From: Sipunculus nudus
Taxonomy: Eukaryota > Annelida > Sipuncula > Golfingiida > Sipunculidae
Assembly (NCBI GenBank): GCA_026874595.1
Contig: CM049309.1
Span: 4,686,076 to 4,750,075 of the forward strand
DNA length: 64,000 nt
Direction: 5' to 3'
In this document: positions 1-64,000 of the stretch, piece by piece
How the letters are laid out: each line of letters starts with the position of its first letter
How positions within the stretch are numbered: position 1 is the first letter of the stretch
Notes under the pieces: model-generated
What the model was told of the DNA's origin: nothing
Databases searched by the model: none
What the model saw: only the letters and a program-made list of their open reading frames with translations
Position numbers and translations under genes: made by a program

Positions 1-960
1 TTACAGATATATTTCCTCTAAAATGAAAGTCACATTGTCCCCTGAAATTTTAATGGGAATCACATTTATTTACTGTGATGTGTTATTGGTATATTATAAC
101 ATACTGTTACTGAACAATTTTGACAGGATTTACATGAAATTTGGGAGAAATAGATGTTAGTTTTTTATCATAATAAAATAATTTAATACATTATATCTAG
201 GACCTAACTGTGATCCCGCTGAACTTCATTGCAGTTCTAATCATTCTGAGCTGTCCTATCTTTATGACAGAAGGAGATCACATGCTTTATCTGATTATCT
301 TATCTTATCACAAAGTATCTTGGTATCATGTGCAAAGGAATTAAGAAAACAAGGATTAAAATCTTACTTGTAAGAAATCTCAATATCCCCAATATATATA
401 AAACATTATAAAAAGATGTCAATTGAAAGACATTGGGTCCATTCAGAACTTAACTAAAACCAAGAAGAACTGACAGACTGAAATATTGCAAGAACTGGAA
501 TTTATCTGAAAACAAAATGAACAAAAGAAGCAAAGCTGAAGTTAAAAGACTTGACCAGAATTGGATTAAAACACCCAATTGATTAAGAATGATGAAAATG
601 TACATTTTTTTCTGCATCAGAGTCAAAGATGGAAATAAGTTTCCCATAAATTCAAAATTATTTTACTCTTGTCACCGCTCAGTTGTCTTATGATAACTAC
701 GTAAACTATAAAACTATCACATTGAATTCACATAGGTCTATAACAGATTAAATATTTCTTTGTTGGATACTGTACCTTATTCCACTTATTTTTATTACAG
801 AACTATAAAAATTGAACTTGGTGAAACATTATGTGAAAAATTGAAAATGAAATACCGGTACTAAGATTGAACAAGAAATGGATCAAAATTTAATAAAAAG
901 CAATTACCTTAATGAAATCTTGAAATTAAATGAAAGAAACGAGAAATGATTAATCCTTAC

Positions 961-1081
961 CATCAGGAAGAGTGTTCAAGCGTCTAAGTCGACGAGTAAG
1001 TGTTCCCGGCGAGTCCATCGAGGTCGTGGTCTCCATGGTAGAGCGAGTAGCTCTATACATCCCAGGCCTCTGACTTGCCAT
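961..1081 (-). CDS. Candidate first coding exon of an unidentified gene continuing left
   Basis: On the minus strand an ATG (1081-1079) sits in a good initiation context (A at -3, G at +4). It opens a 40-codon frame that ends at a consensus donor, GTAAGG, in phase 1 (last exonic base G at 961). An in-frame TAA lies a few codons upstream and I see no strong acceptor between it and the ATG, so this reads as a first coding exon. The predicted N-terminus is Ser/Thr/Arg-rich, contains SMDSPGTLTRRLRRLNTLPD, and looks disordered with possible phosphorylation sites. The segment is clearly more GC-rich than its flanks. I do not recognise the family. The next exon must lie beyond base 1 or in the AT-rich 1-960 stretch, where I found none. 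A fortuitous ORF remains possible. Confidence 0.5.
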
Positions 1082-1450
1082 TTTTTTCACATTATCTTAA
1101 ACTATGCAGTTTTGTTTATTAATAGGCCAAGCGAAACTGACAAACTGAACTTCACGGGTACTAAGAGTGTCACTTCGTAATGTTTAACTCTGGTGTCTTC
1201 TGCTGTATTATATAGATGTCCTCTTGAAACTTAAATCCTGTTCTACTACTGTCAAATATTAACACAGCTGACTCTGTCAGTTCACAAACAGCTGGTAATC
1301 ACAGTCAACCCAGTCCGGAGGATGGAGAGGACAAAGTGGTCCTGATGCTGCTCGGTGGTCATAGGAGCATCACCCCCATGGGGGGAAGACCGGGAGGAGA
1401 TGTGCTTGCTCAGACTCCTGCTGCTTCTATATACATGTAGACCTGAGCTG
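1082..1450 (-). promoter_or_regulatory. Possible promoter / 5' UTR of the left-hand minus-strand gene
   Basis: This lies directly upstream of the minus-strand first coding exon. Read on the minus strand, a TATATAGA box-like motif (about 1424-1431) is followed by a GC-richer stretch with a very short upstream ORF starting near 1379. The position and composition suit a promoter and 5' leader. No transcript evidence is available, and TATA motifs are common by chance in AT-rich DNA. Confidence 0.25.
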
Positions 1451-1720
1451 TTCACTGGCAGGGCTGGGCTGTCAGACCAGCAAACCAGCTGGCATAGGCC
1501 ATCCTACAAATACAAACAAGTTCTGTGAGGCTATATCAGTTCTTACTGACCCCTTGTATGTTTTTACAGACATGTAACAGTCTACCATTAACCAACCCCG
1601 CCAATTCATCAAGTCCTTCATGTTTCTTTTAAAATATTTCTGTGAAAAAACCCCCACACACAAGCTCTACAGCTCCAACCTATATCATGATGTGAAAAGG
1701 GGAGCTTTTATCCCATTTAA

Positions 1721-1727
<7 letters not shown>

Positions 1728-1808
<81 letters not shown>
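1728..1808. repeat. (TA)n microsatellite, about 80 bp
   Basis: Nearly perfect alternating TA/AT tract with one or two interruptions, followed by a short GAGA stretch. ORFs reading Ile-Tyr repeats through it on both strands are artefacts. Confidence 0.95.
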
Positions 1809-1814
<6 letters not shown>

Positions 1815-4800
1815 AAGAGAGAGTGAAAAAATGTCAATGCCAACTGAAGTGCTCTCTCTAAATAAAAAGATATGTGTGATTGTCTATGTGTGGATGTCTG
1901 ATGTTTAGTCCTACCTTTTTTATATATACAGTTTGCCTGACTTTTCTGACAAATATTCACACCTGGTAATACCTATGTTATTACCATATATATGTTCACA
2001 TTTTCAATTCAACCTAAAATTTCATCAATACTGACTCATCTGAGGACACAAACTGTGTATGAAGGATCTGTGTGTGATAAATAAATAGGGTTTTTTTTAA
2101 TCCTGGTAATGTTACAAACAATAATGCTCAAATAATGAAATATCAATAAAATATATATAGAAGCTATTATATATAAAGTATGCTGTTAAGCAAATTTCAA
2201 ATGAAAAATCTGTTGAAATATTTAAACCTAAATGAAATATTAGCAGTGTGTTTTCACCTGAACCCTGGACATTAAAAATATTTTAATGGATCAATTTAGC
2301 ATTTAGAAGTTGAAATTTTATAAATTTATTTTAAATTTGGTCAAAATGTTTACACTTGTTAATTTTTTCATGTCGACCAACCGCAGTGAAAATTTGTTTA
2401 CAGGCACCTCTCTATTACCTTATACCAACACCTCTCTATTATGGACAAATACCCAGATCAAATCAACGTCCCTAATAGGGAGGTTCTACTGTATATGAAG
2501 TCACCATCTTTTATTACTGTTTCTATAATTAATTAGGTTCCTGCAATTCTGGACAAATGTAGAGTAGACACATGAGAAACTATACAGTAATTCTATAATG
2601 TACCCCCTGAACAGCTGTGGAAAGCAGACCTCCTACCGGCCTGGTGATCTGTACAATAACATGCTTGTAGCACAGTATCCCTCAGCTTGCTAGGGTCAGC
2701 AGCAGTTCACATCACCTTGCAGTTATAGGATATTTTATTTTTGGCTTAAAATTTTAAGTTTTGTCTTCCATAGCATTTTAAAAGGTTATTACTTTAGTGG
2801 CTTTCACATAAGTTAAGGCCAGCATGCCAGGAAAGCAGAATATATTTTGTTAATCATCTCATAATTATCTCAGACATGATAAAGACATATGATGAAATGT
2901 ACATACTATTATCAAATTAAGTGAATACCTGTTACATATTTTGTGATGGTTTATAAGTACTAGTGCTTATATTATAAGTACTAGTACTGATTGGTGATTT
3001 GGCTGTTTTATTTTCAAAAAGTCCTTGAACTTATTAAAATGGACAATCAAAAATCATGAGGCCACAAATACTTATGAAACACCATTATTAAAATCAAAGG
3101 AATTTTATTTAAGTGCAACTTGCATAAGAAATTCTGACTTGAACAAATTAAAATATGATGCTCATAATTTTTAAAGATGATAAATTTAAGTTTCAAGAAG
3201 TTCAATTTAATTATATATATAATTTTACAAATTATTGTACACTGTGAAGAATACTGTTATGATACAGATAATGATGGTGTGTATAGTGTGTATATTTAAA
3301 AGGAAAAAACAAATTAAAAGACATTGCTTCATATTACTAGAAGTTTGATCATAAGAGCTGACATACCTGGTATGTTACCAAAATGAAGCTATCAAAATTA
3401 GTTAAAAAAATTTACAATCTGGTGTTAATCAGTGTACTCATGGTTCATTCTCCTAAGAAAGATAAAATTACTAAAACCAGTCAATGTTTATCCTAAGCAG
3501 GGTGCACTTTCCTGTGGCACTACACCTATACTGCCATTAACCCACATGATTCCAGAGTAAATGTTCCTGTAGAGGGCCAATTAAGTGGAAAGCCACACTA
3601 ACAGCTGTCTAGTGCAATACTACAATAGCAGAATGCAGCATATGGCGTTAGTCACACAGCGATCTTTTTTTATTTTTTGCCAGATGATGCGTACATGACA
3701 GAATGCCAACAGAGTATGTACCTCTGCAGTAGTAATTAAGATACTTATCATGATTAAGACTGAAACTGAATCAATGCTTTTTTCCAAAACTTTAAACATA
3801 TATGGTAAAACCTGTAAAATAATACACACAGAGAACCAACATGCATTAACAATCCATTACAGACAAGTACTCATGTAGTTCAGGCAATGGACTTTGAATA
3901 TGACTGTTCAAATATATTAAATTCCTAAATTCCCTGACTCACAACAGCAAATTATTTTAAAAGGCAGTTTGGCTGAGCCCCCATGTGTACTTCCAACACA
4001 AAGACCAACTTCATGTTATTGTCTTAATGTTTAAAAGAAAATTAATGAAATCTGAGAGATATTTCAGAATTTATCTTTCATTGTTTAGAGATTATAATGG
4101 TAACTTGAGATTTGTTCAAAGTAACTGATATCACATTTTGCACAGCTGAGAAAACAGGTGGTAAACCATGAATGTCATATAATATCCCTGACTACTTTCT
4201 TTTCAGTAAAACCAATCACCATGGAATGGTCAGAATGTGTAAAAATTTGCACAAAACTTTCACATAGTTCTTACATAAAGTAAAACACATCCTTAAGGAC
4301 AATTTTTTTCAGTGTTGCATAATCAAGTTTTTTATTTAGTGTAATTATTATCTTTAATTGAAATACTTTAAAAAGTGCAATGCAAATGCCTTCCAAAAGT
4401 CAAGCAATGTACTCAATGAAACAGGTTGTGTCTTTAATACACATGAGATATGATTACTAAGCCTTGTATGTTATTATACCAGACAGTCCTACCTTACAGA
4501 CATAACAAAGAATGTTACATCGAAACAGAAACAATCATTAAATTGTTTCCTCCAGCAGCAAAATTCTTAAGGTGATGTTAAAGAAAACATTGACATATGA
4601 ACTTACAGTCTACTTGCTAGTGCTCCACACACACCCAGGTCACCATCCCAGACTCCCACACAACAAATCATGTGCGACCGGTTATATACATCATTCCAAA
4701 GTGGTTACAATACCCGAAAAACAAACACAGTGCACATGTCTACTCTCTGATGATAGATGGCTGACTGACGTTTTTTGACAACACCTGGGCCGATCAATTG

Positions 4801-5134
4801 ATCAATTATCAAAACCTGTGCTGCTAAAAGAGCACTCACCTGTCATAGAAAGCAACTCACTCTGAATCCATCAGATCAAAACCCAGACGAGTCTATCCAC
4901 AGAATTATACATACTTAAATACAAGTCCAGAAGCTGAAGTGTAACATCTGGGATATACACTTGTAGTCCTCTATGAAGGTCTACTTTGACCCACCTGTGC
5001 CATTTGTGATGTAATACCACACCTATGCCTTAACAAGGATCGGTTCCACTTGACCAAAGTCCAGTTTACATACAAGTGACCGCATGAGATCTCTATATTA
5101 AGCTTTTAATTGTAAATTAAGCCTAAACTCACCG

Positions 5135-5209
5135 ATTTAGTTCGCAGATGTTCCTCTGCCCCCACAGGGTCAGGCTTATTGACGTGTAGCCAAGTGTTCA
5201 TACATGGCC
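5135..5209 (-). other. Exon-like segment with GTGAGT donor (possible alternative first exon)
   Basis: On the minus strand an ATG-initiated frame of about 23 codons (ending EEHLRTKS) runs to a consensus GTGAGT donor in phase 0. It lies in a locally GC-richer patch with a TATA-like motif upstream. There is no acceptor, so it could only be a first exon, coding or 5' UTR. Short ORF plus donor combinations arise by chance, so support is weak. Confidence 0.2.
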
Positions 5210-6194
5210 TATATTGTGGGTCGCGTACACCACTGAGCCTGAGACCACTGTTGTGTGTGATCAACTGGTCCTTATGTATACAGGCCCAGTAGAGCATGGG
5301 ACACATACAGGGACCATTTTTAGAGCGCTTCGTGAGTTTGCTGGCTATATGCACAATCGGTGGTGTTAAAATGAAGCAAAGCATAACCTATACACTAAAT
5401 CAGTGGACGCCAGATGTGGGACAGTATGTTCAAGTCTTTATGGTATTTGTGTGCCAAGCTGTCGCAGATAATCCCTCTGCACCATCAGAATTATTTCCAG
5501 GTACAGTCTATATTACCTGTGTTTGTTGGCCATTAGATCTCCTGGCCATTATCAACGGAACAGATCAGAGATCAGCGGGGAGGCTTAACGTCTCCTCCCT
5601 ATCTTCATGTTCATGAAGCTCGTTCGTGATCACAGCTCACCTGTTTCTTATTCAATACCTGGACAGATTCCAAAACAATGGACTGGTCTCTCTCAATATG
5701 AAGTTTTAAATGATAAAATAATCAGAATGGTCTCAGAATGTGTTTAACTTATGGGAAAAAATCAATTTTCTTGGATATATATGATCTGCCAAGGTGTGTC
5801 TTCCCCTTGTAATATACATCCTGGTGATCCATGCATTAAAAACTGCCCGACTCCTTATCTATTTGGGTTAATGGAGATTTTCACAGGAACTTGAGCAACA
5901 CTGCTATTTCCTACCCACCCCCATGCTAATGATAAGCTTCAAATGCTTTAAATGCAGCATCCCTTAAAAATATCACATTTCAAACAATCTTTTATGGTTT
6001 CATTCTGAAAATTCTGACCAAAACAGGGAAAGCTTGAGGCTAGTACCTTTACCTATTACTGAATGAAATATTAGAAACATAATCAGATGTTCAAACATTA
6101 AAATGGGTTATATATGTACACATCAATACATATCCATCCAAATCTACAAAGAAGAAACAGTGAACAGTGAACATTAGGTTTGAGTCTTACTTAC

Positions 6195-6213
6195 TCAAGA
6201 TGAGCGAGCTCAT
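6195..6213 (-). other. Short ATG-to-donor segment (possible alternative first exon)
   Basis: Minus-strand ATG at 6213 followed by five more codons (MSSLIL) and one base, then a GTAAGT donor: phase 1, the same phase as the exon at 961-1081. Too short to carry coding signal by itself. It is listed because it matches the phase needed to splice to the same downstream exon. Confidence 0.15.
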
Positions 6214-7838
6214 GTATCAAAGACCCAGGCTCATGTGAACTCAGAAGGGTGCCGAGGTATAATCCCAAATTAACCTCAAGTAATCAATCTGTAAATCTGA
6301 TAAGGCTACGATTTACTGGTATGGACATACAAGCCCACACACAATGTAAGTGTGAGACGCCTCAGAGAGAAGCGATATTATACCATCAATGCTCACATAC
6401 CATCAATACAGACACTCTCAATTTCAATGTCGTCTTTTGTTATAACTGTCGGGACTAATAAGTTTATGCTCCACTTGCATGAGAGTACCTCAGTGACAGC
6501 GTCATGGCTGCCACTGATTTATTTGCATACTTATGGTAATAATAATCACCCCAGGACAGGTCATGTGTATCTTACGGTTTTATCCCGACTTACCTTTGAC
6601 CTAATTGAACAATTACACATGCACTTAGAAAAAGTCCCCAGGATTCAACTGATGCTAATCCAATAAAACCCCTAGTCATTTAGCACACCTGTAGAGATGA
6701 ATATCCAATCACAATAAATGCTTTATGTTAAGTATACATAATTAACATGAGGATGTGGTAATGATCAGCTGGATGGTGATACTTCTGTAATCACTGTGTA
6801 TCCTGTCAGAGAGCTGCTATTAGTGTCACACTAAGTACTCAACACCACTGAGTGAAAAGATACAGAAACAACTAAGTAACAGTGGTAGTACACATACCTC
6901 AGCTAATTAAAATGCATTTTTTATCCACATGAACTAAAAAAATTCATCAAAATTATCCTTGCATCAGGAATCATCAATGTTAGCACTCAGTCATTATAGT
7001 ACAAACTTTCTGCAACAGATGTCACTACAGTGGTATTTCCTTGTTGGGTGACAGATGTACAAACAGATAAATCATGATTTGGATCAATTCAAAGTTGTCA
7101 CTCTTCATGGTCTTGAGACAAAATATTTAAAATTTATTAAAGGATAATTACAGAAGCTTATTTAATATATCATAATACCAACATATCAAATCTAAAGGAA
7201 ATCTGGGTTGGTGGTGTGGTTGTCCACCAAGAATTTGGTTAAGTTTGCATAGAATGACCCGGTTTTGTGTAAAACAGACTTATATAACATAGTAAACAGA
7301 GAGACAGAAAGAAAGAGCCTCACATGAGTGGAAATTATACAACCGTAATTAATTTTTCAATGAAGGAGAAATTATGAGTATGAAATATTCTAATATCACT
7401 GAACCATTTAATTATAAGTGCCTAGTGCTGTTAAATTACCTCAATAGAATGATTGAAGGTTTTCAGAAATATTGATACTTATGACCACAACACCAAGATG
7501 TCATGAAACCTGTATTGTATGAACTAGTGCCAGTCATGTCATTTAATATTGTATGCAATGTACTTAGAATTGTAAGTGACAGTCTGTAGTGTCCTGAGAA
7601 GTCATATGACCCCTCTTGACCTTTCATGCGACTACTTCAGTCCACTGGACATACATGTATATATGACTCAAGCATAACAATAAAATACTACAGTCACTGT
7701 ATAACTCCCTCATATTTCTTAATAAAAAGAGCAGAATATGTTAAATTATTTGTAATGAATCACTTCTATGGGTGACTCAATGATGTAATATACAACCTCT
7801 ACTGTACCAGTCTCAGAACAATCCACCACAACCTCCTC

Positions 7839-8540
7839 CACTCTGATAATATGACGAGCTCAAATACAGTAAAGCTCTGATAATATGACAAGCTCAAATA
7901 CAGTAAAGCTCTGATAATATGACGAGCTCAAATACAGTAAATCTCTGATAATATGACCAGGTCAAATACAGTAAATCTCTGATGATATGACCAGGTCAAA
8001 TACAGTAAATCTCTGATAATATGACGAGCTAAAATACAGTGAATCTCTGATAATATGACCAGGTCAAATACAGTAAAACTCTGATAATATGACGAGCTAA
8101 AATACAGTAAAACTCTGATAATATGATGAGCTCAAATACAGTAAATCTCTGATAATATGACAAGCTAAAATACAGTAAAACTCTGATAATATGACGAGCT
8201 CAAATGCAGTAAAACTCTGATAATATGACGAGCTCAAATACAGTAAAACTCTGATAATATGACGAGCTCAAATACAGTAAAACTCTGATAATATGACGAG
8301 CTCAAATACAGTAACACTCTGATAATTTGTCCAGCTCAAATACAGTAAAGCTCTGATAATATGACCAGCTCAAATACAGTAAAACTCTGATAATATGACC
8401 AGGTCAAATACAGTAACACTCTGATATTATGACCAGGTCAAATACAGTAAAACTCTGATAATATGACCAGCTCAAATATAGTAAAACTCTGATATTATAC
8501 AAGCTCAAATATAGTAAAGCCCTGATTATTAACTGTAATT
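7839..8540. repeat. 34-bp tandem satellite, about 20 copies
   Basis: A unit of about 34 bp (core CTCTGATAATATGACGAGCT then CAAATACAGTAAA) is repeated head to tail about 20 times with 5-15% divergence. Common variants are at the GACGAGCTC / GACCAGGTC / GACAAGCTC positions. The stretch ACAGTAAAGCTCTGATAATATGAC within the unit resembles the terminal inverted repeat of pogo/Tigger elements. The array may therefore have arisen by amplification of a transposon end. No unique spacers, so it is not a CRISPR array. Confidence 0.95.
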
Positions 8541-11500
8541 CCAGCTCTAGACAAACAGTTGTTTTACCTGGATGCATTAGAATATGCAACAATTCAGGAC
8601 ATCATATGTATTTTAAGATTTTCTGAATTATAATACTGAACAGGCAACGCTTGGCAGTGAGGAATCAGCTTGTGAATTATGAAGAATGTACCAGATGTTT
8701 TATACTGGTCTTTTTAAACAGCAACCTAAATGCTATAACTAAGCTGATATACAGAACCATTTCAGGATCCATTGAAAGAATTTTACTGGTGGTTATAGCA
8801 CTATGACACGCCAGCTTCCAAATATCACACACAAAACATGTCTCCTAAAAGGGAAACAAAACGAAGGCGCAGATTACTGCTGGCACAGTCCTGTCCCAGT
8901 CACTGCCAGCCGACTTACAAAAAGATCTGGATCAGCACCTGTAACAGACCACTAATCCTTCCTTAACTGTGCAAATATAGCAGCCAATGACAGCCGTGTA
9001 CCAGGCAACAACTATGTACCAGTCTACACCAAATAAATAACCATAATACATACATTTAATAAGTTCTATTCATATTTACTATGGTACAGATTTTTAAATG
9101 ATTATGTTGATTCAAAACTTGATGAAATAAACTAATATTGAAATTATTATTTTTTATTATCATTTTTATTATAATTTATAATAATAATAATAATTATTAT
9201 TATTATTGTATTTGCTGTTTATTATTATATATTTTTTCATCTGCAGTGTACATTTCATGTGTGGAACAATATGACAACATGCTGACACAAGCCTTTAAGC
9301 TTGCTGCTTCAAAACTAGGTCTAAGCCATTTTGAATGCAAATGAAGCATTCACACAGGACTTTAGCGGGACAGATAATTTGACTCGCATTGGAAAAGGTT
9401 TGAAACCACCTCCTTAGCTGGATTCAAACTGTTTTGGCTGAAATGTATCGAAAAATGCTTTGGACTACCAAGTGAATAATTAATTTGTATTAAAAATGGT
9501 TTCAAACTGTTTTGCATTCGATCACCATGTAAAAGGGGTTCTATATGCATGTTCAACAAGCCTGGAGCCAGTGAAAATTTGTCAATAATGGTAATAAGAT
9601 CGTCAGTTTACAATGTTAAAATGAGTTTTACCTTGAAACTGTAGCATCCTCTCCCAAGTGTCAAGGAAGCTGTTTGATGAGCATGGTGAACTATGATTTT
9701 ATAACTATATTACTAATGACAGTGGCATCCAGTGAGCTGTGAAAACTTGTTATAACAAATGTGTGGACACAAAGACTAGCTGTATAGTAATAGTAATATA
9801 GTACTGGTATTATCACAGTGAAGGTTACTTCATGCCTGAATTAACACATGAATGCCCATAGAACAGTCAGCCTAAAACTATGTACACCTTAATGGGACAG
9901 AACACAAAGATAGTCAATTGTATATACCTTAACTACATAGGTTTTTTGTTGCTTTACATATTGGATGTCCTCACTACTTTTTTTTTACAAACATAGTTTT
10001 AATATTTCAGTTTTAGATTTTGTGTGAAAAACTGACAAGACTTCATGACATGTGGAATCACTAATTTATATATTAATGTGTGTGGTATGAAAATTAATTA
10101 AGTTATGACACTCTGTGTCAACAAATCATGAAATATAAACAAAGAGCTGGGATATATTCTACCTATTGTTTACTTTTAAAGAAATAAAAACATCCCAAGG
10201 AAATTATATCATTGCCATGCATTATATATACATTTTACGTGATTGCCTCATGTCTAAGGCCTATATTCAACAGGTTAACATATGAATACTAGTTTACACC
10301 AAACATTTTGTGGGAAATAAGACTAATAGCACAGCTAAATGGGATGTCATTTAATACTGTTTCCTAAATCATTTCAACCAATATTAAATCTACTATATAT
10401 AATATCACAGTCAGATAAAATATTGTGACCTAGAGGATAATTCATTCAGGGGATACCTTGTAAGTTTCCCTTTCACTGATGTGACCAGACCAGTAATTAT
10501 TTCTGTGTTAACCCTGTTACTTTCCTGGGCATGCTTACCCCGCAAGGATCAAATATATCATATGACCTTTAAGTAATGAAAAATGGCATGCTTCTCATGC
10601 AACATCACAACACACTTAAAGTGTGTCAATATTTGCACCTTCTACATATGGTCCTGCTTCACTATGACCAACACATCAGGAGACTTGATAAGTCTGTAAG
10701 GCTACTGTGGTCAGTAACCAGTACCCCACACCTGGTCTACATCACCTACTAACCTGGCGGCACCTCTCACAAATTGACCCTTTTTTTCCCCAAAGTTTAC
10801 CTTACAGGTCCAAAAATTTAAGCAATTTACCTGGTGCAACAGTTCAGCATAACTCAGACACTTATATCAACTGGGAACTTGTAATTCAGAGATAAAGGAA
10901 AATTATACATGAAAATTATATTCCACTGGCGTTCAAAATTGTGTTTTTACCCATAGCTTGCAGAAAATAGATCACAGTACCCTTAATTCAAGTTTTAAAG
11001 GAGACCTTACACGTCCCTGAGTGTTGAGACTTAGATCAACAGGCACAATTTTGCTAAAAGACAGGAAGCACTGCCAAAGGATAGATGGAAGGCCAACAAG
11101 CAAGACACATTATTAGAATTCTGAAAATAAAATCAGCTGAAAAAAATAGCCAGATACTGACTTGAATCATGTCCTAATTTGTTAAAATAATTTAACACTT
11201 TCCAATTACATCAGTGCTTGTCATAAGATTGTTTAATCCATATGGCAAATTAGATAAAGAGCACAATTAACATATGTTTAATACAATTATGCTCAGATTT
11301 TAATCAAATTTTTCTTGCAAGAAAAATCATATTTCAACAAATTTTATTTGAATCTGTGCATACCTTGACAACACAAAAACAGACAGACTAGGGTGGCAGG
11401 ATAACAATACACCCTAGACAGTAGTTGAGAGCACACACCTCCATCATACAAGTATAAGTTCTTTTAACAAGCTTAGATATGCATGCATAAGTCTTGAGTG

Positions 11501-12133
11501 AAATGTTTGTAGTTAACTGATCATTGTGTACTTTTAGTGTGAATAAGGATCATGATTATCATACTTCATCATGCATGATCACAACAGCTGAACATACAGT
11601 GACAAAGCTTGTATTCAGAGTGGAGTCACCTTCACTGTTCACAAAAGGTGCTCAGATAATACAGAGACTTCATGAACGAAAATCAGCTCACTTTGAACAG
11701 CAGTGTCTCTGTATATGAAATGATCATGACATATTTATTATAAAAAGCATTTTCACCCTACAGGTCTGAATATGAAGTTAGTGGTTACAGTTTCTATAAT
11801 CCAGCTGTCAGGTCACCAAATCAACAACAGAAGGTACTAGCTGTGCACTGCTTATGAATTTGCTGAAGAGATCATTTAAACAAGTTTTTTTTGTAAGTTT
11901 TGTTACATGAAAACAGAGTCCTGATCATGATATATAATATTCTTATCTGTGAATTCATGCAATGAAGAACTCCAGAAGTTTGGTGAGCATATATGACAAA
12001 TTTCTCAACCCATATATTAATATTATTCCCACTATCAAATCCTTTAAAAGATCATCTTGTTGATGAATACTCCAGTATTGAAATATGATCTTGTATATAT
12101 TTTTAAAAATTGTGTACACAATGATATTTAAAA
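8541..12133. other. Non-coding AT-rich DNA
   Basis: No supported exon on either strand. It holds an AT-only simple stretch of TTA/ATA repeats at about 9138-9235 and a short minus-strand ATG-to-donor segment at 9632-9647 (five codons plus G, phase 1). That segment could be another alternative first exon but is too short to judge. Nothing else stands out. Confidence 0.4.
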
Positions 12134-12180
12134 TAGGGGATGGACAAACTACAGCCCATGGGCCACATGGCCCGTGAGGT
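12134..12180. mobile_element. hAT-like transposon terminus (remnant)
   Basis: The sequence AGGGGATGGACAAACTACAG followed by CCCATGGGCC resembles the terminal inverted repeat of hAT (Charlie-type) elements, which typically begin CAGGGGTGGGCAAAC. I could not find a convincing opposite terminus or 8-bp target duplication, so this is a degenerate or solo end at best. Confidence 0.3.
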
Positions 12181-13309
12181 CTATTTGTAAGGCCTGCATT
12201 TTGAAGTTCTTTTTAATTTGATCAGTCCCTGGTACATTCCTGTTAGACAGAAATAACATTTCACCAACTTTGTATTAAAAATTTTTATTTAAAGTCTTCT
12301 AATATAAATCAATAATGTAAATTAATATGTATTAAAAATGATGTTATCCCAACAATCCATTATACATGCAATGAAGAATAACTGTAGGCCTATTTTTTTT
12401 TTTTTTTTTTTTTTTTTGTTTTTCTTTTCTTGTGTTGAACACAGCCCACAAGTGAACTCAGGAATGACCATGTGGACTTCAGGGAGAAACGTATGAGGAG
12501 GTCTGACTTAAAAGGACAGCTTACTTGAAGCTGAGAACAAACTAACATAGCAACAGTCATGATTTCAGAATTATCAAATGTTTAACCGTGTGTGGAACAC
12601 ATGACCAACTGATGCAAAATATCATGCACCTCAAAAGGCAATTATTTCATATTTGTCCCACATCTGGGGTGCCCAATCAGTGGCCAGAGTATGTGACGAC
12701 CCTGCAAGGTTTGTACCATTTATCAGTCTGCTGCTAATAGAACCTGGCACAAAATCTGACCAGGATTGTATTTGTTCTGCCACGGAATGCACCAAGCCTC
12801 ATGTGCGTGTACTTGACAGAAAAACCAAGGTATGCCACACCTGTTACTGATCTGCTTAACAAACAGGTGTACAAGCTTAAGCTGTCCCTGATGGTCTGTC
12901 AGCATGCACATCCTCCGCAAGGTTAACATCCAACATGTAGCTTCATTCACATAAACATGCAGTGAAAACTATGTAATCCAGACTACTACAATCTGAACAG
13001 TCTAGTGTAAGTCAGAGAAATGACGAAAATTCTTATTTGAGAAAGCAATGGTTTGAGCAGCCAGGGCATACATAAATATTAAAAATTCTCAATATGGATG
13101 ACTTTAACTTGCTTAATGTTGTATTCATTATGAAAAAAACAGAGATCTTTAATTTGTCTGACTGACTGAAGATTAAGCCCTCCGAGCACTCTAGTTAGAA
13201 TCATTTTAGACTTGTTCCCACGGTGCTCCCTAGGCATAACATTTTGATTGGAGTCAAAGACACAGATGCCACCAAGCCAAGCGGACATTCATTTCAGCCA
13301 CCAGTGTGC

Positions 13310-13333
13310 GGGGGGGGGGGGGGGGGGGGGGGG
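13310..13333. repeat. Poly-G run of 24
   Basis: Uninterrupted 24 G. It gives artefactual proline or glycine runs in overlapping frames and could form G-quadruplex structures. It is adjacent to the minus-strand exon-like ORF at 13.4-13.6 kb. Confidence 0.9.
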
Positions 13334-13439
13334 TAAGCAAGAGGAGGATATGAAGAGACCAGAGAGCAGCAGCATCCACAGGTACAACTCATAAAACTGA
13401 GCACCTGAGAACAGACACAGCAGCACAGCCCACGCCCAC

Positions 13440-13632
13440 CAAGAATCCCCGCAGAACACTCTGAGTTGGCATCGCTAATATCATCATCAGCTTCTTTTAT
13501 CTGTGCAAGGCATGGTTTTAGCTCTTTGACCTCTGACCTCATTAAATACTTGCAAATTTTGCCAACAATCATATGAAGGTGAGAGACTTCACTGTAAATC
13601 CCCATAGGGAGTGTGATTTCAAAATCAATCAA
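13440..13632 (-). other. Exon-like minus-strand ORF, family not recognised
   Basis: The minus-strand frame has good coding-like composition: it reads ...GKICKYLMRSEVKELKPC... and later IKEADDDISDANSECSAGIL, charged and free of low complexity. An acceptor-like TTTACAG (ending near 13576) precedes the stretch, and weak donors lie near 13440. Beyond that the frame runs into CCC/VCS and a proline run from the poly-G tract, which is not credible protein. It could be an internal exon of a minus-strand gene, a decayed pseudoexon, or chance. I cannot assign a family. Confidence 0.25.
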
Positions 13633-14289
13633 AATCCTAAGTTACTGTGACAACAAAAAGTTACTGTGAAGAGACTAATGGTTAACAAACAACATGGGGA
13701 TGGACACTGCCCATGTATCATAACATGACCCATTAATAAGACAGGTACACATATCAAAAGCTGTTGCAAATAATCTAAAGAGGACACCTACAAAATAAAA
13801 TACAGTCTTGTCATAGAAGTTCAGGCTGTAGTGAACATTCCAATTCTCCAGAGTCTGTGATCCTTGCAATGAATCCGAGCACAAATTTTCACCAACTGCA
13901 TCATCTCAACAACAGATTGAGTTAACACACATATAGAAACAGCAAAGAGTAAAAATAAAACTCTTTTACATGACTGAACTTCATTTAATATTCAGTTACC
14001 ATTAATTTTCTGTGTCCTTATTGGTGCTGCATAAAAGCTGTATATATTGGTACTGAACAAATTATTACATACCCATTAATAAACATGCAGTCGGGTTATT
14101 TGGTTATTCCTTGTTATGAATTACATACATATATATATATATATATGGAAAAAGGTTCACAAACTGATTTGCATATTGTCATGCCATATCTTGAATCAGT
14201 CATCTAATGAGTCGCCTGTACACAGTCCTAATAGAACAAGCAAATTTGTTGAATTGATATCTCACGCTTCTGCCTCTTGTTAATTTTTA

Positions 14290-14660
14290 GCTTCCTGTGA
14301 TCTTCATTCTTGCCTTCTGAATGTTTTAGTTTTTATTTCCCCATGAAGATGTCTCCACAAGTAACAGTGCCTGCTTTTTAGTTTTTATTTTCCCCTGAAG
14401 ATGTCTCCACATGTCATAAATTTTGTTGTGAATTAGGAACAAAATGGAAAATTTTGTTTTGTTTTTGACCTGGTGATAACAAATTTTCAGGCAGACACTC
14501 CAAAACCAATCACAACCAAGGTATACATCAGAGCAATCACTGACCCATAATTGAATGAAATCTGATAAATTTTAGGAAAGTTACTGCACAGAAACAAAAA
14601 ACCTGATGGAGGGACAGACAGACAAACCAAAATCAATGTCCCCTGTTCTGCAGAAGCAGG
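14290..14660 (-). repeat. Dispersed repeat, copy 1 (antisense to copy at 41.44 kb)
   Basis: In inverse orientation it shares a long recognisable order of segments with 41440-41730: GTCTGTC near the edge, the block around ACTCCAAAACCAATC, and GAAGATGTCTCCACATGT then AAAACTAAAA. The GAAGATGTCTCCAC block occurs twice here, suggesting a small internal duplication. No ORF, so a non-autonomous interspersed element. Confidence 0.6.
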
Positions 14661-15279
14661 GAACAATTATCATGTATTAGTCTAATCCAGACAAAGGTAC
14701 CTCCTGAAACTAGTACATGTATTACAGAAATTTCCCTCTGGACAGCTATGATCTGTGCCCCCTTTTCTTTGACAGAGAAGTTTTAGAAAGTTTTCTGGCC
14801 TAGTTAATAATGATTAAAAGATTACGAACTGGGGCATAGACAATACTGGGGAGTTACAACAATAACAATAAACAGATTAGTTTGGCTGCCTTTTACCTTC
14901 AAATACAGGTGCTTTTATCACACTAACTAATATATTTTGGAATTTTATGAATTCCTAAAAAAAACTGAATTAATATACCTTTACTTAAGCTATATACAAC
15001 TGACCATCATGTCTTTTATATTACATTATAAGGTCGAAAGGGATTAGATAAACAGCCAAAAATGATGACAGTTCACCACAGATTTCTATTAAATACACAA
15101 CCAGAAAGATAAATATACTTTTTTTAAATATTCTGTGTACTTAAGTACTCCATTGACAGACTGACTCTATTAGTAATTAAAGTTACAGTAACTGAAGTTT
15201 GAGAGCATGTTTAAACTGACCTTTATGGAAAAATCCCCAATGACTAAAATTGTAAAGCTCCACACCTGTATGTACATCA

Positions 15280-15690
15280 CTTACATTAGACTTACCTGTT
15301 ACCTGGAAGCTAAGGTCTAAATCACAATCAGCACACACCAAGGCAATCAGCGTTGTTCATATCTCAGCGACATTAAAACTTCAGTCAGCTCTTTGTGAGG
15401 GCTGGTAATGAACACAGAACGACGCACTTCAGTCACCCAGTCTAAAGGCACTGTTTGAAATATGATATTTTGATCTTTGTCTAAACAAAACCATAACACT
15501 GGCACCATGGCCTTCTGTAATTTAACCCATGCCCACAGTCGATAAGCCAGTATCCTATTGCCAGCAAGGCTGTAAATTTTACTTTCCATGTGAGTACCAA
15601 TGCAATCAAGAAGCCTACGCTAAACATAACAGTGAGGCATAAACTAACATAAGAAGCTCCATGGGTCCTTGTAGTTCCCAAGGTCACCGG
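15280..15690 (-). other. Exon-like minus-strand region with an 80-codon ORF and GTAAGT donor
   Basis: An ATG-initiated minus-strand ORF (15589-15347, 80 codons) has a varied, protein-like composition (for example LDWVTEVRRSVFITSPHKEL). An overlapping frame (15687-15481) encodes a hydrophobic segment. About 50 bases after the stop lies CAG then GTAACAG then GTAAGT, a good donor on the same strand. A 5' exon with an upstream ORF, or a decayed gene or element fragment, would both fit. I do not recognise the sequence. Confidence 0.25.
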
Positions 15691-16129
15691 TTATTTTTTA
15701 TTCAGCCTCCACAGAAGCTGAATGACGTTATTTCTCAAAACATTCAGATCCTGACCAAGATATATTTAGCTTTGCGGTTAAGGTACTCTGTGTCTTTATT
15801 GAGTTTCGCCCAATTATTTCCTTCTATTGACATCCGGTGACAGGGAGTTTCAGCAATAATGTTCTTTGCCTGCTGGCTTTAAGCTATCAATAGAACTCTG
15901 ACTCACATGCAGTTCCTTTTAAATCTGTAATGGATCTAAAGAAATATTTCCTCTTTGAATGCCCAACCCATCACAATATTTTACTTTGTAATCTAATGAA
16001 GAAAAAGGATTTTTTTTCTTAAAATGGTTCCTGCAATGGTAAAAACACAGAAGTTGGATGGCAAAACTCTATTTAGTGCTACAGTTATGATTTATCAATG
16101 TCAATACACATGCAAAATGCAATTAAGTG

Positions 16130-16320
16130 TTTGATGCAAAATGGCAGTAAAGTTTTCACCTATGCAGAGGAGGTTATGTTCCCCAGATGTTTGATTTTTG
16201 TGGGTTGTTTATCTGTTAGCATGAGTAAGCAAAGACTACTGAATGAACTTTCACAAAACTTTAAGGAGGACAGGGAAAAGGGTTATGGAATATCACATTA
16301 TGTTTTTTTTATTGCTTCAG
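16130..16320 (+). repeat. Dispersed repeat fragment (same superfamily as 47.7 kb)
   Basis: The order GGAGGTTATGTTCCCC, GTTTATCTGTTAGCATGAGT, AAAGACTACTGAATGAACTT and TCACAAAACTTTAAGGAGGA matches a pattern seen at 47.7-47.9 kb (GTTTGTCTGTTAGCA, AAAGTTATGAGTGGATTTTG). The 135-codon ORF across it is therefore most likely repeat-derived. Confidence 0.5.
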
Positions 16321-16577
16321 GTATTCGGTATAAAATTGAATGCCCAGTCACATCACAAATTGTGCCGTGTTGTGCTGCAAAAAGTCACTGCACAGTTCTG
16401 AAAGTAATGAGCTGCCCATGGATACTAAAGGCTGTGCTGTGCCATACAATCCTTCCTTCAAAGGAAAATTCTACACTTTTACACTTTGTAGTGCCACATG
16501 ACTAATACTCAACATCAAATAAGAATTCCACTACCTGAACTGACCAATCACATAATATGATCATATCTATGTACATA

Positions 16578-16995
16578 CAGTAAGTGTCATTTATCTGAAA
16601 AGATCAAGGGACAGGGTTTTTGTTCAGATAAACAGTCATTCAGATAAATGATTGTTCAGATAAACAATTCCCCATGATTCCTCATGATAGCCAACCTGCA
16701 ACCGAACACCTGAGTTTACCAGAGACTGACATTAATTAATGAAGCATGTCCAAAATTAATGTTAGCAGCAGCATTTTTATAAAGTTTTTCATAAATTTAA
16801 TCAATTTATCATGTTAAATATATTAAAATTATTGCTGATTGGTCCTGAAAAATCAAAATTCATTTCATTGATCACTGAATATTTTTTTCATTGTTCTGAT
16901 TTTGAATAATTTAATGGTCAAATTAAGATTCTTGGTTTAAATTCCAGATAACCGATTTTTAGATAAACTGTGTGAGGATAAATGACATTCTATTG
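16578..16995. mobile_element. pogo/Tigger-like MITE, 418 bp, TA target duplication
   Basis: The left end CAGTAAGTGTCATTTATCTG and the right end, whose reverse complement reads CAATAGAATGTCATTTATCC, form imperfect terminal inverted repeats starting CA(G/A)TA. They are flanked by TA on both sides (16576-16577 and 16996-16997). Internal sequence repeats GTTCAGATAAACA several times. There is no transposase ORF. The termini and TA duplication fit the Tc1/mariner-pogo group. Confidence 0.6.
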
Positions 16996-18780
16996 TATAT
17001 TGTGCTTAGTTTGAACAGGCTATGAGTGTATGTATCTTATTCTGTGGTAAAATGTTGCAAGGTGCATTATGTGGTATGGCCCGGCCTGAAGGCATCTTAT
17101 TAAACCATACATCTTAAACCAAAAGAGTCAAGCAGGGGTGGTGCACACGTGTCTGCAATTTAAACTTCTGATCCATGAATAGACCTAGTTATTAACACAT
17201 GAAGGGTCTCTTCCTTTGAAAAATATGTAGCACTCTGTGAAGAACAAATTTCTCAGTCCAAACTATTCACACGATGAGCATAACATACATAAAGACCGAC
17301 CCACTGTAAGACGAGAAAAAAGACATGAATGTGGTTTCTGTTTGGACAGGTATTAGGTGTAAAATGTTTTTCAACTTAGGTGCATTCACATGAAAGGTTT
17401 TAAGTGTATTCAATAGAGTCCAGTGTCGTTATGAGAACGCAAGTAGCATACATAATAAGGATCTAGCCACTCAAGAGAAAGTGTTCATCTTGTATTTCTC
17501 ATCTCTAACCATACAAAAAGTACAGTAAATCAAACACTGTCTGAGGCGTTTTGTTGTGTTTGTTTAGGGGAAATTTAAATACAATCCTAATTACCAACAT
17601 TTTTCCTCAAATTCTTTGGATGAAATTTTCAATTGAAAATCCATTCATGAAAAACAATATTTCCTTGGTGAATGTTTCTAATAATCCTTCCTTGAATAAT
17701 CCCCATACATGATATTAATTTGACATTATTATACTACTGTGCTTCCTAAACTAAGTGATCTATATGTGTGAGTGGGTTTATGAAAATGGAAGGTTGTTCT
17801 CTTTATTATTAATTATGGAGTAACCACTTCTGCACTTCAGAACCACCTAGTGTTTATTCATTGAACTACATAAAGTGTGTGTACATAATTAAGACATCTA
17901 TACTGAATGATTCCTTTGTATATCCTATTACAGTAGAATGGATTGATGTATAGCAGTATTTTCAATGCAATGAGCTAAAATGTGGTTAAATTTACTGTTT
18001 ATTCAAGTAAAGAGATACTTAAACATTATTTAAAACATATATATTGATCAAAGTATGAATACCATATGGTGCTGAGAAGCAAAAGCAGTGTTACCATATA
18101 TAACAATAGTTGTGTTGAAAGGTTCCCCATCCACTTTTTTTTTTAACTCATCACTCCCTTTATGATGTTTCCTCTGAAGCCCCAATACATTTTTACTTAA
18201 GGATGATCAAATTTAAGTGTTGACCTTAAAGAACTGCAACTGGAGCAGGCATCTAGTGGAGCAATCTGGTTCTAGTGATCAAGATGTCACAGGATTTAGG
18301 AAATGATATGGATAAAAATCTGCCACTGAGGAAAGCTGTCCAACTGAAATGTCCAGTAACTCCAGTCCACAACATGTAATGGACACAATTAGCCAAACTA
18401 GGAAACTAAATGACAGAAAATAATTGGATCTATGTCATGTTGCTCCATGATGAATGCCTGGAGTAGAGATATATCACCAGTACAGCAGTGTAATGCTGAC
18501 AGATCACCACCAGAGTCACAGAAGGTTACAGGGATTACTGATTCTGCAGGAGCAATAGCAATGATGATGGCTGGGTCTGTTATAGGGGACCAGCTGATGC
18601 TTTGATCAGGGTCATCATGTTTATCATCTCATCCACAGGGTCGGCTATTTCAAACCTGTACATCCAAATTTTGTCCCTTTGGCTGTTGCTGCTGGTAATA
18701 TGACATACAGAGCTGGACTGATACAGGGTATAACATATCAGCTGAACTGTGCCTACCTCAATATAGGTCCTAAATGATGA

Positions 18781-21700
18781 GTTGAGCATGTCCTGACTGA
18801 TGGGCTGAAGAGAACCAGTCAGACAAGACAGGTTCTGACTGATGGGCTGAAGAGAACTAGTCAGACAAGACAGGTTCTGACTGATGGGCTGAGCAGAGCA
18901 AGTCAGACCAGACAGGTTCTGACTGATGGGCTGAACAGAACCAGTCAGACCAGACAGGTTCTGACTGTTGGGCTGGAGAGAACGAGTCAAACCAGACAGG
19001 TTTTCTGAATGATGGGCTGAACAGAGCCAGTCAGACCAGACATGTTCTGACTGATGAGCTGAACAGAACCAATCAGACCAGACAGGTTCCGACTAATGAG
19101 CTGAAGAGAACTACTCAGACCAGACAGGTTCTGACTGATGGGCTGAAGAGAACCAGTCAGATTTGACAGGTTCTGACTGATGGGCTGAGCAGAGCAAATC
19201 AGACCAGACAGGTTCTGACTGATGTACTGAAGAGAACTAGTCAGACAAAGACAGGTTCTGAGTGATGGACTGAAGAGAACTAGTCAGACAAGACAGATTC
19301 TGACTGATTGGCTGAAATGAAATAGTCAGGCCTGACAGGTTCTGACTGATGGGCTGAACAGAACCAGTCAGACCAGACAGGTTCTGACTGAAGAGAACTA
19401 GTCAGACCAGACAGGTTCTGAATGATGGGCGGAACAGAGAAAGTCAGACGAGATAGGTTCTGAATGATGGGCTGAAGAGAACCAGTCAGACCAGACAGGT
19501 TTTGAATGATGGGCTGAAGAGAACTAGTCAGACCAGACACGTTCTAAATGATGGGCTGAAGAGAACTAGTCAGACCTGACAGGTTCTGACTGATGGGCTG
19601 AGCAGAGCAAGTCAGACCAGACAGGTTCTGACTGATGGACTGAGCAAAGCAAGTCAGACTAGACAGGTTCTGACTGAAGGGCTGAAAAGAACCAGTCAGA
19701 CCAGACAGGTTCTGACTGTTGGGCTTAAGAGAACCAGTCAGACCAGACAGGTTCTGAATGATGGACTGAAGAGAGCCAATCAGACCAGACAGGTTCTGAA
19801 TGATGTGCTGAAAAGAACCAGTCAGACCTGACAGGTTCTGACTAATGGGCTGAAGAGAACTAGTCAGACCTGACAGGTTCTCACTGATGGGCTGAGCAGA
19901 GCAAGTCAGACCAGACAGGTTCTGACTGATGGGCTGAAGAGAGCCAGTCAGAACAGACAGGTTCTGACTGATGGGCTGAACTGAATCAGTCAGACCAGAC
20001 AGGTTCTGACTGATGGGTTGAACAGAACAAGTCAGACCAGACAGGTTCTGAATGACTGATTGGCTGAAGAAAACTAGTCAGACCAGACAGGTTCTGAATG
20101 ATGGGCTGAACAGAGCAAGTCAGACATGACAGGTTCTGAATAATGGGCTGAAGAGAACCAGTCAGACCAGACAGGTTCTGACTGATGGGTTGAACAGAAC
20201 AAGTCAGACCAGACAGGTTCTGAATGACTGATTGGCTGAAGAGAACTAGTCAGAACAGACAGGTTCTGAATGATGGGCTGAACAGAGCAAGTCAGACATG
20301 ACAGGTTCTGAATGATGGGCTAAAGAGAACCAGTCAGACCAGACAGGTTCTGACTGATGGGCTGAGCAGAGCAAGTCAGACCAGACAGGTTCTGACTAAT
20401 GGACTGAAGGGAACCAGTCAGACTAGACAGGTTCTGACTGAAGGGCTGAAAAGAACCAGTCAGACCAGACAGGTTCTAACTGTTGGGCTGAACAGAGCAA
20501 GTCAGAGAAGATAGGTTCTGAATGATGGGCTGAAGAGAACCAGTCAGACCAGACAGGTTTTGAATGATGGGCTGAAGAGAACTAGTCAGACCAGACAGGT
20601 TCTGAATGATGGGCTGAAGAGAACTAGTCAGACAAGACAGGTTCTGACTGATGGACTGAAGGGAACCAGTCAGACTAGACAGGTTCTGACTGAAGGGCTG
20701 AAAAGAACCAGTCAGACCAGACAGGTTCTGACTGTTGGGCTGAACAGAGCAAGTCAGACAAGATAGGTTCTGAATGATGGGCTGAAGAGAACCAGTCAGA
20801 CCAGACAGGTTTTGAATGATGGGCTGAAGAGAACTAGTCAGACCAGACACGTTCTAAATGATGGGCTGAAGAGAACTAGTCAGACCTGACAGGTTCTCAC
20901 TGATGGGCTGAGCAGAGCAAGTCAGACCAGACAGGTTCTGACTGATGGATTGAACAGAACTAGTCAGACCAGACAGGTTCTGACTGATGGACTGAAGAGA
21001 ACTAGTCAGACCAGACAGGTTCTGACTGATGGACTGAAGAGAACTAGTCAGACCAGACAGGTTCTGACTGATGGACTGAAGAGAGCCAGTCAGAACAGAC
21101 AGGTTCTGACTGATGGGCTGAACTGAACCAGTCAGACCAGACAGGTTCTGACTGATGGGTTGAACAGAACAAGTCAGACCAGATAGGTTCTGAATGACTG
21201 ATTGGCTGAAGGGAACTAGTCAGACCAGACAGGTTCTGAATGATTGGCTGAACAGAGCAAGTCAGACATGACAGGTTCTGAATGATGGGCTGAAGAGAAC
21301 CAGTCAGACCAGACAGGTTCTGACTGATGGGCTGAAGAGAACCAGTCAGACCAGACAGGTTCTGAATGATGGGCTGAACAGAGCAAGTCAGACCATACAG
21401 GTTCTGATTAATGGGTTGAAGAGAACTAGTAAGACGTACCAGAAAGGTTCTGAATGATGGGCTGAACAGAACAAGTCAAACCAGACAGGTTCTGACTGAT
21501 GGGCTGAAGAGAACTAGTCAGACCAGACAGGTTCTGAATGATGGGCTGAACAGAGCAAGTCAGACAAGACAGGTTCTGAATGATGGGCTGAAGAGAACCA
21601 GTCAGACCAGACAGGTTCTGAATGATGGGCTGAAGAGAACTAGTCAGACCTGACAGGTTCCAACTGAAGGGCTGAAAATAACCAGTCAGACAAGACAGGT

Positions 21701-21960
21701 TCTGACTGATGGGCTGAAGAGAACCATTCAGACCAGACAGGTTCTGACTGATGGGCTGAAGAGAACCAGTCAGACCAGACAGGTTCTATATGATGGGCTG
21801 AAGAGAACCAGTCAGACCAAACAGGTTCTGACTGATGGGCTGAAGAGAAAAAAGTCAGACCAGACAGGTTCTGAATGATGGGCTGAACAAAGCCAGTCAG
21901 ACCAGACAGGTTCTGACTGATAGGCTGAACAGAACCAGTCAGACCAAACAGGTTCTGACT
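18781..21960. repeat. 42-bp minisatellite, about 75 copies (3.2 kb)
   Basis: The head-to-tail unit is about 42 bp (GACCAGACAGGTTCTGACTG then ATGGGCTGAAGAGAACCAGT, CA). Positions vary between AAC/AGC, CAG/TAG and CTGACTGATGGG/CTGAATGATGGG, and occasional 4-bp insertions occur (AATGACTGATTGG). Blocks recur at larger spacing: a distinctive TTTGAATGAT block is found at 19501, 20559 and 20811, so 252-bp (six-unit) and about 1.3-kb higher-order repeats exist. Because 42 is divisible by 3, long ORFs with 14-residue repeats appear on both strands, broken by the indels. Edges decay at 21960-22080. Confidence 0.95.
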
Positions 21961-22079
21961 GATGACTAAAATGAGACACTTTGTCTACAGATCCTGACTG
22001 GTGGTTTAAAATGAGACAATCTGTCTGAAGATGCTGACTGGTGGTCTTAACTGACTGATACAGCTGGGTTATAGGTGAA

Positions 22080-24048
22080 CTAAACTGAGCTAGCAGGATT
22101 AAAGATTCTTACTTAAAGGCTAAACTGAATGATACATCAACTAAAGGATTCATGACATTCATGGTACTTAGGGTTAAAAATGATAATTAAATCCACTATG
22201 TGAGCAAACACTGTGTTATTATATAAACATATATTACCTTTAGTGTGACATTTAATGTGCACAGCTGTAGTGCCAGGCCCTGTCAAGTTCTAAAGCACAC
22301 ATATACTGTGTTTACATTTGTTAATTACCCATGTGCTTATTACTATCACAGTTGGTCAACCCTGGGTGCCATTTACACTGAACAAATTTACCTGACATGT
22401 CAGATTAAACCTGGGTAAGTAACAACCTCTTAAGCAAGGTAAGTTCACTCATAATGAATACACAGCTGGGGTCTGCATAACCCGGTCAAAAGAGCATGCT
22501 GACCTGGGTCAAGTCTGGTGAAATCTCCATTGTATGTACAGCCACACCCACAGTACAGCTACGCTCAATCACCACTGAAAACATTATGTAATAATAGATC
22601 ATAACAAGTCTGCTGACATAAGGCAGCTAAATATTATTATGCACTCTTTGACCTTTACTTCAAAGGTTTACAGGCCTCATTCAACCCTACCTGGGGTCTG
22701 CCCTGGTCTTTTCAACTATAATCATAATACCAGACTCCTAACAGTATGGGTGTTTGGTTTATATAAACTAATTATAGTCACAGCTGGCTATGTCACAGTC
22801 TTGTAATAATAATTATTTACTCTATAGATTTCAACCCCCTGTCACCTATTTTTTTGTGATATTTTCTTAAAAATTTATTTAGTTAACTACTAAAAATCAG
22901 CTTATGTTACCAGAAGCAATTTGTGATAATTTCAATTAATTTGAAATAAATATATTTACTTTTATGACAGAGATGATTTTTCTTTGAAGAGCTGCATATA
23001 TGATGGCATCATTTTAGTGGCCATATCTGTTTATCAACATGATATAGGAGAGACATGGATGTAATGTACCGAATGTTGCATACTTAAAATTTAAATACCA
23101 CACCCTTCAACAGCATCCTGATCAAATTTGACCTGTTATCTTCACAGTGTAATGATTTACTAATATGGTTCACATTATATAATCACATATGGGACCAAGA
23201 ACAAATGTGACCCCTGACCCTAATACCAAAGAATGGCTCTGACCTTCTCCTAGACAAAGAAATAGCCATCACTCACAATGGTATAGTTCTTTATAATTAA
23301 AAACATATAAAAGTGATTAAGGTGACCTAAAAAATCAAATGGTTTGTTCCTTGGCTGTTATCCTAACCCACTACAATATATTTAATCAAATTCTGAGCTT
23401 TTGCACAGAGCTGCTTACAGACAAACTAAATAACAAAGGGTAAAAAATACCTTGCCACCAGGTTGAAGGATAATAACCGCATGCCCAGCTTCTGTTCGTT
23501 TAACATTTAACCTGTCTCATCAAATAGCAAGGTCCTTCTGACACATCAATGTGTCATATCATATATAAACCTCCAGTATGAGCCAGTGTTGATAGTAAGA
23601 CACTCCACACTGGAATGTAGAACTATAAATTTAACATATATAGGTGGCTATTGGAACCTTGTTTACCCCAGCCCGGGATGCTTAGATCATTACAGGTCTT
23701 ATATATACTAATTTCTTAAACAAATGGCAAAAGCATGTATGTACAGCACTACAAGTAAACATGAAGCCTATTCATACAAAACAGTTCTCAAACTCAAAGT
23801 TTATATAATTTATCAGACTTCAATATACATTGATATTCTTTCAGTGATTTACTGTATATATCTATGATATATAGTACATGTATTTAGAACCAGCATAAGT
23901 TTTGTGTCTCTGGCATAAAATGTGTATAAAGACCTGTATGTCAGAATTGCCGCACCAGCCGTATCAGAAAAAAGCACTGAAAATCTTGATGAGGACACAA
24001 TTATTTTCATATTTTTTTACATTGCCTCATTGCTTTAAAGTATTTCAT
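22080..24048. other. Non-coding DNA without recognised features
   Basis: AT-rich with no long ORFs. One minus-strand stretch near 23455-23520 reads KRTEAGHAVIILQPGGK up to an AAG/GTATTT donor and follows a GACAG acceptor, so it could be a short exon. The acceptor lacks a pyrimidine tract. Otherwise I see nothing. Confidence 0.4.
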
Positions 24049-24050
24049 TA

Positions 24051-24210
24051 CAGTGGAACCTGTCTGAAAGGCCACCTGTCCATTAAGACCCCTTTTGGTC
24101 AAACCACTAGCATTCACATTAGTTTAAACTAACCTTTCTTAAAAGACCTCCTGTGAATAAAGAACACTTCTGGCCAGTCCCATGGGTTGTCTTATTATAC
24201 AGGTTTCACT
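24051..24210. mobile_element. Short pogo/Tigger-like MITE, about 160 bp
   Basis: Left end CAGTGGAACCTGTCTGAAAG. The right end's reverse complement begins AGTGAAACCTGTATAATAAG. TA dinucleotides flank both ends (24049-24050 and 24211-24212). The ends match the general pattern of Tigger-type inverted repeats. No ORF. Confidence 0.45.
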
Positions 24211-24212
24211 TA

Positions 24213-26300
24213 TTATGAATATACCTGACCAACCATTCAATGTTTCTTTACTTTCTAATAACATCCACAATTTGCAAATGAAAAGATCCTGTTTAAACTA
24301 AGCGTATTGGTATATCAACCTGCATGTGTGCTGAGTTTCTGACTGCATACAAATATTTTTCTTTTGGGTTATAGGATTTATAGTTTGTAGTTGCACATGT
24401 ACATGTGTCCTTTTGTGCTAATTCCTCACTCACACCCTGGTGTTGAGATTACCAGCTGTTTATGGGGATATGATTTTGATAGCATGGATAGCTTTTGCAG
24501 TGCAGTTTAGCTATGACTAGAATCACCATTCAAAGTAGGCCCTATTATAAGTAAAACTAGAATACTTACTGTGTCATGCAAAAACAAAAAGGCAAAAACA
24601 TGTCCAATCTAGACCTCCCACTGCTGCATACCATGCAACTACCAACTATATGACTGCAATGGTTTATCAATAACTTAATTAAAATATAAAATGATGCAAG
24701 ATTATGGAAATTGATGAAAATCATGAGATACAGAAAATAAGTGTATTTATCTTAGTATTTTACAGCAATCAAAATGCATCTAAAATATCCATTATTTTCC
24801 CTGGTAAGTATGGGCAAAATTTTAAAAATTAAAAGCTAAATACTATACTTATATGTTAAACATATGCTCCTATTATATCTGAAATAATCAGGGACAGATT
24901 TACAGGGCCCTCTATTGAGACCAAAGAAATCTGTGAATAATGTACACTCAAGAGAAGTGTCATATGTTGAATTGGAGCCACTGCAGGCAAGAGTTATGCA
25001 TAAAGTGTATTAGTGGTTATGGCTCACTTTTTCCTATAGCCAGGGCGTTGCCCCCCCCCCCCCCCCAATGAATCTCTCAGACCCTATGTCCACCCCTGAT
25101 GATACATAAATCTTTTATCAATAACTGATTACCAGCCTGCTCAATTCACATAAAAAATGGTTTCAAACCGATTTGCTTTTGCCATGTGGTAAAGGTATTT
25201 AACATGCCCCTTTAGGGATTAGATGATAAGGTTGAAATTAGGGTAGAGAACCAGTTTAAAACATACTGTGACGATATCTGCCTTTGAAGGCACATTCTGA
25301 ACAGAAGATATGTTGGTGACAAGAAGGCATGCCCCCAGTTCATGCGTAGGTTTTGTGAGTTTTATTTATGTAGTATCATTTTATTGCAAATGAATAATGC
25401 CACAATTTGCCCATCTTACGTTTAACACCATCAATGATTATCATGAAAAACAGACTTAGAACTGCATAGTCCTGACCAAGACTGAATTAATAAACATATG
25501 TTATTTGTGATTCAACGTCAGCTCCCATGTCTATAAAAGACTTGCGTTGCCTGAACAGCAAATACATGGACAAACTGATCAAGCAAGAATAACTGCTCTC
25601 TCTTAAAACAGACCTCTTTTAAAACATATTTCAATTATTAGATTGATTTTGTTCACTGTACTGTAGGTTACTTTCTTGTAACGCGCTACCAGTAATATTA
25701 GGTAAAAGTGTACGGTATTGGTAGTTTCAGAGTTTTTACTGACTCTTCCTTCACATTCATGTAAGCAATTTGTAAACATAATTACATAATACATTTAAAC
25801 ATAATATGTATATAAAAATAAGGGATTTATACTTAATAAATAAATATATCAGGGTGCTTCAGATTGTGTACTATATGTCTTAATACTCTTAGCCACAGGA
25901 TACAACAATCAGCCAGTACCTTATTTATTGTGTCATTGATATCAATGTGTTTATAATGGTCAACCTGTTTTATACCCAAATTTTATGCTCTCTTTCTTAT
26001 TAAATATTATATTATTTTATAAACAGTCCTTATTTTTGTTTATATAAATATATAGTCCGTCCCAGTACCTGTGTCCGCATGTTTTTTCAGGATAACTTTT
26101 TATACAAGTAAAGCAGTGTAAACCTTTCTTGTCCAAAGGTTGCAGTAGCTATTCCGCTGATTACCTGCGCAAAAAGCAATGCCTTACCTTGCTTTAGTTT
26201 TGTATGAGACAAATAATCCAAAATATGACAAATCAAGTTATGTACAGCGTTTACAACTTATTCCTTGCCTGAGAAATGATAATAAACAAGCCAGTCAAAC
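24213..26300. other. Non-coding DNA
   Basis: AT-rich with no supported gene. It contains a 16-base poly-C run at 25051-25066. A minus-strand GTAAGG donor-like site near 26185 has no associated open frame. Confidence 0.4.
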
Positions 26301-26303
26301 TTA

Positions 26304-26351
26304 TGACGTCAGTCAATTGAAGGTGACGCGTGACCGATCACTGTGACGTCT
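26304..26351. promoter_or_regulatory. CRE-like cluster in a promoter-like segment
   Basis: A perfect cAMP-response element palindrome TGACGTCA lies at 26304-26311 and a half-variant TGACGTCT at 26344-26351, with GTGACGCGTGACC between them. The local GC content rises and an ATG in good context follows at 26398. Known biology: CREB/ATF factors bind this palindrome, commonly within a few hundred bases of start sites. Promoter activity here is inferred. Confidence 0.45.
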
Positions 26352-26397
26352 TTGTGAAGTCACTGTTGTCTAACAAACACCAAACGCAGCCATAGAC

Positions 26398-26457
26398 ATG
26401 GAAAGTGTAACATGGAGGAATGTACTGTCCAGCAGTGCCAGGAAGACGCCATTCACG
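26398..26457 (+). CDS. Candidate first coding exon, 20 codons, plus strand
   Basis: ATG at 26398 with G at -3 and +4 starts MESVTWRNVLSSSARKTPFT and reaches ACG|GTATTT, a possible phase-0 donor. Without splicing the frame stops after about 24 codons. It lies about 50 bases downstream of a CRE cluster, the spacing expected for a promoter and 5' UTR. I do not recognise the protein and no confident second exon was found, so this is tentative. Confidence 0.25.
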
Positions 26458-26632
26458 GTATTTCAGCATAAATAACACAAAAGAGTCGTAAAGTAAATAC
26501 ATTTCACATATATAACTTCTTCAACAAAATTGGCGGAAAATCCGTTTATCTACTTCAGGCCAAAGGGCATTTTTAAAGAATATTTTAAAACAAGTATCGT
26601 GAAAAAACATGCGGACACAGGTTTTGGGATGG

Positions 26633-26722
26633 ACTATATATATATACATATATTTATATATATACAAATACATTTACATATATACAAATACATTTACATA
26701 TATATAAATATATATATATATT
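26633..26722. repeat. TA/CATATATA-rich simple repeat
   Basis: Degenerate alternating purine-pyrimidine tract with units such as ACAAATACATTTACATATAT repeated twice. No gene content. Confidence 0.8.
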
Positions 26723-27010
26723 ATAATTTTATAAATGACATATAAGTACGATGTACTAAAATATAAGTGCATGTCAGTAAGAAAGGCTTGGATTTTAGAA
26801 AAAAACTTGAGTCAAAAATACACTAAAACAGAATATTAATATTATTATACATATATATTGTATAAAAAGTAAAAAAAAAGTGATAAACGCATACAAATTA
26901 TAATATTGATACTTTTGTTACACATGTGATCATCAAATGTATGGAGGTATTTTAGACAAGCGCTAAGTATAAGTTAATATAGCTTAAAATGCCCGCGGTC
27001 AGAACGCGGT

Positions 27011-27172
27011 ATGCTGTACAGTAAAGCTCTGACGCGTTGGTTGTTGACTGCCAGCCAAGCCGTTGCTACAACTCTCCGCACAACAGCAGAAAACCAGCAC
27101 TGTACGACTGTTACCAGTGTTGGGACTTCTGAAGGAGCTTATGAAACGAGAGCAGAAAGTTTCACCAGTTAA
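27011..27172 (+). CDS. Small ORF, 53 codons, basic Ser/Thr-rich N-terminus
   Basis: ATG at 27011 opens a 53-codon frame starting MLYSKALTRWLLTASQAVAT and ending at TAA 27170-27172. The first 25 residues lack acidic residues and carry Arg/Lys and hydroxylated residues, as mitochondrial presequences do. The segment is GC-rich against its surroundings. It may be a first exon, an upstream ORF or chance. No homologue is recognised. Confidence 0.2.
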   Translation: MLYSKALTRWLLTASQAVATTLRTTAENQHCTTVTSVGTSEGAYETRAESFTS

Positions 27173-27198
27173 TATCTAATATTTTAGCTTGAACTTAC

Positions 27199-27211
27199 CG
27201 TTTTCTGACAT
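27199..27211 (-). other. Minus-strand ATG-to-donor segment (possible first coding exon)
   Basis: Read on the minus strand: ATG TCA GAA AAC G followed by GTAAGT, a consensus donor in phase 1. The preceding 250 bases are relatively GC-rich and could be a 5' UTR or promoter. Phase and first base of the split codon (G) equal those of the exon at 961-1081, so both could splice to one downstream exon. Four codons give no homology information. Confidence 0.25.
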
Positions 27212-27904
27212 TCCGCTACGTCTCACAATGCACAATGGGGTTAATACCTGGGCGATAATTCGGTTCAAAGATCATGAACGACTTGTCCAAACGATCAACC
27301 GTGTTTACTTTCATACTTCCATCTCCCACGAGGTGGCGCTAGCGTACAGGTGTGTTTGGCGCAGTGACCTTCTCGCAAGCATTTACACTCAGAAACTTGT
27401 CTATGTGGATTCGATCACGTATAAACACACATTTACATATATAATTGTGGAACGGATTGGAGTATGGGGAACATGAAGAGATACAGTATCACACCTGGAA
27501 GAGACAAAATAATTCGCAACGCACCAAATAACAAGGGCGATTTGTCATTTGAGTGTTAAATTTTGATGTATGTGATTAAATTTAAAAAATCCCATTAATA
27601 ATCGAACTACTTAATTACGACTATAAGAGCAGACATATAGCTTCATGATCATCCAGCATGTTGATCATGTCCAGGGTAATTCATTCATTTTTGTGACAAA
27701 GGTTAGGGTTGGTACACTCGATCGTATCAATGAAAAGCATTTATTTTTTCGTGAGCACAATTAAGATGATTTATACCAAAGTTTAAATGCAACGCCCTTG
27801 GAATATTTCCCCTTACAGGCTTATTTCCCTTATTTTAATGTTATCTATAGATACAGACTACATGTATGAAACTAGTATTCCTCTAAAGTTCTAATACTCC
27901 TGCT

Positions 27905-28222
27905 CATTGCTCCCGCCAGGGGGTGTGCGATCATCCCCGTTCGTGTGTGTGTATGTGTGTGTGTTTGTTTACAACATAACTAACGCATTCTTGAACGGAA
28001 TCTCATGAAATTTTAGTGCTTTTCGGGAATGGGCCAATTTAGAATCGATCAGATATTGGTGTGGATTCGGATCATGAACCGGATTCTGGATTGTCATCAA
28101 GAGATATTCACAAATTTATTAGGTGTCAATTATCAACGAATGAACCTAGAGATATTGGCCGAAAAGGAGAATGCAAACACGTTTTTAGGAGCACCAGCAG
28201 ATACTTGCATTCCTTAGAATGC
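27905..28222 (+). repeat. Dispersed repeat copy (partner at 60.5 kb)
   Basis: This segment has GTGTGTTTGTTTACAACATA, a GAATCTCATGAAATTTTAGTGC block, GATCATGAACCGGATTCTGG, and the end block CTTGCATTCCTTAGAATGC. The same order occurs in reverse at 60540-60830. About 300 bp, no credible ORF. A MITE or SINE-type interspersed repeat. Confidence 0.65.
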
Positions 28223-28920
28223 ATAATGTCTAGTTCAGTCATGTCACGTCTTTCTAAAAAAAACTCTTTACTTTCATTTATTATATTGCATAACTGTTTC
28301 GCGTAGAAATTATATCATGCCACGAAGTTAACACTTCTTGGCCTTCTGGCACCTACCTTACTTTCTGCTAGATGAAAGCTTTTGTAAAATAATAGATCAC
28401 AAGTAACTATTATTGCTCGCTTATTGAAACAATTTTACAATTAGAACCATGTTCATCACACTGCACCTATGTGCCTTTAAAAGAGAGAGAGGGCGAAAAG
28501 GAAGTAGCGCCATCTGTCGTATCTAAGTTAAATTATTTTCTGACGGAGTGGCGCCGACCCTGGCTTTTTTTTACCTTTTTTTTTTGGTCAATGCATGATA
28601 AACGTATTGCACCTCTATTGACACAAATTTTGTTTGTAATCACTAATACCTAAAATTCGTTACCTGTCAAGTTTAAACTTATTCCATGGCAGTGTTTCAT
28701 TTGTTCCCGACCTGTTAATAAAGACAGATAACAAAATGACCGTTCCGCATTACTGCACTTTTATTTTGTACCATCACCATCGGATCCAATTTATTCCACT
28801 GATTTCCCAGAAACCTTATGCTCATTAAAATAATAGATTTTCTGTCCCATTTCCAGCACTTTGGCTTTCCAAGGCTTTCCTGTGCTTGGACAGGTCCACG
28901 TGCCCTATACCCCGACCCGC

Positions 28921-28938
28921 GGGGGGGGGGGGGGGGGG
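28921..28938. repeat. Poly-G run of 18
   Basis: Uninterrupted 18 G following CCCGACCCGC. Overlapping proline/glycine ORFs are artefacts. Confidence 0.9.
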
Positions 28939-29239
28939 TTGATTGTGTGCCGTATTTAACTCCTGGACACACACAGTGTAGTTATTTTCATATATGTGGC
29001 ACCTTCCACATAATTATGTAGAATTCTTCAAGGTTGAAGGGAAAATAAGGAAAATGCCCCCTTGGGACACACTTGGCATCGTTCCTATTACGTCAGGTCC
29101 AGAACGTCGATCTCCGAGGCGTCAGGAATTGCCTCCATCATTAATTACAATCTTTATAGTGAAATGTCTTTTCTGTGTACTCACTATCTACTAAAATTTT
29201 TAGAGAAAGGATATATTTTTCTTCACTCTACTTTGATAA

Positions 29240-29400
29240 CTGAGCGATCCATTAAACATACAGCATAGTGCGCGTGTTTGCGTGGGACGCGTCAGCGGGA
29301 CTTCAGTCGGGTTTGTGGTGGACGGTCTGGGAATCGACCTGGAGGGCCATGGACAAAATCATTAGAAGTCCCTTACCCGGCGGTCACAGAGCTAAGAGGA
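29240..29400 (+). other. GC-rich exon-like patch
   Basis: After an ACATACAG acceptor-like site the + strand reads VCVGRVSGTSVGFVVDGLG and on to a TAG near 29374. A second frame is open further. Composition departs from the AT-rich surroundings, which suggests present or former coding sequence. No family recognised. It may belong with the proline-rich ORF and PHD-like ORF downstream. Confidence 0.2.
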
Positions 29401-29582
29401 TGATTTATATTTTAGCTAGCTATGGTTGGCTTTTGCCAATATTTCAGGTGTGGTTTTATAAAAAAAAATGTGTGGTTTTATATGTGTTTAGCATAATCTG
29501 TGACCAGTAAAAGACCTGGTATCCACACGCTTGTTCAAGACTAATTGATAGGTTATTTTGGCTTCTTTGCATCGGTTTAGGG

Positions 29583-29783
29583 ACATATGGGCCGCCGTCG
29601 ACATCGGCCGCCGGCCTCAAATGGACCATTCGGCCGCCGGCGCCCAGCGGGACGCAATATCAGCCGCCAGCTGCAATTGCCCACAGGCCTGTATTAACTC
29701 TGTCAAGTCAACCATATCGGCCGCGGAAAGAACTAGGCTACCATATCGGCCGCCGCTTCCTCATTATACGTTTCATTGGATAA
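29583..29783 (+). pseudogene. Proline-rich exon-like ORF interrupted by a transposon-like element
   Basis: After a TTTAG acceptor (ending 29580) a 66-codon frame reads TYGPPSTSAAG..., then IRPP, YQPP and YRPR at intervals. The frame stays open up to the left boundary of the inverted-repeat element at 29779 and stops at TAA 29781-29783, inside that element. This suggests that an older, longer ORF was cut by the insertion. The GC-rich motif CGGCCGCCG recurs at 29604, 29631, 29661 (variant), 29718 and 29747, about 28-30 bp apart, so it is also a short degenerate minisatellite. Function unknown. Confidence 0.3.
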
Positions 29784-29788
29784 TCTAT

Positions 29789-29840
<52 letters not shown>

Positions 29841-30088
29841 TGTATATATAATGTATGTAAAAATATATATATATATACACATACCTACATAAATAATAAA
29901 GCAATATAATAAATCAAGGCTTAACATGAATATATTTTATATAAAAATTAAAGTATTTTGATATAAATTATATAAATTAATTAAATTATATAAATTATAT
30001 ATATATATATATATATAAACATACTAATTATGCAAGTATACATCGGGTTATCTTACAGATAGATAATATTGAATAAAACGCCCTCCAG

Positions 30089-30556
30089 TGTGACTGCTGT
30101 GATGGTTGGCAGCACCTCAAATGTAATACAGGAGTGTCAGTTGTGGAATATGAAGAGGCGACCAGAGAAGGGTGGCTTGAATGGATGTGCCAGCCTTGCC
30201 GACAGATGGCGACATCGCCAGCCGAGAATTCCGCCGAAGGTGAAGAACAACAACCTGAACCTGAAGACGAGACCGCAGAGGAAGCAACTACTGCAGCCCC
30301 CCTAGATCTGCTTCAGACCGAACCTGTACACGAGACCCCGGAGGAAACAACCACTGCAGCTCTCATAGATCTGCATCAGCCCGAACCCGTGGAGGAAGCC
30401 CCGGAGGAAGCAGTTAATGCAGCCCCAGAGGAAACACAGGCACAGGACGCCAGTCTGTACGCGGAAGACCTCGGTTCCTTCCACGAACCCTCAGCACTGG
30501 GAGAAAGGGACCTGGCCGTTTGGTCAAGTTGCTGCACAAGGAGGCACAGGTTGTGA
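30089..30556 (+). CDS. PHD-finger C-terminal half plus acidic tail (transposon-associated fragment)
   Basis: After a CCCTCCAG acceptor-like site the frame opens with CDCCDGWQHLKCNTGVS and continues to WMCQPC. This is the spacing of the second half of a PHD-type zinc finger (C-x2-C, W-x-H-x2-C, then W-x-C-x2-C). The first two zinc ligands are absent and would lie in an upstream exon. The WQH..C.TG..S..EY..A....W.C..C pattern recalls proteins that accompany FLYWCH/MULE transposases in invertebrates (family recollection, not a search). It is followed by about 75 residues of acidic, Ala/Glu/Pro-rich sequence with two to three copies of a roughly 21-residue repeat (TTAAPLDLLQTEPV, TTAALIDLHQPEPV). 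TGA ends the frame at 30556. Probably a truncated element gene, not a host gene. Confidence 0.5.
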   Translation, partial: CDCCDGWQHLKCNTGVSVVEYEEATREGWLEWMCQPCRQMATSPAENSAEGEEQQPEPEDETAEEATTAAPLDLLQTEPVHETPEETTTAALIDLHQPEPVEEAPEEAVNAAPEETQAQDASLYAEDLGSFHEPSALGERDLAVWSSCCTRRHRL

Positions 30557-30913
30557 ATATGACAGCCGAACTAGTGTCAAGGGAGCAAGTCTCCAGGATA
30601 TTTTCACACAGAAGCCGTGACGTAAACAGTCGACTCTTTGCTTTATGGGGATGGGGAGCGGAGCGCAACCTCTCTCTTGGCTGCTGGTAGCAGATTGGTT
30701 TGCTCAAAACCAAGTCTGCAACCCGCAGACGAGCCGCAGCAGCAAGAGGACCAGCAAGTGATCGCCTGAGCTATTGTTTTTCTTATTTTTTTTTAATCTT
30801 GTGAGATACATGTATAAATATTCGCTGTGATATCTTTTTTTTTCTCATGTGCGTTTATATTAGTTTTATGTAGAGGTGATGATGATGCGTATTAGTAAGT
30901 TGGTTTTAGTTAG

Positions 30914-30914
<1 letters not shown>

Positions 30915-30970
<56 letters not shown>
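30915..30970. repeat. (TA)n microsatellite
   Basis: Perfect alternating TA tract of about 56 bases inside the CT/AG-armed element. A second tract of about 40 bases lies at 31128-31168. Confidence 0.95.
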
Positions 30971-30971
<1 letters not shown>

Positions 30972-31124
30972 CTTTCCTTGGATTTAAATGAGATTAATGT
31001 TTTCCATGTATATTGTTACATTTTTTTGTAAATATTCTTTGTAAATATTAGTACCAAGAATTCTTTTGTTCACACGTTTTAGTTTATAAGATTTTATTGG
31101 GTTGGATTTTAGCGTAGAAGTATT

Positions 31125-31171
<47 letters not shown>

Positions 31172-31419
31172 TATTGAGATGTTGCTGTGATGCTTTTATC
31201 ATGCAGTAGTTTTGGTCAGTGTTTGTAATGGTTATTGTCATTTCTGTTAATAAATGTGTATTTACTGTAATTTGTCGTTTTTCCGATTGGGAGTTTGTGC
31301 GTGTTTGAGGTGGAATTGAAAACGTTTGCAAAATGCTCGTGGTCACACTGAATAAAAAAAGCTTCAATTCATATAAAATATTGAATGAAAATTGATATAT
31401 GTACATATATACATATATG

Positions 31420-31461
<42 letters not shown>

Positions 31462-31473
31462 ATAGATTATCTG

Positions 31474-33200
31474 GGCCCGCAATTTGTCAGTGAAAGGATA
31501 AAAACCTTGTGCAAATATTTCAGAATTTTGTTATTCAGTCATTCAAAAGGGATCAAAACCTCCTTCTTTTATTGATTTAATACAGGCATATTTTAATAGT
31601 GATAGTATTGGAGATTTAGATGTGGTACTGTTCCCTAATGCATGGTAAAAACAGTGTACAGCTAATTTAAATTGCCTGGTAGTTTAATAGATGGCGCTGC
31701 AATCGCCCTGGGGGAAAAAGGTGAAAAATCCCAGGATTTAGATAAAAATATGGGAAACGATTCACATTTTACGACACACTTCGCATCACTCCCGACAGTT
31801 TAAGACAAAAAACGTGCATATATGAGGTGTGGCCACGGAGGGAATGCGTGACAAAAGTCGTGAGTGATCACCTTCAATTATAATATAGATTTAATTATAG
31901 TTATAATATGGAGTTACATGGTTATAATAATATTTATAAATGTTAAACGCTCGTACAACAGGAAGTCTTAGTCTGGGAAAGCAAATTTATATAGAAAAAT
32001 AAACTTAAAAGAGACAAGGAAATCCACACACGAGATGTTAAAGGGACCTACCATGAATGGATATTAAATGTAAATAGTATAGTCTTCTTAAAATTTTATG
32101 GTATCTGTCAATATTTCATTCTAAGCCCGTTTGCTTAGCTCTGCACACAAGTCGAAAAAAAAGAAAACTTGTAAAGGGGTGTCAGTATCCCAAAAAAAAA
32201 TATAACACGCACGCCATGCACCTGTTGGCCGTACCGCGTAACTCAAGATTTAAAGCTTCCATCCGATTGCGTTTCTTCTTCATGTTTCTTCTCCTGGGTA
32301 TAGAATTGTAGATTTTAAATAGGGTAACGCAGTCTTGTTTTTGGTGAACAGACACGCGTTGCCTGTATTCACAAACACACAGAACCATAACAGCGTGTAA
32401 AATAGATGAACTGGAGATATTAAGCCCGTGTGACGGGATTTTTTTTTTTTTGCTGGGAAACTTTTTAATATAGCCATAAGAGATAATAACGTTAGAAAAT
32501 ACACATATTACTGCTTATTTATATGAACCTTTATTAATTATTTGTGAAAATAGCAAATAATGTATATACCAGTGAATAAGATGTGATTTATAAATATCGA
32601 AAGCGTAACTTATTAAATGATGTATTCACTAAAGTATATCACTGGCAAAGAAATATACCAAATGCTATATAGCTGTACTAGGATCTTCTGTAAACTTTAA
32701 AGATACAAGTATAGCTAAATATGTAGCTTAAAAATATCAAACTTTTGCTCGCAGTTCATAAATAGGAAATCTTTTTGAGAGAAAAAAAATATAAATTTAT
32801 AATTTGTATTTACTTACGACAACGTAAAAGAATTTTAAAAATTTTATCTAAGACTGTTTTGCAGAAAATGCATATGTGTAAATTTAATACCAGATCAAGT
32901 TAAATAATACTTCTAAAAATCCATGAGATCATGCATGGGACCTTAAATGACACTCCGCTCAAAGGTACTGCATCACTGTCTATTTTATTTAAACTTTTTT
33001 TCAAGACACAGTTATGCATAGACAGTAGTTAAAACAATATGCAGGTTAACATATATATTATAGTTCATTTTGGTTAAAAACTGTGCAGGGTGATGCTATG
33101 AGAGAGACGGAGACAGACAGACAGACACGTTCAGACAGCTAGACAGACGGACGGACAGCTAGACAAACTGACAGAGAAAATGGGAATCGATTTGCCTACA
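31474..33200. other. Intergenic DNA upstream of HECTD3
   Basis: AT-rich with no supported exon. A short CAGACAGA-type repeat lies at 33100-33175. The HECTD3 promoter should lie near its right end, but I cannot pick out a specific core promoter element. Confidence 0.4.
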
Positions 33201-33297
33201 GCCTTTGGTTGAAATTAACTGAGCATTTATGGATATATATATAGTAGGGATAAACGAAAAAAAAAATAAATGTGGAAATTATTCTGCATCCAGAAAC

Positions 33298-33316
33298 GGG
33301 GGGGGGGGGGGGGGGG
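33298..33316. repeat. Poly-G run of 19 just upstream of the HECTD3 start
   Basis: Nineteen consecutive G about 95 bases before the HECTD3 ATG, within the probable 5' UTR or proximal promoter. It could form a G-quadruplex and affect transcription or translation. Confidence 0.85.
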
Positions 33317-33411
33317 TTATCTTGTCCGAACTCAGTGAATGTGCTCAACCATATTCCTGTTCCTCCTGCCACCTGCCGGCAATTTATCGAACAACTAGAA
33401 GACTGCTGTCA

Positions 33412-33705
33412 ATGATGGCTTCCGGGGAGACCGGGTCCGTCTCTAGGCGCCGTTTGGCGAACATACGGTGTATGATGGACTGTGTCCGCAGCTTTAAAGA
33501 AAGCAAACCACTTCCCAGACCTATATGCTACGTCCCTGCGGAGGTTGAATACAAATCGTCGGGGAACGCCAGCCTTGTTTTGTACCGTCAGCCATGTACA
33601 AAAAGTACGAAGATTACAGCTATCCAGTGCTCCAGCTCATCCAGAATAGTGGCGTCCGGAGAGGAACTCTGTAACGCTCAGGGCGAGTGGGCGCGGGTAT
33701 TAAAG
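33412..33705 (+). CDS. HECTD3: HECTD3 exon 1 (residues 1-98)
   Basis: Starts MMASGETG, includes [14 protein letters not shown] (human counterpart has LPAALAFVPREV) and GEELCN, a conserved N-terminal motif. The donor AAG|GTATAA is phase 0. The frame is open upstream to 33229 but crosses a poly-G run, so the start at 33412 is preferred. Either of the two adjacent Met codons could serve. Confidence 0.93.
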
Positions 33706-33998
33706 GTATAATCTGATATTTAATTTTGTTTTGAATCATTACAGGGGTGGTTTCCAGGTTTTAGGAAAAGCAGGGGTCCAAACCAGGACTAATGACAATT
33801 TTACCTAATATATCTGTAACATAAGGTCCGCAGGTCAGGAAAGGGTCGTCAGGCCGCAAAAAATGGTCTGAAACTTTAAAAAAAGGAAGTGCTTATTTCC
33901 ACTCCCCCTAGGAGTTACTAATCCCCATGTTTGATGGAACAGATAAGCGTTTGGTAGAATAGATATTCATTTACAGCGGCTCTATAGGATAACATTGA

Positions 33999-34067
<69 letters not shown>

Positions 34068-37000
34068 GTATATTTATATATATTATATATAAAATTAATA
34101 AAAAGTAATGTTATTGGGCTTATCTTTGAGATGCATATCTATCTAATCAGTATAGTGACAATGGTCTTAAAGCACCCTATGTTTCTTTTATAGTTTTAAT
34201 TTTTCTTTTTAATCAAAGTTCTAGTAATTTTCACTTATTTTGACACCATGGTAACAACATTGAAAATGTTTAAGTTGAGATCAGTGGTATGGTAAATCAC
34301 TGACTCAACCTACCAGGGTACAGGTGACATGAAGCGGCATCATGATCAAGGGTCGAATTCTTCACTGTTTTTCGCAAATAACGATCTTTAACTGGTCATT
34401 TCATGTTAATAACCACTCAGGACTTCATCAAATGCAACAGCTTGATGAGAAAACAGTAATTGATTAAGATAAATACTCATTCTAACACTCCTCGCCAACA
34501 TGCACGCCGCCTAGTGGTAGAAGTTTGAAACAGTTGATTTTGCGTGGGTAAATCTGCACAGCATTTTTGATTGTGAGGTGCCAGTCCAGTTTAACTGTCT
34601 AGGCTTTTCCTGGTATTCTGAGCCAAGAGCTGAAAGCACCAGTCTGAGCATATGGACACAAAACCAGAGCTCACTAGTGGTGCCAACAGTCTAAGAATGA
34701 GGACTCTCAGCCAATATTAAAATATATTGAAATCATCCTTACCCTTCATGTGCTACTTAGAGTTAGTTATTATGATCCACATATAAATTTTCAAAATGAT
34801 TAAACAACTAGACCAACATTTGGCTCTGCAAAAAATTATAAATCTATGTCTTTGGAATTTTTGTGGCACATATAAATGTAAAATAACTGTCAGGGGATGT
34901 TCAGCAAATCATTTATGTTTTAAACTTTGATGTTAAATGCATTAAAATTAAATGAAATTCAATAACAAAACTGAAAAACTTAATTGTTCAAAGAACCTGG
35001 TTCTAGAATTGTGTAACTGTTTTTCCCAGTTGTCCCTATTGCATCTATACAAGTACTTGAGAGAGGATTTTGTAAAGAAAAGCAATTATTAAATATCTTT
35101 ATCCAGGGGAAAGAATGACCATCCATGTTATGGTCACTTAATCTGCCAAAATGCCCAGGACTTTACAAGCTTTTATCATAAGGGGGAATGGAAATAAGCA
35201 TCCCCTTAGGGGGAGGGGAAATGAGCATTCGTTTTTTCCACTCCCATGGAGTGGAAATAAGGCCTGCCTTAAAAAAAGGTTGCTAAGGATAAAAAGGGAT
35301 GGTCCAGACCCCCTTTTGCTACAAAACCTGTGATTTGTCACAGGAGAAGTGCCACAAATGACGATAAAGTAAACTGAAATGAATTTTAATGGAAGTGTAA
35401 TTATCCACAGCTGACATTGTCAGCTGCCTAGAATTTACTCCTGGTCAAAGGAGCAAGTCACATCACACATTACACATGACATTAAGACTATTTATCATAG
35501 CCATCTTCAATTGCCTTCAAAACAGATCTATACCAGCCCTGCAGGAACCATCCCACAGAGCAAATATTACATTTTGCTTACACTCCACAAGCACACAGGC
35601 GTAAGCATGCCTGATTCCGTGCTGGTGTGCTGTCAGTTTAAACAAAATGTAACAGCACTGGCTCTGAGGCAGTCTTCGTTGGGCTGGGAATGTTTAATCT
35701 TAACACCTTAATGTAATAAAAATACTAACTGTATGCAACAAAGATATTTTTAATTAAACTGATTTTCCCCAAGATATAATCATTGTTTCCTTTTGTCCAT
35801 GGTCCCTTTCAACTGAGAAGTTTTTGAGATATTTTGAGGATATCAAACTAGAAACAGGGCTGAAGACAGAACCTCTCCCAACCAAGTTTATGAGTTGTTA
35901 TTCATGATACTATCCTAAGCAATACAATTCTAAGGGCCCGGTGACTTTGAGTTGTGCTTTCCTGCCCTATATTACACAAACCACACTTAGTGATAAGGGA
36001 TCATTGAACAGTCACTTGACCTGGTTAATGCCAACTTAATGCTGAAGGATTGAATATACAATCCCAAAGGCTCAATCTGACATTGATGATACCATGGTTA
36101 TTCTGCATGGTTATTGAATTATGAATAACCATGAATATTTTAATGTATATTTTTGGTATTCATGAATATTTTATTGTATATTGTCTGTATTCATGAATAT
36201 TATACTGTATATTTTTACTTAAATTTTTAGTATTCATGAATATTGTAATATATATTCCAGTTTTCATGAATATTTTAAGATATAATTTCAGTATTCATGA
36301 ATATTGTATTGTATATTTTCAGTAATTTTCATGAATATTCATTGTATAATTTCAGTATTCATGTTAATTTTTTTGTATATTTTCAGTATTCATGAATATA
36401 TTCATGTATATATTCAGTATTTATGTATATTTTATTGTGTATTCTCTGCATTCATGTATATTTTATTGTATATTTTCAGCATTCATGTATATTTATTGTA
36501 TATTTTCAGCATTCATGTATATTTTATTGTATATTTTCAGCATTCATGTATATTTTATTGTATATTTTCAGTATTGGTATATATTTTCAGTATTCAGCAG
36601 ACAAGAAGAACCAGCAGGTGTTTAACGATGAAGAAGCGTGGGTTTTGGTGTGTCCAGCTCAGGTGACAAGTGATGAGGTCCCGGTGTTAAACCTTGTGGC
36701 TGAGGCAGATTCTAAGTTTAAACCATTCACAAGGTCTGTAATGGTACACCCACATGAACAGTGTATATGGCATTTTGAAGAAACATCAGTTAGGTAGTCA
36801 CTTATAGTTAGGTACTAGAATTCTAGGCTTACAGTGCCAGATTCAAGCCAGCAAAAAGAAAGTGTGAAATTTAATAAATTGATATCAGTGTCATATATAT
36901 TTTAATAGCTAGCAATATCAATTTTGAAATTAAAGCATGCGAAGCATGTTCAAAATGTCCTTATAAAATCGGTTTTATCTTCCTGAAAGTTTGGAAATTC

Positions 37001-40000
37001 AGCCTTCATGTCCCGTTTCCCTTAGATATAATAAATGCCCATTGAATGATATTTAAACTATAGTTTATATCTTATATGTAGTTTAAGATGGATTCAATAG
37101 TAAGTATTAAATATAACTCAGAAGAGCACATATCAGGGATCATTGATAATCAGTCAGTAAAAAAATCCCGTAGTTGTTATATTGTAATAAGGTTACAATA
37201 AAGTGAGTAGAAATTCATAAAATTGCATGTATTAAGTTTTTATTAATTTATCGTGTGTCTCTCACAGATGGACAGATGTTGTAGAACAACACTACTCACT
37301 TCATTTGCATTTACAAGAAAGCCGAGCACCGGCAGACACTGAGGCCATGAATCGCCTTCAGTCTGTCCCCCCAAACTGGTCTCTGAACTGTGATGAAGAA
37401 GTGGTCCAGTTCCTGGCTGAGCATGCAGACACGAGCAATGAAAACCTTGGCAGCATCAAAAACTACGTAGAATCAATTGATGTGTCCTCATATTGTGTGA
37501 GTTGTCTTTGCTATGATATTTAACATGCATATTTTCTGTGTATAATTATGATATCTTTTAAAATCTTGAGCAGATCATGAAATAACAGAAATTATGGTGG
37601 GCATTAATGCAAATTGTAACTGTAATCCCTGTGTAGAACTACATTTAACAGATAATATTTATTATAATTGACATTTGCTTTAAATTGTGATGCAGCTCAT
37701 CTGAAGCCATGCCTTTTAAGGTCAAGCAAACCTACTTCAGATTTCATTATTTTGTAATATAATATACTTGCCTAAAAAGTTTAATTATATATATTTTACT
37801 TAAACCTATTTCCTGAAAGAAAGACATTTTTCCTATTTATTTTTCCACAAAAAAACAATTTGGTGTGATTTGTTAAAAAACTATTAGCACATCTATGAGT
37901 ACTGTCAACTTGGCAACAGTTGTCAGCCACAGGAAAAACCATGGTTAGTTCAAATTGTATATGTCAATAAAAGCTTAGTTTATCTGATGCTGTCAGCCCC
38001 AAAGATTTACTGAAGAATTAAAACGTATTGCGAGATTTAAGTAATTTTTAAATTTCCCTGTGACTTCTCACTTAATGCACCAGCTAATTACATCAGGGCC
38101 CAGTCTCTGTTTTTGATGCATTGTACCCTGCACATAAAAATCCCACTTGAATAGACCATGAATTCAGACAACTTCTCTAAAAATTTTACCAATATCCCAG
38201 TAAATTACCTGTTTCATGCTTACCAAGTGTATATGATGAAAAACAGTAATATAATATTTGCTTGGCAGGATGAAGATGGTGCCAAGAACCTGACGGACGG
38301 TGATCCTGATACATTCTGGGAGAGCGACGGCAGCCAAGGGCGACACTGGGTCAGACTCAAGATGAAGAAAGGGACGGTCATTAAGTAAGGTTCCCTAGAG
38401 TTAACCAATTAAACAGACTAACCAGTTAAACAGACTAATGATGTACCCATCATTTCAACATGTGATCTGTGACATATGGGTTTAAGTGTGCACATAAAAT
38501 GCCCCCCCCCCCCCTTAGCGAAACTGAGAACAATAAACCTGTTTAGGTTTGATAAAGGCATGAGGATGAGACATCCACCCAGGAATCTTTAAAAGCTGAA
38601 TAAGGCCATATCCACACTTGGTTCACATCTAAACCATATTATGCTAAACCAGTTTACTTAAGTTTGGAAAAAGTCTGCTATGCGTCTGCACTGTAGTTCT
38701 CGTTACAAAAGCCTAAACTGGTTTATCCAACAACAGTAGTGGTCAAGGATATTCACTGAAACTGACTCATTGGTACTAGAAGTGGATTTGCCTGTACACA
38801 CTAGAAACTGGTTTACTATTAACCAGACTAAAGTAAACTGCACTGCTGTAGACCGCCTTTCAAGTGGACTACAGTTAAACAAACTGATGCAGAGTCATGG
38901 CCTACTGCAGACAGAGTAAATCGATTCACGATCCAGATTATTTGCTAGTGCAGATATGGCCTAACACTTGGACCATACCCAAATCCTCAATTATAGTAGA
39001 ATACAAGACAAGTACCAATAACTACACCGTTACTCGTCCAGTCAATGGTAATCTAAGAAAACATGACAGGAAACAGTTTGGCTGTTTCTGTTGAATTGTG
39101 TTCTGATATGAAATAGAGAATAAAGATTGTTTAGATCAGAAGGTGGTCAACAATTCAGGGACTTTTTCTTGATTTAATTATTTGTGTGTGTGTTCTTTTA
39201 TGGCATCTTTGTTTAACTCTGCAAATATGTTTTCTGAGTATATCTAGGAGTGGTTGTACAAAAGTTATAGACTACTCTATGATACAACACTGATATTCAA
39301 ATCTCTTACTTATTATAAGAAAGATAGTTTATAACCAGCAAGGGAGAGAAATGAACTGTCATCTGTTTTCAGTACCATGGGTAGAACTAGTAAAAGATTT
39401 ATTGATGTATCAGTATATGGATTAATTTGTGATAGTATGAAATATTTGTCATCATTATTTAGGACAATACTAATTGTATGCTGTCTTTGTTACCGGTTTT
39501 CCCTGTCTGAAAATGTGAATCATACTGATTGTGTTTGTATTCTAAGTCTCTCCTAAATGTTTTTGTTTTATAGGAAGCTGTTGGTAACAATTGATGGCAA
39601 TGATGACAACTATATGCCGTCAAGGATTGTTGTGATGGGAGGAGACCAAGGGAATATGAGAGAACTGAATGAAACTCCTGTAGATCTGTAAGTACATGAA
39701 TGAAATGAATGAAACCCCTGTAAGTCTGTAAGTACATGAAAGAACTCCATGAAACTCCTGTAGATCTGTAAGTACATGAAAGAACTCCATGAAACTCCTT
39801 TATATCTGTAAGTACATGAAAGAACTCCATACAACTCCTGTTGATCTGTAAGTACATGAAAGAACTCCATGAAACTCCTGTAGATCTGTGAGTACATGAA
39901 GGAACTGAATGAAACTCCTGTAGATCTATAAGTACGTGGAAGAACTCCATGAAACTCCTGTTGCTCCATAAGTACATGAAAACAAAAACTCAAAGAAAAC

Positions 40001-43000
40001 TCTTGTAGATCTGTAAATGCATGAAAGAACTTGAAACTCCTGTAGATCTGTTAGTACATGAAGGAACTGAATGAAACTCCTGTAGATCTGTGAGTACATG
40101 AAAGAAACTGAATGAAACTCCTGTAAATCTGTAAGTACATGAATTATAAGTACAGACCAAGCCTGTAGATTTATAAGAACATGAAAGAACTAAATAAAAC
40201 TTCTGTAGATTTGTAATATATGAAAGAACTTTATGAAAATCCTTGGAGAACTGGTAGTCATGTTCAGTAACAAAGTAAAACATGATTGATAAAAAATTCA
40301 ATAAAATTTCTGTATATCTTCAGGAGCCCAGTAGGTTGACCCCAGGAGGGTTGAGTTATATTAATTGTCAGTTTGTGGCCTGTTACAGAGCCCTGGACCG
40401 TGTTATTGACCTGGCCATACTGGATGAACAAAAGGAACACTTCCCATACATTGAGATCTGGATCAAGGAATGCAAAGGTGAGACTACACCTCAGGACTAA
40501 TTAGTTAACGAAACATGTCCTAAGGGGGGTATACGTACAGTAGTTGTAACATGATAGAAAATCTTTAACACATAAACTTCAGCATGTTCTTTGGTGTCCA
40601 CAGCCAATACAGATCCTTCAGGTCTTCTTTCATAAAGTGCATGTCATAATATGTGCATTATATCTTTTATGATCAGTAATAGAGGATATGCATATGGAAT
40701 ATGATGATGTGGATGTGACCATATCACTGCTTATAATGATATTGTTCTTTATTGTCTATCTATATTGTCAAAGAAATAATTATAATGATTAAAACACCAT
40801 GATAAATACGACCTTTGGAGTGTTCACATTGATGACTTGATATGTAATGAGACACTATTATATCTTAAATGTCAAATACTGTCACATCATAGTTAACATT
40901 ATACTGTCATAAGACTTTATTGATCTCATGTCCCAGATAATGTCACATTATGGGCATCCATATAAGGTGATGAAATGTCAGTTTATCTCAAAATGTCACA
41001 TAAAATCCTATCATGGATAAAATGGTAATGTGATGAGACACCATGTTGTTATGTCGCTGATGACATCACATTAAGGATGACCTGAATATATGATCAGACA
41101 GTAATTTATCTTGTGATGTTACAGATGATGGGATTGACACCAGGATACACGCCATTAAGATTAAATCTACAAGAGAAAAGGAGATGGGGCTGAGTAAAGA
41201 CTTGTTCAAGTCGGAGAATCTGGTGCGCTATCCCAAGCTCGAGAGTTTTAATGAAGATATTTTGTACCGAAGGACACAAGTATTGTTGAGGTAAGAACAG
41301 AGGAGTTTTCAGATGGAACCTGTAACATGTGCTCATGGTGTCATATCACTGGACTGATTGTTCAGTTGATCATTTAGACAAACCTATGTAGAATAACATG
41401 TTAAATAACTTTCCTCCTCATGCCACTGTTTATAAGTTATAACTTTGTCTGTCCCATTGTCTGTTGGTCCGTCCGTCAGGATTCCTTTCCATGCAATTAG
41501 TTTCCTAAATATTATCTGATTTAATTTAAATTTGGGTCACTGATTGCTCTCATGCATACCCTGGTTTGGATTGGTTTTGGAGTGTCTGTTTGAAAATTTA
41601 TTCTCACCAGCTCCAAAACAAAATTATCAAATTTTGGTCCTATTTCACAACCAAAATTATAACATGTGGAGACATCTTCAGGCCAAAATAAAAACTAAAA
41701 GACATTGATAAGGCAAGCATGAAAGACAACAAGAGAGAAAGGTTGGGGATATAAATTCCATGAATTTGCTTTGTAGCTGTTATTTTTGACAAAAGCCTTG
41801 TTTATGCTTGTATTACTGACAATCATATTTGACAATGATATTTTATTATTCTTAACTAAACTCATGGTATATCCTTGAATTACTGACTGTGATATTTCAT
41901 TTCCAGGTTTGTTAATTTATTAGACAGTGTCCTTCCATACCTGGTCCCTGCCTGGGAGTACTCTATAGGATCTTACCATTCACTTCAGGTGGGTCATTTT
42001 TCTTACTCTTTGTTATATTAAATACTGAATCATATACAAAGATATTGGCTCATATCACTAATTAATGCTATCAACCTGGTATCATTATAATAAAAACACA
42101 TTGACAAGGCAGACATACACATCAGATTAAGCTAAGTCAGGGTGGGAAAGAGGTCAATGAATACCCGAAGTGTGAAAGTATGAATTTATAAAATCATAAA
42201 CATTTACAATGAGTGATCTTTGCAGGCTTTTGGATTAAAGGAATATTTATGCAGTATTCATTACAAATAAAACTATAATCGGCTGTACTACAGGTTTCTT
42301 GTGCACAGCCACTTGTTGTTGTGACAGTTTTGTCCTCTCATATCCGGAGACTTCCTCAGGCCGTGGAACCACTAATGCTCGCAGGTAGATGGCCTTTTTG
42401 TGCTAGGAGTGGGTTGTAGAGTTAGGGCTGGTCATGTTGTCCAACATCATGATTTAGCATAACGGGTCTTTCTTAAAGGCTAGGTGTGAATGGCCTCACA
42501 TATCCATTTGGTTTGCCTGCATATTTCTCTAGTCATCACAGTAATACTATCCCAGTTAGTCACATGGTGTTTTTGGCTAGTCCGGCCTGACAATGCCAAT
42601 TTGTGTAGGATGTAAGTAGATGCCATACGCTGTGATCTACAACCCGCTTTTTGCACCCAAACAGCATCTACCAGTGAGCAGTAGTTGTCCCACAGTCTGA
42701 TGATATCTGCTGATATGAGTGGGTGAAACTGTCACAACAACAAATAGGTGGCTTAGCATAAGAAACCTATAGTATGTAATATACTATACCAGCCTTATGC
42801 AGTTGTTAAGAGATATAAGTCATAGAATAAGTGCCTAAAACTGTGTTTTATTGTTATGATTATTTGAGAAAAATGCTTTTTATCTCCTTTGTTCATGGAT
42901 TTCATTCAAGAATATTTGGAAGTCTATTGCGTCTTCTCAGTATGTATTCTGATTTGCATATAGTCTTAGTGCAGTTGTTCATCCCCTATTTGAATTTTGA

Positions 43001-44957
43001 TGTATAATTCTCTGAAAGATTCTGGATCTTTAATTATGGCATACATAAAAAAAATTGCAGTTGACAATGTGTTTTTTTCTCCAAGTCAGTTGTGAATAAT
43101 GTCTTGTAAATTTAAGGATCTTAACAGTTTCACTTTAATAGTTAAACACACTCTTTTCTCTGTTTCCTGGCTTAATTATCACTTATTTTTGTATTTCTAT
43201 TATAGACCATAAGACAGTTTTTAACCCTCTCAAAAAGAAGAACATCTCTCATAGACAGATTTCTAATGGATACATATAGGTAATTTTTATCATTTAATTC
43301 CTGTATAACGGTGGTATTTTATTAATCTTTAGACAACAACAAAATCATATTTTACAAGGTACTAATGCTTCTTTTGAAATTTTTAAAATCCTAATAAGAC
43401 CAGGTTAAAAATAAAAAATATAATTACTTAGTCACCTTTTTTACTATAGTATTCTCTTACATATAAATAATGTTGCAAACATCAAGGTGACCACTCTTTT
43501 TGTTGTTACTGTAAATATTTGGTAATGAAATTTTAGTTTGATTCTTTGACTTCTATACGAGTCATTTCTTCTACGTATTTTTACACTTCTTTAAAACTGA
43601 AATAATTTCATCTTAGTAAATATTAAGCATAAGTCAGAATGAAGAGATTTCTTGAAAATTAGTAATGAACACTTTTCTACCAAGAAACGAAAATATACTG
43701 TATATGTTTACAGTCGACCAGCAAGAATGCCAAAGCTTTATATCAACAGACGGTTAGCAGCTGAACACAGGGCAGATCCATCTCAAGACCCAGATTGTAA
43801 AAACACAGTGTTTAATCAAATCTACGAAGGCTTAAAACCAAGGGACCAGAGGGAGAAACCACTGGACTACAGGTAAAATCTGGAATAGTTTCTGATGACC
43901 AAGGTAATGCATCAGTTGTGATAAAAAAATGTGACAGTGCCAAATCTTATACTAGGAATATATTGTAAACATGAAATACATTGTTCTCTCAAGGAAAGAT
44001 AATAGTATTTACTAAGATTTCATTCTGACTGGCATCTGTGGCTCAGGGGTAGAGCACAAGACTCGAAGTTAAAATCTCAGCCCAGGACATAAGATTTTCA
44101 CGTTCGGCCCCTACCCAGGGTAAGCGCTCTGCAGGCTTAATGGGAAGGCTGTGCCCCACAGCTGTGTATCACTCACAAACAATGCGTCTTTGTGGGTGGG
44201 GTGGGGGTCCTTGGTGTTATGATGAAGCAATGGGGATGATTACACATCCAGTACCCACAGGTGCGTTAGACACCAGACCTGGGTGACACCAGGATACAAA
44301 AATAGTATGATAGGACACAAGTGCTACTGCCCTGTCACATAGTCCCAAACCAAGACTGAACTCTGCAGATGTACATACTTTGATTAAGAATTGGTTAAGA
44401 GAGCTTAAAAATGGAGCCAGTTACCTCCCCCCAAAATAATTATTTAAAAAAAAAAGTTTTTGTTCGGAAAATTTTCCTGATACCTATTCACAGTAGAAAT
44501 AAACTTGCCCTGGGTGAGATCAGTGGTGTGTTATAAAACATAAAACAGCCACCTGTGCTACTGTTATAAATCTGAATATTTTTTATTCATGACATACTGT
44601 AGATCCCCATTTTTTTGCTGCATGTCTATTTATAGCTGCATCCTGAGTTTTTAAGGTCCCAGTAGCTCTAACTGAAGTGCAAATACTAAAAACTCCCTTA
44701 AAAACCACTTCCAGACTCTGTCCCTGGCTTAGATCTAGCAATAATCAACTGCACAGAGCAAATAAATCATGGCATAGCTGCTTCAATGATCAATAAAATA
44801 AATTGTATTGATTATCGAGGTTAATATGTGCCGATGTACATACCTGTTTAACGAGTACTCTTGCTTGTTAAATTTACTTGTAAAACTTATTTTCACAGTT
44901 GTGAAACAGATTGATTTATCTTCAAGTAAGAATACACGAATTTTGTCAAAAAATATG

Positions 44958-45030
<73 letters not shown>

Positions 45031-48000
45031 TTACAAAATATTTATAATATTTTTTAAATCTTTAAATTAATTTCAATTTTAATTTTTTTTAATTTTCCGA
45101 TCTGAAGTATGATTTGTTATTTGATATAACCTAACAGGTGGCCCAGCAGACATGACGACCAGTGGTGGGAGTGTAAGTTTATCGCTGAGGGAATCATTGA
45201 TCAAGGTGGAGGCTTTAGAGACAGTTTATCTGACCTCGCGGATGAATTGTGCCCTATTGCTAGTGATGTCCCTGTACCTCTTCCATTTTTTGTCAGGTCA
45301 CCAAACCAGGTAGGTTTTAATGTTCCAAACTGTTTTCATAGATAAGAATAATTTGAACACTCACTTGTTCAGAATCCAGCTTTCGCTATTTTTTTTTTTT
45401 TTTAATATTTCTGCATCAATACATCATAAGTGTTAATGCGATGGATTTTTAACTCTTATTTTTGTTTGTGAAGAGGTTAATTGTGCTTGAAAACTTTTTC
45501 CACAAGTTATATTTAAGGATAATAAAACAAACTAGTTCTCTCTGACTTAATTTTGCAACCTATGAACTGGAACAGGATTTTAATGTTGAGACCAACAGTA
45601 AATGTTTGTTCTGTTCATGATACATCTGAACCATTTTAGAAGTAGCTGACCATTACTTTAAGCCTCAGTGTACTAACAAAAGTTGACTGACAGTTAACAT
45701 AAGTATTGAAGTTTTCATTTCTAATTTTGTTTATTTAAAATGTGTGAGAAATAAGTTTATTTTGAAGTAAAGAAATGTTAGATTATTATTTACACTCTTA
45801 AAATCATTTTATTTTTCATAAATGACACTATATTTGTGGGTTTGAGAACCTTTGCTCTTCTCCCTGTTTGTTACAACAGCTGAGCTTTAAAAATATTTGT
45901 ATTTCAAAGTCATATCATCATTTTAATGATGTTTCCTTTCATGTAAATAATTTTACTGGCTCTTCCTTCAGTCTCTCGTAGGTTCCAATATAAACAGGGA
46001 TGTGTATGTCCCCAACCCTTCATGTAAGGAGCTACATAAATACGAGTGGATCGGCAAGCTGATGGGAGCCTGTCTCCGAGGCAGAGAGAGCCTAGTGAGT
46101 AAAAATATAGTGAAGATTCTAACAGACTACCTAATTCTTTGTTTTGTGGCCATATATTTCCTTCTGTTTAACTACCTGGGAAATTTGTAAATATCATTAC
46201 TACGTTCTCAGTTATTGACAGCATCAGTGAATATGCCAGAACTGTAATTCTTAGTACTTCCAAAAAGAAAGACTACAAGGTCAAGGCTAAAACATGTATT
46301 GAGTTCTCAGCAATTTTTTAAGAAACCAGTGAAGGACAATTTTTTTTAATTTTAAATTTTCAATAAAATTTCATATCATTCAGAGATAACATGATGATAG
46401 AATTGATTTGCTTTAACAGCACATCATAAAAAAAATTAAAATTTTATCAAAATATTATTATTTTCTTTTCTTTAAAGAAATGTCCAAGTAGCTGGAACTT
46501 TATTTTTGTAAATTTCTAAAAAAAAATAATTTTTTTTTGGGGGGGGGGGGGGTAGGGGTTGTTAAAAAGTGCTGAGTGCAGTGCCTGATATTTTTTCTTA
46601 ATGATATTGATTTACTGCATGACTAATGCAGATTACTACAATTTCAACTGAACTAGTGACAGTTAACCTCAGGCATGCAAGTTGTTGTTAAATGACAGTC
46701 ATTTTTTCATACACATTTTTCTAACCCATATTGTTATCTAAGTTATATATTGTTTTATTAGTGCAGCAAGTTTAACCTTTGTGGGATTCTGTGTGTAAGA
46801 GATAATTAATACAAACCTCATCTGCAATCACCTGAGTCGTGAGGTACATGTGTGTCATGAGTATGGGCATCAGTGTTTTATGCTATGTTCCAGGTGCTGA
46901 CTCTGCCAATGTTTTTCTGGAAGCAGCTGGCGGGGGAGAGTGTCACATGGTCACGTGACTTTCACACCGTGGATGCTGCTGAGGTAAGATGGGTGTAGAG
47001 GTTGCCATAGAAACACTATTCATGGTAAAAGTTGGAGAACCATAATGCTCAAAATTCCATTCTTTAATCAAAGTTAAGTTCTACTAATTAAAATAGTGAG
47101 ATGAACATAATTATGTTCAACCAATAGCGGGCCATTCTTCCATATTCACACCTCTGCCAGGAGGTATTGTAATTCTCTCTCGGTTATTTTTTTAAACGCC
47201 CGTCTATGATGGGACTTATTATGGTATACCCACCGGACAACCATCAGTCTGTTAACTTTTAGTGTCCCTGCTATAACTTACCATGGCTTTGATGGATTTT
47301 CATGAAAACTCACCATAACTACTTACCAATATATTATCTTGCCTGAGTTTCTATTTAATCCATGCATATTTAATGAGGTGAGAGGTCACAAGGCTACTTT
47401 GTGGTGTTGTCTCGATAACTTATCAGGAATATGTGGATTTTGATGAATCTCAGCAGAAATATAAACCAATATATTCCTTCCCGTAAGTTTGATTGACAGC
47501 AAAATACATGCATTCTCAGCAAAAAACATACATAATTAATGAGTTCACAGGTCACCAGACTTTTGTGTTGCCATGATTACCTAACAAAATTCTTATGGAT
47601 ATTCGAGAAACAGTATAAATATTAATCAATTCAGTTCCTCACCTAAATTTAATTCTCAGCTAATTTCATGCCTATTTGATGAGGTCAGAGGTCACTAGAC
47701 ATAAGATGGGCATATTATGCACATATGCAGTGCTCTTGTTGCTGTTTGGTTTGTCTGTTAGCAGCTTTACTAAAAAAGTTATGAGTGGATTTTGATAAAA
47801 TCATGAGGTTTATGGTAACATGCAAGGAACAATCCTTTTAACTTTTAGAGATAATCTTGATCAACTTAATTTTATTAGGAAATTTAAGTGAAGGCAAAAG
47901 TGATTTGGGAGCATCCCACAATAGGGGCCACCATATGGTGAAGGCTTGCATTCCTTATAATACATATTTCTAGTTGATATATTTAACAAACTACAATGTT

Positions 48001-51000
48001 ACACTTTGAAACCTTTGTTCTTCTACAGTATTATTTATTCGAGGAACATGGGGAAAAGCTCTTCATCATTGTATCCGCCAAAACGAAGTTTTGCGGATAC
48101 TATGTTTTTGACCGGGTTCCGCCGCCGCCGCGTTCGTTTCCGGAGAACTCCTCTGAGACTACTGGACAGATTTTTCCGAAACTTACACAAATTATCGGGT
48201 CACATGTGAACTGGTGCCTAACCAAGTGACCTTGACCTCTGACCTTTCGTCTCTGCCCAGCTTCCGTTTGTGCGTCTGTTTCCACACATAATCCCATATA
48301 TCTCAGGAACTGTTTGACTGATCCGGAAAAAATTTTTACACAAATGTAGCCCTGGGATAGCTTTATAACATACACAACAAAAGGTGGCGCCACCTGCAAC
48401 CATGTTTGCACAGTGTCCATCTGTTCATCTGCCTGGGGTTAAAATCACTCATATCTCTGCAGTGGTTTTACTAATTCACCTAAAATTCGGCATGCATATA
48501 CATCCTAGATAGCTTTCTCGATTTTGTGACAGGTGGCGCCACCTACATTCACGTTAATGCTCCACACATAATCCCATATATCTCGGAACCGTTTGACCGA
48601 TCCGGAAAAATTTTTTACACAAATGTAGCCCTGGGATAGCTTTATAACATACACAACAAAAGGTGGCGCCACCTGCAACCATGTTTGCACAGTGTCCATT
48701 TGTTCATCTGCCTGGGGTTAAAATCACTCATATCTCTGCAGTGGTTTGACTAATTCACCTAAAATTCGGCATGTGTATACATCCTAGATAGCTTTCTTGA
48801 TTTTATGACAGGTGGCGCCACCTACATTCACGTTAACACTCCACACATAAATCCATATATCTCAGGAACCGTTTGACCGATCCGGAAAAATGTTTTACAC
48901 AAATGTAGCCCTGGGATAGCTTTATAACATACACAACAAAAGGTGGCGCCACCTGCAACCATGTTTGCACAGTGTCCATTTGTTAATCTGCCTGGGGTTA
49001 AAATCACTCATATCTCTGCAGTGGTTTGACTAATTCACCTAAAATTCGGCATGTGTATACATCCTAGATAGCTTTCTTGATTTTATGACAGGTGGCGCCA
49101 CCTACATTCACGTTTATGCTGCAGACATCCAAGCTCATATCTCGGCAACCGTTTGACCAATCAGGAAAAAAACTTTACACAAATGTAGCCCTTGGATAGC
49201 TTTATAACATGAACAAAAATGGTGGCGCCACCTGCAGCCATTTTTGCACAGCGTCCATCTGTTTGTCTGCTGTGGGATAAAATTACTCATATCTCTGCAG
49301 TGGTTTGACTTTTCCACATGAAATTTTGCATGTGTATATATCTTGGATAGTTTCTCGTTCAAATAACAGGTGGCGCCACCTACAATCATGTTTATGTGGC
49401 AGAGATCCATTCTAATATTTAACACATGTAACTCTATATCCCCTTGCCACTCAATCAATGCCTCACTTCACCCGTCCTTCTCTGATTTTGGCGGATACAC
49501 GTAGTCGCTTGTCGACTACCCGTATTCTAGTTTACATTGTGATCTTCTTAAATACCAAGTGTAAACCAGTCGTTATCTTAGGTTCTTACCAGTGTATAAT
49601 AGATTATTTTTTTTGTAATAATAAATCAGAGAAATAAATAATCATTAATGGACCTCCTTACAAATATCTTTTTCTACAGGTAAAACTCATAGACAATCTG
49701 GAAAATATGACAGAGGAGTTGTTCAAGGGATTTTTTGCTGATTTACGGAAGTGGCAGTGTGTGTTAAGTGACGGGACAGTGGTACCGCTAAAACCAAATG
49801 GCATGGAGATAAGTGTAACCTACGATGACAGACTGGAATATGCTGAGAAGCTGAAACAGACCAGGATGTGTGAAGCTGATGCCCAGGTGTGCTTCATTTA
49901 TAAAATATTGATTTAATGTAAAGCCAAGGTTCATATGCCCTTAAAACATTAAAATCCATGACTTTGAAATGTGAAATTTCCTTTATTAAAATGTTGTGAA
50001 TTCTTGAAAATGACAATAAATTGTTTATGTTATAAGTTTAAACTTTCAGATAGTTTAAGATATATTCCATCAATATTCTCATGTCAGAACCTTATAATTT
50101 TGTATGTTATTATGAATTAATTGTGCATGGTAAATTAACACTTACATTCTTTCCCATTTCAGCTGGCTGGCATTTATTGTTTATAATTGTATGTTATTTA
50201 GGTTGGCATGATCAGACAGGGCTTGCTATCTGTGGTGCCTCAAGCTGTCCTGGATCTACTGACCTGGCAGGAACTAGAGAAGAGGATTTGTGGAGATCCC
50301 ATCATCACAGTGGAATCGTTGAAAAAGACAAGTGAGTGTATCCAGACTGCTGTTACACGAGTCACATAACTTGTCCTCACACAGTATTTGTTACATAGTC
50401 AGTGTAACTGTTATAAAACCCATCCCCTAATAGTTACCAATAAAATCTCCATATAGCTAACAAAAATAAACTGTACTATCAAGTAAACCATTCTGTTCAT
50501 GGCTGGATCTTTGTATATTCTGTCAGGATTTAATTTTTTTTCACTTTACACATCCACATGTCTGTACACATCACCCTTCCTCAAGATGTCAATTCTACAG
50601 AAAACAGTACCTCATCCAGTAAGGCAGTGTGGGATAGCCAGGACTACCAGTCTGAACTGTCTAACTTTAAAATCATAATTTGCTACATCTTAAAAAAAAA
50701 CACCTGTTTCATTTCATATGCCTATGCTTACAATATATTGCTTTTTATATAAATGGCCTTGAAGCAGTTCTTATCCAGCATTTTGAAAGGACTACATTAC
50801 CCTCTTCACTACGTTTATACCTATGCTGCTGGTGTACGTAGAAGCCCCAGTGCATTGTGGGCAGCAGGTTTTGAAGCTAACAAACCTGAACCAGCAGAGT
50901 CGTACTGCTATGTTTGATTCGGTACAGTGTGTGTACACATGAATATTTAAATACAAGAATCACATGTAAACACAGCCTTGTATTGCATTTTTGTGGGGTT

Positions 51001-53617
51001 CCTCTGTACTGTGACCCAGCAGTTGAAATGATTACACTCCCAGGACCTGCAGGTGCAGTAGACACTGGGCCTGGGTGACACCAGAATATAAGATAAATGA
51101 GTGGAAACAAGTGCTGCTGCCCTGTGGTGTAGGACCAAACAGAAATGAACTCTGCAGATGTATATACTTAGTTCAAGAATAAGACAAGTCAGCATTAAAA
51201 AATTGAGGCTTTTATCTCCACCAAAAGGTATATATATATATATTCAGAAACATTTTTAACACTTTTAATAATTCTTCTGAATAATTCTAACGTGCACTAA
51301 ATTTCTAACATGAACTGTGATGTTAAGTGCTAACACAATTATATTTTCTCTGATTACTTCAGCCCCCCATTTTTAAACTTTAATATAACTATTTTCTCTT
51401 AGCTTTTTTAGCCCACTATTTAAGCTATAACATAACTATATTCTCTTGACTTTTCAGCCCACTATTTTAGCTTTAAAATAACTATATTCTCTTGACTTTT
51501 CAACCAACTATTTAAGTTTTAAAATAACTATGTTCTCTTAACTTTTTCAGCCCACTATTTTAGCTTTAAAATAACTATATTCTCTTGACTTTTCAGCCCA
51601 CTATTTTAGCTATAAAATAACTATATTCTCTTGACTTTTTTCAGCCCACTATTTAAACTTTAACATAACTGTATTCTCTTGTCTTTTTCAGCCCACTATG
51701 AGGACTTGGATGCCACAGATTCCCGGGTGGTTTATATGTGGGAAGCGTTGTCTAATTTCTCCTGCGAGGATCTGAGTCGTTTCTTGAGATTTGTAACTGG
51801 TCGTCGACGGTTACCAGCTCCAATATACATTTGTCCTGGCAAAGAGTAAGATTTGTTGCCCAGACCTCCTTAACTGTTGTTATTTAACTATTTGTAGCAC
51901 CTACATTGAGAACTGTTCTTGAATTTTGTTGTTAGTTTCTGTTCAGTTCACCATTATTGTTTATAATAAAGGCATCTGAGTAGCAGAATGCCCTTTAGCA
52001 GTTATTGATATTCATGTTTGAATCCCTTGGTGAATTAAGTAGAAATATTTCATGCTGGAAAATTAAGTTCATATCTGCACAATACTAGGTTCAGGATTGT
52101 TGTTCTTTTTGTGGCTAATGACCACTACGCTCCTAAGGCAGCGGTTATACACTACAGTCACCCCAGATCTCTTTTCTCATATCCACAGCTCTGTATAGCA
52201 AGGTTCTCTGGGTTTGACCACCAGGGTGAGCACAGAGAAAAGAAGTGTTATCAGACCAATGATAGCGGGGTATCACATTGTGCATCCAGCTCCAAATTTT
52301 AAACATGAAACACCCCCCTCATTGGAGTGATAACATTTTTATAGCACTTAGCCAAGAATCAGACCAATGCAAGCTGAATCTATTTGTGTCAGTCTGAAGA
52401 GTAAGATTAAATTTCATTGATCTTAAGTTCTCTCATATTTTATGAAGTATTCCATTATGTAGGTTCGCATGTTATTATGATGTTTGTGATTAGATATATG
52501 CATTGATTAGATAATGATAAAGCTACATTTTGTTTGCAGGGAAACATCAGACGCTCTGCCAGAGTCTTCAACATGTGCTAACACCCTATACTTACCTAAC
52601 TATACTAGGTAATTATATTTGTATTATAGTACAATGGGTCCATATGTTTATGGAGTGTATGTCTATGCCCAAGCTTACCATCGCACTGAATTTGTCTGGC
52701 AAATTGCACTTGAGATATACATTCCTTCCGAAAAATGTCGATTGGTTACCTTCAGTATGAATTGGCACGTAACATAAATCACCAGAGCAAGTATAAATGC
52801 AACAACACCTGAACAAGACAATGTTGGGTTCAGGTACACAATTCAGAGTACCTGTACTTGTACCTGGCTATCATGTTTAGGAAGTACCTTGTACTTGTAC
52901 CTTCCTATACCTGAAGTATGTATAAGATACTCCTGGTGTTTGTATGTTACTTGAAATGGACACCAGGCTTGGGTCAATTACATATATCAAGCTGTCACCC
53001 CTGTCAGGACAGTTATCTAACCCAGGTACAAGTTTTATCTCTGCACCCTTTGAAGTTGAGTAAGCTAACTGGGCCAGTAGCGAGCTAGTGAGCCTCTAGC
53101 CTCTAAAAAGGAAGTCCGTTGTGGCATTGCTAGCACAAGTAAAGTCTAACCAACAAAGGATATGAGGTTCTGTGGTTCATCCACAGTGAAACTAATAGAA
53201 AATTACCACAATACTTGTATTCCAGTATTCCTCGCAACAAATAATGTGAAATAAAAAAAAATTTGGTATTCAGTGTGACACTGATTTATTTTCCAGCCCA
53301 TATGAGATTCATTTATTGTGTGCTTGAAAAAACCACTAAAGCACTGGCTAGATATATTGCATATTTTTTTTCAGTTCTAAAGACTTCTATTAATTTAAAG
53401 CAGCCACTCTCTGTAGTCAATGTTGAAAATTCTGTGAAGATACAATTAAAGCTGAGAAAGATATTACCCATAATATAATGTAAAAATTTAAATGGTTAAG
53501 TAATTAATGATGATTGTTATCTGTGTTTGCAGTGCAAAGTTGGCGGAGGAGAAGTTGAGGTACGCAGCATACAACTGCATAGCGATTGACACAGACATGA
53601 GTCCCTGGGAAGATTAG
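33412..53617 (+). CDS. HECTD3: HECTD3 orthologue, E3 ubiquitin ligase (18 exons, complete)
   Basis: HECT-type E3 ligase: the catalytic cysteine accepts ubiquitin from an E2 and passes it to substrates. Vertebrate HECTD3 acts in the cytoplasm. The spliced CDS is 2496 nt, 831 residues plus stop (human protein 861). Joined exons: 33412-33705, 36591-36733, 37268-37496, 38269-38384, 39574-39687, 40389-40477, 41125-41290, 41907-41988, 43206-43279, 43714-43872, 45138-45309, 45972-46094, 46894-46983, 49680-49886, 50202-50331, 51692-51845, 52540-52608, 53533-53617. All introns are GT-AG and phases agree. Domains: N-terminal region (1-200), APC10/DOC domain (about 205-380, with [21 protein letters not shown]), linker with [12 protein letters not shown] domain (about 485-831) with [10 protein letters not shown], and the catalytic loop SSTC with Cys793, 38 residues from the C-terminus as in human. 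It ends [11 protein letters not shown]. The start MMASGETG aligns with the human N-terminus. Identification rests on recognising near-identical motif strings along the whole protein. Confidence 0.97.
33706..36109 (+). other. HECTD3 intron 1 (main part)
   Basis: No exon seen. It contains a TA tract at 34001-34080 and a related pair of GGAAATAAG/CTTATTTCC segments near 33890 and 35185-35260 that look like repeat remnants. The stretch 35200-35300 is partly palindromic around CTCCCATGGAG. Confidence 0.6.
36110..36590 (+). repeat. 31-bp tandem array at the 3' end of HECTD3 intron 1, each unit ending in a 3' splice site
   Basis: About 15 degenerate units of roughly 31 bp (CATTCATGTATATTTTATTG then TATATTTTCAG). 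The units end in TTTTCAG followed by (T/C)ATTC. The real exon 2 also begins TATTC, so the exon's first bases belong to the unit. Clear decoy AG sites end at 36479, 36509, 36540 and 36571; the real one ends at 36590. Decoys at 36479 and 36509 are in frame with exon 2 and the intervening sequence has no stop. Confidence 0.85.
36591..36733 (+). CDS. HECTD3: HECTD3 exon 2 (residues 99-146)
   Basis: Reads [20 protein letters not shown] and continues to FKPFT. The acceptor TTTTCAG is phase 0. The donor is AG|GTCTGT in phase 2, a weaker GT site, but the join to exon 3 restores Arg-Trp-Thr matching the human RW motif. Confidence 0.9.
37268..37496 (+). CDS. HECTD3: HECTD3 exon 3 (residues 146-222)
   Basis: Reads [12 protein letters not shown], then [20 protein letters not shown], nearly identical to the human segment leading into the DOC domain. 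Acceptor CTCACAG, donor TGT|GTGAGT, phase 0. Confidence 0.95.
37497..38268 (+). other. HECTD3 intron 3
   Basis: 770 bases of AT-rich intron with no repeat family recognised. A plus-strand ORF from 38158 is intron read-through joined to exon 4. Confidence 0.9.
38269..38384 (+). CDS. HECTD3: HECTD3 exon 4 (residues 223-261), DOC domain core
   Basis: Reads [20 protein letters not shown] then [19 protein letters not shown]. The YWESDGSQ..HWVRL..KKGT signature defines the APC10/DOC beta-sandwich. Donor AA|GTAAGG, phase 2. Confidence 0.97.
38385..39573 (+). other. HECTD3 intron 4
   Basis: Contains a 13-base poly-C run (38502-38514). The 38550-39060 stretch is rich in AAACTGGTTTA-type motifs that suggest an old interspersed repeat. 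No exon seen. Confidence 0.7.
39574..39687 (+). CDS. HECTD3: HECTD3 exon 5 (residues 261-299), DOC domain
   Basis: Reads [20 protein letters not shown] then [17 protein letters not shown], matching human [20 protein letters not shown]. The donor CT|GTAAGT is phase 2 and is the first of a long series of duplicated donors. The last 20 exonic bases are part of the repeat unit. Confidence 0.95.
39668..40250 (+). repeat. 40-bp tandem array duplicating the exon 5 5' splice site
   Basis: The array begins inside exon 5. Each unit of about 40 bp carries GAAACTCCTGTAGATCT, a copy of the exon end, followed by GTAAGTACATGAA, a copy of the donor. About 14 units. Intact donors recur at 39728, 39768, 39808 and 39848 (GTAAGT) and at 39888 (GTGAGT); later units are decayed (ATAAGT, GTAAAT, GTTAGT). 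Retaining any unit reads Leu then TAA at 39689-39691, an immediate stop. Long minus-strand ORFs here are repeat artefacts. Confidence 0.95.
40389..40477 (+). CDS. HECTD3: HECTD3 exon 6 (residues 299-329)
   Basis: Reads [20 protein letters not shown] then IEIWIKECK, matching the human IIEIRIVECR strand of the DOC domain. Acceptor TGTTACAG, donor AAAG|GTGAGA, phase 1. Confidence 0.93.
40478..41124 (+). other. HECTD3 intron 6
   Basis: Contains loosely repeated ATGTCACAT/GATGAGACA motifs from 40800 to 41100 but no clean tandem unit. No exon seen. Confidence 0.7.
41125..41290 (+). CDS. HECTD3: HECTD3 exon 7 (residues 329-384), end of DOC domain
   Basis: Reads [20 protein letters not shown] then [19 protein letters not shown]. 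The DDGID.R...KIKS motif is shared with human. Donor AG|GTAAGA, phase 2. Confidence 0.95.
41440..41730 (+). repeat. Dispersed repeat, copy 2 (sense), in HECTD3 intron 7
   Basis: Inverse-orientation relative of 14290-14660. Shared blocks include TGATTGCTCTCATGCATACC, GGTTTTGGAGTGTCTG, TTTGGTCCTATTTCACAA and ACATGTGGAGACATCTTC. No ORF. Confidence 0.6.
41907..41988 (+). CDS. HECTD3: HECTD3 exon 8 (residues 384-411)
   Basis: Reads [20 protein letters not shown] then GSYHSLQ. Human has ILDSVLHHLVPAWDHTLG. Acceptor TTCCAG, donor CAG|GTGGGT, phase 0. Confidence 0.93.
42288..42772. mobile_element. 485-bp MITE in HECTD3 intron 8, TA target duplication
   Basis: The left end CTACAGGTTTCTTGTGCACA and the right end (reverse complement CTATAGGTTTCTTATGCTAA) form terminal inverted repeats of about 45 bp. 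They extend through AGCCAC and GTTGTTGTGACAGTTT on each side. TA flanks both ends (42286-42287 and 42773-42774). No ORF. The termini and TA duplication suit a Tc1/mariner-superfamily non-autonomous element. Confidence 0.8.
43206..43279 (+). CDS. HECTD3: HECTD3 exon 9 (residues 412-436)
   Basis: Reads [20 protein letters not shown] then MDTYR. Human has IKQVKQFLLLSRQRPGLV. Donor AG|GTAATT, phase 2. Confidence 0.9.
43714..43872 (+). CDS. HECTD3: HECTD3 exon 10 (residues 436-489)
   Basis: Reads [20 protein letters not shown] then [15 protein letters not shown] and EKPLDYR, almost identical to human. It leads into the HECT domain. Donor AG|GTAAAA, phase 2. Confidence 0.97.
44030..44420 (+). repeat. 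tRNA-derived SINE-like repeat in HECTD3 intron 10
   Basis: The 5' head TGGCTCAGGGGTAGAGC has the form of a tRNA A box (RNA polymerase III promoter). A diverged B-box-like segment follows. The body (CAGACCTGGGTGACACCAGG, then GAACTCTGCAGATGTACATA) is repeated at 50990-51210. That structure is typical of tRNA-derived SINEs. It does not fold as a complete tRNA, so it is not called a tRNA gene. Confidence 0.65.
44959..45026. repeat. (TA)n then (GATA)n microsatellite
   Basis: Alternating TA tract followed by four GATA units, in HECTD3 intron 10. Confidence 0.95.
45138..45309 (+). CDS. HECTD3: HECTD3 exon 11 (residues 489-546), start of HECT domain
   Basis: Reads [20 protein letters not shown] then [19 protein letters not shown] and [11 protein letters not shown]. 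Matches human with very few changes. Donor CAG|GTAGGT, phase 0. Confidence 0.98.
45310..45971 (+). other. HECTD3 intron 11
   Basis: AT-rich intron with a short poly-T run near 45391-45403 and no feature otherwise. Confidence 0.9.
45972..46094 (+). CDS. HECTD3: HECTD3 exon 12 (residues 547-587), HECT domain
   Basis: Reads [20 protein letters not shown] then [18 protein letters not shown]. Human has [20 protein letters not shown]. Donor CTA|GTGAGT, phase 0. Confidence 0.96.
46095..46893 (+). other. HECTD3 intron 12
   Basis: AT-rich with a 14-base poly-G run at 46539-46552 directly after a T run. No exon seen. Confidence 0.9.
46894..46983 (+). CDS. HECTD3: HECTD3 exon 13 (residues 588-617), HECT domain
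   Basis: Reads [20 protein letters not shown] then [10 protein letters not shown]. Human has [22 protein letters not shown]. Donor GAG|GTAAGA, phase 0. Confidence 0.96.
47140..47985 (+). repeat. Dispersed repeat copies in HECTD3 intron 13
   Basis: At least two related segments. One starts near 47150 (GCCAGGAGGTATTGTAATTC). The other, 47730-47985, has GTTTGTCTGTTAGCAGCTTT, AAAGTTATGAGTGGATTTTG and the shared end GGCTTGCATTCCTTA. That end block also closes the copies at 28.2 kb and, in reverse, 60.56 kb. Confidence 0.6.
48070..49500. mobile_element. Element with palindromic ends around a 280-bp tandem repeat (HECTD3 intron 13)
   Basis: The left end GTATCCGCCAAAACGAAGTT continues into TTGCGGATAC, a hairpin. 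The right end carries the reverse complement TTTTGGCGGATAC. Between them a unit of about 280 bp is repeated four times: the block CCTGGGATAG recurs at 48351, 48630 and 48910, and a variant at 49190. Each unit holds two similar halves, each with the 12-base palindrome GGTGGCGCCACC. Overlapping minus-strand ORFs simply read through the repeats. A non-autonomous element with internal tandem amplification. Confidence 0.7.
49680..49886 (+). CDS. HECTD3: HECTD3 exon 14 (residues 618-686), HECT domain
   Basis: Reads [20 protein letters not shown] and later [20 protein letters not shown]. It is the least conserved HECT exon against human (VLSDQQVVELIPGG). Acceptor TTTCTACAG, donor CAG|GTGTGC, phase 0. 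Confidence 0.93.
50202..50331 (+). CDS. HECTD3: HECTD3 exon 15 (residues 687-730), HECT domain
   Basis: Reads [20 protein letters not shown] then [13 protein letters not shown]. The [15 protein letters not shown] motif is identical in human. Donor A|GTGAGT, phase 1. Confidence 0.96.
50990..51215 (+). repeat. SINE-like repeat, second copy (HECTD3 intron 15)
   Basis: Shares blocks with 44200-44420: GGGCCTGGGTGACACCAGAA, AAGTGCTGCTGCCCTGTG and GAACTCTGCAGATGTATATA. The tRNA-like head is missing, so it is a 5'-truncated copy. Confidence 0.6.
51362..51691 (+). repeat. 47-bp tandem array duplicating the exon 16 3' splice site
   Basis: About seven units of 46-48 bp, each ending in a pyrimidine tract and TTTTCAG and followed by CCCACTAT. 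Those eight bases are the first eight of exon 16. AG-bearing decoys end at 51457, 51550, 51596 and 51644. One unit (near 51503) has lost the AG (CAA). The real acceptor ends at 51691. Decoy use would add 47 or more bases with a frameshift or an in-frame TGA. Confidence 0.93.
51692..51845 (+). CDS. HECTD3: HECTD3 exon 16 (residues 730-781), HECT domain
   Basis: Reads [20 protein letters not shown] then [19 protein letters not shown]. The [11 protein letters not shown].. motif is typical of HECT C-lobes. Donor GA|GTAAGA, phase 2. Confidence 0.97.
51846..52539 (+). other. HECTD3 intron 16
   Basis: AT-rich. A GC-richer block at 52110-52290 may be an old SINE-like repeat but lacks a clear polymerase III head. 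No exon seen. Confidence 0.7.
52540..52608 (+). CDS. HECTD3: HECTD3 exon 17 (residues 781-804), catalytic cysteine
   Basis: Reads [20 protein letters not shown]. The Cys codon at 52574-52576 is residue 793, the thioester-forming cysteine by alignment with human LPESSTCSSTLFLP. Acceptor TTTGCAG, donor AG|GTAATT, phase 2. Confidence 0.97.
52609..53532 (+). other. HECTD3 intron 17
   Basis: No exon seen. The 52840-52935 stretch repeats GTACTTGTACCT-type motifs. Confidence 0.85.
53533..53617 (+). CDS. HECTD3: HECTD3 exon 18 (residues 804-831 and stop)
   Basis: Reads [20 protein letters not shown] then DMSPWED and TAG at 53615-53617. Human ends [20 protein letters not shown] then WEE. Confidence 0.98.
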
Positions 53618-53648
53618 ACTGCAAATCAATTCTACAGTCCATATCACC

Positions 53649-53654
53649 AATAAA
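53649..53654 (+). terminator. Proximal polyadenylation signal of HECTD3
   Basis: AATAAA 32 bases after the stop codon would give a very short 3' UTR. Another AATAAA lies near 55775, so a longer 3' UTR of about 2.2 kb is also possible. Confidence 0.5.
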
Positions 53655-56400
53655 TAATGAATATTATTGTACGTTTCAGTACTTCAGTGAAGATAATCTG
53701 TGATCTGGGATTGTTTAACTTCTGTGATAGTCTGAAGGCATAGTGGATTTCAGGTTTACACAGTATATATGAGAAATGGTGGAGGAGAAATAGGTTTTTT
53801 TTCTGTGTCTGAAAGGATGGTAAGAAAGAATATTGATGCTACCGTTGATCAACTATATTTGATCACTGTAGCAGTTGATGGCCATTTAACAGTAAACGAA
53901 CAGATATTAAAGTTTCATGAAGGTCCTACCACATACCGCTCATCCTGTACCTATACAATGGAATCTATACACAAGTTTCCATATTCATTTAAATATATAT
54001 ACTAGTATATACACACACACACACACACACTCAGAATCAGTTATCCACGTGTTGACTGTTTATAATAACAGTTACAGTTGGCTTAATATTCAGATCTTAC
54101 ATTTTCACAGTTTTATCTTTTGTAGTGTTTCTCAGGTGTATGATACAGTTATCTGCATTGTTTAATTAATGAATACATGTGCAAAATCTGTACATTTTGA
54201 TAAAATCCCAAGGGAACATGGCAAAGGTGGAAATTCATTTTCTTAATTGGCAGCATGAATATTTATAGCATAAAATACATATTATTATTTGAAATATCAA
54301 ACTTTTGATTATCAATCTCAAAGTAAATGAGATATCAGTGATGCTGTAAGTTATATATATATGACTGTCCACCTTTGTGGAGGAGACGTCTTATTCTTGA
54401 AGGTTTTATTTTTTAGATAACTGCCTTTTTGTGAATATTGTGAATTATAAACCCTGCAAATGAAGAGCCACCCACAATATCTCTTGTGATGTCACCCCTC
54501 CAGCTTTGTCAGCATGGCATTCAACTTAAATATTTCTTGTCATGTGTATACACTGTTCTAAGTTTAATGTTACCACAAACACATCATTCATGTAAACATT
54601 ATTTATAAATACTGACTTATGTGAAAGTTTTAATAATATTTGTCTTATTGAAATTCATTCCAGATATTTGCACAAAGTCCTTTGATGTAACAGTTTATTT
54701 ACTGTTGGGCCCCGGTCACCTAATATAGCTGTCATTAAAAACTGCTGGAGACTCTAAAAGCTTTGTCTGATAATGTGCAGTAAATATGAAGAAATAATGA
54801 TATGCTGAGAAATATCACTTTATAAAATTCATACAAAGAAGAGTCTTTCAGAAGTTTGAACTTATAAGTCAAAGATAATAAGACTGTTGGAACTACTATA
54901 ATATGTATCCATAGCTGATATCTTAACAATTCATTGGGTCACTGTTTAAGAGAAAGGTAGTGCACTTTGATGTGACCAGAATGTTTTGTTTGGGCTATCT
55001 CCACCAGGTGTCTCTGCAACTTTGTGTAGAGGAACGCCATCTGGTACATAATGGGATATGTATTCTATGAAAGTGTCTCCACTTTGCACCAATATAATAT
55101 TCTTTCCGGCAGGCATAACCATTTTATAAGTATCTTCAGTTCAAAACATTGATGTATTCTCTAGGTTAACAATTTTTTTAGCACATTTATTTAAAATGAT
55201 ATGCTGCAGTGCTTTGCATATAAAATGAGGGAACAAACAAACATAATTGCAAGTTTAGTTGTTTAAAGAAAACAAGTAAGGTGCCTCATTAGGTGCCCTT
55301 ATGTGGATGTTTGTCACTTCTTAATACATACTGTTTTCAAAGACCATGGTCCATGACCACATTAAGAGGTTTTAGTACATTTACTGTTGCGCCAAAGTTG
55401 AGTGAATTGAAGGAATTATTTCTGTTTAAGGAATTGGAATTTAGAACATCTAACTAGGAAAAAAAGATCCTAGGATCTGGTATTTGCTATGTTGTTGCAT
55501 GATATCAAGTGTTGGATTATGCAAATTTTAACAAAAGTTATAATTTTGTTTTTGTATTATAGGAACATAATTATTACCATTAGGGTCTTGTTTCTTACAG
55601 ATCTGCATTATAATCAGACACTAGTTAAGTATATTGTTGTGAGACAGATGTTATTTTAGATGTTCTACATTTATCATTTATGATTGTGTTAGGTTAGTAT
55701 ACAAGTACTGAAAGCAATTTATTGAAACGTTAAGAAACAGGTTTGATACCAGGTTGTTAAGCTCAGTGGAAGCAATAAAGACCGGGAATTTAGCTCACAG
55801 ACAGACTACACCAGTGTATAAAAATTCAAAGAAATTATTGTTTGGATAATGATTTGTTTCATCTTAAATTGGCTGTGTATGGCTGCAGCTAATTTAAATG
55901 CTGTTAGTTCTCTTTCTCATGAACAGACACAACTTTTAATACATATTGAGTTTTGTTATATTAAAATTATTTAATTTCTATCCTTGTCTCATGGATTTAT
56001 TTCCTATATCCCACTAAAACTCCTGATAAAAATATTAGATACATCAACAATGATTTATTCTTCCGGTATATTACAAGTTTAATATTTTGGTACAGTCACT
56101 TTTTTCAGCATCCTGTAGAGGACTATGCAAAAAATTTACTTACCAATTTCCACACAGCTTTATGGAGGGGTCGTATAATGTTAAAATGATGTTTCCGCAA
56201 TAACTTCAAAAGAATTTGAGGTACAGTCACCAAACCAACGGGTTTGATGCATCTTATCAAGGGCTACCATAGGTTCAAATATGGGTGACCTTGATGTTTA
56301 TTTCAATGCTGAAATGATATTCCCATACTTATATTTTTAAATTGATGGATGGAATGAACCATGGTGGCCTGCAAAGTGTCAGTCTTTGCTTCTGAGTTCA
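53655..56400. other. HECTD3 3' UTR or intergenic DNA
   Basis: AT-rich with an (AC)n tract at about 54011-54030 and no ORF with coding character. It could include a long HECTD3 3' UTR up to the AATAAA near 55.77 kb. Confidence 0.5.
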
Positions 56401-57600
56401 AGATTGGGGCCTGTTCTTCAAGGCTCGGAGGGGGAGAGTTTTAATTGTGTTGGGATACAATGGCACCTGCAGTGAAATTCAAACAAAAAATTAAATTTCT
56501 TAGTAAGGGATGCATGGATTAATTCAAAAATAAAACTGGTGGCACTACCTGCAATCGTTATTATGTGGCGTCCGTCCGTACGTTTGCTTTTGGTGAAGAT
56601 TGCTCATATATCCGGAGTGGTTCAAGGTATTGGTATTGGTCTGAAATAATTTGTTTGCTGATGACGGGGGGCCTATTGGGGGGGGGGGGGGATTGTCTGG
56701 GGATACTATGGAACCTGCGGTGCCAAGAAATATCTAGTTCCAGTTTGAATTGACATGGATTTCAAACTTGACATATTTGGCCACCACTAAAGCAAGAACC
56801 ACTAGATTTCGGGGTCAAAGGTCAAGGTCACAGGACCCACATCTTTTAAAAGTTTGTGAATGCATTTTAAGCCATACGTTTCATCCAATGCCTTTAATCA
56901 TGCACATATAGCTCATCGCTAACACGGAAAAATTCCCGCCAATTTTTGGGTCACAAGCTAAAAGGTCAAGGTCACAGGAGCCATCTGTACACAAATTTGA
57001 TTCCAGATGATAACTCCAGCTTGAATCCACATACGGATTTCAAACTTGACTTTAATGGCCAACCCATAAGGTGTGAAATCTAGATTTCCAGGTCATGAAG
57101 TTTAAAGTCAAGATCACAGGGAACCTTGTACTTAAAAAGATTGTGGGTGCAGTTTAGCAAAACTTTTCATCCCTGACCTTTCATCTTGCATATATAGCAC
57201 ACCTGCCAGTAAGGGAAGATTTTGGGGTCAAAGTTTAAATGAGCCATCTCCCCTCAAATTTGTTTTGGGATGATAACTCCAGTTTGATTTGACATAAGGA
57301 TTTTAAACTTGATTTATCAATGGCCCACCATTTCGGGGTTAATGTCAAGTTATTACACGAAATATTTAAAAAAAGATTGTGGAGGCTTTGTAAATGTTTC
57401 ATCCAAAACTTTCACTTTGGGATTACCTAACAATACGAGAAGAACCATATTGATTTCAACATCATCAGTTCAAAGGTTAAAGTCACAGGACCATCCATCT
57501 GATTTATATACAGGCTTACAGTTTAATACACCTAATGTGCTTGGAATGCTCCACTCCTACCCCTTTCATACATGACTATAACTGTTTCATCTTGATTCAG
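56400..57600. repeat. Degenerate repeats with GGTCAAGGTCACAGG motif
   Basis: The block AAAGGTCAAGGTCACAGGAC or a close variant recurs near 56816, 56960, 57110 and 57475. It is preceded each time by TTGAT(T/C)..A.ATGGATTTCAAACTTGA-type sequence. An old, diverged tandem or satellite-like family. A 14-base poly-G run lies at 56678-56691. Confidence 0.65.
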
Positions 57601-57844
57601 ATGCTTAAATACTGTTTTGGGTAAGTTTGCTTTGTCTCTTCATGTAGTCAGGTCTTTTATTATATTTTTCAAACATCACGTAGCCCGCAGTAGAAATCAA
57701 TAGGCCTTTTGCGGGTCACTTACTGGCCTGTCAGTATTTAAGTTAAGGCATGGCTTGCCATTATTCTTTCTTTACTTATTCACATTTGTAGTTTCTTCAG
57801 CCGCTAAAGACTGATTTATTTGTATTTTTACTCATTTTTGCTCA

Positions 57845-58800
57845 GCCGACTGAAAGTCATTTGAGCTAACGCGATCAGTCTTTGTTCGTCGTCTGTCCGT
57901 TAACCAGGCACAACTCGTACCCGGTGGACCTAGAATCTTGTTACTTGACATCCAGTAAAGTCCATGAAAAATCTCCTTGGAAACCTGAAATTAGGTCCTT
58001 GTTATCCATATACTTTGAGCTAGAGGACACTAAAGAACCCCCCCCCCCCCCAATATAATAAAAAAAATTGATACAAAAGCTCCAGTATCTGAATAACTAA
58101 TTTATTGATTACCATGATTATTGATCATGGAATGTTTCATCAGTTTCTGCAGACTCCTGATGTAACCTCATTTATTTCTAATTTTTATGCATTTCTTTTT
58201 TTCTCTGTTTTTTATACCTGTAAAGATGTGGACATCTTTTAACAGGGCACAAATCGCAATGATGGGACCTAGGAACTTCTTATTTGACATCCAGAGAGGT
58301 CAATGAAAAATCTCTACCGAAACCCAAAATTAGGGGCTGTTATTCGTTTCCTTTGATCTATTGGGTCAGAAGGAACCCCCCCCCCCCTCCCCGAATAATT
58401 AAATATTTGATACAAAAGCTCCAGTATCTGAACAACTAATCCATTGATCACCATGATTCTTTGCATTCATATTAATCATGGAGTGTTACAGCAGTTCCTG
58501 CAGGCTGGCTGCGCCACCTGTTTTTTTTCTGGAATTTTCACTCATTTTTTTCGCTATATTTGAGACCTTCAAAGATGCGGTCGTCTTTTAACAGGGCACA
58601 AATCGTAACCATTGGACCTGGAATCATCAAACTTGACATCCAGGGACGTCCATGAAATATCTTCATGTAAACCTGAAATAAGGTCTCTGTTACCCATATC
58701 CTTCGAGTTATGCTTCAGTTGAATGGGGGAGACCACCTACAAAATTTGGCATTAAGATCATCACATTCCTTTTGTGAATGTCTTCTTAGTCCGCTGAGCG
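57845..58800. repeat. About 338-bp tandem repeat, two to three units
   Basis: The block TTGATACAAAAGCTCCAGTA occurs at about 58069 and 58407 (offset 338). ACTTGACATCCAG-type and AACAGGGCACAAATCG-type blocks recur near 57945, 58285 and 58640. Poly-C runs follow AGGAACC/AAGAACC in the first two units. No ORF. Confidence 0.75.
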
Positions 58801-59491
58801 TCACGACCCCTAGGTAACTTGTTACACATTCTATTATCCATTTTTGAGATTTCCAAATGAAACAGTCCGGGAGTTAACAGGGCACAGACCATTACCGTCG
58901 CACCTAGAAACTTCTGACTGTACATCTAAGCAGGTCCAGGAACCAGAAATCAGGTCATAATGACCAATATGGCCGAAAAATGATTCTCAGCACCCATATA
59001 GTCAGACGAGGCACAGGTAAGTTGTATCCATTTGGCTAAATCCATGTAAATATCATTTGAAATGTGAAATTTGGTCACCGTGACCTGTATTCTGCGATTT
59101 TGACTGCTGACTTTGAGCCTATAAAATGTCAACCTGCTTCAGAAGAAGGGGCCTATTTTAAAGGGGGTATATGCATGCTACAGACTTTTTAAATTGGTAA
59201 AGTTTTAAAACAATGAATATAATAAAAAAAATTTAATGCAAACATGTTTTCATAATTCTCCTGCCAAAAATGGGGTTAAATATAAACTTGTAATTATTAC
59301 CCCGGACCCCTGGTTCAGCAGAAGTGAAGGTCCATCTTACTGTCCATCTATAAATATTTCATATGCAACACAGTATTTTCAAAACCTTAACTCTGTTCAT
59401 GGCAGTTTATTGGTTTGGAAGTCATATATTTAATACTTGATTATAGCCAAATAGCAGGGCCGTATCCTCTTTGCTTTCCCAAAGCTGATTT

Positions 59492-59496
<5 letters not shown>

Positions 59497-59549
<53 letters not shown>
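59497..59549. repeat. (TA)n microsatellite
   Basis: Perfect TA tract of about 53 bases. Ile-Tyr ORFs on both strands are artefacts. Confidence 0.95.
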
Positions 59550-59552
<3 letters not shown>

Positions 59553-60539
59553 GAATTGAGAGTGTTTTGCATTAGTTATCATTTGAAAAAAATTCAGCAG
59601 AGAGCCTTTACCCATGGGTCCCCTGTTTTGTTACTGCACATTTAAAATATTTCAGACTCTAGTTTTCATTTATTAAAATAATACAGTGTTTAAATGATTG
59701 GCTTGTTAAGCGTCATTATCATATTTATTCTGATTTGAAAATGAAAACATTTTGTCTTTTTTTTTTTTTTTTTACAGATTTTTATTTTTTCAGATAATTA
59801 TATAAACGTGTACCGGTGTACTTTAGTCCATCTCCACGTTCTACGTTATCCTTTATAACTTACAGGGTTTCATACATTTACAGTGGATATTTTTACAAGA
59901 TTTTTTACAGTCATATATAGTTGAAAGCATCAGAGCTTCAACTATTTAAACATGAGAGAATCCTACTCCTGCACTACAGCTAGGGCTTTATAAAAAGCGT
60001 CTGATAATCAATTTCAGCTGAGCGCCGTAACCCACTGGTCTCTTGTTTGTGTGTAATAAGATTGTATACTACCGCTTAATGAGAATTTCATCTCTGCGTC
60101 ATTCCTAAACTCAACAAAAATTCATACTGATGGTACCAGGCCTTTGAAAAAATGTAGGAAGTTTATATGAGGACTTTTAAACAGAAATATACATGTTTGT
60201 AGGAATTTTCAGTAAAAAAATAGAAATAATTTAAAGTTTACACTGGGGAATCATGGTTTATATGGAAATTAACATGATCATCTAATCTCCAGGAAGCATC
60301 CATCAGTCTGTTTTATTGATTTATAAAGATTTACTTGCTGTTATTGCATTACTTACATATACAGTTTTGCAAAAGAGCTGTGTACTTTCAATTAACAATA
60401 ATAATACATGAGTATTCAGTAGTAACAGTTGTATAAGAAACAAGATTGTGCAGTGAAAACTATAGGATAATATAGGAGATTATGGTCGAAATGCTGAGAG
60501 ACATAGGAAAATTGAGGATATAATTTTTTCACTGGATAC

Positions 60540-60835
60540 AACGAGAATCTGGCAATCTACTAAGGAATGCAAGCCTCCGCCATGTGTTTGTATTTACTTA
60601 TTCCATCCATATTCTCAGATGAATTCGTGCATATGACGTTACTGAATCCGGATCCTGTGCCGGATTCACACCAAAATCTAATCGATTCTTCCTTGGCTCA
60701 TTTCCGGAATGCCCTGAAAGTTTATGAGATTCAGTTCTTGTTTGCAGTTATGTTGTAAACAAACACACACCCAAACACACACACGAACGCGGAAAAAAGC
60801 ATACCCTCCTGGCGTAGGCAAATTTAGGAAATATA
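60540..60835 (-). repeat. Dispersed repeat copy (inverse of 27.9-28.2 kb)
   Basis: Read on the minus strand it has GTGTGTTTGTTTACAACATA, then CATGAATTGAATCTCATAAA-like sequence, GAATCCGGCACAGGATCCGG and the end GGCGGAGGCTTGCATTCCTT. The order is the same as in the 27.9-kb copy. No coding potential. Confidence 0.65.
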
Positions 60836-62300
60836 ATGGTCCGCAGGAGCTCTGGGTTATGGAAATTAAAAAAAAGTTTATTGCTGACATTTAAATAAAA
60901 AATATACCAGCTTATTAAATCATGCCATATACAGGAGAACATGTTCAAGGCTGGTAAAAGAAATTATACATTTGCGTTACTTCTCTCTTTACATGGGCCA
61001 CATCTGTTTTATTGCTTGGCTTTTTACCGCTGCTTGAATGTTTAAGTGAAAAATGGGATGATGTTAAAGCTGGCAGGGGAGGATTCACGAAGGTCCATGG
61101 CACGGACGCTCTAAAGTAGATTGCTGATCTAGCCAACTCATCCTAACGCATGGTCAACTTTTCTCTGTTGTGGAGACCGAGGCCCCCGCACAGGAATGCA
61201 TCGTTTAATAATGGAGTAAACTTTTAAAATATAATATTATAAAAGTTAGGTTGTAATATCAGTCCGTACAGTTGATTTAATTATTTATGATCAGAAGGCA
61301 CACAAAATATCTGAACATTTCTGCGTTTCTGCATTTCTGAAATTTCTTAGACATTTGGTGTTTATGATGAATTTTCAGGCACAAATGACCGCGGAAAAGC
61401 GGGGTATCTCCTCAGCTGGACAGGTTGTTCACAGCCATTTTCTCTCGTTTAGCTTCAGTCCATAAATTTAATGTGAGCTGATGGAGCTGGAGCGAGAATG
61501 TGCTGATCCACCATTCAAAGAGCTTTCAGGGCCGCCTTGAACATGCCAGGACATAACAAGCAATAAAGGAATGTGGTTTTATGAATTTCATCTATGCCCA
61601 TCACGATCACAATTAGCCCGTGCACAGGCATGCAATTAGGATATTGATTTAAGCATTATTGCGAAAGAATCTACAGTCATATTTCATAAAGAATAATCCA
61701 ACACACTTCCTCTCTTTCAAAATGACCTCTATCCAACTTTAACGTTTTCTGGATCTGCCCCTTTTTCACTTTGTAAAAGCTTTTATCTTAATTATATGGA
61801 ACCGGATTGAACTGCCGGTAAAAGCCCCGTTTATTGAAGACGTTTGATGCGCTGTCCGCTTATGTATACCTGTTATTGTATCACAGAAGTATCATTACCC
61901 GCCACTGATTGAATGATAAAGATGACCAGGGTGTTGTGAAAAATACCATGGTAACATAATCAAATAATTTAAAAACATGCCTGCCGTCTGACGCATAAAG
62001 GATAGGGAAACAAGGAACGATCCATGTCTGGCCGGTTTGAACGTGCTAGAAGCGGGCAGCACAGTGCCAGTGACACTCTCAGACTTCTCAGGTGAATTGA
62101 CAACAGGTTAACAAATGTTTTCATCAAATTATTCTGCGGGATGTTTCATATTTGTGTGGCTGAAGCATATATGGATTCGTTGGTCCTAGTGTCTTAACAG
62201 GACGGCGCAGCGTCATTTTTTTAAGCATTTGACAAGGTCAGTGAGCGATTTCTGATAGATGTTTTTCTGTCAAGAATGCTTCCAGAACGATGATGTATGA
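60836..62300. other. Upstream region of the lectin gene
   Basis: No coding exon recognised. A GC-richer stretch with a CAG|GTGAAT donor near 62091 could be a 5' UTR exon of the lectin gene. That is speculative. Confidence 0.3.
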
Positions 62301-62422
62301 AGATACACTTACATTAATTAAGAGTGATTAAATTACTTATTCAACAGCAAAAAACGACAGGAAGTTACCTGGTCGTGTGTAAAAGTATCAGCGGTGAGTT
62401 TTACCTTCTTTTGAGAAAAAAA

Positions 62423-64000
62423 ATGTACAAACTACTTGTTAATCTGATACTTTTACATTTTTTGAACATTTTATTATTCGTCTCTGCGAATAAATGCAAA
62501 GAAACCACGCTAAATGAAACTAATGCTTTATATGAAAATGCTATCTGCGGGACTATACATTTTAACTTGAGTGAAGTGTTTATAACACTAAAATGTCCAC
62601 ATAATCGACAGGCCACTCAAGTATACAGAATCACCTTTACTTGTGTTGGGTATTGTCCGCTAGGTTTCTTGATCTACGAAAACAAGGAAAACAATAGCGC
62701 TCTAAGTGACGACAACAAGAATTATTACTTTGTCCACGAAACCCCTTTCAGATGGTACACTACGGATTGTTCCTCCGTTCTCTTTTATTTTAAGAAGATG
62801 AAAGCGGGCAATTCAGTATCATTCCAGTACGAATTAATTGAAGCCGACGAACCAAATCTGCAGGATGACGTACATTTGTGTCCGACGGTAGCTGATGATT
62901 CTACCGTCAAATTCAATGGGTACTGCTACACGTTTGATAAAAATGTCTCAAATGAAAACATATTAACTTGGAGAGAAGCTCAAGAAAAATGCAAATCGAC
63001 AGGCGGTTACCTTCTTACGATACATACCATGGATGAACTCCGATTTGTTAAAGGCATGATGCGTAGGTGGCTTGTGGACGAAGTGACGACCATATACCTT
63101 GGCATGGAGATCAAGATAATGGTAAGAGAATTTGATCCGTTTAATCCAACTACATTCTTTAAATTTTCATACGTTTCGACCTAATAAACGACCCAGAGTG
63201 TCTTTTAAATTATAAGAATTCTATACCACTGTGAAAGTCTTTATCTCAGCAGAGGGCCACGACGCCCACAAGCCATTCACTGGTATAAGGGTCCCCCTTT
63301 GTTCTAGAGTTTACTTGGGGTCCAACCATTGAGTCGGTGAATGAAAACTTTTATAGTTAATAATATAGTATTTTGTTACCTGGATTGTTGCTTCATCTGA
63401 TATGTCAAGTGTTTGTGTAAGTTGAAAAGTAAGGGTTTATTGGTCTTCGATTCTTAGAATCAGCCCTTATAGCAAGATGGAGAAATTTCAGTAATTCCTC
63501 AGATGAGTCTTTATGTCTTAATATGTTTAAATGCAAGCTTTATTCACAGTAACACTTCTAGAAACCTTAAAATACAGAGATGCCTGAAACAACATGACTT
63601 TTTATCACATGTATACCGCCGTTCGCACTGAATAGAGAATGTGAGATGTGGGATCTAGCACTGCTATAATGCCGTTCTTCCCAGCACACAATGGGTACAG
63701 TAAATTTTCTATTTTCAGGACGCTGAGTGGGTGGACGGTAGTCCGGTGACGGTGACTGACTGGTATCGCCCTAAGCCTTATCCAAGCCGCGTTCTACCCG
63801 TAGAATACTTTGGGCACGGGATAAAATTTTCTTCAGCCCTCATGATCCAGCCTTCACACGAATATTTTCTGGAGTGCGCCGCTATGAAACCCCTGCCTTC
63901 ACCCCTGTCCACGAACTGGTTTCGGATTCCTTGCGCATTCCCGTATCCCAATTCAGGTTATGTGTGCAAGCAGCCGGCTGGAGGACCCACGACGACAGCT
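62423..64000 (+). CDS. Secreted CUB-like plus C-type lectin domain protein (5' part, runs off the window)
   Basis: Two exons: 62423-63121 and 63719-64000 (open to the edge), joined in phase 0 with ATG|GTAAGA and TTTTCAG|GAC. M1 begins MYKLLVNLILLHFLNILLFV, a signal peptide ending about SA22; the frame upstream has no better Met. Residues 24-142 form a Cys-containing beta-rich region resembling a CUB domain (weak call). Residues 153-317 are a C-type lectin fold: FNGYCYTF, TWREAQEKC, GGYLLTIHTMDELRFV, WVDGS, FLECAAMK, FRIPC, GYVCK. Cys153/168, 190/316 and 286/305 match long-form CTLD pairing. The Ca2+ sugar-binding EPN/QPD and WND motifs are missing (TDWYRPKP, NWFRIPC), so canonical mannose/galactose binding is doubtful. 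The tail GGPTTTA starts a Thr-rich linker. Such proteins are commonly expanded in invertebrate innate immunity. That role is inferred. Confidence 0.85.
63122..63718 (+). other. Intron within the lectin domain
   Basis: 597 bases, GTAAGA...TTTCAG, splitting the CTLD before WVDG. No repeat recognised. Confidence 0.85.

Follow-up and report, generated by a model that had tools for sequence, protein, structure and literature searches.

The end of exon 5 of HECTD3 has been duplicated together with its donor splice site into a tandem array of 40-bp units, as the original prediction had claimed, and we regard this array, with a probability of about 0.85, as a neutral minisatellite spanning a splice junction, a so-called mirage. 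Taken as a whole, it is a real and probably neutral array, belonging to a known type of repeat accident. It lies on the plus strand from 39656 to 40243 of the window, by which we mean the whole stretch of 64,000 nucleotides that was analysed, and comprises about 14 copies according to Tandem Repeats Finder and an alignment of the units.

HECTD3 is complete within the window on the plus strand (33412 to 53617, the end including the stop codon), and its 18 coding exons join at GT/AG sites into an open frame of 851 residues; the first in-frame ATG, at 33412, was taken as the translation start. The predicted protein matches the Pfam profiles HECT (E 5.3e-56) and ANAPC10 (E 7.6e-12, residues 236-375), and a 285-residue part of it aligns with human HECTD3 (PDB 9r85) at E 3.2e-113, which bears out the gene name given at the outset. 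The alignment continues across the junction of exon 5 (39574 to 39687, plus strand, 114 nt) and exon 6 (40389 to 40477, plus strand, placed by the exon model and this alignment). The authentic exon 5 donor, GTAAGT at 39688 to 39693 on the same strand, opens a phase 2 intron of 701 nt.

The array starts 32 nt inside exon 5, at 39656 and not at 39668 as first proposed, and straddles the junction 39687/39688. Its first unit consists of coding sequence, namely the last 32 nt of the exon, followed by the authentic donor, and 13 more copies lie beyond it in intron 5. In the alignment, every unit contains the 32 exonic nucleotides and the donor position. Tandem Repeats Finder gave a period of 40, 14.6 copies, 79% matches and a score of 661, the copy number being that of one assembly with a single matching locus. 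Alignments of the units with the exon copy are 40-45 columns long and agree in 27 to 38 of them, and the units also differ among themselves. When the 24-mer at the exon 5 junction was compared with intron 5, the best match was 23/24 and 12 positions reached at least 17/24, whereas the best match of 60 shuffled 24-mer queries was 18/24; the repeats are therefore not due to chance. Since the protein match with human HECTD3 crosses the exon 5/6 junction, the exon copy appears to be the original, which points to it as the source of the other copies.

A donor hexamer has been kept in register in seven of the 13 downstream copies, all on the plus strand: GTAAGT at 39728 to 39733, 39768 to 39773, 39808 to 39813, 39848 to 39853 and 40131 to 40136, and GTGAGT at 39888 to 39893 and 40090 to 40095. 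The five positions listed originally (39728, 39768, 39808, 39848 and 39888) are all present as claimed, but the two strong copies at 40090 and 40131 had been overlooked. Weaker GT forms are found in three copies (40013, 40050 and 40213), the GT is gone from three others (39928, 39968 and 40173), and copy 1 has an additional GTAAGT out of register at 39720. The unit also contains CTCCTGTAG|ATCT|GTAAGT, and splicing between copies would imply an intron of 36 nt, which we think too short for splicing inside the array. The reading frames that cross the array on the minus strand are regarded as a side effect of its repetition.

Similar arrays occur at other junctions. A second one in HECTD3, detected by Tandem Repeats Finder at 36130 to 36596 (plus strand), lies at the acceptor of exon 2 (ttttcag|TATTCA) with its copies upstream in intron 1, and a third at 51358 to 51699 (plus strand), in which eight units of some 46 bp were aligned, lies at the acceptor of exon 16 (tttttcag|CCCACTAT). 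In both, the acceptor and the start of the exon fall within the last unit. At the threshold chosen, at least two outward tandem copies were present at three of the 34 HECTD3 junctions, namely the exon 5 donor and the exon 2 and exon 16 acceptors, and at no others. Outside HECTD3, the myosin profile PF00063 had 75 matches in the genome, and we examined the loci of the best 30. Locus L031 has an array of 82 bp x 5.8 at the acceptor of an exon with RNYHIFYCMLAG, L042 one of 31 bp x 9.4 at the acceptor of an exon, VDYFNNKIICDLVEQ, that was judged by eye, and L048 one of 36 bp x 27.8 at the donor ACTGACAG|GTCAGT.

The amphioxus Adh work of Canestro et al. from 2002 is said to have dealt with mirages. 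These are minisatellite-like tandem duplications of exon-intron boundaries, for which the available extracts of two articles name amphioxus Adh3, the globins BflGb6 and BflGb9 and troponin C, with similar repeats in PGBD5, the latter two being added by the second article (PMC3087553, PMC3902484). The hosts reported in these extracts are cephalochordates, the host group not being essential to the definition (PMC3087553, PMC3902484). According to the same text, splicing across amphioxus mirages is regular and their length unstable (PMC3087553, PMC3902484); the part available of the later article states that the repeats yield no aberrant mRNAs (PMC3902484), and that of the earlier one puts mirages forward as an origin of new introns (PMC3087553). 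The HECTD3 array fits the anatomical definition of a mirage. As far as the amphioxus cases are described in these extracts, they share with it tandem boundary-spanning copies that carry a splice signal, copies that are intronic and a coding exon that is intact, and they share with the HECTD3 and myosin-locus arrays taken together that both the donor and the acceptor side are affected. They differ in that another gene is concerned here, with a 40-bp unit present in up to 14 copies, and in that the host is probably not a lancelet, its genome of 1.43 Gb being larger than lancelet genomes. One muscle-myosin exon of this host scores best against PDB 3i5f, a squid chain, barely above vertebrate and other animal chains. 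Intron gain through tandem genomic duplication, described in the available text on potato RdRp (PMC4974935), resembles the HECTD3 case in that the duplicated segment, as described there, includes splice signals; in HECTD3, however, neither a new intron nor a new exon can be seen, and exon 5 reads into exon 6 as in human HECTD3.

On the neutral reading, a 40-bp segment made up of the terminal 32 nt of exon 5 plus the bases that open intron 5 would have been duplicated in tandem, and the array would then have been amplified, presumably by slippage or unequal crossing over. Such a duplication across a donor would leave one donor at the exon and place the extra copies in the intron, with which they would be removed; because the extra copies are intronic, the array can lengthen without harm to the protein provided that splicing keeps to the first donor. 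We infer that this donor is chosen nearly always; exon definition, based on the 82 unique nt with which exon 5 begins, might favour it, as might its earlier transcription. Since the copies share the exonic context of the authentic donor, the choice must rest outside the repeated unit, and the deciding information should be contained in those 82 nt or in the timing. Any leakage to a downstream donor would give mRNAs with a premature stop, which would probably be degraded. Counting against the neutral reading are the strong donors kept in 7/13 downstream copies, the weakness of the authentic donor and the position of three of the four HECTD3 arrays at junctions.

Donor strength was scored in bits with a donor matrix. 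The authentic exon 5 donor scores 4.5 bits, 14 of the 16 other real HECTD3 donors being higher and two lower. With 4.5 to 5.2 bits for the seven strong downstream copies, the two GTGAGT copies being slightly above the authentic donor at 5.2, strength gives no reason for the first donor to win. GT sites that score at least as high as the authentic donor number nine in intron 5 (701 nt) and 0 to 14 in the other HECTD3 introns. No stable RNA structure hiding the decoy donors was found, the exon and array together folding no better than shuffled sequences (z +1.24). In some classical tests in which identical donors were present in duplicate, splicing often went to the intron-proximal copy; on that basis, misuse would be expected in HECTD3.

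The original prediction went further and proposed that the array could act as a length-variable switch between functional HECTD3 and truncated or NMD-degraded products. In such a switch, copy number or trans-acting factors would set the share of transcripts that use a downstream donor and hence how much full-length HECTD3 is made. In its favour are the seven strong donors that lie downstream in a shared exonic context, and translation of all seven showed that each would give an extended exon 5 ending in Leu319-TAA; the predicted leucine followed directly by a stop thus stands, but it falls at residue 319 and not at residue 300. Of human IFI6, it can be said that its repeat unit is shorter than the 40-bp unit of HECTD3. 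A precedent for the use of repeat units as donors is offered by this gene, in which, according to the available extract, two downstream repeat units serve as donors and three mRNA species arise (PMC4526556). As described there, IFI6 resembles the HECTD3 array in having a minisatellite at an exon end with repeat units that carry donors; it differs in that its downstream units are in use and in that the downstream HECTD3 donors would, if used, truncate the protein. SRSF1 and hnRNP A1 have moreover been reported, in the part of the source at hand, to alter donor choice (PMC5585400).

Against a switch stands the ordinary conservation of the donor core. In 11 of the 13 downstream copies, two being left out for indels or divergence, 6/66 sites of the GTAAGT core differ from the exon copy, as against 14/242 elsewhere (P 0.40), and a comparison of the full unit in 8/13 copies gave 4/48 differing sites in the core and 27/272 in the rest (P 1.0). 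Higher conservation of the donor cores than of their surroundings was thus not found in this test, which compares copies within one array. The early stop is generic as well: read-through leads to a stop after one residue at nine of the 17 HECTD3 introns, and since a phase 2 intron starting with GTAA always reads TAA, it needs no special design. For these two reasons, the switch is rejected as the best reading. With similar arrays present at other junctions and the amphioxus counterparts reported, in the extracts available, to splice regularly and to be harmless to splicing (PMC3087553, PMC3902484), the regulatory proposal is left unsupported, and we consider it unlikely. A copy-number rheostat, in which more donor copies would draw more U1 snRNP intronward and so yield more Leu319-stop mRNA degraded by NMD, with an array length that differs among individuals tuning the amount of HECTD3 ubiquitin ligase, seems to us quite unlikely.

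Another explanation would have minisatellites arise preferentially at splice junctions in this genome, through a process tied to splicing or transcription, with the HECTD3 array as one of its products. Minisatellites are abundant here in general, a background that speaks for the neutral reading: in the window plus 20 genomic stretches, 22 arrays cover 24,040 of 260,000 bases, 10,000 of them in the all-satellite stretch L016. The placement of the arrays lends the junction explanation some support. Three of the four HECTD3 arrays touch a junction where 0.81 were expected (P 0.028, with the given exon 5 array included and the exon 2 array counted by a tolerance of 30 bases), and so do two of the eight myosin-locus arrays for known junctions (1.02 expected, P 0.27), another of the eight lying at the exon judged by eye (P 0.069 with this L042 exon added). 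When the exon 5 array is left out, 4/11 arrays touch junctions with 1.6 expected (P 0.064); placement therefore leans towards junctions, not significantly so without the exon 5 array.

By coverage, on the other hand, no enrichment at junctions was found, arrays covering 5/114 edges (2/80 in the myosin loci and 3/34 in HECTD3) as against 33/450 flank points; of the other comparison points, 38/252 were covered in HECTD3 introns and 87/600 at random (57/570 without L016). The myosin edges are inexact, being derived from profile matches, so that 2/80 is probably low. Genome-wide, 15,519 GTAAGT triplets with a spacing of 20-50 were counted, a ratio of 93 per single occurrence, the denominator being the frequency of the single hexamer in 349,694 sampled bases; these counts are of matches and not of arrays, so that large arrays weigh heavily. 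The seven control hexamers range from 12 to 145 (TGAATG 59, AGAGTT 59, TTGAGA 32, AATTGG 12, GGTTAA 58, TAGATG 89 and GTAGAT 145). GTAAGT was highest in comparison with the first five and no longer so after TAGATG and GTAGAT had been added. With its ratio inside the control range, arrays of the donor hexamer are common, but no more so than arrays of other hexamers. Junction-specific seeding was accordingly rejected, coverage and motif counts showing no excess and the lean in placement standing at P 0.064 without the given array, and we judge birth at junctions very unlikely as the explanation. That the array is an assembly artefact is hardly credible, for although such repeats pose difficulties for assemblers and the copy number comes from one assembly, its units differ from one another and from the exon copy, as noted above, and its locus is unique in an assembly of 153 contigs and 1.43 Gb.

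No report of the HECTD3 array, or of mirages outside lancelets, was found among the results listed by searches of the open-licence literature. If the host is not a lancelet, the array described here would extend mirages beyond the cephalochordates. The HECTD3 array offers a naturally occurring experiment on the spliceosome's choice among near-identical donors in a shared exonic context, and in a genome with several mirages per gene, their origin, their preference for junctions and their effect on splicing would become measurable.

Tandem arrays were found also at acceptor sites of HECTD3. The exon 2 acceptor is embedded in an array (36130-36596) with a unit of about 31 bp that carries ttttcag/TATTCA, and the in-frame acceptor is provided by the final copy of this array. 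At exon 16, the acceptor lies within a tandem array (51358-51699) from which eight units, each roughly 46 bp long, were aligned; the last of them contains the first eight exon bases. Elsewhere in the gene, intron 13 harbors four copies of a 279-bp unit (48281-49396) that lie away from any junction. On the minus strand, a stop-free frame of 176 codons (39462-39989) crosses the donor array of exon 5, and we take this frame to be a by-product of the repeat.

Among the loci of the best 30 of 75 matches to PF00063 in the G000 genome assembly, three myosin loci carry similar arrays. The closest parallel to the exon 5 array of HECTD3 is the array in the locus L048 (523-1522; 36-bp unit, 27.8 copies), where the gene lies on the minus strand; it repeats a myosin donor, which reads ACTGACAG/GTCAGT, together with its exon end. 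In L031, the 5.8 copies of an 82-bp unit (1823-2299) duplicate the acceptor of a myosin exon along with the bases that begin this exon. An acceptor array composed of 31-bp units is located 5' of a myosin exon in L042 (2592-2890). A 52-bp satellite in 193 copies fills the entire 10-kb stretch L016 (1-10000), one of those fetched from the same assembly.

Upstream in the window, a 42-bp unit containing TTCTCTTCAG/CCC, as read on the minus strand, is repeated in about 75 copies (18793-21964). This array terminates at a possible short exon (approximately 18804-18757, minus strand), followed by ATTGAG/GTAGGC. A Pfam search of the neighboring frame gave no match, so that placing this array at a splice junction is no more than a guess. 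The window also holds an open frame (30077-30553) that contains a 63-bp repeat and a weak PHD-finger match under the Pfam cut-off, as well as a partial gene (62318-64000) in which Pfam identifies a C-type lectin domain (Lectin_C, E 3.1e-05).

In one gene (G000:C2:44848559-44854198), a single segment of the myosin-head profile (approximately 90-153) is matched several times in succession, and these matches may represent alternative exons in a muscle myosin gene. Since every 31-bp unit of the L042 array holds 10 exonic bases together with both an acceptor and a donor of the GTAAGG type, each of these units could potentially serve as a 10-nt microexon.
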